From assembly GCF_018343775.1 (NCBI RefSeq), contig NZ_CP074349.1:806001-870000 (forward strand): a stretch of 64,000 nt of DNA, given 5' to 3'. The notes beneath the pieces are model-generated. The model was not told where the DNA came from, did not search any database, and saw only the letters and a list, made by a program, of their open reading frames with translations. A program made the position numbers and the translations under genes. This document shows positions 1-64,000 of this stretch, piece after piece (position 1 is the first letter of the stretch; every line of letters starts with the position of its first letter). This DNA is from Pseudomonas cichorii (GTDB taxonomy: Bacteria > Pseudomonadota > Gammaproteobacteria > Pseudomonadales > Pseudomonadaceae).

Positions 1-216
1 TATCGTGAAATGCGTCGGGCTTTGATAACTGAACATGCCCTGGTCTCGAGTGCGCTTCCAGAGTTGCTGCCATTGAGAGCTTCCTGCCGAAGCATCGAGT
101 GTTGCTCCATAGGCCTGCAATGTCTGCTGCGAGACTTCCTCAGTGCCCAATGCATGGGCAGTGCTGCTGAGCAGTCCGAACAAGACAAAAGATACTGCAA
201 CCGCGGGATACTGCAT
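1..216 (-). CDS. Secreted protein of unknown function (3' part cut by window edge)
   Basis: The minus strand opens at an ATG at 214-216 and stays open for 72 codons to the window edge, so only the N-terminus is present. AAGGAG sits about 6 nt before the ATG, a strong ribosome binding site that fixes the start. Residues 1-23 look like a Sec signal peptide (hydrophobic core VSFVLFGLL, then a small-residue cleavage site AHA), so the product should be periplasmic or exported. The mature start is LGTEEVSQQ, followed by a stretch rich in Q and W. I do not recognise the family. A diverged copy of the 70-bp element found upstream of the DUF6124-like genes lies about 75-150 nt upstream. Confidence 0.6.
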   Translation of the reverse strand, partial: MQYPAVAVSFVLFGLLSSTAHALGTEEVSQQTLQAYGATLDASAGSSQWQQLWKRTRDQGMFSYQSPTHFTI

Positions 217-292
217 GGCTGACTCCTTGTTGGTCGTGGCCCTGTTGACGGGCAGGAGAGAGGCTAGCAGGCGGGTAGAGGGTTTTCATGCA

Positions 293-365
293 CAGGCCCA
301 AGCGGTCGAAATTTTCTCGGAAATTCCATTCAAGGGAAAGACAGGCCTCTTGCTATTGGGGCTAT
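293..365 (-). repeat. Diverged third copy of a 70-bp upstream element
   Basis: This stretch is roughly 80% alike, by eye, to 7928-8000 and 10098-10170, sharing the runs CAAGCGGT, ATTTTCT, GGAAAT and TTCAAGGGAAAG and the ending CTTGCTATTG. In all three places it lies on the same strand, upstream of a minus-strand gene. It may be promoter or 5'-UTR sequence shared by unrelated genes, or the edge of a dispersed repeat. I see no clear -10 and -35 pair in it. Confidence 0.55.
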
Positions 366-433
366 GCAGCGCGGGTTTGTGACGAACTGATTGTGGGATG
401 CGATGTCTCACAGCCACTTCGGAGTTTCTTTTT

Positions 434-793
434 ATGGAAAAAATCAATCCTTTACCTCGCATGCGTGCATTCGCCGCGACAGTATTCTGCCTGCTTTTTG
501 TCCTGCCCGCTGAGCGCTCTTTCGCCAGTGAGCAGCCGGTCGAGCCTGACCCCGCACCTGCCAAATCCATTCACGGCAAGATAACCGTATACGGTTGCTA
601 CGCCGCCCGAGCCTCTGCGCTGCTTGGCGAAGAATTCACTCCGGAAAACAGAAGAGAGATCGAGCGACTCGCCCGTGCGCCCAGCTCGCGCATCACCTCA
701 AGCGGTGGCCCCAGAGACCTGAGCTACAGCCCGTTGCGGCTGAACATCGAGGTCAACGGGCAGAACCGCATCGAGGACATTTACTGCCAGTAA
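434..793 (+). CDS. Probable exported peptidase-inhibitor-like protein (I78 family-like)
   Basis: This is a 119-aa protein starting at the ATG at 434, with GGAG 9-13 nt upstream. Residues 1-28 form a signal peptide (core FCLLFVLPA, cleavage near SFA-SE), so it is exported. The C-terminal segment, with RLNIEV followed by IEDIYC at the end, resembles the end of the peptidase inhibitor I78 family, whose usual C-terminal pattern is RLN-hydrophobic-D/E, a gap, I and a terminal Cys. The preceding CYAARASALLGEEF is also I78-like. Two Cys remain in the mature part and could form a disulfide. The family call comes from motif memory only. The gene is a single unit convergent with the tartrate dehydrogenase gene. 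Confidence 0.6.
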   Translation: MEKINPLPRMRAFAATVFCLLFVLPAERSFASEQPVEPDPAPAKSIHGKITVYGCYAARASALLGEEFTPENRREIERLARAPSSRITSSGGPRDLSYSPLRLNIEVNGQNRIEDIYCQ

Positions 794-802
794 CACGCAC
801 GT

Positions 803-1894
803 CTATTCCCCGCGCTGCACCTGTTCCGCGATGGCCTTGCCCAGCGTAACCGTTGACCCCGTACCACCCAGGTCAGGTGTCAGTGGTGCATTCTCCGGCC
901 CTTGGGCCAGCACTGCTTCAATCGCCGACAGCACGGCAGCCCCGGCCTCCGCATGACCGAAATGCTCCAGCATCATGCCGCCGCACCAGATCTGCCCGAT
1001 GGGGTTGGCGATGCCTTTGCCTGCAATATCCGGTGCCGAACCATGCACCGGCTCGAACAGGCTGGGGAACGTCCGGTCCGGGTTGATATTGGCCGAAGGC
1101 GCAATGCCGATGGTGCCGGTACAGGCCGGCCCTAGATCGGAAAGGATGTCACCGAACAGGTTGCTCGCGACAACGACATCGAAGCGATCCGGGTGCAGCA
1201 CAAAATGCGCGGTCAGAATGTCGATGTGATATTTGTCGACCAATACCTCGGGGTACTGCTTGCCCATTTCCACGACACGCCCATCCCAGTACGGCATGGT
1301 GATGGCGATGCCGTTGGACTTGGTGGCTGAAGTCAGGTGCTTCTTGGGCCGACTCTGGGCCAGGTCATACGCATACTTGAGAATGCGGTCGACGCCGACG
1401 CGAGTCATCACTGTTTCCTGAATCACGACTTCGCGCTCGGTGCCGGCAAACATGGTGCCGCCGACGCTGGAGTATTCGCCCTCGGTATTTTCCCGCACCA
1501 CATAGAAATCGATATCCCCCGGCTTGCGACCGGCCAGTGGCGCTTTCACGCCGGGCATCAGGCGACATGGGCGCAGGTTCACGTACTGATCGAAGTCGCG
1601 GCGAAACTTCAGCAAGGAATCCCACAGCGAAATGTGGTCCGGTACGACATCCGGCCAGCCGACCGCGCCAAAGTAAATCGCGTCGTATTGCTTGAGGGTT
1701 TCAAACCAGTCATCCGGCATCATCTTGCCGTGCTCAAGGTAATAGTCGGCGCTGGCAAAATCGAACCAGTCCCATTGCAGACCGATCCCGAATTTCTCTG
1801 CGACGGCGTCCATGACGCGGACGCCTTCGGGCATCACTTCCTTGCCAATACCGTCTCCGGGAATGACAGCGATCTTGTAATTGTATTGAGTCAT
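803..1894 (-). CDS. ttuC: Tartrate dehydrogenase / decarboxylase (D-malate dehydrogenase family)
   Basis: This 363-aa protein belongs to the NAD-dependent beta-decarboxylating isocitrate/isopropylmalate dehydrogenase family. It oxidises tartrate and usually also D-malate, in the cytoplasm, with Mg2+ or Mn2+. The N-terminus has the family signature IAVIPGDGIGKEV. RENTEGEYSS (about residue 135) is the substrate loop, SNLFGDILSDLGP gives the metal-binding aspartates, and EPVHGSAPDIAGKGIANP is the nucleotide-binding segment typical of this subgroup. Length matches the family (about 360). A LysR-type regulator is transcribed divergently 87 bp away, the usual arrangement for tartrate or malate utilisation genes, so it is the likely regulator. 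IlvE or LeuB identity is unlikely because of the tartrate-type FFGAVGWP-like region. Confidence 0.88.
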   Translation of the reverse strand: MTQYNYKIAVIPGDGIGKEVMPEGVRVMDAVAEKFGIGLQWDWFDFASADYYLEHGKMMPDDWFETLKQYDAIYFGAVGWPDVVPDHISLWDSLLKFRRDFDQYVNLRPCRLMPGVKAPLAGRKPGDIDFYVVRENTEGEYSSVGGTMFAGTEREVVIQETVMTRVGVDRILKYAYDLAQSRPKKHLTSATKSNGIAITMPYWDGRVVEMGKQYPEVLVDKYHIDILTAHFVLHPDRFDVVVASNLFGDILSDLGPACTGTIGIAPSANINPDRTFPSLFEPVHGSAPDIAGKGIANPIGQIWCGGMMLEHFGHAEAGAAVLSAIEAVLAQGPENAPLTPDLGGTGSTVTLGKAIAEQVQRGE

Positions 1895-1981
1895 GGCATC
1901 GGTTCTCGTGCTTGTCAGGTGGTGTGCTCCAGTGTATTGATTCGTCCATCAAGCACAATTTGGCTTACGGGAAATCCATTC

Positions 1982-2899
1982 TTGAATTCAAGTAAAGAGT
2001 TGGTCACCAATACCGATGACCTCAGCTTCTTCAATCGCGTGGCGACCCACGGCAGCCTGACCGCCGTGGCCCGAGAGCTGGGCCTGTCACTGCCCGCTGT
2101 CAGCAAACGCCTGACCCAGCTTGAACAGCGCCTGGGCGTGCAACTGATCCGCCGCACCACCCGCAGGCTGGACCTGACGCCGGAGGGCGTGATCTACCTG
2201 GAAGGTGCCCGGCCAATCCTGCGCCAACTGGAAGAACTGGAAAGCGCCCTCGACAACCGCCAGCCGGTGCTGCGCGGCAAGCTGAGCATCAACGCCTCGT
2301 TCGGCTTTGGCCGACGCCATATCGCACCGCTGCTGTCCGAGTTCGCCGCCCAACACCCGCATCTGGAACTGTCGCTGCAACTCTCCAGCCTGCCGGTCAA
2401 CCTGCTGGATGCGGGGATCGACATCGACATCCGCGTGGGCGAACCACCCGACTCACGGCTGATCGCCCACCACGTCCTCGACAACCCCCGCATCCTCTGC
2501 GCCTCACCTGCTTACCTCGAACGTGCAGGCACACCCCAAGACGTCGCCGACCTCGCGCAACACAACTGCATCGTGCTCAAACAATACGAAAGCGACTACG
2601 CCATCTGGCGCTTCACCCGCGATGGACGCGAATACAGCCAGAAAGTCTCCGGCAGCTTGTCGAGCAACGACGGCGAAGTCGCCATGCGCCTGGCCCTGGA
2701 CGGCCACGGCCTGATCCTCCGCTCCCGTTGGGATGCCCAGCAACACCTCGCCTGCGGCGAGCTGGTCGCCGTACTGCCCGAGTACCACGCGCCGAGAGCG
2801 GATGTGTATGTGGTGTATCAGCATCGGCAGCATGTGCCGCAGCGGATATCGGCGTTTGCGCGGTTTTTGGGGCGGGAGTTGGGGGAGCGGTTTTTGTGA
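1982..2899 (+). CDS. LysR-family transcriptional regulator
   Basis: The product is about 305 aa. The N-terminal winged helix-turn-helix (VATHGSLTAVARELGLSLPA, then KRLTQLEQRLG) is followed by a LysR substrate-binding domain with the usual RLIRRTTRRLDLTPEG junction. This is the short, CrgA-like subgroup that often regulates a divergent catabolic gene. The start is uncertain. No ATG precedes the HTH, and TTG codons at 1982 and 2000 are candidates; GGGAAA about 9 nt before 1982 favours that one. The reading frame stays open far upstream across ttuC, but that part is antisense to ttuC and not a credible gene. Likely role: control of ttuC in response to tartrate or a related acid (inferred from position). 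Confidence 0.85.
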   Translation: MNSSKELVTNTDDLSFFNRVATHGSLTAVARELGLSLPAVSKRLTQLEQRLGVQLIRRTTRRLDLTPEGVIYLEGARPILRQLEELESALDNRQPVLRGKLSINASFGFGRRHIAPLLSEFAAQHPHLELSLQLSSLPVNLLDAGIDIDIRVGEPPDSRLIAHHVLDNPRILCASPAYLERAGTPQDVADLAQHNCIVLKQYESDYAIWRFTRDGREYSQKVSGSLSSNDGEVAMRLALDGHGLILRSRWDAQQHLACGELVAVLPEYHAPRADVYVVYQHRQHVPQRISAFARFLGRELGERFL

Positions 2900-2909
2900 T
2901 GGGTTGTTT

Positions 2910-2934
2910 GTGGGACCGGATTTATCCGGGAAGG
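2910..2934. repeat. REP-like palindromic element
   Basis: GTGGGACCGG followed by ATTTATCCGGG gives a small perfect hairpin (CCGGAT-TT-ATCCGG, 2916-2929) with the GTGGGA head typical of Pseudomonas repetitive extragenic palindromes. It lies 10 bp after the LysR stop, the usual position for a REP. Confidence 0.55.
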
Positions 2935-3003
2935 CGTTACTTCTGACGATGAAGATGCAGTGAGTGTCCAGACTTCTTGAAATAACCGCTATGAGCAAGG
3001 TCT

Positions 3004-3028
3004 TGGCCAACACCAAGGCTTTTTGCCC
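3004..3028 (+). terminator. Weak terminator-like hairpin after the LysR gene
   Basis: CTTGG-CCAACA-CCAAG is followed by GCTTTTTG. The stem is only 5 bp, so this is a tentative call. No gene is seen between 2935 and 3077. Confidence 0.3.
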
Positions 3029-3077
3029 CGGTAGAGCCGTCAAATCAGGAATTCAAAACCAGACAGCAATTTTACGG

Positions 3078-3158
3078 TTAGCAACTTGTCGAGGTACGCA
3101 AAGGCGCAGGATAGAGAACATTCGCGTCATAGAAAGCAGTGAACGGTGAATGCCTCAT
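3078..3158 (-). pseudogene. Remnant of a PIN-domain toxin gene (26 codons)
   Basis: The ATG at 3156-3158 overlaps the antitoxin stop (ATGA), the normal layout of a toxin-antitoxin operon. The frame reads MRHSPFTAFYDANVLYPAPLR, the familiar N-terminus of PIN-domain ribonuclease toxins with the first catalytic Asp in YDANVLYP. It then runs into TSTSC and a stop. A complete toxin would be about 130-200 aa, so everything after the first beta strand is lost. No further PIN motif is visible in any frame down to 2935. Confidence 0.7.
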
Positions 3159-3640
3159 TCGTACCCCATCCCCAACTCCTGTGCTTGTGCTGCGAGTTCA
3201 TCCATGGCATCCCTGCTTGCCTGGTCGCGCTGCTCTTTGTAAGCCATCAGGTCTGCGAATTTGATCCTGCGATGTCGACCTGTTTTTGTGTGCGGTAATG
3301 CACCTTGATCAAGGAGTTTTACCAAATGGGGCCGCGAAACGTTGAGCATGTCTGCGCCTTCCTGAGTTGTCAGTTCTGCATGAATAGGAACGACTTTGAC
3401 GGCATTGCCCAACGCAAGCTCACTCAGGATTTCGCCGAGTAAGCGCAGGGCGAAAGTGGGTAATTCAACGACTTTGCGTTGCTGCGTGTCATCAATCAAC
3501 TCAATGCACTGAGTTTCACATTTTGTCGAAAGAAATGCGGCTAACTGACGGCTTGACGCCACAGCCGCAGCGATTTCTTTCTGGGTTGGGAGAGCTATGC
3601 GAGAGAGGTCGACGGTGGTCATGAGTATTTCCATGTTCAT
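3155..3640 (-). CDS. Excisionase-type DNA-binding antitoxin (orphan)
   Basis: A 161-aa protein with a MerR/excisionase-like helix-turn-helix near residues 90-135: LTTQEGADMLNVSRPHLVKL, then a GRHRRI wing and YKEQR. The N-terminal half is of the type seen in antitoxins paired with PIN toxins. It would bind its own promoter and neutralise the toxin. The toxin gene directly downstream is reduced to 26 codons, so this is now an orphan antitoxin, possibly still an autoregulator. An alternative start is MTTVDLSRI a few codons in. Confidence is high for the HTH and moderate for the antitoxin role, which follows from the overlapping PIN remnant. Confidence 0.75.
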   Translation of the reverse strand: MNMEILMTTVDLSRIALPTQKEIAAAVASSRQLAAFLSTKCETQCIELIDDTQQRKVVELPTFALRLLGEILSELALGNAVKVVPIHAELTTQEGADMLNVSRPHLVKLLDQGALPHTKTGRHRRIKFADLMAYKEQRDQASRDAMDELAAQAQELGMGYE

Positions 3641-3725
3641 ACGACGTAACTGCGGTCGCTGATCAGCGCTTTATTTGAAAGAGAAAAACGCAATAGTCGA
3701 AATGATTGAGCAACAAAGGGAATAC

Positions 3726-4379
3726 TCACCAACTGCCGTAAGGAATGCCATATTTTTCAATGTAGCGTCTGGAGGCATCAGGCTGCTGATAGTAACGACC
3801 ACCTGACTTGCCAAGATGCGGACCCAGGGGTTCCACTTCGGCTTGAGTTCGGGTGACGTTGATTGCTTTGTTGCAACTGTCGCGTACCCACATCTGAACA
3901 ACACCGCCTGGGGCAAGGCCCACAATTACCGATGCTGTGAAACGAGCAGTCTGTTCTGGCTTCTGTGGACAGCGTTGGTGGGTTGATGCTTGCATGATTT
4001 CACGCGCACTTTCCGGAATATCAATCCAGGCCCGGTAAGTCTGGGGTTCTACGACTGACTGCCATCGTACGAAAATTCGTTTTGGCAGATCGGCCCCAAC
4101 TACAGGTTTTATGTTTCCCCCTATTCGATCCCAGCCCTTGGCTACCTCTGTGGCATCGCCCGGGTTGCCAGTACCTATTGCTCCGCCTCCGGGGCGCTCA
4201 AATGTCCTGTCCTGGATGTCCACCACAGAACTGTGTTCGACCAAACCTGGCATATAAGTGGGGGCCATGAAATCCAGACTCCACCATGCGTCTTTTGGAG
4301 AGCTTTTTCCCGGTAAGGCATCTGAGGCCTGACAACCCACTATTAAAAGTACGCCGAGCAGGGCTACGAAAACGCGCAT
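3726..4379 (-). CDS. DUF2931-family lipoprotein, probable immunity protein of the neighbouring effector
   Basis: 217 aa. The N-terminus MRVFVALLGVLLIVGCQAS is a lipoprotein signal with a lipobox ending in Cys16, so it should be membrane-anchored in the periplasm. The pattern WWSLDFMAPTYMP, RWQSVVEPQTYRA, GLAPGGVVQMWV and the final GIPYGSW matches the DUF2931 family as I know it. The start overlaps the stop of the DUF2235 gene (TGATG), so the two are translationally coupled. That pairing and the periplasmic location fit an immunity protein against a type VI lipase effector, as in other Tle-type pairs. No experimental evidence exists here. Confidence 0.75.
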   Translation of the reverse strand: MRVFVALLGVLLIVGCQASDALPGKSSPKDAWWSLDFMAPTYMPGLVEHSSVVDIQDRTFERPGGGAIGTGNPGDATEVAKGWDRIGGNIKPVVGADLPKRIFVRWQSVVEPQTYRAWIDIPESAREIMQASTHQRCPQKPEQTARFTASVIVGLAPGGVVQMWVRDSCNKAINVTRTQAEVEPLGPHLGKSGGRYYQQPDASRRYIEKYGIPYGSW

Positions 4380-5989
4380 CAGAATAGTGTCCAGTCAGGT
4401 ACGTGAGGGTGTTGAACCCTTATGGCATCTGCCGTAGGAGCATTGATATAAACGATACTCAAGCCTCCTCCTGTGCTTTTACCGAGAGGGTGGTTCCAGT
4501 TGGCTGAGGTATGAATGTACCGCACTCTGAGTAGCTGATCTTCTTCAGGTGTCGTGCTGTAGTCTCCCGTGAGAAATCTGTCACAGAGAGGCTGTAAGTC
4601 CGATGGAATGGCGTAGTCAGGATTCCCCTCATCAATCTCATTGAGTCGCACACCATTTTGTTTTGCTAGCTCATACATCACACGCAGGTACACCCTGGAT
4701 AACTTACCGCTCACCGACCGCTTGAGCTGCAAGCCAGCGTACACACGTTTCTGTCGTACCACACTCATGCGATCTTGTGGGTCTGCTGGTAATAGAGACG
4801 GGGGCGGTGTAGTTATTTCAAGCATCATGGCCGGCCAGCCTTTGCTAATCATCTTGGCTTTTTGCTGTTGGGCATCGAGATAGATCGAAGTGCTCTTCAC
4901 ATCCGTCGTAGCTCCAACTGAGAGCGCTTGCATAGGGCTTACCAACACACATTCTTGTGTTTCTTCAAGATACCCTCCTCCGATATCCGAGTGAACACCA
5001 GGCACAGTGATTTCAGAATGGTCGGGGCTGACGCGACTCAGAGCAAAGTTGGCGCGGCATTCATCACGAGCAACCAAATGAATGACATTAGTAAAATATT
5101 TGCGGTCCAGATAAAGCTTGATTCCAGGTGCAACAGCACTTTTTACGTTACCCAGGTTAGCTAACCCTGCAATAGAGGGCACGGTATCAAACAAGCCGAT
5201 AAAACCCATGTTGATATCGCTCTTGTACTGACCGCTAAAAGAGGAGCTAAAAGACTTACTGTTGCTACTTAGTAAACTCCCCAGAGGCCCTTGTTTGCAG
5301 CGAACGACCTCATTCGCAAAATGTCGTGCTGCAGCCGCTCCTCTGCTAAAGCCGAATGTATCAAAGGTCAATGAGCAGATTTCACTGTCTAGGTTCTCTT
5401 GAAGTAAATCATAAAAAAGCACGCTGATTCGACTAAATGCCAGTTTTACTCGCTCGGCTACCCCGGTATCACCACGACCGGTGCCGGAGCCCAGTAAGCT
5501 ATCTTTCTCGCCTGTACTAGTACCGATACCCTCAATATAGGCCATACGAAAGGCTATTTTTCGCTGTCCGTTCCCCTCTGTTTCCGGTGGTGCGTAATAG
5601 AGCTCGCTTAGCTTTTTAACGTTACTGGTGTCATTGCCATAGCTGCTTTCAGGGTCGGACATGAACGGTTTACAACTGGCATCGATATCTGCGGGTGCAA
5701 TAGGGTGATGGGCACCACAGAGCAGACCGGCAGCTGAGTTGTTTGCGTTGTTGCCAGTGCCATCGAAGAACACACCAATGCGCAGAGCAATCGCTGTTTT
5801 TTCTGGTGGCGGTGCGGGGCTTTTTCCGTACTTTTCGTATTCGGCCCAGCGCAGTGCATGAATATCGACTGGTTTAGCTTCTTCGTGGCGATAATTCTTT
5901 GGCTGGTTGGGTACGTATCCACTCATTCCTTGATTCCTGATTTTTTCTCCTTCGTAAAGCCCCAACCATTTATCTAACAGGGTTGGCAC
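4379..5989 (-). CDS. DUF2235 alpha/beta-hydrolase, probable type VI secretion phospholipase effector (Tle1-like)
   Basis: 536 aa from the GTG at 5987-5989. The DUF2235 fold shows FFDGTGN at residues 74-80, the nucleophile elbow GFSRG (Ser215) at 213-217 followed by AAAAR, a likely catalytic Asp in GLFDTVP (about 268) and HSDIGGGY (His333), completing a Ser-Asp-His triad. Tle1-type effectors with this motif hydrolyse phospholipids in the periplasm of rival bacteria. The immunity-like DUF2931 gene follows with overlap. No vgrG or PAAR gene is left nearby. The frame is open upstream of the GTG to the border of the IS element at 6065, so the true N-terminus may have been longer and been cut off by the insertion. 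Confidence 0.78.
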   Translation of the reverse strand: MPTLLDKWLGLYEGEKIRNQGMSGYVPNQPKNYRHEEAKPVDIHALRWAEYEKYGKSPAPPPEKTAIALRIGVFFDGTGNNANNSAAGLLCGAHHPIAPADIDASCKPFMSDPESSYGNDTSNVKKLSELYYAPPETEGNGQRKIAFRMAYIEGIGTSTGEKDSLLGSGTGRGDTGVAERVKLAFSRISVLFYDLLQENLDSEICSLTFDTFGFSRGAAAARHFANEVVRCKQGPLGSLLSSNSKSFSSSFSGQYKSDINMGFIGLFDTVPSIAGLANLGNVKSAVAPGIKLYLDRKYFTNVIHLVARDECRANFALSRVSPDHSEITVPGVHSDIGGGYLEETQECVLVSPMQALSVGATTDVKSTSIYLDAQQQKAKMISKGWPAMMLEITTPPPSLLPADPQDRMSVVRQKRVYAGLQLKRSVSGKLSRVYLRVMYELAKQNGVRLNEIDEGNPDYAIPSDLQPLCDRFLTGDYSTTPEEDQLLRVRYIHTSANWNHPLGKSTGGGLSIVYINAPTADAIRVQHPHVPDWTLF

Positions 5990-6103
5990 TTTTTCGGTCC
6001 AAGATGATAACCGCTCCCGACGAGGATACGAATGATGGCCTGGGGCCTCGTTTACAAGGTGGGCTGAACCGCCCCGGGTATCGCGGAGGCTGTTTTGTTT
6101 GAG

Positions 6104-7009
6104 TCAGGCTGCAACTGATATGGCTGCCTGACTCTGTTCGTATAGTGCCTCAAACTCGGCTGGCGGCCTATTTCCAATAGGTTCCAGCAGACGCTGATGG
6201 TTGAACCAAGTCACCCATTTCAGCGTTTCCCACTCCAGACTTTCTACACTTTTCCACGGCCCTTGCTTGTGGATCAACTCCGTCTTGTAAAGGCCATTCA
6301 TGGTCTCTGCCAGTGCGTTGTCGTAGCTATCACCGGTATTGCCAACCGACGGCTCGATACCCGCTTCGCCCAACCGCTCGCTGTAACGAATCGACAGATA
6401 TTGCGAGCCTCTGTCGCTGTGATGAACCAGCCGATGAGGCTCGGGCCGACGGACGTGAAGTGCCTGTTCGAGCGCATCCAGGACAAACTCCGTACGCATG
6501 TGTCGGCTGACCCGCCAGCCAACGATGAACCTTGAATAGACATCCACGATGAACGCGACATAGGCAAATCCCTGCCAGGTTGAAACGAACGTGAAATCGG
6601 CGACCCAGAGCTGATTGGGACGTTCGGCAGTGAACTGGCGCTTCACTAGATCCCTGGGATTGGCATTGTCAGGATGGGCTTGCGTGGTTTTCACCGTTTT
6701 GCCCCAGGTCACGCCGCAGAGACCCATCTCACGCATCAATCGCTCCACTGTGCAGCGCGCTACTGCCTGATGTTCGCGATGCATCTGCCGCCAGACCTTC
6801 CTGGCCCCATAGACCTCGTAGTTCTCCTGCCAGACACGATGAATCTGTACGGCAAGTGCCTCGTCACGAATCGCTCGGGCAGAGCGTCGTGAGCGATCAC
6901 GTAAACGTGCGGCATGGCACCGGTAAGCCGATGGAGACACTTGCAACACGCGGCACAGTGGCTCGACTCCAAAGCGCTGTCGGTGCTCGTCGATCAGACG
7001 CCAGATCAC
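6104..7009 (-). CDS. IS3-family transposase OrfB (integrase catalytic domain)
   Basis: 301 aa. The rve/DDE domain shows WVADFTFV (first Asp), HSDRGSQY (second Asp) and the late Glu in [15 protein letters not shown], with the HTH-21-like region [12 protein letters not shown] before it. It starts at a GTG that overlaps the orfA stop (GTGA), so it is made by translational coupling or as an OrfAB fusion by frameshifting. The DDE triad is complete. Confidence 0.92.
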
Positions 7010-7314
7010 TTCAAACGACGGTCGAGTTCCGCCTGGGCGAAAAAAGCGCTAGCGACCTTGAGGATCTCATTGGCTCGCTTGAGCTCACGAACCTCGCGCT
7101 CCAGCTCTTTGATCCGGGGATCGGCCGGGGTGCTAGGCGTTGTGGGCGAAGAGGCCTTGCGGATCCAGTTGCTCAAGGTTTGGGCGGTGCATCCGATCTT
7201 GCTGGAAACAGCCTCGATGGCTGCCCACTGAGAATCGTGCGACTCGCGGACTTCGTAGACCATTCGCACAGCACGCTCACGGACTTCGGGGGAAAACTTG
7301 GGTGGCTTTGGCAT
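7006..7314 (-). CDS. IS3-family transposase OrfA (HTH_Tnp_1)
   Basis: 102 aa. The N-terminal helix-turn-helix ([14 protein letters not shown], then [16 protein letters not shown]) is followed by a leucine-zipper-like coiled coil ([16 protein letters not shown]) that dimerises OrfA and recognises the IS ends. Typical length for IS51-group OrfA. Confidence 0.9.
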
Positions 7315-7418
7315 AGTGGCTCCAGTTTCTCAAAAGGTGGAGCCTCCGCGATACCCGGGGCGGTTCAGGCGGGCTTTTTACTCGCAGGTAGGTAAGTGTC
7401 TGAGCCCAGAGAAAATAC

Positions 7419-7441
7419 AAAACCTGCGCAATGCAGGTTTT
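7419..7441 (-). terminator. Rho-independent terminator of DUF6124-like gene A
   Basis: Hairpin AACCTGC-GCAAT-GCAGGTT flanked by A- and T-runs, 13 nt after the stop codon. The same hairpin follows copy B. Confidence 0.75.
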
Positions 7442-7453
7442 GTAATCCACACA

Positions 7454-7681
7454 TCAACGAACCGAAAGATCTTCCAGTGAACGATCAACCTCGGCCTTGG
7501 CCATCTCCACCAGATGGACGACAGACAAAGCCAGATGCCGATGCGAACCACTCAAACGGTCGCCGCTTTCATAGGCTGTTGCTGCGGCGCAGCTCAATAG
7601 CTCGGAAGCACGCACGAGCGCATCTTCAAGGTAGCGAGGGGAGAGATGACAGGGTGGATCCGGTGTGATCTTGAGCATCAT
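7454..7681 (-). CDS. Small DUF6124/DUF3077-like protein, copy A
   Basis: 75 aa starting with two Met codons (7676-7681). It begins MMLKITPDPP, a start common to small Pseudomonas proteins of the DUF6124/DUF3077 type. Two Ala/Leu-rich helices follow, LVRASELLSCAAATAYES and LALSVVHLVEMAKAEV. No catalytic motif or signal peptide is visible and the function is unknown. The protein is identical to that of copy B. The ribosome binding site TGGAG lies in a hairpin (7686-7703) in the leader, so translation is probably controlled. In this copy the leader is also open in frame from about 7831 into the gene, giving a possible 125-aa N-terminally extended form. That is not conserved in copy B, so I prefer the short form. 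Confidence 0.65.
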   Translation of the reverse strand: MMLKITPDPPCHLSPRYLEDALVRASELLSCAAATAYESGDRLSGSHRHLALSVVHLVEMAKAEVDRSLEDLSVR

Positions 7682-7905
7682 GAAACTCCAGTCAGAAGTG
7701 GAGCTGACGCCCTTTGCTGCTAAACGCCAGGCGGCAGCCATGCGCAGGTTAGCAGACCGGAGACTGGCACCCGGCGCACCCGAAGGTGCCCTACGCACGG
7801 CCACCATAAAATGCAGGCCGTAAAAAAGCACCTCGCAAAAGGTGGCGCAGTGCGCCCAGTCGGGTCCGGGCTGCTAAACCCGTTCGCTGAATATGCAGCG
7901 ACGGG
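7682..7905 (-). ncRNA. Structured 5' leader of DUF6124-like gene A (candidate regulatory RNA)
   Basis: Reading on the minus strand, the leader contains in order: hairpin CGCTG-CATATT-CAGCG (7890-7905); segment U, TTTAGCAG (7871-7878), shown in a CGGG/CCCG stem-loop; a terminator-like hairpin CACCT-TTTGCG-AGGTG followed by GC and six T (7821-7844); a UUCG-capped hairpin GCACCTTCGGGTGC; segment M, CTGCTAA (7749-7755); segment D, TTTAGCAG (7717-7724); and hairpin CTCCA...TGGAG (7686-7703) holding the ribosome binding site. M can pair with U (7 bp, then one mismatch, then CCGG) or with D (7 bp). Copy B keeps the pairing with different bases. It is not a known riboswitch to me. Confidence 0.6.
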
Positions 7906-8115
7906 GTGAGAGTAGTGACCGGATTTCATGGGCGCAAGCGGTCGGGATTTTCTAGGAAATTTCGTTCAAGGGAAAGGGAGGCGTCTTGCTATTGTGGGCT
8001 TTGGAGGCTGACTCTTTGTCCATTCAGTGAAGCTCCGTCCAATCTGTTCCGCGTGCGGCAGTTGATATGAGGTCTGCCGTTCTGAGGAAAAAGTCGCGCC
8101 ACTGGCGCGACAATG

Positions 8116-9477
8116 TCAGCTTCCATGGCGCGATTTCCAGAGCATGAGTTCTGATGGTCGTAATCCGTAGCGTGCCAGAACACCCTCGTGCAGTCGGCGG
8201 AGTTCTTCAACGATCAGGGCTTGAACTTCTGGCTGCTCATCCTCTGCAACATGCGTTGTTACCGCGTTCTGAATGCAGCTCAGTGGATCAAGTTCTGGAT
8301 GGCTGACGACTTCGCGAATGGTCGCTTTGATGAAGTCCCGCCAAGTCAGGCGCAGAGGATCAGGTTCTGCAAGGTCTTGTTTGATTGCCAGGTATTCCTG
8401 TGTCGAGCGCTCGTAAGCCCATAGATACAGGTCGCGAAGTAGCTCTACCCGGGTCATTTCGTAGACGCCTAGTGTGGCGCTGCTGTAGGCCTGCTCGGGT
8501 AGATCCAGAAATGTCAGTGGGCACAGGTTGGCGCGAAACAATGGCAGGTTCGCCGCCAGCCGAGAGGTGCGTTTGTTGATGTCGGCAAAGGGCTGCAAAT
8601 AGGGCAGGTGGACCATCATGAAAAATGATTGCTCGAATGGATCAGTAATCTGATTTGCCTTGCCAAGCAGAACGTCCAGCGCCCCCTCTATCTGTTGTGG
8701 TGTGGAGAGAGGGCGATAGGTGCTTTGCCCAATGTCGACGGCGTGCTGGCGAATACGGCCTTCATCTGCGGGGTTGGGAAGCAGGTTTTCAGCCAGGGCG
8801 CTGTGCAGGTTCATCAATGTGTAGCGGTTGAACTCGGCGCTTTCGATGTTCTCGACCAACAGCTCGATTGCCGTTTTATGGTTCAGGATCATCTGTGTTT
8901 CGATAGCAGCTTTGCCTCGTGCAGCTTGGCCATGCTCAATGAGCTGTCGCGTATCGAGCCGCGAATAAGTGTTCCCTTCCAGATTGCTCGATGCCCACGA
9001 TAAGTCAATCAGCAGGCGATTTAGAACTGCGCGGCTGTATGTGCCTGCTGGCTCCACGGCATCTGTCGTTTTTCCCATTCGATGCAGTTGGCGCCGCAAG
9101 GATTCGGACAGATAGCTGGTTTTGTTCGGGTGATAAGAATCCAGAAAATCACGCTGGTAGCCGACGGGCTTGCGCGCTTCTGTTGGTTGGTTGACATAGG
9201 CGAGTATGTCCCGGCTGTCTGCCGACAGTGGGATAAAGGACGGGAAGCTATCACTGCTGATGGCCAGGGTGCTTGTTTCCGGCTGGATATCTGCTGCGAA
9301 ATAGCGTCGTGCTCTGCCCTCACCGTGGGCGGAGATCTGACGGCTCTCGATCAGCTGTGCAATCAGCCTCTGTGCTGTTCTTCGAGCAATGTCAGGGTGC
9401 TTGGTCAGCAGCTCATTCAGTGTCAATCCGCTTCGCGCTGCCTGGATGCTGCTGAGTATTTCAGTGATTGAAGACAT
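8116..9477 (-). CDS. Fic-family protein with winged-helix N-terminus; catalytic His replaced by Gln
   Basis: 453 aa from the ATG at 9475-9477. The frame is open 12 codons further to a TTG, and this short stretch is conserved in the remnant copy. Residues 1-60 form a DeoR/MarR-like winged helix (LTLNELLTKHPDIARRTAQRL). SSNLEGN at 163-169 is the class II inhibitory motif (S/T-x-x-x-E-G/N) that blocks ATP in Fic enzymes. The Fic core at 295-306 reads QPFADINKRTSR where active enzymes have HPF(D/E)xGN(G/K)RxxR, so the catalytic His is Gln. AMP transfer is therefore doubtful, and a regulatory role through the DNA-binding domain is possible. A palindrome upstream (9517-9541) may be its own operator. 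There is no good ribosome binding site at the ATG. Confidence 0.85.
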   Translation of the reverse strand: MSSITEILSSIQAARSGLTLNELLTKHPDIARRTAQRLIAQLIESRQISAHGEGRARRYFAADIQPETSTLAISSDSFPSFIPLSADSRDILAYVNQPTEARKPVGYQRDFLDSYHPNKTSYLSESLRRQLHRMGKTTDAVEPAGTYSRAVLNRLLIDLSWASSNLEGNTYSRLDTRQLIEHGQAARGKAAIETQMILNHKTAIELLVENIESAEFNRYTLMNLHSALAENLLPNPADEGRIRQHAVDIGQSTYRPLSTPQQIEGALDVLLGKANQITDPFEQSFFMMVHLPYLQPFADINKRTSRLAANLPLFRANLCPLTFLDLPEQAYSSATLGVYEMTRVELLRDLYLWAYERSTQEYLAIKQDLAEPDPLRLTWRDFIKATIREVVSHPELDPLSCIQNAVTTHVAEDEQPEVQALIVEELRRLHEGVLARYGLRPSELMLWKSRHGS

Positions 9478-9516
9478 TGCTGAGTTGGCGCCGTTTAGCT
9501 GCTGTTGGCGCAATTG

Positions 9517-9567
9517 TGGCGCAGTTTTCAGAACTGCGCCATTTCTGGTCGGGGATTTGGCGCAGTT
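9517..9567 (-). promoter_or_regulatory. Palindromic operator plus half-site upstream of the Fic gene
   Basis: TGGCGCAGTT-TTCAG-AACTGCGCCA (9517-9541) is a perfect 10-bp-arm inverted repeat 40 bp before the Fic start. A third half-site TGGCGCAGTT lies at 9558-9567, 16 bp further upstream. The same palindrome and the same 16-bp spacing occur upstream of the Fic remnant at 11398-11450. It is a likely binding site for the winged-helix domain of the Fic protein (inference). Confidence 0.65.
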
Positions 9568-9592
9568 TTATGGCACAGGTGGATCAGGATAC

Positions 9593-9615
9593 AAAACCTG
9601 CGCAATGCAGGTTTT
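9593..9615 (-). terminator. Rho-independent terminator of DUF6124-like gene B
   Basis: Same AACCTGC-GCAAT-GCAGGTT hairpin with flanking A and T runs as at 7419-7441, 13 nt after the stop codon. Confidence 0.75.
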
Positions 9616-9627
9616 GTAATCAACACA

Positions 9628-9855
9628 TCAACGAACCGAAAGATCTTCCAGCGAACGATCAACCTCAGCCTTGGCCATCTCCACCAGATGGACGACAGAC
9701 AAGGCCAGATGCCGATGCGAACCACTCAAGCGGTCGCCGCTCTCATAGGCTGTGGCAGCGGCACAACTCAATAGCTCGGAAGCACGCACGAGAGCATCTT
9801 CAAGGTAGCGAGGGGAGAGGTGACAGGGTGGATCAGGTGTGATCTTGAGCATCAT
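9628..9855 (-). CDS. Small DUF6124/DUF3077-like protein, copy B
   Basis: 75 aa, identical in sequence to the product of 7454-7681, starting at the double ATG at 9850-9855. The leader differs from copy A and a TGA closes the extended frame just before the start, so only the short form can be made here. This supports the 75-aa protein as the real product. TGGAG, 18-22 nt from the 5' end of the leader, is again in a small hairpin (9860-9877). The function is unknown. Confidence 0.65.
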   Translation of the reverse strand: MMLKITPDPPCHLSPRYLEDALVRASELLSCAAATAYESGDRLSGSHRHLALSVVHLVEMAKAEVDRSLEDLSVR

Positions 9856-10075
9856 GTAACTCCAGTCAGAAATGGAGCCGCCATGCTCGCGACTAAACGA
9901 TGGGTGGCGGCCATGCGCAGGTTAGTCGACCGGAGACTGGTACCCGGCGCACCCGAAGGTGCCCTACGCACGGCCACCATAAAATGCAGGCCATAAAAAG
10001 CGCCTCGCAAAAGGTGGCGCAGTGCGCCAGTCATCCCGGGCGACTAAACCCGTTCGCTGAATATGCAGCGACGGA
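9856..10075 (-). ncRNA. Structured 5' leader of DUF6124-like gene B (candidate regulatory RNA)
   Basis: Same architecture as the copy A leader. Segment U is TTTAGTCG (10041-10048), M is CGACTAA (9922-9928) and D is TTTAGTCG (9890-9897), so U, M and D all differ from copy A (CAG to TCG, CTG to CGA) while remaining complementary. The terminator-like hairpin (GCGCC...GGCGC, then five T) is at 9995-10020, with the conserved UUCG hairpin and the SD-covering hairpin CTCCA...TGGAG at 9860-9877. Most of the other sequence is unchanged from copy A. Confidence 0.6.
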
Positions 10076-10347
10076 GGCAGAGTAGTGACCGGATTTCACA
10101 GGCGCAAGCGGTTGGGATTTTCTCGGAAATTTCGTTCAAGGGAAAGGGAGGCGTCTTGCTATTGGGGGCTTTGGGAGCTGATCTTTTGCCTGTGCTGTGA
10201 AGATTCGATCTAGTCTGTTCCGCATGCGCCAGTTTTATGAGGTCTACCGCACCGGGTGAAAAGTCGCACCACTGGCGCGACAATTGTCCTGATCGTACAA
10301 CCTAATAATCTTCAACCAGAGGAAACGTCTGGAGCGCCAGTTCAAAG

Positions 10348-11133
10348 CTACGCTGTTCTAGCGCTGAGAGCCTGCATGGTCCGGCATTTGGGAAAACCCG
10401 AGCATCCCCAAAACTGTTGCCCCGCTTTCGCACCTGATTTCACGGTACGAATCAGCAGCGCATTACCGCACTTCGGGCACTGTCGCTCGGCAGTCGGGTC
10501 ACTTCGTTGTTTGAGGTTCTGCACATGCTCACGATGAGTCGCAAGAGCGGGAGCACGGCGGCCTGTTTGCAGCGCTTGCAGCATGAAGTCGACTTCAGAC
10601 TCGCTGAACACCGTCTGCTGGAACGACTTGATGTAACGGATAAATCCAATGCCTTGTGTGACGTTGGCTGGCACTTCGGTTTTGAAGGTGCTGCCTCCAA
10701 CAAAGGTAATGACCGAGTGCAGATGGTCAGGGCTAATGCCCAGCGTGGCCTCCAAAGCCTTGAGGTGTTTGTAGTTCTGCCGCAATGGGTTCTGGAATTT
10801 GAAGGTGCGCTTGTAGAGTTTCTGCGTCCACTGCGCCTGTTTCTCGCTGCCGAAAATCCAGCCGCTCATGTTCTTCGTTTCCAGCACGAAGATGCCGTAG
10901 ATCGAGAGGAATACGTGATCGATCTGCGTGGTGCCGTCGGGCGTATTCAGGGTGACGTTATGCAAGCGACGGTAGATTTGCTCGTCCAGATGTCGATGAG
11001 CAGCGAAGCGCACAAGAAGTTCGCCGATATGCCCTTTGGCCCATGGTGATTTGAGCAGGGTAAGCAGAAGTGCGAACAGAATAAGCCAGCCCAACACGCC
11101 CGATATCTGGGCGATGGCAGGGGTGAAGTCCAT
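10348..11133 (-). CDS. NERD-domain protein with C-terminal zinc finger
   Basis: 261 aa. A hydrophobic N-terminal helix (GVLGWLILFALLLTLL, residues 12-27) would anchor it in the membrane. The nuclease-related domain follows: KGHIGELLV, then TQIDHVFLSIYGIFVLETKN, in which the D and E-x-K residues form the usual PD-(D/E)XK-type site. The C-terminus has a topoisomerase-type C4 zinc finger, CPKCG near 218 and CSGFPKC near 248, probably for nucleic-acid binding. NERD proteins are thought to act on DNA, but their role is mostly unproven. The gene sits where the second duplicated module should have a Fic gene. It was probably acquired by recombination. Confidence 0.85.
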   Translation of the reverse strand: MDFTPAIAQISGVLGWLILFALLLTLLKSPWAKGHIGELLVRFAAHRHLDEQIYRRLHNVTLNTPDGTTQIDHVFLSIYGIFVLETKNMSGWIFGSEKQAQWTQKLYKRTFKFQNPLRQNYKHLKALEATLGISPDHLHSVITFVGGSTFKTEVPANVTQGIGFIRYIKSFQQTVFSESEVDFMLQALQTGRRAPALATHREHVQNLKQRSDPTAERQCPKCGNALLIRTVKSGAKAGQQFWGCSGFPKCRTMQALSARTA

Positions 11134-11219
11134 TTCTTAACCTTTCAGAGATCCTGTGTTATGCGGATTTTATCGAAAACTGGAGTGGTGGCACGATAAT
11201 GTTGCTGCGATTTGAGGGC

Positions 11220-11390
11220 GTGTTTGCATGAGATTCGGGTTGTAGCGATCTGATCGCGTTGCTGCTGCGTTGTTCTTTGAGTAATGCCAGTGTGTTTTGT
11301 CAGTAGCTCAGACTTCTCGCTGCCCTGATGCTGCTGAGTATTTCAGTGCTTGAAGAGATTGCTGAGTTGGCACCGTTTAGCTGTTGTTGG
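11220..11390 (-). pseudogene. Remnant of the 5' end of a second Fic gene
   Basis: Read on the minus strand, the sequence gives QQQLNGANSAISSSTEILSS and then IRAARS, matching the first 30 codons of the intact Fic gene (QQQLNGANSAMSSITEILSS, IQAARS). A TGA follows at 11300-11302. DNA similarity continues to about 11220 out of frame. The ATG has become ATC. Everything downstream is lost, and the NERD gene lies 90 bp further on. Confidence 0.8.
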
Positions 11391-11397
11391 CGAGAAA

Positions 11398-11450
11398 AAT
11401 GGCGCAGTTTTTAGAACTGCGCCATTTCTGTCCGGGAATGTGGCGCAGTT
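11398..11450 (-). promoter_or_regulatory. Second copy of the Fic operator (palindrome plus half-site)
   Basis: AATGGCGCAGTT-TTTAG-AACTGCGCCATT (11398-11426, 12-bp arms) and a half-site TGGCGCAGTT at 11441-11450. The centre base changes (TTCAG to TTTAG) but arms and spacing are conserved relative to 9517-9567, although the gene behind it is dead. Confidence 0.65.
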
Positions 11451-11491
11451 TCATCGCTCTGAAAGCTGCACATTGTCCGAATTTCAGACAC

Positions 11492-11520
11492 AAAAAAAGA
11501 CGCCCTAAGGCGTCTTCTTT
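11492..11520 (-). terminator. Rho-independent terminator-like hairpin
   Basis: AAGACGCC-CTAA-GGCGTCTT, with seven A before it and a T-rich tract after. It lies just outside the ssrA-derived repeat at 11527. On the minus strand it could be the terminator that once followed ssrA before an island separated the two. That is inference. Confidence 0.55.
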
Positions 11521-11526
11521 GTCAGA

Positions 11527-11541
11527 TTTGGTGGAGCCGGG
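11527..11541. repeat. Candidate attachment site: copy of the ssrA 3' end
   Basis: TTTGGTGGAGCCGGG is identical to 27899-27913, which is the 3' end of the tmRNA gene (minus strand CCCGGCTCCACCAAA). The next bases diverge. Integrative elements commonly use the ssrA 3' end as attB and leave a partial direct repeat at the far end. The two copies would bound a 16.4-kb island. No integrase gene remains between them. Confidence 0.5.
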
Positions 11542-11808
11542 AGGAGGTGATCCCAGCCAGTAATTTCAAAAAAAATCTTATAAAACAAGGGTATGAATTC
11601 CTGCTGGTGGAGCGTTACCACCCTGGTCCTGTAAAAAATGCCGCCCTTGACGCGGGACGAAGTGAGTATGCCAGCCAACTGCCATCAGGGCCAGAAACCG
11701 ATGCAGAGCATCCACTCTCGGCCAAATTAGAGATGGCGTGACAGCTCCCCGAACCTCTAAAATTAGCGATTTTTGTCGCAGCCTTTGCGCAATTTTCGAG
11801 GGGCGTTT

Positions 11809-13752
11809 ATGGATTATGATCAACTGCCTAGAGCCGCGCTGGTGCGCTTGCTTCAAGAGCATGACGAAGCGCTCGCTGATGCCGGGAAAAATGGCATTGT
11901 CATGAACTACACGGGGCGAGCTGCTCCCTGGCAGATCATCCGGCAGGTCAAGCCCAAGCTCGCCGCCATCGTCAAAAAACACTCCTACGGGGAAGAGCTG
12001 GCTCAGGCTGAGAACGAGATCTGGGACGGCGAAAACCTCTCGGCGATGGTAACTCTCTACAAGTATCGGGGTCAGATCGACCTGGTTGTGACTGACCCTC
12101 CATACAACACGGGTGAGGATTTTCGCTACAACGATAAGTGGGACAAAGATCCAAATGACCCGGATTTGGGGGATGTCGTACCTAAGGATGATGGCTCAAA
12201 GCACAGCAAGTGGCTAAGATTCATGACCCCTCGCATATGGATGATGAGGGAGATGCTGAAGCCTGGTGGAGTGATGGCCATATGCATTGATCACCGGGAA
12301 CTGTTCCGGTTGGGAATGCTGATGGATGAGATCTTCGGTGAAGACAATCGCCTCGCTATTATCAACTGGCAGAAATCAGCGGCTGCCCGTCCAGATAATC
12401 GGCATATCTCGACTGCGACAGAATACGTTTTGGTCTATGGCAAAGATGTCGATAGAGTAAAAACCGCATCCATGACGCGAGGGGAGTCGGATAACAAGCG
12501 CTACTTCAATCCGGACAACGACCCTGGTAACCTCTGGCGGGAGGGTAACCTGACTGCGAAAAGCTACTCTGCCAAAGATGACTATGGTATTCAGTCACCT
12601 TTTACGGGCATCGTACATTATCCAGCGGGTAACGGAGCGTGGCGTCACCCAAAGAAAAATGTCAAAGTCTGGCTGAATGCTTGGGGGCCAGACTACGAAG
12701 AACGTGACATTGGTGATGGTCGCGGCAAAGCCTTAATGGTGAAAAAGCAGCAGCCAGGTGTTCTGGCTGAAAACATCTCAAGAAAATCATATGAAAGATT
12801 ATCACAAGATAATTGGCCTTTCCTATGGTTCGGTCGCGATGGACTTGGCCGACCAAGGGTAAAAACCTATCTTGAGCAAATCAAAAAGGGCAAAGTGCCT
12901 GTTACTTACTGGTCGGATTCCGATCTTAGCTCTGAGTTAGTTACTGATATTGATCTTGGGTCAACATCATGGGACTACAAAGAGTCAGGCAGATCGGCGG
13001 ACGGAGTGGCGGAGCTTACCGCCGTCGTTGGTCAAGGTCATGGTTTTTCAACAGTCAAGCCATTGAAGTTGATGACTAAGATCATTCAGCTTTGGTGCCC
13101 TCCTAACGGAATCGTTATGGATCCTTTTGCAGGTTCTGGGACGACGGCGCATGCTGTTCTCGAACTCAATCAAGAGGCCGATACCTCCAGGCGATTTATT
13201 CTAATTGAGCAGGGGAACACCGAAAAAGGTGACCATTATGCTCGGACACTTACAGCTGAGCGTGTTAAGCGTGTTATGTCTGGAGCATGGGCAGCGGAAA
13301 AGCGTAGGCCAATCCCAAGTGGGTTCCGCTTTATTGAATTGAAGCGTGAAAAGATCGACGCTTCAGCGGTCAATGCTTTAGCCCGTGAAGAGATGATTGA
13401 CTTGCTTTTAACAAGTTACTGGAATAAGGCTGAAAAAGCGAAGTCGTATCTAAGAAGGCTTCCTGCTCAGGCAAATAGACATCTCTTTGCAGTTAATGCA
13501 AAGAATGAGGGCTTTTTCCTGATATGGGATTCACCAGAAAAGGCGTCAGCGTTAACCAAAGCCGCATTTCGAGAGATCGCAGAAGAGGCTAAGAGTGCTG
13601 GGCTTGCTGTGCGATATCATGTGTACGCAGCGTTAGCTCCCTATACTGGCAGCAGTGTAGAATTTTACAAAATTCCAGATCAGGTCCTAGAGCATATTGG
13701 GTTTAATCAGCGTCAGGACTCTTATAACAATGAGGGAGACTTTGATGCCTGA
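11809..13752 (+). CDS. mod: Type III restriction-modification system, modification (Mod) methyltransferase
   Basis: 647 aa from the ATG at 11809 (GAGGGG 8 nt upstream). It is an adenine N6 methyltransferase of the beta class: motif IV DPPYNTG at residues 96-102 precedes motif I DPFAGSGTT at 438-446, the order that defines type III Mod enzymes. The region between them would hold the target recognition domain. It methylates the recognition site and is also required for Res activity. The stop overlaps the res start by 8 bp, so they form an operon. AT content rises through mod and res compared with the flanking core genes, suggesting transfer. The recognition sequence cannot be read from the sequence. 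Confidence 0.92.
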   Translation: MDYDQLPRAALVRLLQEHDEALADAGKNGIVMNYTGRAAPWQIIRQVKPKLAAIVKKHSYGEELAQAENEIWDGENLSAMVTLYKYRGQIDLVVTDPPYNTGEDFRYNDKWDKDPNDPDLGDVVPKDDGSKHSKWLRFMTPRIWMMREMLKPGGVMAICIDHRELFRLGMLMDEIFGEDNRLAIINWQKSAAARPDNRHISTATEYVLVYGKDVDRVKTASMTRGESDNKRYFNPDNDPGNLWREGNLTAKSYSAKDDYGIQSPFTGIVHYPAGNGAWRHPKKNVKVWLNAWGPDYEERDIGDGRGKALMVKKQQPGVLAENISRKSYERLSQDNWPFLWFGRDGLGRPRVKTYLEQIKKGKVPVTYWSDSDLSSELVTDIDLGSTSWDYKESGRSADGVAELTAVVGQGHGFSTVKPLKLMTKIIQLWCPPNGIVMDPFAGSGTTAHAVLELNQEADTSRRFILIEQGNTEKGDHYARTLTAERVKRVMSGAWAAEKRRPIPSGFRFIELKREKIDASAVNALAREEMIDLLLTSYWNKAEKAKSYLRRLPAQANRHLFAVNAKNEGFFLIWDSPEKASALTKAAFREIAEEAKSAGLAVRYHVYAALAPYTGSSVEFYKIPDQVLEHIGFNQRQDSYNNEGDFDA

Positions 13753-16117
13753 TTTTAATCTTAAGGCTTTTCAAGCTGAAGCAGCGAACACCATAGTACA
13801 ACGGTATGCGTTTTTTGCTAATCACCCCTACCGTCCGAGTAAAGGGCCTAAGCCTAGACCTTTCTTTCAAGCACTGTCTGCGTTAACAGGGGCGGGCAAG
13901 ACGCCAATTTTGGCTCAGGCAGTAACCTTGATGCGCTCGCATTTTGCATCTGAGCCAATTGTATTTTGGATGTCTAAAGCAAAGCCTGTAGTTGCTCAGA
14001 CCTATGTAAATTTCAGTGCGGGCGGAAAATACTCGGAAATCGTAGAGGGTTTTCGAGTAATCAATATTTCGCAATTAACACCCCATCATATCGAAGACTC
14101 AGCCACACCTTTGATGATCATGGCTACCACAGGACTCTTTAATAACAAAGATCAGTCTGAAGGTGCTCTGAACGTCTATAAAAAAGATGCTGATCTTTTT
14201 GGCAACTCATCGCCGTGGGAGCGGCTAATTTCGCGAGCATCTAACGGAAAACGTCGACCGCTGCTTATAGTGTATGATGAGGGGCACAATCTTTCAGAGC
14301 AGCAAACAGACATTCTCTCCGAACTGGAACCCGACGCCTACTTACTCGCTAGTGCTACTTTAAAACTGCCCAACAATTTTCACAAAGGAGTCATTCAGCC
14401 CATCAAGCTCTGGGTTGAAGAGTCAGGGGACGATCATGAACAATTTGAGAGACTCAAGTCTATAGACTCCGATGGCCAGCCGAACGCCCAGCTGTTCGTG
14501 ACGACCGCTGTTAGTAGCGAAAAAGTCGTGAGCGCTGAACTCGTCAAAAAGGCAATTCAGTTTGACGGAACCACAGGTGCGATGGAGAAGTCGTTAGATG
14601 ACCTCCATAAGCGACTATCGTCAATTGAAGCTGAAATTAACGCCAGAGGGCTGAGTTTTTCTCCAAAAGCTATCTATGTTTGTAAGACAAACATTGCTGA
14701 TGATGGAGAAAAAGATGATCATTCCAAGCCGTTTTTATTGAGAAAGGCACCGCCGATTAGGATATGGCGTTATCTCGTCGAGGAAAAAGGTATATCTCCT
14801 GAAGATATTGCAATTTATGCAAATCTGGCATTTATGGATGGAAATAAACCTGACGAAGTTAATCTCTTTTCAAAAGGCGAAAAAGACTTTGAGGATTTCC
14901 AGGCTGGCGATTTCAAGCATATAATATTTAACCTTTCTCTCCAGGAAGGCTGGGATGACCCAGGTTGCTATCTTGCCTATATCGATAAAAGTATGGGGTC
15001 CTCAATCCAGGTTGAGCAAATCATAGGCCGAGTTTTAAGGCAGTATGGAGCAAAGCACTACGATAACGCACTTCTTAACTCGGCCCATTTCTTTTTACGT
15101 GTCGATAATCAAAGTGTGTTTACCGCTTCAATTAATGCGGTAAAGGAGAAGCTGAGGGCAGAAGGTGCTCCAATTGAAATTGTTGATAATTTTGGTGGGG
15201 CAGCTGGTGCAGTTGATGATTTGCATCTGAAAGATGGTTTGGAGGTTGCTCTGCATCAGGTGCACGTCGATGCTAGTGAAGCGTGTAACCGGATCGCTGA
15301 AATCGTTGGTGATTTCCCCACCTTCACTGAAAACACCCCGGACACTCAAGGTCAAGCCCATACTGCGACCCAGATAGTTGATCTGGAGTCACTGAATAAG
15401 GATTCAAGTCTAGAGTGGATGCAAGGTGGGAATACTAATCCAGTACGCTTGCGCTGGCTTGTTAATACAGCATTAAGAGCACGTTCTACCCGGGCATTGG
15501 CTGTTACTGATCTGAAACACCCTAAGTTCGATTGTCGAGTACAAATACATAGCGCAGCTGAAAGATATGCTGAGAAGCTGGCAGCTGAAATTGTAGATGC
15601 TTATTATTCGAACTCAGAATTGGCTTACGAGAGTGGTGCTCCGTTCCAGTTTGGGGCTATTAGAGTACCTCGTAATGGCACGACCTACGTCAATTCAATT
15701 TATGAAAAATACTCAGGTTTGAATAAATTTGAGGCGCCTTTTGCAGATTCTTTAGATAAAGCAGGTTTTCCTTGGCACCGCAACTCCAGCAGCGGCGGGT
15801 TCCATATCCCTCTTCTTACGGAAGGGGATGCGGGATCATTTTATCCTGATTTTTTAGTGTGGAAGTCTGGGCTTGTCTACTGCCTTGATACTAAAGGTGG
15901 TCACCTTCTAAGTGACGCAGTTGCCAGAAAGCTATTTGACATTCAGGAAGATGGTCGCAGTAAGGTTTTAGTGCGCTTCATTACTGAGGGCAAGCAAACT
16001 GAGTTGCGCGGGAAGTGTTTAAAAGGCGGCTATACAGTTTGGAAAATGAAGTCCGGCACTCCAACGCCTATTCATGTTGCCGATCTTGATAAAGCAGTTA
16101 AAGAGTGTCTTAAATAG
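13745..16117 (+). CDS. res: Type III restriction enzyme, Res subunit (helicase-nuclease)
   Basis: 790 aa from the ATG at 13745 (GGGAG upstream, overlapping the mod stop). SF2 helicase motifs are clear: Walker A TGAGKT at 48-53, DEGH at 178-181, SAT in LASATL, and a late motif VI with QEGWDDP and QIIGRVLRQYG. Near the C-terminus YPDFLVW followed by CLDTKG forms a PD-(D/E)XK endonuclease site. It translocates or diffuses along DNA in complex with Mod and cuts when sites are unmodified, defending against phage. Full length for the family. An IS3 element lies 36 bp after its stop without damaging it. Confidence 0.92.
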   Translation: MPDFNLKAFQAEAANTIVQRYAFFANHPYRPSKGPKPRPFFQALSALTGAGKTPILAQAVTLMRSHFASEPIVFWMSKAKPVVAQTYVNFSAGGKYSEIVEGFRVINISQLTPHHIEDSATPLMIMATTGLFNNKDQSEGALNVYKKDADLFGNSSPWERLISRASNGKRRPLLIVYDEGHNLSEQQTDILSELEPDAYLLASATLKLPNNFHKGVIQPIKLWVEESGDDHEQFERLKSIDSDGQPNAQLFVTTAVSSEKVVSAELVKKAIQFDGTTGAMEKSLDDLHKRLSSIEAEINARGLSFSPKAIYVCKTNIADDGEKDDHSKPFLLRKAPPIRIWRYLVEEKGISPEDIAIYANLAFMDGNKPDEVNLFSKGEKDFEDFQAGDFKHIIFNLSLQEGWDDPGCYLAYIDKSMGSSIQVEQIIGRVLRQYGAKHYDNALLNSAHFFLRVDNQSVFTASINAVKEKLRAEGAPIEIVDNFGGAAGAVDDLHLKDGLEVALHQVHVDASEACNRIAEIVGDFPTFTENTPDTQGQAHTATQIVDLESLNKDSSLEWMQGGNTNPVRLRWLVNTALRARSTRALAVTDLKHPKFDCRVQIHSAAERYAEKLAAEIVDAYYSNSELAYESGAPFQFGAIRVPRNGTTYVNSIYEKYSGLNKFEAPFADSLDKAGFPWHRNSSSGGFHIPLLTEGDAGSFYPDFLVWKSGLVYCLDTKGGHLLSDAVARKLFDIQEDGRSKVLVRFITEGKQTELRGKCLKGGYTVWKMKSGTPTPIHVADLDKAVKECLK

Positions 16118-16215
16118 AGAGATATAATATTAGAGGCCCTTTTTCTAGGGCCTTGAATCGCCCCGGGTTTCGTAGACACCTCCATGCCTTAAAATGAGGC
16201 CAATCAGGAGGTGCC

Positions 16216-16494
16216 ATGAGCAACCCGCGTTATCCCGAAGAATTCAAAACCCAAGCGGTCAATCAAGTGACCGAAAAGAAGCTTCCCGTCGCTGACGTAG
16301 CGGCCCGTCTTGGTGTGTCGACGCATAGCCTCTATGCGTGGATAAAGCGCTACAGCAAACCTCAAGAAGAACGGCAGCAAGACGATGACCAGCACGCTGA
16401 ACTGCGTCGACTGCGAGCGGAACTCAAGCGGGTCACTGAAGAGCGAGACATCTTAAAAAAGGCCGCCGCGTACTTTGCCAAGGAGTGCGGCTGA
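16216..16494 (+). CDS. IS3-family transposase OrfA
   Basis: 92 aa. Helix-turn-helix RYPEEFKTQAVNQV, then VADVAARLGVSTHSLYAWIK, followed by a coiled coil LRRLRAELKRVTEERDIL. The slippery run AAAAAAG (about 16452-16458) near the end allows a fused OrfAB transposase. Confidence 0.9.
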   Translation: MSNPRYPEEFKTQAVNQVTEKKLPVADVAARLGVSTHSLYAWIKRYSKPQEERQQDDDQHAELRRLRAELKRVTEERDILKKAAAYFAKECG

Positions 16495-17366
16495 AGTACG
16501 CCTTTATCAAGCAGCGCGCGGGCGACTATTCCATTCGACGGCTTTGCCTGACGCTGAAAGTCCATCCCAGTGGTTATTACGCCTGGTTGTCTGAGCCGCA
16601 ATCTGCACGCGCTAAAGATGATCAGCGATTGCTGGGTTTGATTAAGCATTCATGGCTGGAGAGTGGCGGAGTGTATGGCTATCGCAAAATCCATGATGAT
16701 CTTCGCGAGGTCGGTGAAGATTGTGGTCGGCATCGTGTGGCGAGGCTGATGCGTCTTGAGGGGCTGCGCTCTCAGACAGGGTATCGACGACGCCCTGGAA
16801 AGTACGGAGGTAAGCCAGCAGTCGCCTCACCCAATTTACTGAAGCGCCAGTTCGATGTCGTAGAACCCAACAAAGTGTGGGTCACCGACATCACCTACAT
16901 TCGCACGTACGAAGGCTGGCTGTATTTGGCTGTGGTGCTGGATCTGTTTTCTCGTCAGGTCGTTGGCTGGTCAATGAAGTCGCAGATGACCAGTGATCTA
17001 GCCATTGATGCGTTATTGATGGCGGTTTGGAGGCGTAAGCCGAAACAGGAGGTGATGGTTCACTCCGACCAAGGCAGCCAGTACAGCAGCACCGATTGGC
17101 GCAGTTTTTTGAAGGCGAATAATTTGGTTGCCAGCATGAGTCGCCGAGGCAACTGTCATGACAACGCCGTAGCCGAGAGCTTTTTCCAGCTTCTAAAGCG
17201 GGAGCGTATCAAGCGGAGAATCTACACCACGCGGCAAGATGCTCGTAGCGATGTGTTCGACTACATCGAGATGTTCTACAACGCAAAACGCCGGCATGGT
17301 TTCAACAATCAGCTGTCACCGGTAGAGTTTGAAAAGCGTTACGCAATGAGCTTGCAAGGTGTCTAG
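16485..17366 (+). CDS. IS3-family transposase OrfB
   Basis: 293 aa in the frame overlapping the orfA end. HTH_21 region near YGYRKIHDDLRE; rve domain with WVTDITYI (Asp), HSDQGSQY (Asp) and the late Glu in DNAVAESFFQLLK. The DDE triad is complete and the frame intact, so the element is probably functional. The C-terminus reaches almost to the right inverted repeat. Confidence 0.92.
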   Translation: MRLKYAFIKQRAGDYSIRRLCLTLKVHPSGYYAWLSEPQSARAKDDQRLLGLIKHSWLESGGVYGYRKIHDDLREVGEDCGRHRVARLMRLEGLRSQTGYRRRPGKYGGKPAVASPNLLKRQFDVVEPNKVWVTDITYIRTYEGWLYLAVVLDLFSRQVVGWSMKSQMTSDLAIDALLMAVWRRKPKQEVMVHSDQGSQYSSTDWRSFLKANNLVASMSRRGNCHDNAVAESFFQLLKRERIKRRIYTTRQDARSDVFDYIEMFYNAKRRHGFNNQLSPVEFEKRYAMSLQGV

Positions 17367-17397
17367 AGAATCCGGGGCGATTCACCTCTCTTATAGT

Positions 17398-17463
17398 TTA
17401 ACCGCAAAAGCCTTTCTGACTTACGCCAATAGTCCAGGCACTATCTAACAATCCCGCATGTTC
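17398..17463 (-). pseudogene. 3' part of an XRE regulator gene split by IS66
   Basis: Together with 20393-20570 this makes one minus-strand reading frame. After the 8-bp duplicated target GAACATGC the frame continues GLLDSAWTIGVSQKGFCG and stops at 17398-17400. The two parts join in frame when the IS66 element and one target copy are removed. Confidence 0.7.
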
Positions 17464-17506
17464 GTAACCGTCCGGGCATCCCACCTTGCGCTGAGGTGCT
17501 AACGAT

Positions 17507-17977
17507 TTACTGATCGTCGCGATCCGACGATTCACCGGTATCGCTTACCAAAAAACCAGCTAAGTCTTCAGCAGCTTCCTCCGCCAGTAAGCCGACAACG
17601 ACTGTAATGCCTGCATCTCGTAGCATTCTTATGCCCGCTCCCGAGTTTCTCGGATCGGGATCAAGCAACCCAACAAAAACTTTATCAACCCCGCTGTGTA
17701 TCAGTGCCCGAGCGCATGACGGAGTTCGGCCATGAAAAGAGCATGGCTCAAGCGTGACAAATGCAGTCACCCCGGAGCAGTCATTCGCTAATCGGCTTAA
17801 CGCCATCGCTTCCGCGTGATAGAGCCCAGGTGCTTGTGTATGACCTTGGCTGATCACCACGTTGTCTTTTACCAGCACGCAACCTACTGGCGGGTTTGGA
17901 AGGCAGTCAGGTAAGGCTAAGCGCCCTTGGGCAAGAGCAAGCTGCATGAAATCGGCATCGGAGGTAAGACTAGGCAT
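17507..17977 (-). CDS. RibD-type cytidine/pyrimidine deaminase domain protein (IS66 passenger)
   Basis: 156 aa if it starts at ATG 17975-17977 (MPSLTSDADF); longer starts up to 18082 overlap the tnpC end. The zinc-dependent deaminase fold is complete: HAEAMAL gives the zinc His and catalytic Glu, and EPCSFHGRTPSC gives the two zinc Cys in the form typical of the RibD deaminase domain (diaminohydroxyphosphoribosylaminopyrimidine deaminase). The RibD reductase domain is absent, so this is a stand-alone deaminase, and its substrate is not certain. The gene lies inside the IS66 target duplications and on the same strand as the transposase genes, so it moves with the element. The chromosomal ribD would be elsewhere. 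Confidence 0.85.
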   Translation of the reverse strand: MPSLTSDADFMQLALAQGRLALPDCLPNPPVGCVLVKDNVVISQGHTQAPGLYHAEAMALSRLANDCSGVTAFVTLEPCSFHGRTPSCARALIHSGVDKVFVGLLDPDPRNSGAGIRMLRDAGITVVVGLLAEEAAEDLAGFLVSDTGESSDRDDQ

Positions 17978-18066
17978 ATTCGATTGGTACTCATCCTTGG
18001 TGGCCGAATCTTGGCACATTGAATTAAGTATCGCTGTACCCCTGAAACTATCTACTTGCAGCGATA

Positions 18067-19593
18067 CTACATGGGCACCCATTTATGCGGCAGCAGCTCC
18101 GAAATTGCACTTGCTCTATGCCTCGGCAGACGCACGAGAACATCTTTCATGTAGGCGTACGGATCATGCCCATTGAGTCTTGCAGACTGGATCAGACTCA
18201 TGATCGCCGCCGCCCGTTTGCCGCTTCGCAGCGACCCCGCAAACAACCAGTTCGACCTCCCAAGCGCCCATGGCCGGATCAGGTTCTCGATTTGATTGTT
18301 GTCGATGGGCACAGCACCATCTTCCAGGTAGCGCGTCAGCGCTACCCAGCGTTTGAGGCTGTAATCCAGAGCCTTGGCCGTGGCCGAACCCTCGGGCACA
18401 AGTTCACGCTGAGCCAACATCCACTCATGCAGTTTTTCAGCGATGGGCACCGCCGTTTCTTGGCGTAATCGCCAACGGCCTTCGGCGCTCATTTCCTTGG
18501 CATGTCGCTCGACTTCGTACAGCCCGCCAATCGAGTGAAGCGCCTGCTCCGCCAACTGGCTTTTATTGGCGATATGCAAGTCGAAGAACTTGCGTCGCGC
18601 ATGGGCCATGCAGCCGATTTCTGTGATGCCTTGTTCGAAGCTGGCCTTGTAGCCGGCGAAGTCGTCACAGACCAGCTTGCCGTTCCAGGTGCCCAGGAAG
18701 TTACGCGCATGTTCGCCGGCACGGCTGGGGCTGAAGTCGTAGACCACAGCTTTGAGTGCCGAAAACGGCGTAGAGCTGTAGGCCCAGACGTAAGCACGGT
18801 GGGTTTTCTTCTCGCCGGGCGCCAGCATTTGTACCGGCGTTTCATCGGCGTGAACCACGCGCTGGGCCAGCACCACTTCGCGTAGCGCATCGACCAGGGG
18901 CTGAAGCTGCACGCCGGTTTGACCCACCCATTGCGCCAGTGTCGAACGCGGGATGGCTAGGCCGGCACGGCCGAAGATCTTTTCCTGTCGATACAGCGGC
19001 AGGTGATCGGCGAACTTGGCCACCATCACGTGGGCAAGCAGGCCCGCCGTGGGGATGCCCTTGTCGATTACGTGAGGGGGCACCGGCGCCTGGATCAGTG
19101 TTTCGCACTGCCGGCAGGCCCATTTCCCACGCACGTGCTGTTCGACGGTGAACACGCCCGACGTGTAGTCCAGCTTCTCGCTGACGTCTTCGCCGATACG
19201 CTGAAGCTGGCAGCCGCAAGTACACTGAGTGTTGTCCGGCTCGTGATGGATCACGGTACGAGGGAACTGCGGCGGCAATGGCGCACGCCTGGGTTGCTGA
19301 CGTGGTTCTGCCTGTGAGGGAGCGGGATGAAGTGCTTTTAACTCGGCCTCGATGGCTTCGAGGTCGGTATTGAGCAGGTCATCGAGCAAGCTGCCTTGCG
19401 CCGGGCTGATCTGCTCGCTGCGCTTGGCAAACTTGTGGCGTTTGAGAATGGCGATTTCGTGAGTGAGTTGCTCGATGATCGTCTCATCACGATGAATCTT
19501 TCTGTCCTGGGTGTCGATCTTGGACATCAACTGCGCAGCCAGTGCGCGCAGTTGTTCAGGAGTCATTGGGTCGAGATCGGGCAAGGAAGTCAT
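18067..19593 (-). CDS. tnpC: IS66-family transposase TnpC
   Basis: 508 aa. N-terminal coiled coil (LMSKIDTQDRKIHRDETIIEQL region), a Zn-binding domain with CTCGCQL and CRQC, then the DDE_Tnp_IS66 catalytic domain with VHADETPVQ (Asp), DDFAGYKA (Asp) and the late Glu in NNQIENLIRPWALGR. Full length with no stops. It shares the operon with tnpB and tnpA. Confidence 0.93.
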   Translation of the reverse strand: MTSLPDLDPMTPEQLRALAAQLMSKIDTQDRKIHRDETIIEQLTHEIAILKRHKFAKRSEQISPAQGSLLDDLLNTDLEAIEAELKALHPAPSQAEPRQQPRRAPLPPQFPRTVIHHEPDNTQCTCGCQLQRIGEDVSEKLDYTSGVFTVEQHVRGKWACRQCETLIQAPVPPHVIDKGIPTAGLLAHVMVAKFADHLPLYRQEKIFGRAGLAIPRSTLAQWVGQTGVQLQPLVDALREVVLAQRVVHADETPVQMLAPGEKKTHRAYVWAYSSTPFSALKAVVYDFSPSRAGEHARNFLGTWNGKLVCDDFAGYKASFEQGITEIGCMAHARRKFFDLHIANKSQLAEQALHSIGGLYEVERHAKEMSAEGRWRLRQETAVPIAEKLHEWMLAQRELVPEGSATAKALDYSLKRWVALTRYLEDGAVPIDNNQIENLIRPWALGRSNWLFAGSLRSGKRAAAIMSLIQSARLNGHDPYAYMKDVLVRLPRHRASAISELLPHKWVPM

Positions 19594-19642
19594 GCCGTGG
19601 ATTTTACCAAAGCAGCCCGAGTGCTACAGCTGAAAGGAGCGT

Positions 19643-19978
19643 TTAAAGCAATGTAATTGCGCCGCCCGCACCGACTCGTTGCCAGGGTAATCCAAGTACC
19701 AGCGCCTGGAGTTGTTCGGGGTCGAGTTTGATCTCCAACCCACGATGGATGCCCGGCCAATGAAATTTTCCTTGGTTCAAACGCCGTGCCGCCAGCCAGA
19801 TACCAACGCCGTCATGCACCAGCACCTTTATGCGGTTGGCCCGGCGGTTGGCAAAGAGGTAGGCGCAGTGCGGCTTCGCCGCACCGAACACGGCAACCAC
19901 CCGGGCCAGTGCAGTGTCAGTGCCGGCCCGCATGTCCATGGGCTGGGTGGCGAGCCAGATGGAGTCGATACGAATCAT
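19643..19978 (-). CDS. tnpB: IS66-family accessory protein TnpB
   Basis: 111 aa from the ATG at 19976-19978 (MIRIDSIWLATQPMDMRAG). The family pattern PMDMRAGTDTAL, HCAYLFANRRANRIKVLVHD and GIWLAARRLNQGKF is complete. It overlaps the tnpA stop. IS66 transposition needs TnpA and TnpB besides TnpC, although their biochemical roles are unclear. Confidence 0.9.
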   Translation of the reverse strand: MIRIDSIWLATQPMDMRAGTDTALARVVAVFGAAKPHCAYLFANRRANRIKVLVHDGVGIWLAARRLNQGKFHWPGIHRGLEIKLDPEQLQALVLGLPWQRVGAGGAITLL

Positions 19979-20292
19979 TGGGCCAGGCCACGGATAAAAC
20001 ACGCGCAGCCGTCCGGATCTGAGGCTGGCCATTTTACGGTGACGGATTTATCGCCCAGAACCAGTGAGATGATCACCGTCTCTTCTGTTGCGCGCTTGGG
20101 TGCAGCTTGTACGGGGATGAAGGCCGGCAGAGTTGCGGGTGATTGATCCCGGTAAATCGGTAGCCACTTGCGGATCACGTTGGCGTTGATGCCGTGATGG
20201 ATGGCTACGCTGGAAATCGTCGCTCCAGGTTGCAGGCATTCCTGGACGACCTGGGCTTTAAATGGTTTGGGGTAAGAGCTGCGTTGGCGCAT
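19975..20292 (-). CDS. tnpA: IS66-family accessory protein TnpA (HTH)
   Basis: 105 aa. An N-terminal helix-turn-helix of the Tnp_1/IS66 type: YPKPFKAQVVQECLQPGATI, then SVAIHHGINANVIRKWLP. The C-terminus VTVKWPASDPDGCACFIRGL is typical of IS66 OrfA. Its stop overlaps the tnpB start. Confidence 0.88.
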   Translation of the reverse strand: MRQRSSYPKPFKAQVVQECLQPGATISSVAIHHGINANVIRKWLPIYRDQSPATLPAFIPVQAAPKRATEETVIISLVLGDKSVTVKWPASDPDGCACFIRGLAQ

Positions 20293-20392
20293 GGAAATCC
20301 TGGCGATAAGGGTGATCGCGTCCGCTTAAAAATGCGCGGACACCATCGCCCTAAATACTGGAGTTCGGTAGGTGTGTTCGCCATCCGCTTAC

Positions 20393-20570
20393 GCATGTTC
20401 TATCAGCTTTGATGGCTTACAGCTGAGCGCTGCCGCGATCCTTACGATATTTAAGAATGTAACATTCCGTTCACCGCGTTCGATTTTAACCATGTGCGAC
20501 CTGTCAATTTCAGCGGCATCAGCCAGCGCCTCCTGAGACAAGCCTAACCCTTTTCTGAGGGTACGCACTG
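20393..20570 (-). pseudogene. XRE-family regulator fragment (HTH part) between two IS elements
   Basis: Minus-strand frame VRTLRKGLGLSQEALADA, then DRSHMVKIERGERNVTFLNI and RIAAALSCKPSKLIEHA. This is a Cro/C1-type helix-turn-helix of the kind that controls restriction-modification and toxin genes. The 3' end is interrupted by the IS66 element (rest at 17398-17463). The 5' end is cut by the IS150-type element at 20571, so the true start is missing. It may once have been the controller of a nearby defence gene (inference). Confidence 0.75.
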
Positions 20571-20632
20571 TAGTGGTCTAATGAAACCGGACACCCATTT
20601 AGGCGAGAATGCTCGCCAGATAGAGGTGTCTG

Positions 20633-20895
20633 ATGACCAAACAACGTCGTTCCTTTTCAGCTGAATTCAAACGCGAGGCCGCAGGCCTCGTGCTCGATCA
20701 AGGCTATAGCCATATCGAAGCCAGCCGCTCGCTTGGGGTGGTCGAGTCCGCGTTGCGTCACTGGGTTAATCAACTCCTGCAGGAGCGCAACGGCGTTACT
20801 CCGCAGAGTAAGGCTCTGACGCCTGAGCAGCAGAAAATCCAGGAATTGGAAGCTCGAATCGCTCGCCTTGAGCGTGAGAAATCCATTTTAAAAAA
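20633..20895 (+). pseudogene. IS3/IS150-type OrfA, truncated by the IS110 insertion
   Basis: HTH RRSFSAEFKREAAGLVLD, then HIEASRSLGVVESALRHWV and coiled coil IQELEARIARLEREKSIL. The natural frame would continue [17 protein letters not shown], which is found on the far side of the insertion at 22253. The present frame runs into IS110 DNA and stops at 20926. Confidence 0.85.
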
Positions 20896-23152
<2,257 letters not shown>

Positions 23153-23159
23153 CCACTAC

Positions 23160-23473
23160 AAAACCAATCTTCCAGTGCCTGTCGGCGGGCGTAGGCAACT
23201 CAGTGTCGGCCACTACTAGGTCTTCGTTGATCACGAACATTGCACGGGCAATGTCGCCGACAAGGGGGGCTCGCGATAACAGTTGCGCACCCAACTGACG
23301 ACCTCATCGCTACCTGGTGTACGCTGTTCGCTCTGCACGATCTCACGCAGGGTACTCTGGCGGACGTGCTGCAGCATGGGCTCGGTACCAGGTGGGAGTT
23401 CGTTCTCGCTCAGCGATAGCCGGGCTTCCGTTACTAGCGAACAGTCCATGTAATGTGCTTCCAGCTCTTGCAT
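23160..23473 (-). pseudogene. Unrecognised gene, frameshifted at a C6 tract and truncated by the IS element
   Basis: The minus-strand frame starts MQELEAHYMDCSLVTEARLS at 23473 and reads to a run of six C (GGGGGG at 23264-23269 on the plus strand). In the present frame it ends soon after at 23231. One base shift there reopens a frame VGDIARAMFVINEDLVVADT, then ELPTPADRHWKIGF, running up to the IS150-type end at 23158. The shifted part looks as protein-like as the first part, so this was one gene. I cannot name the family. Confidence 0.5.
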
Positions 23474-23554
23474 CCGGGCTTTCGTTAGGTGTTAAACGCA
23501 GGGTACTAAGTGACTTAACGTATCAATCAGCATGAAAAGGATCGCGTACAACGT

Positions 23555-24448
23555 ATGCCAGCCAGAACTAATCACTATCAAAAACTAGTCAAAATAATTA
23601 ATAAAGAGTTAGCCTCAGCAGATGCGAAGCTGACGGAATCTGCAATGCTTTATGATTATGAAGGCAAGTGTGAGCGTGAAGTGGATATTCTAATAGAAAG
23701 CGTAATTTCTGGCTGCGAAATCAAGATAGCAGTGGAATGTACTGAACTTTCTAAGCCTGTTGGAATTAGAGCGCTCGAAAGCTTTAAAGAAAAGCACAGA
23801 AAACTTGGAATCAATAAAACTGTCGTGGTGAGCCACTCAGGATTTTCTAAGCCCGCGAAAGAGTACGCCATTGCAAATCATATTAAAACCCTAACATTCA
23901 ATGCAGCCCGATCAGAAAACTGGTCAAAACACTTCGCACCACTCAAAAAACTGGCAATGTATGGACGCAGTTATAAACTAGCCCAGCTTGCCATAGACTG
24001 CAGTGCTGAGCTTGCCAACTCCGGTTTTCAGTTCGGCTTAGACACGAAAGTGATTATAAATGGGGCGTTGATGGACGTGGGGAGTTTTGCCTCAAAAGTC
24101 TGGAGCGAAAGCAACGTTGCCCAATCTCACTTTAAAGAGTTAAGAGAGAATGAATTGGGCGGCGCCCAAGAACCCTGGGCCGAGATCACAGTAGAATTAG
24201 GCAAAAACCATACCTTTGAGGATCGTAATGGCGCGCGTATTCAACCAGACAAACTCCATATTCGTATGAACTACTCATCAAACTATAGAGAGCTCAATCC
24301 AAAGCCAGTTGAATACGATGGCAAGCAATACCTTGCAGGCGGTTTTTTCGATAAGAAAAAATCTGAATTTGCACATTTTGCACTAACTGAAAGCTCTGGA
24401 CAAATAAACGGCAGCATGGAGTTTAGCTCTAACTTAATACCTGATTGA
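23555..24448 (+). CDS. Restriction-endonuclease-like protein (Mrr/PD-(D/E)XK fold), possibly altered active site
   Basis: 297 aa, AT-rich compared with core genes, so probably acquired. Residues 34-110 look like an Mrr-type PD-(D/E)XK core: YEGKCEREVDILIE gives Asp44, IKIAVECTE gives Glu61, and the segment with SFKEKHRKLGINKTVVVSHSGFSKPA follows, as in proteins that cut or bind DNA in a modification-dependent way. In typical members the second strand reads E-x-K; here it is E-C-T, so the usual lysine is missing or is supplied by a nearby Lys (KP after SELS). The C-terminal 150 residues show no motif I know. It stands alone between IS debris in the defence island. No partner methylase is adjacent. 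Confidence 0.6.
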   Translation: MPARTNHYQKLVKIINKELASADAKLTESAMLYDYEGKCEREVDILIESVISGCEIKIAVECTELSKPVGIRALESFKEKHRKLGINKTVVVSHSGFSKPAKEYAIANHIKTLTFNAARSENWSKHFAPLKKLAMYGRSYKLAQLAIDCSAELANSGFQFGLDTKVIINGALMDVGSFASKVWSESNVAQSHFKELRENELGGAQEPWAEITVELGKNHTFEDRNGARIQPDKLHIRMNYSSNYRELNPKPVEYDGKQYLAGGFFDKKKSEFAHFALTESSGQINGSMEFSSNLIPD

Positions 24449-24577
24449 CGATGCTATTTACGTAATCTCGAGACGATTCCTTATGACTGGGGTAGAGACA
24501 GGCGTACGGTGTTCCGCAGCCGCAAGTCTTTGGTATGCGATCCATAAACCCCACCTGCCCGACAGTGGGTCAACGGT

Positions 24578-26065
24578 TTACTGTGGGATTTCTGGCGAGC
24601 AGTTCCACGGTAGCAGAGCTTCGTAGTCTGCTACTGACGAGGCGTGCGGCAGTTGCTCAAGTACGTGGCGCAGCCACGTATAAGACTCTTGGCCGTTGAC
24701 CTTGGCGGTCTCGACCAGGCTGTAGATCTTCGCACTGGCACCGTTGACGGTATCGCTGAAGAACCAGGCCTTGCGACCGATGACAAACGGCTTGATCGCT
24801 CTTTCGGCCGCATTGTTGTCGATGGGCAAGTAATCCGCTTCGACATAGCGCTCCTGCCTGCTCCAGTTATTTGCCAGATAATGCACTGCCTTGCCTAACG
24901 CACTTTGTGCCGTAACCTGCGACTGGGTTTTATCCAGCCAGTTTTTCAGTTGGGTCAGGATCGGCAGGCTTTTCTCCTAGCGACCGATGAACCGCTGTTC
25001 ATCGCTGACGTCCTTGAGCTCGCGCTCGATGCCGTACAGCTTGTTGATCATCGTCAGCGCGATATCGGCCCGTCCGGTTTTCCCCTTGGGCTGCACTTTT
25101 TGCGCGTCCACGAACTTACATCGTGTATGGGCCATACACGCCAGACGCTCCACACCTGGCTGCAACGCCAATGCGTTATAGCCAGCGTAATCATCGGTCA
25201 TGACATAACCGCGATAACTGTCCAGCAAGCGCAACGGCACTTCCTGCGCACGGCTGGACGTGTAATCAAACAGCACAACTTTTCGATCAGGCGGGCCACT
25301 GGCTTGCACCCACATCCAGGATTGACTGGTCGGATCTCGATCCGGCTCTTTCAACACTTGGACACGGGTTTCATCGCAGTGGATTACCAGACTTTCCAGC
25401 AGTCGGTCACACATCAAATTGATTAACGGCTGAATGTATTCACTGCACTGGATAATCCAGCGAGCCAGCGTTTGCCGAGGGATATCGATACCGTGGCGGC
25501 TGAGTACCGTTTCAAACAGATGCAACGGTAAACCGTCGACATACTTGGTGGTCAGCAGGTTTGTCAGCCGTCACAGGGGCTGCTTCGCAGCCCCTGCACC
25601 CGTAGACCTTGCGGACATGTTTAATGACCCGGATCTGCATCGGCACGATGTCCAGTTGCTCGCTGGTCTCTTCGCCGATGGCATGTTTGCGGCAACCGCA
25701 AGCACTGGTCAGTTCGTGCTCGGGCAGTTCATGAATAACTTCGATACGCGGTAGATCGGCCGACAACTGCTTGCGTTTGCCACGGCGTGGTGTCGGTTCA
25801 ACAACTTCTTCATCTGCGTCACCGACTGAAGACATAGGCTCGCTTTCAGGCTCATTGAACAAAGCTAATTGCGGCGTATTGGCTCAACGGTTTGCTCGGA
25901 CTTGCGCCCAAACAGGCGGTCGCGCAACAGCTTGATCTGTTCTTTCAGGTCGACGATGTGGGCCTGATAAGCCTGGGCCGATTCTTCCTGGCGATTGAGC
26001 GCCTCAAGCAGCAGTTGCTTGAGCAAGACATGATCATCAGGAAGGTCATCGGGCAGAGAAATCAT
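24578..26065 (-). pseudogene. Decayed IS66-family TnpC
   Basis: Four pieces align to one TnpC. MISLPDDLPDDHVLLKQLL to VEPIRR is in one frame. A one-base shift near 25868 moves to LFNEPESEPM onwards. An internal deletion near 25560 removes about 17 codons between DKPA and LLTTKYVDGLP and restores the first frame. A TAG at 24977-24979 (RFIGR-stop-EKSLPIL) interrupts the catalytic domain. HCDETRVQ and DDYAGYNA are still visible, and [10 protein letters not shown] gives the final Glu. It cannot make a working transposase. Confidence 0.85.
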
Positions 26066-26083
26066 GGCCCGGATTATACCGGG

Positions 26084-26443
26084 TCACGCCACGTAACGCG
26101 GCATCAAAACTTGATGAGGACGGTTACGCCAGAGATCGGAACCGTCGAGCAACCAATTCAGTTCCTGAATACTGAGGATAATCGCCTCATCCGCGGGATC
26201 AGGCGATGTTTTGAAATGCTCGGACTCCAGGCGCTTGAGCCAAAGACAGAAGCCGTTGCGCTCCCAATACAAAATCTTGACTCGGTTGCGGGGCTTGTTG
26301 AGGAAGACGAACAGTACGGGGTCAAACACCGCTACCTTGACATCCGGTTCTACCAGAGCGGCCAGACCGTCAATGGACTTTCGGAAATCCACCGGTTTGG
26401 GGTAGAGATAGACTTTTTCGACTTTGACGTCGGGATGCATCAT
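26084..26443 (-). CDS. tnpB: IS66-family accessory protein TnpB (of the decayed element)
   Basis: 119 aa from the ATG at 26441-26443. The pattern KVYLYPKPVDFRKSIDGLAALV, FVFLNKPRNRVKILYWERNGF and WLKRLE is a complete TnpB. The matching tnpC is dead and no full tnpA is recognisable upstream (26444-26530), so this gene is a leftover. I could not find convincing terminal repeats or an 8-bp duplication for this copy. Confidence 0.8.
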   Translation of the reverse strand: MMHPDVKVEKVYLYPKPVDFRKSIDGLAALVEPDVKVAVFDPVLFVFLNKPRNRVKILYWERNGFCLWLKRLESEHFKTSPDPADEAIILSIQELNWLLDGSDLWRNRPHQVLMPRYVA

Positions 26444-26529
26444 GAGTTGCTGGCTCCAGAAAAAGATCGGGAGCACAGCATCGGAGATCAAATGCAGGCT
26501 TGGAATGTGGGGATCATGGATTACTTACC

Positions 26530-26681
26530 AAGGAATTGAGCGATGCACAGAAACTTCAGACTCAATTGCGTAGTCGCCAGGCTACCTCTGATTTGCGGCT
26601 GTCATTCCTACTTTCCATCCCCCATTGGTCGTGGAGAGTAAGCCGCCACCGGCAGCTTGGTTCATGATGCCCATCATGGTT
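26530..26681. other. Intergenic stretch, no gene recognised
   Basis: 152 bp between IS66 debris and the CHAT gene. It holds only a 31-codon minus-strand frame without a ribosome binding site. Confidence 0.4.
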
Positions 26682-27386
26682 TTAAATTAGAGGAGGGGGG
26701 CTTTTGGTTTTTGCTCTTTTGAATTTTGTAGGTGCTTTTGTGTTAAAGGTCTTGTTGGTGATTTTTTTGTTGACGCTGTCATGCCAAGATAATATAAATC
26801 TCTCGTTAAATAGCTCTGTTAGTTTGCTTAAACAGTTTATTATAGCGTCGTTTTTGACGTAGCTGGAGTTTGTGGAGAATAAGCTTGAATAAAATGCGCT
26901 CCACATTCCAATGGCCTTCCTGAACTCTATTTTGTCTATGGGGGCTGCGATAGAGTACATGCCCCTATTTCTACCAAACAAGATTTCTGAAAAAAGCTCG
27001 TTGCCTGCGCTGCATGCAGACATGAATAATCTCCGATTTCTGAGTAGACCCTCAAAGATTTCGGCAAACTCGATGTACGTCACTTGATCTAAGGTTGTTT
27101 CGATTGAAGTTTCTGCACCATGGCATGAAACGTGAAGGAATCTGTAATTGGATTCTCGGAATTTTAGTGCTAGATGGACTAGTTCGTCTTTGGTTCTAAA
27201 GTAATAGTACTTAGGATCTTTTCCACATAGCCTTAGCATGTCATACAGAATTTTGCCTTCAAACTTTTTTTCGTCTTCATCGTCAAAGTTTAGCGACTCA
27301 ATTATGAAGACTTCTGGAAACGTATTTTGGATATGTTCTTGCGCCATGAGTAATGCTAAGTCCCTTTGTGTGCTGAGGCTTTTCAA
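26682..27386 (-). CDS. Stand-alone CHAT-type (caspase-like) protein
   Basis: 234 aa from a TTG at 27386; an ATG at 27345-27347 (MAQEHIQ) is a second candidate and no good ribosome binding site precedes either. A CHAT/caspase-like catalytic pair is visible: FLHVSCHG with His89 and LFMSACSAGNE with Cys125, each at the end of a hydrophobic strand as in CHAT peptidases. No other domain, repeat or membrane segment is seen. The C-terminal tail is Lys-rich (KKITNKTFNTKAPTKFKRAK). Low GC and IS surroundings suggest transfer. CHAT proteases act in several bacterial defence systems, usually with a sensor; none is adjacent. An 18-bp palindrome lies about 40 bp upstream. The function is inferred from the dyad only. 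Confidence 0.55.
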   Translation of the reverse strand: MKSLSTQRDLALLMAQEHIQNTFPEVFIIESLNFDDEDEKKFEGKILYDMLRLCGKDPKYYYFRTKDELVHLALKFRESNYRFLHVSCHGAETSIETTLDQVTYIEFAEIFEGLLRNRRLFMSACSAGNELFSEILFGRNRGMYSIAAPIDKIEFRKAIGMWSAFYSSLFSTNSSYVKNDAIINCLSKLTELFNERFILSWHDSVNKKITNKTFNTKAPTKFKRAKTKSPPPLI

Positions 27387-27422
27387 AAGTATTGAATTTT
27401 CTTTTCTGATGTGCGGCGTCGT

Positions 27423-27440
27423 GCGTCTGAATTCAGACGC
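27423..27440. promoter_or_regulatory. 18-bp perfect palindrome upstream of the CHAT gene
   Basis: GCGTCTGAATTCAGACGC, 37 bp upstream of the TTG start. It may be an operator. No regulator gene is adjacent. No T-run follows, so it is not a terminator. Confidence 0.45.
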
Positions 27441-27851
27441 GCATTGCGAATGCCCCCCAAAACTCTACCACAACCCACTTATTTTGCTGAGTGCCACGTA
27501 CACAAAAAAGGCTGTCTAAAAAATGGTATTTTTCAACTCAATATCATGACTTTCATAGGCATTTATTAATTCTCAGGTGCGTCCCTAGTGTAGATACTAT
27601 ACCAGCCGCTTGGTCGTGCGGTTGTGTAGCACTCCAGAAGAGGAGGGCGATGGCCAACTCTATTGTAGCCGTGGGCTTATCCAAGTGACGAGGGGCGAGT
27701 GAACTATGCCGCTTGCGGCGAGGCGCTGGTGTTGGATCTGCTCAAGCATCCTGAGCAGATGGAGCATGCGCTATGTTCGCTGACTGGTTTTGGCGTCAGT
27801 CATGCTGTCATTAAGCTGGCATTACCCAGCCAAAACGGCCCCAAAAGGCAC
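27441..27851. other. Gene-free stretch between the CHAT gene and ssrA
   Basis: About 410 bp with no convincing gene. A plus-strand frame from GTG 27699 with GAGGGG before it runs straight through the ssrA terminator and into ssrA, so I do not accept it. No integrase remnant was recognised here, although this is where one would be expected for an ssrA-integrated island. Confidence 0.4.
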
Positions 27852-27883
27852 AAAAAAAGCACTTGCGAGAACGCTAAGTGCTT
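27852..27883 (-). terminator. Terminator downstream of ssrA
   Basis: On the minus strand AAGCACTT-(11 nt)-AAGTGCTT is followed by a run of T, 18 nt after the CCA end of tmRNA. Confidence 0.8.
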
Positions 27884-27898
27884 GATTTGTATGGCTTG

Positions 27899-27913
27899 TT
27901 TGGTGGAGCCGGG
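27899..27913. repeat. ssrA 3'-end direct repeat (candidate attachment site)
   Basis: TTTGGTGGAGCCGGG, identical to 11527-11541. This copy belongs to the intact tmRNA gene. Confidence 0.5.
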
Positions 27914-28292
27914 GGGATTTGAACCCCCGTCCGCCAGTACTCCGCTGTCGGTACTACATGCTTAGCCGTGTCTATTAAGTTAACCCTCAGCGACCCGACG
28001 GGCAGGGTGCTTTGGGCGAGCTGTGTAAGTTTTAGTCGCGTCGGCCACAACGTCCTAAGCGACGATCCTGTTCTATATGACAATCATTTCGGGTTTACAG
28101 GCATCCCCTGATGATTGCTGGAGCCGAAGCTACCAGAAGAGCTAGTCGCGCCGCTTACGCAGCGAGAGCGTAGCCCTCGTAGTTTTCGTCATTGGCAACT
28201 ATAGAAAGTTGCAACAGTGGATTTACGACTTCTGTTACCAAGTCGGCATGCACCTAAAGTTTCATCACCGGCGTCGAATCCTAATCGGCCCC
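27901..28292 (-). ncRNA. ssrA: Transfer-messenger RNA (tmRNA)
   Basis: 392 nt. The 5' end GGGGCCGATT and the 3' end CCCCCCGGCTCCACCA form the tRNA-like acceptor, and the T arm reads GGGGGTTCAAATCCCCC. The mRNA-like part encodes the tag ANDENYEGYALAA followed by TAA (within 28150-28200). tmRNA with SmpB (gene at 37634) and alanyl-tRNA frees stalled ribosomes and tags the nascent chain for ClpXP and FtsH proteolysis. The 3' end is a frequent integration site, and the island to the left fits that. Confidence 0.97.
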
Positions 28293-28365
28293 GAGACTGC
28301 TTTCGCAGTCATTGGGCGGGAGTCTACGCCAATTGATGGGGCGCGTCGACCCGCGTCTTGCTTTG

Positions 28366-28399
28366 CCGACAAGGCCAGCGCGCTGGCTGGCCTTGTCAG
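28366..28399 (-). terminator. Strong hairpin between ssrA and the small periplasmic gene
   Basis: GACAAGGCCAGC-GCGCTG-GCTGGCCTTGTC, a 12-bp stem 10 nt after the stop of the gene at 28408. There is no long T-run, but its position fits a terminator for that gene. Confidence 0.6.
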
Positions 28400-28407
28400 G
28401 CGCTTTC

Positions 28408-28695
28408 TTACCGGTTGCCGCCTTCGCTGCCCGAGCCGAGGTTTTTCAGTTCGGTGATGGCTTGGGTGGTCAGTTCGATGCAGGTTTTTTTATCGCCTTT
28501 GGCCTGGGCGGCCCGTGCGTCGGTTTCGGTTTTTGCCAGGGACTGTTTCAGGTCGGGGCTCAGGTTCACGTTGGTGGAAACCTGGGCGTCCTTGATGGTC
28601 TGCAAGTTGCTGCCGCACAAGTCATCGGCGGCGAACACCGGGGAAGCCAGCATGACAGAGCTGAGGAGTAGTCCAGTCAGGGCGGTACGCTTCAT
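28408..28695 (-). CDS. Small periplasmic protein of unknown function
   Basis: 95 aa from the ATG at 28693-28695, preceded by AGGAGAG. MKRTALTGLLLSSVMLASPVFA is a clear Sec signal peptide ending at FAA-D. The mature part is about 73 aa, mostly helical, with two Cys (DLCGSN and KKTCIEL) that may form a disulfide. The last residues are Gly/Ser-rich. Similar small proteins lie next to ssrA in other pseudomonads as far as I recall, but I know no function. It is a single gene with its own terminator-like hairpin. Confidence 0.8.
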   Translation of the reverse strand: MKRTALTGLLLSSVMLASPVFAADDLCGSNLQTIKDAQVSTNVNLSPDLKQSLAKTETDARAAQAKGDKKTCIELTTQAITELKNLGSGSEGGNR

Positions 28696-28834
28696 ATGTC
28701 TCTCCTTGATTACCGGTCGCTTGGGCTCTTTGCCCATGGGTTGGGGAAGCCCATTCAAATACGGGCTTACAAGGGTGGACTGTGCTGAAACGCAGGGGTT
28801 CTATTTATTTTCATGCCTGTAATGCCTGTTGCCA

Positions 28835-31641
<2,807 letters not shown>

Positions 31642-31645
<4 letters not shown>

Positions 31646-32313
31646 GCGTCTTCCACTATCAGGACCACAAGGTCTTTGGGGCCGTGGGCGCCGTAAGCCA
31701 GCACCTGTTCGATATCGGCAGTCTTGGAGGGGCCGGAAACCAGCAGGGCATTGGTCGGCATGCCGCCGGTCCAGTCCTGTTTGCGCTGCGCTTCGTAGAG
31801 GTTGTTGTAGATCTCGCTGGCCTTGAGCAGGGCGAAATGCACGGGCGGTACCAGGCTCATCAAGCGCGGCTCTTCCCGGGTCGGCCAGAGGATCAGGCTG
31901 CCGGTGGCTGCGATTGCCCCGGCGGTAGTGGTGAAGCTGGCTGGTGTGTCATCGAACAGTTCTTTTTTCCATTGCTCGATGGGGCGGTCGTAGTGCTTGA
32001 GCGTTGGCAGTTCGGGGCGGGTTGCCCAGTGTTCAGTGACACGTTGGCCATGGGCGGTGCCGGGCGCGATCAGCAGGCTGGGCAGTTGGCGATCATGCAC
32101 CAACTCGCCAAGCCTTCGGGGCCAGTCCGATTCCGTACACAGGTGGATTTCGGTGTGCACGGCCTCCATCAGCTTGCGTAGCTGGGCGATCCGCTCCTCA
32201 GGGGCGTAGGTCCAGGGTTCTGTCACCAGGGCTTCATTGAAGTTGTCAGCAATCGGCGTCGTTCCTGTCAGGCTCTGACGCAGTTTGGCGAGGATGTTTT
32301 GCTTGGCGCTCAT
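31642..32313 (-). CDS. lldG: L-lactate utilisation protein LldG (LutC-like, LUD domain)
   Basis: 223 aa. A LUD-domain protein with the late signature FTTTAGAIAATGSLILWPT, followed by LSLVPPVHFALL-like residues and AYGAHGPKDLVVLIVED at the C-terminus. It is the third subunit of the three-part iron-sulfur L-lactate oxidase (LldE-LldF-LldG, LutABC in Bacillus) that converts L-lactate to pyruvate. It overlaps lldF by 1 bp and dld by 4 bp, so translation is coupled. Confidence 0.9.
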
Positions 32314-33770
32314 CAGAGTTCTCCGGGCCGCTTTTTCAGATGCTCGCGGGCCATTTCATGCAGGGAGCGGGCTGCGGGTTTTGGGGCGCTATGGTTTTGT
32401 GTCCATGGCCCGACATCACCTGGCATCAGGCTGCGCAAGCGTGTGGCGAGGTAAGCGAATGCGCGATACAGGCCCGGCGAGGTATTGAGTTTCGACCAGG
32501 CGTTCCAGATCAGGCGTTCCTTGCGCGAGTACTTGCGACCCTGGTCGCGCATCACCCGGTCGGGCGCATCCGGTGCCTTGACGTTTTCTTCGCGCAGGCG
32601 GCGCAGCAAGGCCGGAATCGGGATCTTCACCGGGCAGACTTCGCCGCATGCACCGCAGAGTGATGAGGCGCTGGGGTGATCCGGCACTTTGCTCAGGCCC
32701 GCCATGTGTGGGGTGATGATCTTGCCGATGGGGCCGGGATACACCTCGCCGTAGGTGTGTCCGCCGACGCGGGTATAGACCGGGCAATGATTCATGCAGG
32801 CGCCGCAACGAATGCAGTTCAGGGTCTGGCGCAATTCGCTGTCGGCAAAAGCCTGGGTACGGCCGTTATCCAGCAGCACCAGATGCACTTCCTGCGGGCC
32901 ATCCAGTTCGTGTGGCTTGCGCGGGCCGGAGATCATATTGACGTAGGTCGTGATCGGAATGCCCAGTGCCGAGCGGGTCAGCAGTGACAGCAAGGGGATA
33001 GTGTCGCGCAGGTTTTCGACGACTTTCTCGATGCCGGTCACGGCGATATGCACGGGTGGCACGCTGGTGACCATGCGCCCGTTGCCTTCGTTTTCCACCA
33101 GCAGCAAAGTGCCGGTTTCGGCGATCGCGAAGTTGACGCCGGAGACGCCGATATCCGCCTCGAAGAATTTCTGGCGCAGCACACGGCGGCCGATCTGGAT
33201 CAGTTGATCGACGTCGGTGGTGTAATCGACGCCCAGTTTTTCATGGAACAGTTTGCCCACCTGACCGGCGTTCTTGTGGATGGCCGGCATGATGATGTGC
33301 GAGGGCTTTTCGTGGTCCATCTGCACGATGTATTCGCCCATGTCTGCTTCCAGGCACTCGACACCGCGCTCGCCCAGGAAGTCGTTCATTTCCATCTCTT
33401 CACTGACCATCGACTTGCCTTTGATCACTTGTCTGGCTTCGTGGGCGTTGACGATGGAGAGCACGATGCCATTGGCCTGCTCGACGGTTTCGGCCCAATG
33501 CACCTTCACGCCGTTGCGGATCAGATTGCGTTCAAGCTGCTCCAGCAGATCCGGCAGTCTGGACAAGGCTCGTGCGCGAATCGCATTGCCCTGTTCGCGC
33601 AGGTCTTCACGTTCTTCGGGGTCGCTGAAGGCTGCCGCACGCTTGGTCATCAGCGAGTCCATGGCGCGTCGGAAGTTACCGCGCAACTGGGTGTCGCCAA
33701 GGGCCTGATGGGCGCGGGAGCGGAAGTCCGTCTCGACTTCCACGGCCGGAATCCGGGTTTGCGTGTTCAT
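32313..33770 (-). CDS. lldF: L-lactate utilisation iron-sulfur protein LldF (LutB-like)
   Basis: 485 aa from the ATG at 33768-33770 (MNTQTRIPAVEV); the open frame extends upstream but only through antisense-like sequence inside lldE. N-terminal LUD domain (IGVSGVNFAIAETGTLLLVENEGNGRM region), then two 4Fe-4S motifs CIRCGACMNHCPVY and CGACGEVCPVKIPIP, and the DUF3390-type C-terminus. It is the electron-transfer subunit of the L-lactate oxidising complex. The start overlaps the lldE stop (ATGA). Confidence 0.92.
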   Translation of the reverse strand: MNTQTRIPAVEVETDFRSRAHQALGDTQLRGNFRRAMDSLMTKRAAAFSDPEEREDLREQGNAIRARALSRLPDLLEQLERNLIRNGVKVHWAETVEQANGIVLSIVNAHEARQVIKGKSMVSEEMEMNDFLGERGVECLEADMGEYIVQMDHEKPSHIIMPAIHKNAGQVGKLFHEKLGVDYTTDVDQLIQIGRRVLRQKFFEADIGVSGVNFAIAETGTLLLVENEGNGRMVTSVPPVHIAVTGIEKVVENLRDTIPLLSLLTRSALGIPITTYVNMISGPRKPHELDGPQEVHLVLLDNGRTQAFADSELRQTLNCIRCGACMNHCPVYTRVGGHTYGEVYPGPIGKIITPHMAGLSKVPDHPSASSLCGACGEVCPVKIPIPALLRRLREENVKAPDAPDRVMRDQGRKYSRKERLIWNAWSKLNTSPGLYRAFAYLATRLRSLMPGDVGPWTQNHSAPKPAARSLHEMAREHLKKRPGEL

Positions 33771-34591
33771 CGCTGTCCTCCGGTGCGTTGCCACAAGAAG
33801 CTGGCCAGATGCAGGCCGCGCAGGGATTCGCGTTGTTTCTCCAGTGCGCCGTTGATATTCATCAGGCAGCCGCAATCGGCGGTGAGAATCTGGTCTGCAC
33901 CGGACGCCTTCAGGGCGCGTGTCTTGTCGGCCACCATCGCTCCGGAAATATCCGGCATGCGCACGCTGAATGTCCCACCGAAGCCGCAGCATTCGCTTTC
34001 ATGATCGTGATCCACACGCTCGACATTGCCCAGTTGCGACAGCAGTTCGCGAGCATGCAGGTGGGTGTTCATTTCACGACGCGCCGAGCAGGAGGTGTGC
34101 AGGGCAATCTTGATCGGTTGGCCTTGATCGTTCAGTCGGGTCTTGCAGACGAACAGCAGGAATTCGGTCAGCTCATAGGTTCGTGCAGCCAGGGCGCGAA
34201 CCTGCTCAAGGGTGTGAGGCTCGTCCTTGAACAGTTCGGGATAATGTTCGCGAAACATTCCGGCGCAAGAGCCAGAAGGCACGATGACCGGATCGTCCCC
34301 CGCGAACAGCGCCAGTTGAGCGCGTGCCACTTCCCGGGCCTGCTCGGTGTAGCCACTGGTGTAGGCCGGTTGTCCGCAGCAGCTTTGTTCTTGAGGGTAG
34401 TCGACCTGGATACCTTCGCGTTCGAGCAGGTGAATGGCGTCCATCCCGGCGTCAGGGAAAAACAGGTCGACCACGCAGGTGCCGAACAGGTAAACCCGCT
34501 GCGGTTTTTCAGTCGGGTATTGCCGTGGCCCATGACGCGGTGGCGCGACGCGGGTGGCATTGGGTGAGGCGTTGTAGAAAAGCTCGCTCAT
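33767..34591 (-). CDS. lldE: L-lactate utilisation protein LldE (LutA-like, CCG domains)
   Basis: 274 aa. Two cysteine-rich CCG domains: CCGQPAYTSGYTEQAREVAR and CCGFGGTFSVRMPDIS, each typical of heterodisulfide-reductase-like iron-sulfur subunits, plus the N-terminal motif YLFGTCVVDLFFP. Part of the LldEFG L-lactate oxidase. An internal start at MDAIHLLE is possible but the given start is supported by the family N-terminus. It is the first gene after lldP, 97 bp downstream. Confidence 0.92.
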   Translation of the reverse strand: MSELFYNASPNATRVAPPRHGPRQYPTEKPQRVYLFGTCVVDLFFPDAGMDAIHLLEREGIQVDYPQEQSCCGQPAYTSGYTEQAREVARAQLALFAGDDPVIVPSGSCAGMFREHYPELFKDEPHTLEQVRALAARTYELTEFLLFVCKTRLNDQGQPIKIALHTSCSARREMNTHLHARELLSQLGNVERVDHDHESECCGFGGTFSVRMPDISGAMVADKTRALKASGADQILTADCGCLMNINGALEKQRESLRGLHLASFLWQRTGGQR

Positions 34592-34688
34592 CAGGTGTTT
34601 CTCCGGGTGGGCCCGGTTATCCGCTCAGGGCATGAATGGCTGACGCCGGTGGTTGGGGCCGGCGTCAGGGCTTCGCGTCTTTTTGTAA

Positions 34689-36380
34689 TCAGTGAACGAT
34701 CATGCCGGTGAACCAGTAGGCCTGTGCATAAGTGATGCAGCCCACGATGGTGGCGAAAAACAGGCTGTGCTTGAGGGTGAAGCGGAACAGGTCCGATTCC
34801 CTGCCGACCAGCCCTGTCGCGGCGCAGGCCACGGCTATGGATTGCGGCGAAATCATCTTGCCGGTCACGCCACCGCTGGAGTTGGCGGCGACCATCAACA
34901 CGTCACTGACGCCGATCTGGTGGGCAGTAGTGGCTTGCAGGGAACCGAACAAGGCATTGGCCGAAGTATCGGAGCCCGTCAGAAACACGCCCAGCCAGCC
35001 GAGGAACGGCGAGAAGAACGGGAACGCAGAGCCCGTGCCAGCCAGCACCAGCGCCAGTGTCGAGGACATGCCCGAGTAGTTCATGACGAAGGCGAAGGCC
35101 AGCACCATGCCAATGGAGACGATGGCCCAGCGCAGCTCGATCAGGGTTTCTTTAAAAGTGGTCAGACCAATCTTAGGGCTGATGCGCAAGACGATCATGG
35201 CCAGGATGGCCGAGAACAGAATCGCTGTGCCCGACGCGGCGATCAGGTCGAACTTGTAGACCGCTGGCATGGCGGTGGCCTTGGCAACGATGGGCGTGCC
35301 TTTGATCACCAATTGGTCCAGATACGGGACTGCGATGTTGATGGTCCAGGCTTGCAGAGCACCACCCGCCGCGAACATCGCTTTGAAGGGCTTGAGCGTC
35401 CAGACCGTGACCATGGCGGTCAGGATCAGGAAGGGCGACCAGGCCTTGATGATCTGGCCCAGGCTGTAGGGCGACTTGACGGTGGTGCGTGGCTGGCCGA
35501 AACCACCGGAGCTGCCCGCGACAGCTGCCGAGCCACCGCTGACGACGACCGCGTCCGAAGCACGTTGCGGCTGCCAGACTTTCAGGAACAGCGTCAGGGA
35601 CACGATGCTGACCAGCGCCGAGGTGATGTCCGGCAGCTCGGGGCCGATGAAGTTGGAAGTGAGGTACTGGGTAATCGCAAAGCTCAGGCCGGCAATCAGC
35701 GCGGCAGGCCAGGTTTCCTTGACACCCCGTACACCGTCCATCATGAACATCAGCCAGAACGGCACGAACACTGATAGCAGCGGTAGCTGGCGGCCAGCCA
35801 TGGCGCCGATCTTGAACGCATCGATCCCCGAAACCTGCCCGGCCACAATGATCGGAATACCCAGCGCGCCAAAGGCCACGGGTGCGGTGTTGGCGATCAG
35901 GCACAGGCCTGCGGCGTACAACGGATTGAGCCCCAGCCCCACCAGTAATGCCGCGGTAATCGCCACCGGCGCACCGAAACCGGCTGCGCCTTCCAGGAAG
36001 GCACCGAAGCAGAAACCAATCAGCAGCACTTGCAGGCGCTGGTCATCGGTAATGGACATGACCGAACTGCGGATGATCTCGAACTGGCCGCTTTTGACGG
36101 TCAGTTTGTAAAGGAAGACCGCCGCGACGATGATCCATGCAATGGGCCATAAGCCATAGGCGAACCCGTAACCGGCGGCGGCCAGTGCCATGTCGGCAGG
36201 CATCTGGAACGCGAAGATCGCCACCAGCACCGACAGCGCCAGGGTGATGCTGCCCGCTATATGGCCTTTGAGCCTGAAAACGGCCAGTGCCAGAAAGAAG
36301 AAGACGATGGGGATGAGCGCAGCGGCGGCGGAAATGCCCAGGCTGCCCAGAGGTGTATAGAGTTGTTGCCAGGTCTGCAT
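34689..36380 (-). CDS. lldP: L-lactate permease
   Basis: 563 aa from the ATG at 36378-36380 ([13 protein letters not shown]). About 12-13 hydrophobic segments cover the whole length. The LctP family signatures [20 protein letters not shown] and [14 protein letters not shown] are complete. It is an inner-membrane proton/lactate symporter, and probably takes glycolate too. First gene of the operon lldP-lldE-lldF-lldG-dld, facing lldR. The LldR operator at 36539 lies 160 bp upstream, consistent with lactate induction. Confidence 0.94.
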
Positions 36381-36538
36381 GTAGGTGGCCCCTAATTGTT
36401 TTTGGTAAGGCCCGGTGTTCTGTGTCGTGCGCATGGCCGATGTGGATCAACGAATCGCACAGTTCACCAGCTCAAGCCGTTCTGATCGAAAGGTCTTGCA
36501 GCGTGATGGAGGTCAGCCATCAGACGCCGGCATTGGAA

Positions 36539-36555
36539 AATTGGTAATACCAATT
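36539..36555. promoter_or_regulatory. LldR operator in the lldP-lldR intergenic region
   Basis: AATTGGTAATACCAATT is a perfect palindrome of the kind bound by FadR/GntR-type lactate regulators (TTGG-TnnnA-CCAA). It is 160 bp before lldP and 180 bp before lldR. The remaining 356 bp of the intergenic region shows nothing else clear. Confidence 0.75.
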
Positions 36556-36736
36556 TACAATGTCTGAACGCTAGGTTAGAAGCCTTGCTATTGATGTGTC
36601 AATTTGTCTCGCCAGGACTTTGGTCGGGTGCGCCTGAAAATACGGTCAGCCTGCTGCATCTGGCTGATGCCTGAAGGGCTGCGATAAGCCAGAATGTGCG
36701 GTCCCGCTAATAGAGTCGGGTATGAAGTGAGGGGTT

Positions 36737-37504
36737 ATGGGTTTTGATCAGGTGCGTCAGCGCCGTTTGTCTGATGACATTGTCGAGCAACTGGAACGAA
36801 TGATTCTTGAAGGCACGCTCAAGTCAGGTGGACGCCTGCCAGCAGAGCGGGCGCTTGCCGAGCAGTTTGGTGTTTCCCGTCCTTCCCTGCGTGAGGCCAT
36901 CCAGAAACTGACGGCTAAGGGGTTGCTGGTCAGCCGTCAGGGCGGTGGTAACTATGTGGTCGAAAACCTGGGGTCGACCTTCAGCGACCCGTTGCTGCAT
37001 CTATTGGAAAGCAGCCCCGATGCCCAGCGCGACCTGCTGGAGTTTCGCCACACGCTGGAAGCTTCCTGCGCCTACTACGCAGCCCTGCGCGCCACCGATG
37101 TGGACCGTGAGCGCCTGCGTGAGGCTTTCGATGCCTTGCAGGCCTGCTACACCTGCACCGACGAGGTGAGTCGGGCCGAGGAGGGCGCTGCCGATGCCAG
37201 CTTCCACCTGGCGATTGCCGAGGCCAGCCATAACACCGTTTTGCTGCATACGATTCGGGGGTTATTCGACCTGCTCAAGCGCAATGTGGTGATCAATATC
37301 GGCGGCATGTACCAGCAGCGCGCTGAAACCCGCGACATGCTCATCCAGCAGCATCGTGAGTTGTATCTGGCGATTATCGAAGGGCGTGCCGAGGATGCGC
37401 GGGAGGTGTCCAGCCGCCACCTGACCTATGTGCAGGAAGTGCTGGAAGAAGTACGGCAACAGGTTCAACGCACAGCGCGTGCGGAGCGCCGAAACAAGAT
37501 GTGA
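36737..37504 (+). CDS. lldR: Lactate-responsive GntR/FadR-family regulator LldR
   Basis: 255 aa. N-terminal winged helix-turn-helix of the FadR type (LSDDIVEQLERMILEGTLKSG, then LPAERALAEQFGVSRPSLREAI) and a C-terminal FCD ligand-binding domain whose metal-binding residues appear in EFRHTLEASCAYYAA, DASFHLAIAEASHN and HRELYLAI. It represses the divergent lldP operon until L- or D-lactate binds (known for Pseudomonas and E. coli LldR). The ATG at 36737 follows GGGGTT. A REP pair lies after the stop. Confidence 0.92.
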   Translation: MGFDQVRQRRLSDDIVEQLERMILEGTLKSGGRLPAERALAEQFGVSRPSLREAIQKLTAKGLLVSRQGGGNYVVENLGSTFSDPLLHLLESSPDAQRDLLEFRHTLEASCAYYAALRATDVDRERLREAFDALQACYTCTDEVSRAEEGAADASFHLAIAEASHNTVLLHTIRGLFDLLKRNVVINIGGMYQQRAETRDMLIQQHRELYLAIIEGRAEDAREVSSRHLTYVQEVLEEVRQQVQRTARAERRNKM

Positions 37505-37565
37505 TGCAGCAGAGGCTCCGCCGTGTCCCTGGCACTGCGCTGTCTCGCAGCAAACAGAGGGCGGT

Positions 37566-37619
37566 GTAGGGGCGAATTCATTCGCGAAAACAGTTATTCG
37601 CGAATGAATTCGTTCCCAC
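37566..37619. repeat. REPIN: inverted pair of REP sequences
   Basis: GTAGGGGCGAATTCATTCGC followed by its inverse with TTCGCGAATGAATTCGTTCCC; the 15-bp arms GAATTCATTCGCGAA (37574-37588) and TTCGCGAATGAATTC (37597-37611) match perfectly across an 8-nt loop. It lies between the convergent lldR and smpB genes and may also stop transcription from both sides. Confidence 0.8.
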
Positions 37620-37633
37620 GGGTGGGGCTTGGG

Positions 37634-38116
37634 TCAGTCGTCTTTGCCCTTGCTGCGCACGGCCCGTTGCAGCTCGCGGTCCGAATCGCGCTCTCGCTCG
37701 GTATGGCGCTTGTCGTATTCCTTCTTGCCTTTGCCCAGAGCAATTTCGCACTTGATCAAGTGCTGCTTCCAGTAAAGGGAAAGGGCTACGCAGGCATAAC
37801 CTTTCTGCTGCACCGAGCTTGTGAGCTTTTCAAGCTCGCGCTGGTTCAGCAACAGTTTACGGGTGCGTGTCGGGTCAGCGATGACGTGTGTGCTAGCGGT
37901 CTTGAGCGGCGTGATATGGCTGCCCATCAGCCAGGCCTCGCCATCCTTGAGCAGCACATAACTGTCAACCAGCTGCACCTTGTTGGCACGCAGGCTTTTT
38001 ACTTCCCAGCCAGCCAGGACCAGACCGGCCTCGAACTTGTGTTCGATGAAGTAATCGTGACGCGCCTTTTTATTTTGCGCGATGGTCCCTGTGGGATGTT
38101 TCTTGAGCTTAGCCAT
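37634..38116 (-). CDS. smpB: SsrA-binding protein SmpB
   Basis: 160 aa from the ATG at 38114-38116 ([10 protein letters not shown]); the longer frame to 38197 lacks family similarity. The SmpB beta-barrel motifs are present: [40 protein letters not shown], and [26 protein letters not shown] followed by the basic tail [14 protein letters not shown] that enters the ribosome decoding centre. It binds tmRNA, whose gene lies 9.8 kb away on the same strand. Single gene, convergent with lldR and divergent from ratA. Confidence 0.97.
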
Positions 38117-38243
38117 AGGGGCCGCATTATAGGGAGTTGCTTCAATGTCGGCTACGGGAAAGCGTGCGCTTGAGCACGAAGGATGAATCCCGGACAATGC
38201 TTGTCTCTATTGTTTGCCGCTCAGCTTTGGAAATGACGCTCAC

Positions 38244-38678
38244 ATGACTACGCATATTCAGCGCTCGGCTCTTTTGCCGTATCCGGCCCGGTTTCTGTAC
38301 GACCTGGTCAATGATGTGGCTCGTTATCCCGAGTTTTTGCCTTGGTGCGCTGCGGCGGTGGTGCTTGAGGAAAGCGAGACGCACATGCGTGCAAGTCTGG
38401 AGGTCGCCAAAGGCGGCCTGAGCCAGAAGTTTGTAACGCGCAATGTACTGGTGCCCGGAGAATCCATTGTGATGGATCTGGTCGAGGGGCCTTTCAGTCA
38501 ATTGCATGGTGTCTGGACATTCAAGCCACTGGGTGACAAGGCCTGCAAGATCAGCCTGGACCTCACCTTCGATTATGCCGGCTCCATTGTGCGCGCCACG
38601 CTGGGGCCGCTGTTCAATCAGGCGGCCAATACCCTGGTGGATGCCTTTTGTCAGCGAGCCAAAGAGCTGCATGTCTGA
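38244..38678 (+). CDS. ratA: Ribosome-association toxin RatA family protein (COQ10/START domain)
   Basis: 144 aa from the ATG at 38244 (MTTHIQRSALLPYPARF). It has the coenzyme-Q-binding START-like fold signatures YDLVNDVARYPEFLPWC, LVEGPFSQLHGVWTFKPL and the C-terminal helix FNQAANTLVDAFCQRAKEL. In E. coli RatA was reported to block 70S formation; in other bacteria the family is linked to ubiquinone binding, so function is uncertain. It overlaps the next gene by 8 bp, the usual ratA-rnfH pair next to smpB. Confidence 0.88.
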   Translation: MTTHIQRSALLPYPARFLYDLVNDVARYPEFLPWCAAAVVLEESETHMRASLEVAKGGLSQKFVTRNVLVPGESIVMDLVEGPFSQLHGVWTFKPLGDKACKISLDLTFDYAGSIVRATLGPLFNQAANTLVDAFCQRAKELHV

Positions 38679-38985
38679 CGAACTGATCCAGATCGAGGTG
38701 GTGCATGCTGCCGTTGATCGCCAGGTGTTGCTCAGCGTCTCGGTGCCAGCGGGTTCGTCGGTTCGTCAGGCGCTTTTTGCATCAGGCATGCAGAGCCGGT
38801 TTCCCGAGCTGGATCTGGCTGAATGCCCTGTGGGTATTTTTGGTAAGGCCGTGAAAGATCCTTCGGTTCGTTTGCTGGAGGCGGGTGATCGCATCGAGAT
38901 CTATCGCCCGCTGCTGGCTGACCCCATGGAAGTGCGGCGCTTGCGTGCGGCCAAGGCGCGCTTGAACAGAGGTGCCGGGTCCTGA
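38671..38985 (+). CDS. rnfH: RnfH family ubiquitin-like protein
   Basis: 104 aa from the ATG at 38671, overlapping the ratA stop by 8 bp. IQIEVVHAAVDRQVLLSVSV, PVGIFGKAV and RIEIYRPLLADPMEVRRLRA are the family pattern (ThiS/MoaD-like beta-grasp fold). The family always pairs with ratA and sometimes with rnf genes; its role is not established. Confidence 0.9.
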   Translation: MSDELIQIEVVHAAVDRQVLLSVSVPAGSSVRQALFASGMQSRFPELDLAECPVGIFGKAVKDPSVRLLEAGDRIEIYRPLLADPMEVRRLRAAKARLNRGAGS

Positions 38986-39006
38986 TTTTTTAAAAGCGCC
39001 AGACAG

Positions 39007-39034
39007 CAAAAAGCCCGGCATGCCGGGCTTTTTT
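39007..39034. terminator. Bidirectional terminator between rnfH and bamE
   Basis: AAAAAGCCCGGC-AT-GCCGGGCTTTTTT: a 9-bp GC-rich stem with A- and T-runs on both sides serves both convergent genes. Confidence 0.92.
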
Positions 39035-39051
39035 GTGGAAACTGTTTCCGA

Positions 39052-39573
39052 TTAATGCGGAGTTGTTTCCAGGGGTTCCTGCACAGGCACTGGAACAGTT
39101 TCGACACTGTCCACGTCCTTCTGGATCTGGTCCAGCAGCGAGCCTGGCTTGGCTGGCGCTTCGGGCGCTTGCTGTGGCTGGTTTTCAGCTGGAACTGTCT
39201 GGTTGCTGCTGTTGCCGAGAATGGCTTCATCGCGGCTTACGCCAGGCATGAAGTCACCGGACAGGCTGACCAGTTGGTCGTTACCGTTGAAGATCAGGCT
39301 GACGCGTTCCTGCTGGCGTTCACCGCCACCAGGCTGCAGGCTGTACAGGTAGTCCCAGCGATCAGTGTGAAATGTATCTGTCAACAGAGGGTTGCCCATG
39401 ATAAACCGTACTTGTCGCCGGGTCATTCCGGGACGTAACTGGTCTATCATGTCCTGCGTGACGACATTTCCCTGTTGGATGTCGATTTTGTAAACCCCGG
39501 GGAATGAACAACCGGCGAGTGCGAGCAGTCCCACAAGGGTGAAACTGGTTAGCAAGAGCTTGGTGTTTTGCAT
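39052..39573 (-). CDS. bamE: Outer-membrane assembly lipoprotein BamE (SmpA/OmlA)
   Basis: 173 aa. A lipoprotein signal [22 protein letters not shown] ends at Cys22. The SmpA_OmlA domain follows with [39 protein letters not shown] and RVSLIF. Beyond residue 120 is a Pro/Gln/Ala-rich tail longer than in E. coli, usual in Pseudomonas. BamE stabilises the BAM complex that inserts outer-membrane proteins. It faces away from fur across a 98-bp divergent promoter region. Confidence 0.95.
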
Positions 39574-39671
39574 CGGTGGGCGACTTCCACTATCTTGGCT
39601 GGGACAACGTAAACCCGGATCATACCTGCATTAAGAGAAGCTGCGAAGCAGCGTCTGCGAGAAAGCTGACC

Positions 39672-40079
39672 ATGGTTGAAAATAGCGAACTACGTAAAGC
39701 AGGACTTAAGGTGACCTTACCACGGGTCAAAATCCTTCAAATGCTCGATTCTGCCGAGCAGCGCCACATGAGTGCCGAAGATGTCTACAAGGCGCTGATG
39801 GAGGCTAGCGAGGATGTCGGTCTGGCCACGGTCTACCGTGTTCTGACTCAGTTTGAAGCTGCTGGATTGGTGGTTCGCCACAATTTCGACGGCGGTCATG
39901 CTGTGTTCGAGCTGGCTGATGGCGGCCACCACGACCATATGGTCAATGTGGAGTCCGGCGAGGTGATCGAGTTCTTCGACGAAGAAATCGAAAAGCTGCA
40001 AAAGGCTATCGTCGAGAGACACGGTTACGATCTGGTAGATCACAATCTTGTGCTCTACGTTCGTAACAAAAAGGCGTAA
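39672..40079 (+). CDS. fur: Ferric uptake regulator Fur
   Basis: 134 aa from the ATG at 39672 (MVENSELRKAGLKVT). The winged helix contains LPRVKILQMLDSAEQRHMSAEDVY and GLATVYRVLTQFEAAGLV. The dimer/metal domain has HNFDGGHAVFELADGGHHDHMVNV. The zinc Cys pairs found in E. coli Fur are absent, as in other Pseudomonas Fur proteins. It represses iron-uptake genes with Fe2+. The divergent bamE neighbour is the standard Pseudomonas arrangement. Confidence 0.97.
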   Translation: MVENSELRKAGLKVTLPRVKILQMLDSAEQRHMSAEDVYKALMEASEDVGLATVYRVLTQFEAAGLVVRHNFDGGHAVFELADGGHHDHMVNVESGEVIEFFDEEIEKLQKAIVERHGYDLVDHNLVLYVRNKKA

Positions 40080-40091
40080 GCCTGCGACGAC

Positions 40092-40115
40092 AAAGGCGAC
40101 CTCAGGGTCGCCTTT
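40092..40115 (+). terminator. Terminator after fur
   Basis: AAAGGCGACC-TCA-GGGTCGCCTTT, a 10-bp stem between the convergent fur and recN genes. Confidence 0.8.
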
Positions 40116-40130
40116 GTGCTTTATGGATCA

Positions 40131-41804
40131 TCAGTTTTTGGCGGTGATGACCATTTTCTTCGCGTGCGCCAGGGATTCCTTGGTCAGGTCGATGCCGCCG
40201 AGCATGCGCGCCACTTCTTCTATGCGTTCGTTCTTGTTGAGCTTCGAGACGGCGGTGCGGGTCGCGTCGCTGCCTCTGACCTTGTGTACGAACAAATGCT
40301 GATGGCCCTGCGCTGCCACCTGCGGCAGATGGGTCACGGTCATCACTTGCCCGCGCTCGCCCAGGCGGCGCAGTAGCTGGCCGACAATTTCGGCTGTCGG
40401 GCCGCCGATGCCTACATCGACCTCGTCGAATACCAGCGTTGGTACGCGGGAGGTCTGTGCGGTAATCACCTGAATGGCGAGGCTGATACGTGACAGCTCG
40501 CCACCCGAGGCTACCTTGGCCAGTGCTTTCAGTGGCTGCCCAGGGTTGGCGCTGACCAGTAATTCGACTTGTTCCAGCCCATGGGGAAGCAGGTCGTTGC
40601 CAGTATTGGGTTTCAACTCGATGGTGAATCGACCGCCGGGCATGCCCAGACGCTGGATTTCTTCCTCGACTGCGCTGGCCAGTTCGGTAGATGCGCGTTG
40701 GCGCGAATCGCTCAGCTCCCTGGCTTTTTCCTGATAGTGGCGGGCAAATGAAGCCAGTTCGTGCTCGAGTCGCTCGATGGATTCGTCGTTGGCATTCAGG
40801 GTTTCAATTTCATCCAGCAGCTTCTGTTGCAGTTCGCTCAGCTCGGTTGGCTGGATGCGGTGCTTGCGAGCCAGTGTGTAGATGCTGTCCAGACGCTCTT
40901 CGAGCTGTTGCAGGCGGGCCGGGTCGGCATCGAAGTGATCCAGGAAACGATTCAGTTCGCCGACGGCTTCTTCTATCTGTATCTGTGCGCTGGACAGCAG
41001 GCCGGTGGCTTCACTCAGGGCTGTGGGTGAATTGTTGATGCTGCCCAGGCGGTTCAGGCTGGCGGTCAATGCATTCAGCACATTGCCCGAATCGCTCTCG
41101 CTGCATTGCTCGACGACCTGGCGGCAGATGCTCAGCAGGCTTTCGGCGTTGGTCAGGTTCTTGTGTTCCTGCTCGAGCTGCTCCAGTTCGTTCTCGCCCA
41201 GGCTCAGGCTTTCCAGCTCTTCCAGTTGATAGCTGAGCAACTGGTGCCGTGCGCGCTGTTCGTCGCCAGAGTTGGAAAGCCGTTCCAGCTCCTGACGGGT
41301 CTGGCGCCAGCGTTGGGCGGCCAGTTGAACCTGGCGCGCCAGTTCGGTCGCGCCGGCGTACTCATCCAGCAAGCGTCTGTGGGTATCGGTTTTCAACAGC
41401 GACTGGTGTTCATGCTGGCTATGAATATCGATCAGCAGTTCGCCCAGGGCCTTGAGGTCGCCTTGGGGGCATGGCGTGCCGTTGATGTAGGAGCGTGAGC
41501 GCCCTTCAGCGGTAATGACTCGCCGCAGAATGCACGGGCCGTCGTTGTCCAGGTCGCGCTCTTTCAGCCAGGTTTGCGCTTCGGGAATATCGGACAGATC
41601 GAAGGTGGCCAGGATATCGGCCTTGTCGGCTCCGGGGCGAACGACGCCGCTGTCGGCGCGATCGCCGAGCGTCAGGCCCAGAGCGTCGAGCATGATCGAC
41701 TTGCCGGCACCGGTTTCGCCAGTGATTACGCTCATGCCTCGATCCAGTTCCAGATCAAGGTGTTCGACGATGGCGTAGTTATGTACGGAAAGGTGCACCA
41801 GCAT
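40131..41804 (-). CDS. recN: DNA repair protein RecN
   Basis: 557 aa, normal for RecN. An SMC-like ATPase: Walker A GETGAGKSIMLDAL near residue 30, a long central coiled coil (about 160-380, many EL/EQ heptads such as LEELESLSLGENELEQLEQEHKNL in parts), the ABC signature VASGGELSRISLAI near 430, and Walker B LVFDEVDVGIGG. It joins DNA ends and aids double-strand-break repair. RecN is usually SOS-controlled; I did not find a convincing LexA box by eye. Transcribed away from grpE. Confidence 0.96.
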   Translation of the reverse strand: MLVHLSVHNYAIVEHLDLELDRGMSVITGETGAGKSIMLDALGLTLGDRADSGVVRPGADKADILATFDLSDIPEAQTWLKERDLDNDGPCILRRVITAEGRSRSYINGTPCPQGDLKALGELLIDIHSQHEHQSLLKTDTHRRLLDEYAGATELARQVQLAAQRWRQTRQELERLSNSGDEQRARHQLLSYQLEELESLSLGENELEQLEQEHKNLTNAESLLSICRQVVEQCSESDSGNVLNALTASLNRLGSINNSPTALSEATGLLSSAQIQIEEAVGELNRFLDHFDADPARLQQLEERLDSIYTLARKHRIQPTELSELQQKLLDEIETLNANDESIERLEHELASFARHYQEKARELSDSRQRASTELASAVEEEIQRLGMPGGRFTIELKPNTGNDLLPHGLEQVELLVSANPGQPLKALAKVASGGELSRISLAIQVITAQTSRVPTLVFDEVDVGIGGPTAEIVGQLLRRLGERGQVMTVTHLPQVAAQGHQHLFVHKVRGSDATRTAVSKLNKNERIEEVARMLGGIDLTKESLAHAKKMVITAKN

Positions 41805-41995
41805 GGAGTGGCTCCCAAGCGATTTGTCTGGTTATTTATACAGTGTTTTATTTGGTTCTGACAATGCTTGAACTTAGCTCGATTTGATCGGTTATCGAGC
41901 TTTTTTAGTCCGGACCGTGATGAAAACGGCTCCGCTCAGCGTATGCATCGCTCAAGAAAATTTTCAGGCAATGCGCATATCCGTCGTGTCGAGCC

Positions 41996-42024
41996 CTTGA
42001 AGCCTGAAAATCCGTTCCCATATA
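41996..42024 (+). promoter_or_regulatory. Sigma-32 (RpoH) heat-shock promoter of grpE
   Basis: -35 CTTGAA (41996-42001), a 15-nt spacer and -10 CCCATATA (42017-42024), close to the consensus CTTGAAA-N11-16-CCCCATNT. It lies 52 bp before the grpE start. Confidence 0.75.
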
Positions 42025-42075
42025 GGGGGCAGAAGCGCGAGATGGGTTCGCGGACGTTTTTGAGAGGAGAACACT

Positions 42076-42639
42076 ATGGCTGACGAACAGAATCTGGATG
42101 CGCAAACTCAGGACCAGGCTGGCGAGACAGCTTCGGGTGATGATCTGGCAACTCGTGTGCAGGTGCTCGAAGAGCAATTGACTGCGGCACAGGACCAGTC
42201 CCTGCGTGTTGCTGCGGATCTGCAGAACGTACGTCGTCGTGCAGAACAGGATGTGGAAAAGGCTCACAAATTCGCTCTTGAGAAGTTCGCTGGCGATCTG
42301 CTGCCTATCGTGGACAGCCTGGAGCGTGGTCTGGACCTGTCCAATCCGGACGACGAAAGCATTCGTCCGATGCGTGAAGGTATCGAGCTGACGCTCAAGA
42401 TGTTCAACGACACCCTCAAGCGTTATCAGTTGGAGGCCATCGACCCGCACGGTCAGCCATTCAATGCCGAACATCATCAGGCAATGGCGATGCAGGAAAG
42501 CGCGGATGTCGAACCAAACAGCGTTCTGAAAGTGTTCCAGAAGGGTTATCAGCTCAACGGTCGTCTGCTGCGTCCGGCCATGGTCGTGGTCAGCAAGGCA
42601 CCGTCGCCTGTTTCGCCATCAATTGATGAGCAGGCTTGA
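42076..42639 (+). CDS. grpE: Nucleotide exchange factor GrpE
   Basis: 187 aa, preceded by GAGAGGAGA. An acidic N-terminal tail, a long helix ([41 protein letters not shown]) that dimerises, then the beta-domain with [39 protein letters not shown]. It releases ADP from DnaK. It heads the grpE-dnaK-dnaJ heat-shock cluster under its own sigma-32-like promoter. Confidence 0.97.
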
Positions 42640-42663
42640 AATCAGCTGTCTGGCCCCCATTTA
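42635..42663 (+). promoter_or_regulatory. Sigma-32 (RpoH) heat-shock promoter of dnaK
   Basis: CTTGAAA at 42635-42641, 13 nt, then CCCCATTTA at 42655-42663: an almost perfect sigma-32 consensus, overlapping the grpE stop and 80 bp before dnaK. Confidence 0.88.
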
Positions 42664-42742
42664 TAGGCCAAGCGTTTAAGAGCTACCGCAATTTGTAAAC
42701 GCAGTTGCGGCAACCCAATCAAAAGTTTCGGGAGAGTCAAAG

Positions 42743-44659
<1,917 letters not shown>

Positions 44660-44720
44660 GCGCAGGCTTGCTTGAAAGCCAGTTGACCCGTTCCGAGCGG
44701 TGGCTGGTAGGATGTCGCCG

Positions 44721-44740
44721 CGCGGGAGCTTGCTCCCGCG
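44721..44740. repeat. REP-like hairpin between dnaK and dnaJ
   Basis: CGCGGGAGCTTGCTCCCGCG, a perfect palindrome of the Pseudomonas REP type. The rest of the 324-bp dnaK-dnaJ gap (44660-44983) shows no gene. The hairpin may lower dnaJ expression relative to dnaK. Confidence 0.7.
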
Positions 44741-44983
44741 TTGGCGTGTCTGGAGCAGGCAAAATTCCGGCGTTCGGGTCAAGGTCCGTACGCCCTGTGG
44801 CAAGGTCGTCATGCTCCTGCGTGGCGATTCGTTCTGCCGCTTTCTCGGTCAGGCAACTGGCTGTCTAAACAAGACCAGGATCGTTGAATTGACGTGAGTT
44901 GGGTCCGGGCCTGTATGGGGCTCAACGAGTTTGGCAAGGCTCAGGAGGGTCTTGCCGAACGTCCTCAAGAGTGCGGAAGAATT

Positions 44984-46117
44984 ATGGCAAAGCGTGATTA
45001 TTATGAAGTGTTGGGGGTGGAGCGGGGTGCCAGCGAGGCTGAGCTGAAGAAGGCTTATCGCCGCCTTGCGATGAAGCACCACCCAGACCGCAACCCTGAT
45101 GACAAGGCTGCGGAAGAGCTGTTCAAAGAGGCCAATGAGGCCTATGAAGTTCTGTCCGATGCCAGCAAGCGTGCGGCATACGATCAGTACGGCCACGCCG
45201 GCATAGACCCGAGCATGGGTGGCGGTGGTTTCGGTGGCGGCGCTGGCGGTGCGAACTTCTCCGATATTTTCGGTGACGTGTTCAGCGACTTCTTCGGTGG
45301 TGGCCGTGGTGGTGGCGGTCGTGGCGGCGCACAGCGCGGTAGCGATCTGCGTTACACCCTGGAACTGGACCTCGAAGAAGCGGTTCGCGGTACGACCGTG
45401 AATATCCGTGTTCCGACGCTGGTCAATTGCAAACCTTGCGATGGCAGCGGTGCGAAGAAAGGTTCTTCGCCGGTCACTTGTCCGACATGCGGCGGCATTG
45501 GTCAGGTGCGCATGCAGCAGGGGTTCTTCTCCGTGCAGCAAACCTGTCCTCGTTGCCATGGTCACGGCAAGATCATTTCCGATCCGTGCGATTCGTGCCA
45601 TGGCGAAGGCCGTGTCGAAGAATCCAAGACCCTCTCGGTCAAGGTTCCGCCAGGTGTCGATACCGGTGACCGCATTCGTCTGTCCGGCGAAGGCGAGGTG
45701 GGCTCCCAGGGCGGGCCGACCGGCGACCTGTACGTTGTGATCAATGTGCGTGAACACGCCATTTTCCAGCGCGACGGCAAGCATCTGTATTGCGAAGTGC
45801 CAATCAGCTTCACTGACGCGGCGCTGGGTGGCGAGCTTGAAGTGCCGACGCTGGATGGTCGGGTCAAGTTGAAGATCCCTGAAGGCACCCAGACCGGCAA
45901 GCAGTTCCGCTTGCGTGGCAAGGGTGTGGCTCCGGTGCGTGGCGGCGGTGCTGGCGACTTGATGTGTCGTGTTGCGGTTGAAACGCCGGTCAACCTCGGC
46001 AAGCGTCAGCGTGAACTGCTTGAAGAGTTCCGTACTTCGCTTGAAGGCGACGACTCTCACTCTCCGAAAGCCAGTGGCTGGTTCGAGGGTGTGAAGCGTT
46101 TCTTCGGTGACTTGTAA
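44984..46117 (+). CDS. dnaJ: Co-chaperone DnaJ (Hsp40)
   Basis: 377 aa from the ATG at 44984 ([12 protein letters not shown]), preceded by GCGGAAGA. J-domain with the HPD motif ([18 protein letters not shown]), a Gly/Phe-rich linker ([11 protein letters not shown] and [11 protein letters not shown]), four CxxCxGxG-type zinc repeats ([42 protein letters not shown]) and the C-terminal substrate domains. It delivers clients to DnaK. Confidence 0.98.
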
Positions 46118-46945
<828 letters not shown>

Positions 46946-47077
46946 TTGTGAGTGCCGGATTCAGCCTTGTCGCATTCCGTGGGTTTTCGGGCTCATTGGT
47001 GGTAGACCAAAAAAGGCTTTTTCTGTAAGCTACAGCTTTAGTGTGTCCACTAAAAGCGCGCAGATGAATCTATAAGA

Positions 47078-47113
47078 AAGCGGGGTGACGTATCTACGTC
47101 ATTCCGCTTTTTT
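47078..47113 (+). terminator. Terminator or attenuator hairpin upstream of carA
   Basis: AAGCGGGGTGACG-TATCTA-CGTCATTCCGCTT followed by six T: a 13-bp stem with two G-T pairs and a T-run, 45 bp before carA. It could end dapB transcription, but it may also be the carAB leader attenuator known for Pseudomonas (pyrimidine control). A 3-codon ORF ATGAATCTATAA directly precedes it. Confidence 0.75.
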
Positions 47114-47158
47114 GCAACCTGCGAACGCCCTTTCAGGCTTTATTTACGGGAGGTCTTC

Positions 47159-48295
47159 TTGACTAAGCCAGCCATACTTGCCCTTGCTGATGGCAGCATT
47201 TTTCGCGGCGAAGCCATTGGAGCCGACGGCCAGACCGTTGGTGAGGTGGTGTTCAACACCGCAATGACCGGCTATCAGGAAATCCTTACCGATCCTTCCT
47301 ATGCCCAGCAAATCGTTACTCTGACTTACCCGCACATCGGCAACACAGGCACCACGCCTGAAGACGCCGAGTCGAATCGCGTCTGGTCCGCAGGCCTGGT
47401 TATCCGTGACCTGCCTCTGGTCTCCAGCAACTGGCGTAACAAGCAGCCTCTGGACGAATACCTCAAGGCCAACAACGTTGTTGCCATCGCAGGTATCGAT
47501 ACCCGCCGTCTGACCCGCATCCTGCGTGAGAAAGGTGCTCAGAACGGCTGCATCATCGCCGGTGACAACATTTCCGAAGAGGCCGCAATCGCAGCCGCTC
47601 GCGGCTTCCCGGGCCTCAAGGGCATGGACCTGGCCAAGGAAGTCAGCACCAAGGAAAGCTACGAGTGGCGTTCCAGCGTCTGGAGCCTGAAAACCGACAG
47701 CCACCCTGAAATCGCCGCTGCCGAGCTGCCGTACCACGTCGTGGCCTACGACTACGGCGTCAAGGTCAATATCCTGCGCATGCTGGTCGAGCGCGGTTGC
47801 CGCGTTACTGTTGTTCCGGCGCAAACGCCTGCCAGCGATGTACTGGCCTACAGCCCAGACGGTGTTTTCCTGTCCAACGGCCCTGGCGACCCAGAGCCAT
47901 GCGACTACGCCATCAAGGCCATCAAGGAAGTCCTGGAAACCGAGATTCCGGTTTTCGGTATCTGCCTGGGTCACCAGTTGCTGGCTCTGGCTTCCGGCGC
48001 CAAGACGGTAAAAATGGGTCACGGCCACCACGGTGCCAACCACCCGGTCCAGGATCTGGACACCGGCGTCGTCATGATCACCAGCCAGAACCACGGTTTT
48101 GCGGTTGATGAATCGACTCTGCCGAGCAACGTTCGCGCTATCCACAAGTCGCTGTTTGACGGCACCCTGCAAGGTATCGAGCGCACCGACAAGAGCGCCT
48201 TCAGCTTCCAGGGTCACCCTGAAGCAAGTCCGGGTCCAAATGACGTGGCTCCCCTGTTTGACCGCTTTATCGAAGCCATGGCCAAGCGACGCTGA
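47159..48295 (+). CDS. carA: Carbamoyl-phosphate synthase small subunit (glutaminase)
   Basis: 378 aa from a TTG at 47159 with GGGAGG 7-12 nt before it. N-terminal CPSase_sm_chain domain ([21 protein letters not shown]) and a class I glutamine amidotransferase with the nucleophile motif [16 protein letters not shown] and the His-Glu part GHPEASPGP. It hydrolyses glutamine and passes ammonia to CarB for arginine and pyrimidine synthesis. TTG start codons are uncommon; here the ribosome binding site and N-terminus support it. 137 bp separate carA from carB. Confidence 0.97.
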
Positions 48296-48432
48296 CCGGC
48301 TGCCTTGAGAATGTAGTAAGCACGTGCCCAGGGTGGCCCCGGATAATGAATCCGGTTGTCGCCACCCAGGTCACCGCAAAGAAATGTTCAAGACGGCTTG
48401 CCGACTGACCTACGGATTTGAGTGACAACCCC

Positions 48433-51650
<3,218 letters not shown>

Positions 51651-51654
<4 letters not shown>

Positions 51655-52127
51655 TCAAATACCCAATGACTGTCCAGGGCGCTCGCGCCCTGGAAGAAGA
51701 GTTGACGCATCTGACCAAGGTGATTCGTCCAAAACTCAGCCAGGACATCGGTACTGCGCGTGAGCTGGGCGATCTCAAGGAAAATGCCGAATACCATGCT
51801 GCCCGCGAGCAGCAGGGTATGGTCGAGGCGCGGATCCGTGATATCGAAGGCCGCATGCAGAATGCGGTCATCATCGACGTCACTACCATTCCTCATACCG
51901 GGAAGGTGATTTTCGGGACGACTGTCCAGATCGCCAACGTTGAAACCGACGAGTCTGTGACCTATCAGATCGTGGGTGAAGATGAGGCCGATATCAAGCT
52001 GGGCAAAATTTCCGTTGGTTCGCCTATCGCCCGTGCATTGATTGCCAAGGAAGAGGGCGATGTGGTGACGGTGAAAACGCCTAGCGGTGTCATCGAGTAC
52101 GAGATCGTTGAAGTCCGTCACGTTTGA
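51651..52127 (+). CDS. greA: Transcription elongation factor GreA
   Basis: 158 aa. The ATG overlaps the carB stop (ATGA), so expression is coupled. N-terminal coiled coil ([20 protein letters not shown]) with the acidic tip [18 protein letters not shown], and a C-terminal FKBP-like domain with [27 protein letters not shown]. It stimulates cleavage of backtracked RNA in RNA polymerase. Confidence 0.97.
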
Positions 52128-52131
52128 TGGG

Positions 52132-52548
52132 TTGCGCCCGTTTCCAGCGGGCGCAATAGTCTGGCAGCTTGTCCAGACCTTATGGGTGGGCGGGCTGGTC
52201 CTTTTGCACCTGGCGACATTGGCGGTGCTCGATCAGACAGGCCTTGCGCCGCTGTTCATCGATCAGTTCGCCAATCGTGCGAGTGCTCTGCTGGTAGCTT
52301 TTGCGGCAGCCTGTGTGGTGTTGCAACTGACGTTGCTGGTTCGCTTCGAGCGTCTGGCAAGTGTCTGGCGGGATTTTCGCGGGCAATTGCTTTCAATTGC
52401 ATTGTTGTCGTCAGCGGCTTATTACGTGCTGCGGCACTGGTTTGCCGGTGCATTGCACTGGCAACTGCTGAGTTATCTGGTGCTGGCATTGAGCGGCTTG
52501 TTGCTGGTCTTGCAGCCGGTGCCGGGAAGGAGCAGCAGGGCGCGCTGA
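52132..52548 (+). CDS. DUF4149 family membrane protein
   Basis: About 138 aa from a TTG at 52132; the start is uncertain because no ATG lies before the conserved region VWQLVQTLWVGGLVLLHLATLA. Four hydrophobic segments (at about 12-32, 48-65, 80-97 and 105-125) predict an integral inner-membrane protein. The WQLVQTLWVGGL pattern resembles DUF4149, a small family found after greA in Pseudomonas. The function is unknown. Confidence 0.75.
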   Translation: MRPFPAGAIVWQLVQTLWVGGLVLLHLATLAVLDQTGLAPLFIDQFANRASALLVAFAAACVVLQLTLLVRFERLASVWRDFRGQLLSIALLSSAAYYVLRHWFAGALHWQLLSYLVLALSGLLLVLQPVPGRSSRAR

Positions 52549-52566
52549 AGGCGCCCTGGCTTTTAA
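52536..52566. terminator. Terminator between DUF4149 and yhbY
   Basis: GGGCGC-GCTGAAG-GCGCCC followed by TGGCTTTT on the plus strand, and preceded by AAAA on the reverse side; a bidirectional hairpin for two convergent genes. Confidence 0.7.
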
Positions 52567-52568
52567 AA

Positions 52569-52877
52569 TCAGCTTGCGCGGTGGACGTTGGACAGTTGCT
52601 TGTTTACCTTTGGGTTCTTGCGATAGATCAGCGCCATTTTGCCGATGACCTGTACGAGGTCCGCTGAACCGGCCTTGCAGAGTTCTGCAATGGTCTGAAG
52701 GCGGCTTTCGCGATCGAGGATATTGAGTTTGATCTTGATCAGCTCGTGATCGCTCAGTGCGCGCTCGAGTTCGGCGAGCACACCTTCAGTCAAACCATTG
52801 TCAGCCACTATCAATACTGGTTTCAGATGGTGGCCAATGGATTTGTATTGTTTCTTCTGCTCTTGAGTGAGCGGCAT
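52569..52877 (-). CDS. yhbY: Ribosome-associated RNA-binding protein YhbY (CRM domain)
   Basis: 102 aa. A single CRM domain with IGHHLKPVLIVADNGLTEGVL, then ELIKIKLNILDRESR and LVQVIGKMALIYRKN; the GxxG-like loop is present. It associates with pre-50S ribosomal subunits. Divergent from rlmE, as in many proteobacteria. Confidence 0.92.
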   Translation of the reverse strand: MPLTQEQKKQYKSIGHHLKPVLIVADNGLTEGVLAELERALSDHELIKIKLNILDRESRLQTIAELCKAGSADLVQVIGKMALIYRKNPKVNKQLSNVHRAS

Positions 52878-52983
52878 AATCTGACCCCTGCGTCTGATCT
52901 TGTAAAAAAGCGGCGGCCAGTTTACCCGAGCGAGTCCGGGACCGCCCAGTTAATCACGACTCGTTTTATTTTTGAGGTGCCCC

Positions 52984-53634
52984 GTGGCCCGTTCCAAGAC
53001 AAGCCATAATTGGCTCAAAGAACACTTTGATGACAAATACGTCAAAATGGCGCAGAAGGACGGCTACCGTTCTCGTGCCAGCTACAAGCTCCTGGAGATC
53101 CAGGAGAAGGACAAGATTATCCGTCCGGGCATGACGGTCATCGACCTGGGCGCGGCTCCAGGCGGGTGGTCGCAGGTGACCAGTCGTCTGATTGGTGGTC
53201 AGGGTCGCCTGATTGCGTCCGATATTCTGGAGATGGACAGCATCCCCGATGTGACCTTCATCAAGGGTGACTTCACCGAGGACGCCGTTCTCGCTCAAAT
53301 TCTGGAAGCTGTAGGTAATACACAGGTAGACCTTGTGATTTCCGATATGGCCCCCAATATGAGTGGATTGAGCGCAGTGGACATGCCTCGGGCAATGTTC
53401 CTGTGTGAGCTGGCTCTGGATCTTGCCGGTCGGGTCTTGCGCCCGGGTGGCGATTTTCTGATCAAGGTCTTCCAGGGTGAAGGCTTTGATGTGTACCACA
53501 AGGATATTCGCAAGCTGTTCGACAAGGTGCAGATGCGCAAGCCATTGTCGTCGCGCGACAGGTCCCGTGAGCAATATCTGCTGGCTCGCGGTTTCCGCGC
53601 AGTCGAAGGCGCTGCCAGTGATGAGCGTCTTTGA
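52984..53634 (+). CDS. rlmE: 23S rRNA (uridine-2'-O-) methyltransferase RlmE (FtsJ/RrmJ)
   Basis: 216 aa from a GTG at 52984 ([15 protein letters not shown]), with GAGG just upstream. SAM-binding motif [14 protein letters not shown] near 45-58; catalytic K-D-K-E tetrad implied by [19 protein letters not shown] and [11 protein letters not shown]. It methylates U2552 in the ribosomal A loop late in 50S assembly. It precedes ftsH, as in E. coli, with a 184-bp gap. Confidence 0.95.
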
Positions 53635-53818
53635 GGGCGGTCGATAGGTTTTTTCAAATGGCTATGCGGATGGCGCATGTATGACCATCATGTAGTCAAA
53701 GTTTCACAAAGGGTTACAGACGGTGCCTGCCACATCTGTAGGTTCTGTAGTAAGTTAGGCCGGTGAATATCATGCGAGGCACGCTTCCTGCGTGGAGCTT
53801 GCTTCAGAGGGTAGCTAA

Positions 53819-55729
<1,911 letters not shown>

Positions 55730-55737
55730 GGTCTGAC

Positions 55738-56589
55738 ATGACTTCTACGCTGTACCCGACCCGGTTGCCTTGCGGCAACCGGGTTCTTGATTTGGCCCGT
55801 ACGCACGTGATGGGCATTCTCAACGCAACTCCAGACTCATTCTCGGATGGCGGTCGTTACAGTCAGCTCGATGCTGCCTTGCGTCATGCCGAGGCCATGG
55901 TGCTGGCTGGTGCAACCCTGATCGATGTCGGTGGCGAGTCAACTCGTCCTGGTGCGCCTCCTGTTTCTCCTGCCGAGGAGCTTGAACGGGTCGCGCCGGT
56001 AGTAGAAGCTATCGGCCGCGAACTCGACGTCATTGTCTCGGTTGATACCTCTACGCCTGAGGTAATGCTCGAAACGGCTCGTCTCGGGGCGGGGCTCATC
56101 AACGATGTGCGCTCGCTGGGTCGTCCCGGCGCTCTGGAGGCTGCCGCTCGGACAGGTTTGCCCGTGTGCCTGATGCACATGCTTGGCGAGCCGGGCAATA
56201 TGCAGGATGACCCGCGTTACACCGATCTGGTGGGTGAGGTCAGTGCCTTTCTGCAGGAGCGAATGACTCAGTGTGCGGCGGCAGGTATCGATCGTGAGCG
56301 GATCATCCTTGATCCCGGTTTCGGTTTTGCAAAGACGCTGGATCACAACCTGAGCCTGTTCAAACACATGGAGGTCCTGCATGCCCTGGGGCGTCCGTTG
56401 CTGGTCGGGGTGTCGCGCAAAAGCATGATCGGTACCGTGCTGGGTCGTCCCGTCGGGGAGCGCCTTTACGGCGGTCTGGCTTTGGCTGCTCTGGCGATGG
56501 CCAAAGGGGCTCGAATTCTACGTGTGCACGATGTCGCCGAAACGGCTGATGTGGTGCGCATGATTGCAGCTGTCGAATCGGCTGAGTAA
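55738..56589 (+). CDS. folP: Dihydropteroate synthase
   Basis: 283 aa, 8 bp after fts[16 protein letters not shown] and [15 protein letters not shown] are the pterin-binding loops of dihydropteroate synthase, and later HMLGEPGNM and [15 protein letters not shown] are typical. It joins p-aminobenzoate to the pterin and is the sulfonamide target. Clustered with glmM, as in E. coli. Confidence 0.97.
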
Positions 56590-56609
56590 GAAACTGTGGA
56601 GCAGCATTT

Positions 56610-57950
56610 ATGACTACAAGAAAGTATTTCGGAACTGACGGCATTCGTGGTCGGGTAGGGCAGTTTCCAATCACGCCTGAATTCATGCTCAAGCTCGGCT
56701 GGGCTGCCGGCATGGCATTTCGTCGCATGGGTGCCTGCCGGATTCTGGTCGGCAAGGACACCCGTATTTCCGGCTACATGTTCGAGTCTGCGCTGGAGGC
56801 CGGTATTTCGGCTGCCGGTGCCGATGTCATGCTGCTTGGTCCGATGCCGACACCGGCTATCGCGTACCTGACCCGCACCTTTCATGCCGAAGCGGGTATC
56901 GTGATCAGTGCTTCTCACAATCCGCATTACGACAATGGCATCAAGTTCTTCTCGGGCAAGGGCACCAAGCTGCCTGACGAGATCGAGCAGATGATCGAAG
57001 AGCTGCTGGATACGCCGATGACCGTCGCTGAATCCGAAAAGCTCGGCAAGGTTTCCCGCATCAACGATGCGGCCGGTCGTTACATCGAATTCTGCAAGAG
57101 TAGCGTGCCGACCAGTACCAGTTTCGCTGGTCTGAAAGTGGTGATCGACTGCGCCCACGGTGCTACCTATAAAGTGGCTCCGAGTGTTTTCCGTGAGTTG
57201 GGGGCTCAGGTCGTCGTGCTGTCGGCGCAACCTGACGGGCTCAATATCAACAAGGATTGCGGTTCCACTCACATGGAAGCGCTGCAGGCTGCCGTGGTGG
57301 CCGAAAAGGCTGATCTGGGCATTGCCTTTGACGGTGATGGTGACCGGGTCCTGATGGTCGATCATACGGGTGTGGTCGTCGATGGTGACGAGCTGCTGTA
57401 CATCATTGCCAGTGATCTGCAGGAGCGTGGTCGTCTGCAGGGCGGCGTGGTTGGTACCCTGATGAGCAACCTGGGTCTGGAATTGGCGCTGGCCGAGCTG
57501 AATATTCCGTTTGTGCGTGCCAATGTCGGTGACCGCTATGTGATCGCCGAACTGCTGGAGCGTGACTGGCAGATCGGCGGTGAGAACTCCGGCCACATCG
57601 TCTGCTTCCAGCACACTACCACGGGCGACGCAATCATTGCTGCCCTGCAGGTGCTGCTTGCCTTGCGTCGCCGTGGCGTCAGCCTGTGCGAAATCCGTCA
57701 GAAGCTGCGCAAGTGTCCTCAGGTTCTGGTCAATGTCCGTTTTGGCGGTGGTGTGGATCCGGTCAATCACCCGTCGGTAAAAGAGGCCTGTGCCCGTGTT
57801 ACGGCGGAAATGGCGGGTCGCGGTCGCGTCCTGCTGCGCAAGTCTGGCACCGAGCCATTGGTGCGCGTCATGGTCGAGGGTGAGGACGAAACCCAGGTCA
57901 GAAACTATGCCGATGAGCTGGCAAAACTGGTTGCTGAAGTTTGCGCCTGA
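56610..57950 (+). CDS. glmM: Phosphoglucosamine mutase
   Basis: 446 aa. The active-site phosphoserine motif [17 protein letters not shown], the metal-binding DGDGDRV (in [16 protein letters not shown]), the sugar loop GGENSGHIV and the C-terminal phosphate loop [15 protein letters not shown] are all present. It converts glucosamine-6-phosphate to glucosamine-1-phosphate for peptidoglycan and LPS. GTGGAGCAG precedes the ATG. Confidence 0.98.
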
Positions 57951-58016
57951 TTTTGGCTTGCCAGTGTTGAAAGTGTTGGGTAACATCTGCGCCCACTTTG
58001 ACCGACGAGGTGTAGC

Positions 58017-59157
<1,141 letters not shown>

Positions 59158-59204
59158 AAAAGAATTCGGCGATGTTTGTTGAGGTCGCCAAAAAGAGTTG
59201 TAAT

Positions 59205-59290
59205 GCCGAGGTGGTGGAATTGGTAGACACGCAACCTTGAGGTGGTTGTGCCCATAGGGTGTAGGGGTTCGAGTCCCCTTCTCGGTACCA
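59205..59290 (+). tRNA. tRNA-Leu (anticodon GAG)
   Basis: 86 nt including an encoded CCA. Acceptor GCCGAGG...(T)CTCGGTACCA, a long variable arm (class II), anticodon stem CAACC/GGTTG around TTGAGGT (anticodon GAG), and T arm GGGGTTCGAGTCCCC. Confidence 0.96.
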
Positions 59291-59302
59291 ATTAAGCAAG
59301 AT

Positions 59303-59325
59303 AGCCCGCACTAGCGGGCTTTCTT
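59303..59325 (+). terminator. Terminator after tRNA-Leu
   Basis: AGCCCGC-ACTA-GCGGGCT followed by TTCTT, 13 nt after the CCA end. Confidence 0.8.
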
Positions 59326-59386
59326 GTAGGTGGATGTTGGATTGATTCTTTAGGGGATCGGTCGTATACTTCCGCCCCAGCTTTGT

Positions 59387-59463
<77 letters not shown>

Positions 59464-59470
59464 GTTTCGC

Positions 59471-59495
59471 GAAGCCCCTATTCTAGGGGCTTTTT
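59471..59495 (+). terminator. Terminator after tRNA-fMet
   Basis: GAAGCCCC-TATTCTA-GGGGCTTTTT, a stem-loop with T-run. Confidence 0.85.
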
Positions 59496-59591
59496 GTTAG
59501 CTGGACAGTACAGGCGCCGATGTTCAACGGCGTTTTCATGATGGGCTTTTGCCCATTTTTTTATTTCTAAAGCATGCACGAGGGGGTTCAG

Positions 59592-60050
59592 GTGTCGAGC
59601 AAGCTAGAACAGTTGCAGGCCTTGTTGGCCCCGGTGGTCGAGGCTCTTGGCTATCAATGCTGGGGAATTGAGTTTCTTTCCCAGGGCCGACATTCACTGC
59701 TGCGCATTTATATCGACAAAGAAGGCGGCGTTCTGGTGGAGGACTGCGAAACAGTCAGTCGTCAGGTCAGCGGTGTTCTGGATGTTGAAGATCCCATCAG
59801 TGCTGAATACACGCTTGAAGTGTCTTCTCCTGGCATGGATCGCCCGCTGTTCACTCTTGAACAGTTTGCTTTGCACGCTGGGGAACAAGTGAAAATAAAG
59901 CTGCGCTCGCCCTTCGATGGTCGACGCAACTTTCAAGGCCTTCTCCGCGGGGTGGAGGAGCAGGATGTCGTGGTGCATGTAGAAGACCACGAATACCTGT
60001 TGCCGATCGACTTGATCGACAAAGCCAACATTATTCCCACGTTTGACTGA
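59592..60050 (+). CDS. rimP: Ribosome maturation factor RimP
   Basis: 152 aa from a GTG at 59592 ([18 protein letters not shown]); AGGGGG lies about 6 nt upstream, whereas the ATG at 59574 has no binding site. [42 protein letters not shown] and [15 protein letters not shown] are the family signature. It acts in 30S subunit maturation. First gene of the rimP-nusA-infB operon. Confidence 0.96.
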
Positions 60051-60109
60051 GACGTGCCAGATACAGCGGATCCCGCGGATCCAATGGCTTGCGAAAGGCG
60101 AGGCGTACG

Positions 60110-61591
60110 ATGAGCAAAGAAGTACTGCTGGTTGTTGAGTCGGTGTCCAATGAAAAGGGCGTTCCGGCAGGAGTGATTTTTGAAGCGCTGGAGCTGGCTC
60201 TTGCCACTGCTACCAAGAAGCGTTTTGAAGATGAGGTTGAGCTGCGTGTGGAAATCAACCGCCACACCGGTAACTACGAGACTTTCCGTCGCTGGAATGT
60301 GGTCGAAGACGAAGATCTGGACGATCCGGCCTACGAGCTGGCTGTAGACCAGGCCCAGGCCAGAAAGCCGGGTGCTGTCGCTGGCGATCTGATCGAAGAG
60401 AAGATCGAGTCCATCGAATTCGGTCGTATTGCTGCGCAGACCGCCAAGCAAGTCATTGTGCAGAAGGTTCGTGAAGCCGAGCGTGCTCAGGTGGTCGATG
60501 CCTATCGCGAGCGTCTTGGCGAAATCATTTCCGGTACAGTTAAAAAGGTTACGCGTGACAATGTCATCGTTGACCTGGGTAACAATGCCGAAGCATTGCT
60601 GGCTCGTGAAGACATCATCTCCCGTGAGACTTTCCGGGTAGGTGTGCGTCTGCGGGCTTTGCTGAAAGAAATCCGCACTGAAAACCGCGGCCCTCAGCTG
60701 ATTCTGTCGCGTACTGCGCCAGAAATGCTGATCGAGCTTTTCCGTATCGAAGTACCGGAAATTGCCGAAGGTCTGATCGAGGTGATGGCTGCCTCCCGTG
60801 ACCCGGGTTCGCGTGCAAAAATCGCTGTTCGCTCCAAGGACAAACGAATCGACCCGCAAGGCGCCTGCATCGGCATGCGCGGTTCGCGTGTTCAGGCCGT
60901 ATCCGGCGAGTTGGGTGGCGAGCGTGTGGATATCGTGCTCTGGGACGATAACCCGGCACAGTTCGTGATCAACGCAATGTCCCCTGCTGAAGTGGCTGCA
61001 ATCATCGTCGATGAAGATGCCCATGCAATGGATATCGCTGTTGGTGCGGACAACCTGGCTCAGGCCATTGGTCGTGGCGGTCAGAACGTGCGTCTGGCAA
61101 GTCAGTTGACTGGCTGGACCCTGAACGTGATGACCGAATCGGACATCCAGGCCAAGCAGCAGGCAGAGACTGGCGACATTCTGCGCAACTTCATCGACGA
61201 GCTGGAAGTCGACGAAGATCTGGCGCAGGTGCTGGTCGATGAAGGCTTCACCAGCCTGGAAGAGATTGCCTACGTACCGTTGGAAGAAATGCTCAACATC
61301 GATGGCTTTGACGAAGAAACCGTCAACGAGCTTCGCGCTCGTGCCAAGGATCGCTTGTTGACTAAAGCCATCGCTACTGAGGAAAAGCTGGCAGACGCCC
61401 ATCCGGCCGAAGACCTGCTCTCGCTTGAGGGTATGGACAAGGATTTGGCGATGGAACTGGCGGTGCGCGGCGTAATTACCCGCGAAGACCTGGCCGAGCA
61501 GTCTATAGATGACCTGCTCGACATCGACGGCATTGACGATGATCGTGCCGGCAAGTTGATCATGGCCGCCCGAGCCCATTGGTTCGAGTAA
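60110..61591 (+). CDS. nusA: Transcription termination/antitermination factor NusA
   Basis: 493 aa from the ATG at 60110 ([17 protein letters not shown]), usual for gamma-proteobacteria. The N-terminal RNAP-binding domain is followed by S1 ([16 protein letters not shown]) and two KH domains ([16 protein letters not shown] with the GXXG-type loop, and [14 protein letters not shown]). Two acidic C-terminal repeats follow, with [19 protein letters not shown] and [18 protein letters not shown]. It controls pausing and termination. Confidence 0.97.
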
Positions 61592-61617
61592 CAGGCGCGG
61601 CCTGAGGAGAGAAGTGC

Positions 61618-64000
61618 ATGACGCAAGTCACGGTGAAACAACTGGCCGATGAGGTCAAAACACCGGTAGAGCGCCTGCTGCAGCAGATGCGTGAGGCAGG
61701 TCTGCCGCACACCGCCGCCGAGGAACATGTGTCCGACAGTGAAAAGCAATCGTTGCTGACTCACTTGAAAAGCAGCCACAAGGCTAAAGTGGAAGAGCCG
61801 CGCAAGATTACCTTGCAGCGCAAGACCACCAGCACCCTGCGCGTTGCCGGCAGCAAAAGTATCAGCGTTGAAGTGCGCAAGAAGAAAGTTTTCGTGCAAC
61901 GCAGCCCGGAAGAAATCGAAGCCGAGCGCAAGCGTGAGCTGGACGAACGCCGTGCGGTAGAAAATGCCGCCCGTCAAAAGGCTGAAGAAGAAACCAAGCG
62001 TCGCGCCGAAGAAGAAGCGCGTCGCCAGCCTGCTGCTGAACAGACCGCGGCACCTGCTGCTGCGCCAGCCCCTGTGGCTGCCGAGCCAGTGCGTGAAGCG
62101 CCTGCGGCACCTGCGGCACCTGCGCCAACATCCGCACCTGCTGCGCCTGTTGTCGAAGTTCGCAAGCGTGACGATCAGCGTCGCCCGGACAAGACCCGTG
62201 GCGATGACCGCAATGCTCGTGGCGGCGACGGCGAGCGCAAGAACGCTCCGCATCGCGCTTCGGTAAAAGAGAAGGCACCGGCTGTTCGCGTTGCTCCTCG
62301 TACTACCGACGAAGAAAGCGATGGTTTCCGTCGTGGTGGTCGTGGCAAGTCCAAGCTTAAGAAACGCAATGCCCACGGTTTCCAGAACCCAACCGGTCCG
62401 GTTATTCGTGACGTTGCCATCGGCGAGACCATCACTGTCGGCGAACTGTCGGCGCAGATGTCCGTCAAGGCAGCTGAAGTCATCAAGTTCATGTTCAAGC
62501 TGGGCACTCCGGTTACCATCAACCAGGTACTGGATCAGGAAACTGCCCAGTTGATCGCCGAAGAGCTGGGCCACAAGGTCACGCTGGTCAGCGACAATGC
62601 GCTGGAAGACTCCCTGGCCGAATCCCTGAAGTTCGTGGGTGAAACCTTCTCCCGTGCTCCGGTCGTGACCGTAATGGGCCACGTTGACCACGGTAAGACT
62701 TCCCTGCTCGACTACATTCGTCGTGCCAAGGTTGCTGCTGGCGAAGCCGGTGGTATCACCCAGCACATCGGTGCCTACCACGTTGAAACCGAACGCGGCA
62801 TGGTGACCTTCCTCGACACCCCGGGTCACGCCGCGTTTACCGCAATGCGTGCACGTGGTGCCAAGGCAACCGATATCGTCATCCTGGTTGTTGCAGCAGA
62901 CGACGGCGTAATGCCGCAAACCATCGAAGCCGTTCAGCATGCCGTGGCTGCTGGCGTACCGCTGGTTGTTGCAGTGAACAAGATCGACAAGCCGGGCGCA
63001 GACCTTGATCGCATCCGTAGCGAACTGTCGGTCCATGGCGTGACTTCCGAAGAGTGGGGCGGTGATACGCCTTTCGTTCCGGTTTCCGCGAAAATGGGTA
63101 CCGGCGTCGACGAACTGCTCGAAGCGGTCCTGCTGCAGGCTGAAGTTCTGGAACTCAAGGCCACTCCATCGGCTCCTGGCCGTGGTGTTGTCGTTGAGTC
63201 CCGTCTGGACAAGGGCCGCGGCCCGGTTGCCACGGTTCTGGTTCAGGACGGTACGCTGCGTCAGGGCGACATGGTTCTGGTCGGCTCGAACTTCGGTCGC
63301 ATCCGCGCCATGCTCGACGAAAACGGCAAGCCTGTAAAAGAAGCTGGCCCGTCGATTCCGGTCGAGATCCTCGGTCTGGATGGCACGCCGGATGCTGGCG
63401 ACGAGATGAGCGTACTGGCTGACGAGAAGAAAGCCCGTGAAGTCGCTCTGTTCCGTCAAGGCAAGTTCCGTGAAGTCAAACTGGCTCGCGCACATGCTGG
63501 CAAGCTGGAAAACATCTTCGAGAACATGGGCCAGGAAGAGAAGAAGACGCTTAACATCGTCCTCAAATCCGACGTCCGTGGTTCGCTGGAAGCACTGCAG
63601 GGCGCCCTGGGCGGCCTGGGTAACGATGAAGTGCAAGTGCGTGTCGTCGGTGGCGGTGTCGGTGGTATCACCGAGAGCGACGCCAACCTGGCACTGGCCT
63701 CCAACGCTGTACTGTTCGGCTTCAACGTGCGTGCCGATGCCGGCGCTCGCAAGATCGTCGAGCAGGAAGGTCTGGATATGCGTTACTACAACGTGATCTA
63801 CGACATCATCGAAGACGTCAAGAAAGCACTGACCGGTATGCTGGGCAGCGATGTTCGCGAGAACATCCTCGGTATTGCCGAAGTGCGTGACGTGTTCCGC
63901 TCGCCGAAATTCGGCGCGATCGCAGGCTGTATGGTCGTTGAAGGTGTTGTTCACCGTAACCGTCCAATCCGCGTTCTGCGTGACGACATCGTTATCTTTG
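61618..64000 (+). CDS. infB: Translation initiation factor IF-2 (3' end cut by window)
   Basis: The first 794 codons of infB are present, from the ATG at 61618 with GAGGAGAG upstream. N-terminal IF2_N domain ([18 protein letters not shown]), a long charged Ala/Pro/Arg-rich linker (about 100-230), a second IF2_N, then the GTPase domain: P-loop GHVDHGKTS at about 358-366, DTPGH, and NKID; then domains II and III. It brings fMet-tRNA to the 30S subunit. Only a few tens of residues of the C-terminus are missing (usual length about 835-845). Confidence 0.97.

Follow-up and report, generated by a model that had tools for sequence, protein, structure and literature searches.

C4 antisense RNA modules upstream of DUF6124 genes in Pseudomonas

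Introduction

C4 RNA is best known for its part in phage immunity. The annotated record of phage P1 lists the elements a1, b1, C4, a2 and b2 and the gene icd; a1 and a2 share the sequence TTGACAG, and C4 carries the exact complement of a1/a2 and that of b2, but not that of b1. The C4 RNAs of P1 and P7 differ by 4 nt, a difference said to restrict cross-reaction in the accessible part of PMC5320573. The same source describes the Group 1 C4-like sRNAs of A. baumannii AB5075, of which there are 21, differing in their a' loops; they are reported as expressed, with apparent processing at a GGW site (PMC5320573). It also refers to Weinberg et al. 2010, who predicted C4 RNA in Pseudomonadales and other orders; thus, C4 was already known in this order.

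The window analyzed here is a stretch of 64,000 nucleotides of Pseudomonas cichorii DNA, in which two similar leaders precede small genes of the DUF6124 family. The leaders belong to the same RNA family as C4 of the P1/P7 immI system and have the same order of promoter, a1b1, C4 and a2b2. As in P1, a1 resembles a2, a' and b' are complementary to their targets, and the ribosome binding site is targeted.

Results

Identity and anatomy of the two leaders

Both leaders are C4 antisense RNA with a1b1 and a2b2 targets. The Rfam model RF01695 (threshold 45) matches copy A with 74.8 bits and copy B with 79.3 bits, while C4 of phage P1 scores 68.8 bits under the same model, below both window copies. 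Upstream, the model RF03163 (c4-a1b1, threshold 46.7) matches with 58.9 bits in copy A and 50.1 bits in copy B. The initial annotation described three related segments, U, M and D, on the minus strand, at coordinates that are correct in both copies, and offered an unnamed cis switch as one reading; this reading is replaced here by C4 with its targets, U corresponding to a1, M to a' and D to a2 of phage P1 immI, with the order kept and the spacing similar. The putative order of elements is promoter, a1b1, C4, a2b2 across the ribosome binding site, and the DUF6124 gene. The predicted fold of C4 comprises an outer stem together with two hairpins, namely a tetraloop hairpin and the CCGG hairpin.

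Copy A:
7932..7937, minus: -35 box TTGCGC, read from the sequence; TTG at the matching distance from U conserved in 131 leaders
7909..7914, minus: -10 box TACTCT, 17-nt spacer, read from the sequence; 131 leaders show conservation of TAnnnT between -36 and -31 relative to U
7863..7915, minus: c4-a1b1 target element (RF03163, 58.9 bits)
7871..7878, minus: U, a1 target TTTAGCAG with GGG..CCC flanks (sequence and covariation)
7856..7861, minus: GACTGG, likely b1 target, complementary to the C4 loop CCAGTC and assigned by position from P1
7727..7811, minus: C4 antisense RNA (RF01695, 74.8 bits)
7762..7769, minus: b' loop TGCCAGTC of the CCGG hairpin, predicted to pair with the Shine-Dalgarno region
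7749..7755, minus: M, a' CTGCTAA (sequence and covariation)
7717..7724, minus: D, a2 target TTTAGCAG (sequence and covariation)
7686..7693, minus: b2 target including the Shine-Dalgarno sequence, GACTGGAG, read from the sequence; b' pairing tested at 131 loci
7454..7681, minus: DUF6124 gene, 75 aa (Pfam PF19619, 56.8 bits, cut-off 27)
7416..7444, minus: terminator-like palindrome 3' of the gene (I3 arm; palindrome and T-run by eye)

Copy B:
10102..10107, minus: -35 box TTGCGC, read from the sequence; position conserved over 131 leaders
10079..10084, minus: -10 box TACTCT, read from the sequence; position conserved over 131 leaders
10033..10085, minus: c4-a1b1 target element (RF03163, 50.1 bits)
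10041..10048, minus: U, a1 target TTTAGTCG (sequence and covariation)
10027..10032, minus: GACTGG, likely b1 target, complementary to the C4 loop CCAGTC and assigned by position from P1
9900..9984, minus: C4 antisense RNA (RF01695, 79.3 bits)
9935..9942, minus: b' loop TACCAGTC (predicted pairing)
9922..9928, minus: M, a' CGACTAA (sequence and covariation)
9890..9897, minus: D, a2 target TTTAGTCG (sequence and covariation)
9860..9867, minus: b2 target including the Shine-Dalgarno sequence, GACTGGAG, read from the sequence; b' pairing tested at 131 loci
9628..9855, minus: DUF6124 gene, 75 aa, protein identical to that of copy A (Pfam and gene comparison)
9590..9618, minus: terminator-like palindrome 3' of the gene (I3 arm; palindrome by eye)

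Conservation at the promoter positions -59 and -36 from U is 0.4-0.8 bits over 131 leaders; the best-match promoter score is 7.02 versus 6.95 in shuffled sequence, i.e., without excess.

Covariation of a1, a' and a2

The two copies differ at two bases in each of the three sites, and all six differences preserve the complementarity of M to U and D, as had been claimed; a' forms 7 of 7 pairs with both a1 and a2 in each copy. The comparison with further loci proposed by the initial annotation was made on 131 of 136 C4 matches from four genomes, leaving out the truncated locus L016 and, from a subset of 120 C4 matches, 4 that all score below the family cut-off. Variation in U, M and D is linked in this set. 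M is paired with U in 874 of 912 cells (95.8%) and with D in 836 of 911 (91.8%), whereas shuffling of partners among loci gives means of 0.704 and 0.694, respectively, with maxima of 0.737 and 0.727 in 300 shuffles. For M-D alone, a shift of D by 1-2 columns lowers the paired fraction to 0.25-0.44. Complete 7-pair matches are present in 112 (M-U) and 101 (M-D) of the 131 leaders, and an identical 8-mer occurs at U and D in 102. Since the three-way relation is kept over 131 leaders and exceeds that of shuffled partners, it is not due to chance. Possible 3-bp arms flank U in 127 and D in 97 of the 131 leaders; accordingly, both sites may be presented in loops.

The likeness of U, M and D could also be a remnant of duplication without function, and the two window cassettes do represent a segmental duplication. 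The probability of this explanation is negligible, because the three sites change together over the 131 leaders, among which 40 different a' 7-mers are found, and because the leaders belong to an Rfam family. The genes point the same way: the 75-aa proteins are identical, and the 228-nt genes differ at 12 positions, all of them synonymous.

The b' code and preference for the cognate target

A second complementarity, missed in the initial annotation, was found in both copies between the C4 loop CCAGTC and GACTGG at the Shine-Dalgarno sequence. Pairing energies, here and below, come from a simple duplex model with preset windows, accessibility not being included. With the a and b pairings combined, 106 of the 131 C4 RNAs have their cognate target as the top-ranked one in the genome (12/15, 27/35, 31/39 and 36/42 in the four genomes), with approximately one per genome expected by chance. 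The remaining 25 of 131 show no preference for the cognate target, which counts against the C4 reading. Cognate ranks for a'-U, based on a crude upstream window, are weaker (9/15, 15/35, 12/39 and 9/42).

Twenty extra loci were also compared: 12 were the first entries of the genus list, and 8 came from other genera. Median complementarity runs with the own target are 7 (a'-a2), 7 (a'-a1) and 10 (b'-Shine-Dalgarno), versus 5, 5 and 6 with foreign targets; the run with a foreign target is never longer for 16, 17 and 17 of the 20 loci, respectively.

Trans-acting RNA or cis switch

Pairing in trans, one of two modes proposed initially, is the reported mode of the C4 family in the accessible part of PMC8546580. 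The other mode is a cis-acting switch, in which M pairs with either U or D within one nascent RNA, a terminator-like hairpin is the output and no free sRNA is formed. In its favour, the positions of U, M and D place them on a single transcript, and complete pairing is somewhat more frequent for U-M than for M-D (112 versus 101 of 131). The terminator-like hairpin with a T-run between U and M is indeed present in both window copies, but as a general part of the leaders it does not hold: it occurs in 12 of 131 (1.2 expected), so that an expression platform such as a terminator, typical of riboswitches and attenuators, is not conserved over this set, and the terminator was rejected as a general switch. 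The claimed 4-bp CCGG extension of U-M found no support, its frequency (41/131) not rising above that of shuffles (38.0 expected, maximum 46) and covariation being absent. Moreover, pairing of the b' loop with the Shine-Dalgarno sequence would be superfluous for a choice between U and D, and the leaders match those of P1, whose C4 is reported, in the source text available, to be processed and trans-acting. A cis-acting switch is thus very improbable. The hairpin CTCC...GGAG across the ribosome binding site, described initially as conserved, is seen in 45 of 131 leaders, a count made without a control.

Distribution of C4 and nature of the downstream genes

Sixteen C4 matches were found in the genome of the window and up to 42 in its relatives. 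At least one match is present in 92 of the 99 genomes sampled from the genus, that of the window included (median 13, a count of 39 standing for at least 39), and 20 of 99 contain 30 or more; in the class-wide sample, C4 is present in 5 of 142 other genomes. Some loci are decayed, e.g., L015, which has no recognizable targets, an observation that runs against the C4 reading.

In the four genomes, C4 is located upstream of 96 of 111 DUF6124 genes. The window protein was aligned with 34 of the 43 relatives found, and the structural model of DUF6124 built from these 35 sequences is a two-helix hairpin with pLDDT 78. Foldseek matched this model to no viral structure below E 0.8, and sequence searches against PDB and PHROGs gave no match. 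A tblastn search of 50,697 phage records with the window protein (E 0.01) and one of 72,556 plasmid records with a different DUF6124 protein (E 0.001) were both negative, although distant relatives could escape such searches. DUF6124 is not similar to P1 Icd (17 bits). The literature search yielded no paper on DUF6124 and one incidental mention of DUF3077.

Forty C4 RNAs are not followed by DUF6124, and 9 of their downstream proteins were scanned by Pfam. Elsewhere, some C4 RNAs precede Bro-N genes, and one outside the genus (L189) precedes a SymE_toxin gene (48.8 bits, cut-off 29).

Different genes, defence-like in appearance, precede the cassette in the window and in its relatives; Pfam and PADLOC recognized Fic and NERD, and the rest were judged by eye. 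In the surroundings of 18 other DUF6124 loci (139 proteins), matches were obtained to 148 PADLOC models, those listed including Septu PtuA/PtuB, retron and Iet, versus 19 models (BREX, DarT/DarG, mads) around 18 control positions (125 proteins); since many models match a single protein, these counts are not strictly comparable. The first 25 of 119 Pfam families around the 18 loci are mostly those of ordinary genes. Real defence systems are present in both sets, and enrichment in defence islands is unsupported.

Insulation between paralogous modules

A copy-specific code preventing cross-talk between the leaders had been proposed. This is only partly borne out: the a' code differs between the copies, but the b' code CCAGTC/GACTGG is common to both. 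Predicted pairing is -19.0 kcal/mol for C4 of copy A on copy A, -17.2 for A on B, -18.6 for B on B and -13.7 for B on A. Accordingly, it is mainly the action of C4 from copy B on copy A that should be impeded, and the two window copies are predicted to be insulated incompletely, with leakage one way.

Differing codes would be explained if modules with a shared code silenced each other, so that selection separates the codes; we consider this conceivable, at somewhat short of even odds. Protein comparison of paralogues at 129 loci gave 34 same-genome pairs with at least 90% identity over called genes, of which none share the b' loop and none share both codes. Outside these 34, the tandem pairs L050 and L084 have both codes in common; in each pair, one of the two genes has lost its start region. 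Two genomes were found in which the window-type cassette occurs twice in nearly identical form, those of the window and of P. capsici; each contains one A-code and one B-code. P. cichorii L129, located beside the same NERD gene as copy B and one synonymous change away from copy B, has the A-code, which points to exchange of the leader at one locus; however, code changes at one locus were seen in very few cases. The a' code CTGCTAA is also common to 6 of 15 C4 RNAs in the genome of the window, and, with the b' code shared, A on B is merely 1.8 kcal/mol weaker than A on A. Near-cognate off-target pairing is no rarer within genomes (5.5%) than between them (5.1%), so that selection for insulation is unsupported by this comparison. 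At protein identities of 0.5-0.7 the fractions are 0.049 within and 0.082 between genomes (n = 1016 and 550), and at 0.7-0.9 they are 0.078 and 0.100 (n = 206 and 50), the between-genome values being inflated by orthologues in both ranges.

Discussion

With a probability of approximately 0.9, each cassette is a C4 module in which the targets and DUF6124 are carried on one transcript and a' and b' act in trans on DUF6124 mRNAs. We infer excision of C4 from the leader on the basis of RNase P in P1 and of read coverage in A. baumannii. In the freed C4, a' (M) would pair with a2 (D), and the b' loop with the Shine-Dalgarno region, of DUF6124 mRNAs with the same code; U, towards the 5' end of the same transcript, would serve as the a1 target. 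Together, the two pairings would block translation of DUF6124. By analogy with icd/ant in P1, repression of DUF6124 translation by processed C4 is the most likely mechanism in vivo. The new part is the setting, namely, C4 before small DUF6124 genes in many copies per chromosome.

A broader proposal, which we regard as less likely than not, is that Pseudomonas chromosomes contain a network of private keys: dozens of domesticated C4 locks, the two-part codes of which mainly fit their own mRNA. The guarded small helical proteins (DUF6124, DUF3077 and others) would be RNA-silenced growth regulators or toxins, and modules would duplicate, keep the protein alike and swap leaders to change codes, so that each is under its own control. 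More than 100 natural RNA pairs, with targets named by linkage and code, can serve for the study of what determines antisense specificity and of its changes once a module has been duplicated. DUF6124 and DUF3077 gain a first regulatory setting, and a large, little-studied regulatory family becomes testable.

In type I toxin-antitoxin systems, e.g., SymE/SymR, translation of a small protein is likewise blocked by an RNA, as described in the accessible part of PMC4147584. There, the RNA is transcribed from the opposite strand, whereas C4 comes from the same strand as its target; moreover, DUF6124 is not known to be toxic.

P1 immI is among the closest known systems. The outer stem begins with a GG motif both in P1 and in the leaders studied here. 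Using Rfam boundaries throughout, the distance from the C4 end to a2 is 1 nt in P1 and 3 nt in each window copy, and that from a1 to C4 is 82 nt in P1 and 67 and 64 nt in the window; a2 is separated from the start codon by 47 nt in P1 and by 43 and 42 nt in the window. In P1, icd is followed by the antirepressor gene ant, whereas in the window icd and ant are absent downstream and DUF6124 is followed directly by a terminator-like palindrome. Unlike immI, C4 is present here in many copies per chromosome. A large set of C4 RNAs in one genome is shared with A. baumannii AB5075, for which the accessible part of PMC5320573 names no target genes and suggests phage or other bacterial transcripts. In the modules described here, by contrast, the gene that follows C4 in the same orientation is the target, and the a' and b' codes both match it.

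Identity of the leader RNA

The minus strand of the window contains two cassettes of about 700 bp, copies A and B, with a piecewise similarity of 84–97%. Their gene belongs to the Pfam family DUF6124 (56.8 bits); the encoded proteins are identical, and all 12 differences between the two genes are synonymous. The leader segments U, M and D were located where the initial annotation had placed them, and the six coordinated changes that it described (M reads CTGCTAA in copy A and CGACTAA in copy B) were confirmed in the window sequence. That finding is real, and the RNA is of a known kind, the C4 antisense RNA; the individual leaders are additions to the C4 family.

Features of the two cassettes (Rfam scan of the window)
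7727–7811, minus strand: C4 antisense RNA of copy A (RF01695, 74.8 bits)
7863–7915, minus strand: a1b1 targets of C4, copy A (RF03163, 58.9 bits)
9900–9984, minus strand: C4 antisense RNA of copy B (RF01695, 79.3 bits)
10033–10085, minus strand: a1b1 targets of C4, copy B (RF03163, 50.1 bits)
Both copies, minus strand: promoter, structured leader and 75-aa gene

The immI record of phage P1, with the annotated features a1, b1, C4, a2, b2, icd and ant1, was used for comparison. In P1, the target elements a1 and a2 are alike (TTGACAG) and their exact complement lies inside C4, which also carries the exact complement of b2, but not of b1; therefore, U corresponds to a1, M to the pairing segment a' and D to a2.

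The a-type code (U/M/D) had been recognized initially, while a second complementarity, between the C4 segment b' and the Shine–Dalgarno (SD) region, had been overlooked. In the window, b' is the loop of a CCGG hairpin, TGCCAGTC or TACCAGTC, complementary to GACTGG within GACTGGAG, immediately upstream of the start codon. The b' code is identical between copies A and B. In P1, b' is the second specificity element of C4 and covers the ribosome binding site, according to PMC5320573.

Pairing and specificity of the codes

For the covariation check, 131 leaders from the genome of the window and three relatives (15, 39, 35 and 42 from G000, G005, G010 and G019, respectively; 5 of 136 C4 matches were omitted) were aligned with MAFFT, and pairs were counted. 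The proposed pairing of M with both partners was borne out, with 874 of 912 cells paired for M–U and 836 of 911 for M–D. When partners were dealt among loci as a shuffled control, the paired fraction had a mean of 0.704 and a maximum of 0.737 for M–U, and 0.694 and 0.727, respectively, for M–D; shifting D by 1–2 columns gave only 0.25–0.44. U is identical to D in 102 of the 131 leaders, and three flanking base pairs that would place the code in a loop are possible in 127 leaders for U and in 97 for D. Across these leaders, U (a1) is conserved no less strictly than D in its pairing with M. U is situated in the 5' part that C4 processing would remove.

Specificity was evaluated from the energies of a' against the a2 window and of b' against the SD window, computed for each C4 with every target in its genome. 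The C4's own target ranked best in 12/15, 27/35, 31/39 and 36/42 cases, in total 106/131, with about one per genome expected; for 86 of the 131 C4 RNAs, the strongest foreign target fell short by more than 2 kcal/mol. In 20 additional loci, eight from outside the genus and 12 that headed the genus list, median complementarity runs with the own target were 7 (a'–a2), 7 (a'–a1) and 10 (b'–SD), and those with foreign targets were 5, 5 and 6; no longer foreign run was found in 16, 17 and 17 of these loci, respectively. In the wider family, b' is the most variable part, with 15/15, 33/35, 38/39 and 42/42 distinct loops per genome; distinct a' 7-mers number 9/15, 19/35, 27/39 and 23/42.

Code change and limits of insulation

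Protein identity over called genes was 90% or more in 34 same-genome pairs; no such pair had a common b' loop, and no such pair had both codes in common. One A-code and one B-code cassette each are present in the window's genome and in P. capsici. In P. cichorii MAFF 302096 (L129), an A-type leader stands beside the same NERD gene as copy B of the window, and its DUF6124 gene differs from that of copy B by one synonymous change; therefore, the leader was replaced, and not the protein. Loci L131 and L132 are distinguished by a three-site change, TTTAGTAG versus TTTAGTCG forms.

A strong claim of insulation is opposed by three results. Off-target pairing is equally common within and between genomes; a single a' code is common to 6 of the 15 C4 RNAs of the window's genome; and the predicted pairing of A on B in the window is just slightly weaker than that of A on A. 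Tandem pairs in L050 and L084, outside the 34, share both codes, and one gene of each pair is missing its start region.

Several arrays were observed. L115 (G019, 1820000–1828400) contains four tandem C4–DUF6124 units with near-identical proteins, four different b' loops and an a' code common to two units. L084 (G005, 3628000–3631500) comprises three such units, also with near-identical proteins, and two of its three C4 copies are identical. L050 (G010, 740100–742700) contains two adjacent units with equal codes, the second gene having no start region, and therefore represents two equal locks before one intact gene. L015 (window's genome, 5787061–5787146, minus strand) is a C4 that seems to be an orphan: it carries the B code CGACTAA, no recognizable targets and no downstream gene were found for it, and it could act in trans on copy B.

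Copy number and genes behind C4

The genome of the window contains 16 C4 matches, 15 of them above the cut-off, and the three relatives contain 42, 42 and 36 (39, 41 and 35 above the cut-off, respectively). In a genus sample of 99 genomes, including that of the window, C4 was matched in 92 and absent from 7, with a median of 13 copies, at least 10 copies in 58 genomes and at least 30 in 20; the value of 39 in this sample equals the number of scored candidates and is therefore a lower bound. A survey of relatives showed C4 in 25 of 38 genomes (genus, 23/25; order, 2/13), and of 142 other genomes sampled across the class, 5 carry 1–3 copies each.

Of 111 DUF6124 genes above the Pfam cut-off in the four genomes, 96 have a same-strand C4 within 450 nt upstream, mostly about 200 nt from the domain, and DUF6124 is the next gene for 96 of the 136 C4 matches. 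Nine proteins downstream of the other 40 were scanned against Pfam: two belong to Bro-N (antirepressor type), two to DUF3077 and five to no family. Outside the genus, the gene next to C4 encodes SymE_toxin at L189 (48.8 bits) and Bro-N at L192, while three further downstream proteins scanned there were above no Pfam family cut-off. At L189 (genome G188), the C4 before the SymE_toxin gene has matching a and b codes. SymE of the SymE/SymR type I toxin–antitoxin pair (PMC4147584) belongs to this family. C4 lies upstream in 18 of 23 named Pseudomonas loci matched by the window protein; at L135, one of the other five, the contig offers just about 220 nt upstream.

Neighbourhood of the cassettes

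Features surrounding the cassettes in the window
3726–5989, minus strand: genes for a Tle1-like T6SS phospholipase effector and a DUF2931 protein, a possible effector–immunity pair
6104–7314, minus strand: IS3-type transposase pair immediately after copy A, with an ALIL frameshift pseudoknot at 6932–7048
8116–9513, minus strand: Fic/SoFic-like gene directly upstream of copy A
10348–11133, minus strand: NERD (PglW N-terminal-like) gene directly upstream of copy B
11773–16117, plus strand: methyltransferase and helicase, a type III restriction–modification-like pair

A flank occurs twice, at 9431–9574 and 11313–11457 (91% over 80 nt and 88% over 58 nt), and contains GGCGCAGTT-type palindromes. 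It sits at the beginning of each of the two genes, Fic and NERD, or upstream of it, as though cargo genes had been swapped between shared flanks. The neighbours of the cassettes in L127, L128 and L130 again differ and are defence-like by eye.

Proposed mechanism and comparison with known systems

Conserved TTG at −59 and TAnnnT at −36 relative to U (0.4–0.8 bits) were found in the 131 leaders. The leader would be transcribed from a promoter with a predicted start about 24 nt before U, C4 would be cut out of the transcript, and the freed C4 would block translation of DUF6124 mRNA with the same code. We infer this mechanism from family membership and anatomy, with cutting and repression carried over from P1 and A. 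baumannii (PMC5320573, PMC8546580). For DUF6124, structure prediction gave a two-helix hairpin (pLDDT 78), and the SymE and Bro-N genes behind other C4 RNAs suggest that its role may be toxin- or antirepressor-like.

In the open-licence literature on C4, including the accessible portions of PMC2864571, PMC12197685, PMC12189769, PMC8546580, PMC6978653 and PMC5320573, no Pseudomonas C4 family and no C4–DUF6124 link was found, which leaves their absence unproven; C4 predictions in Pseudomonadales are credited to Weinberg et al. 2010 in PMC5320573. The open-licence literature yielded no mention of DUF6124 and one mention of DUF3077, an incidental one.

In layout, the window copies match P1. By Rfam boundaries, the end of C4 and a2 lie 1 nt apart in P1 and 3 nt apart in each window copy, and the distance from a1 to C4 is 82 nt in P1 and 67 and 64 nt in copies A and B; a2 and the start codon are separated by 47 nt in P1 and by 43 and 42 nt in the copies. 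The RF01695 model scores the C4 of P1 itself at 68.8 bits, below both window copies. In P1, repression is lifted on entry into a cell without C4. The closest case on record is that of A. baumannii, which has 21 C4-like sRNAs (PMC5320573). What appears to be new is the setting, namely, the DUF6124 target, the very large number of copies and a code in two parts that mostly fits its own target.
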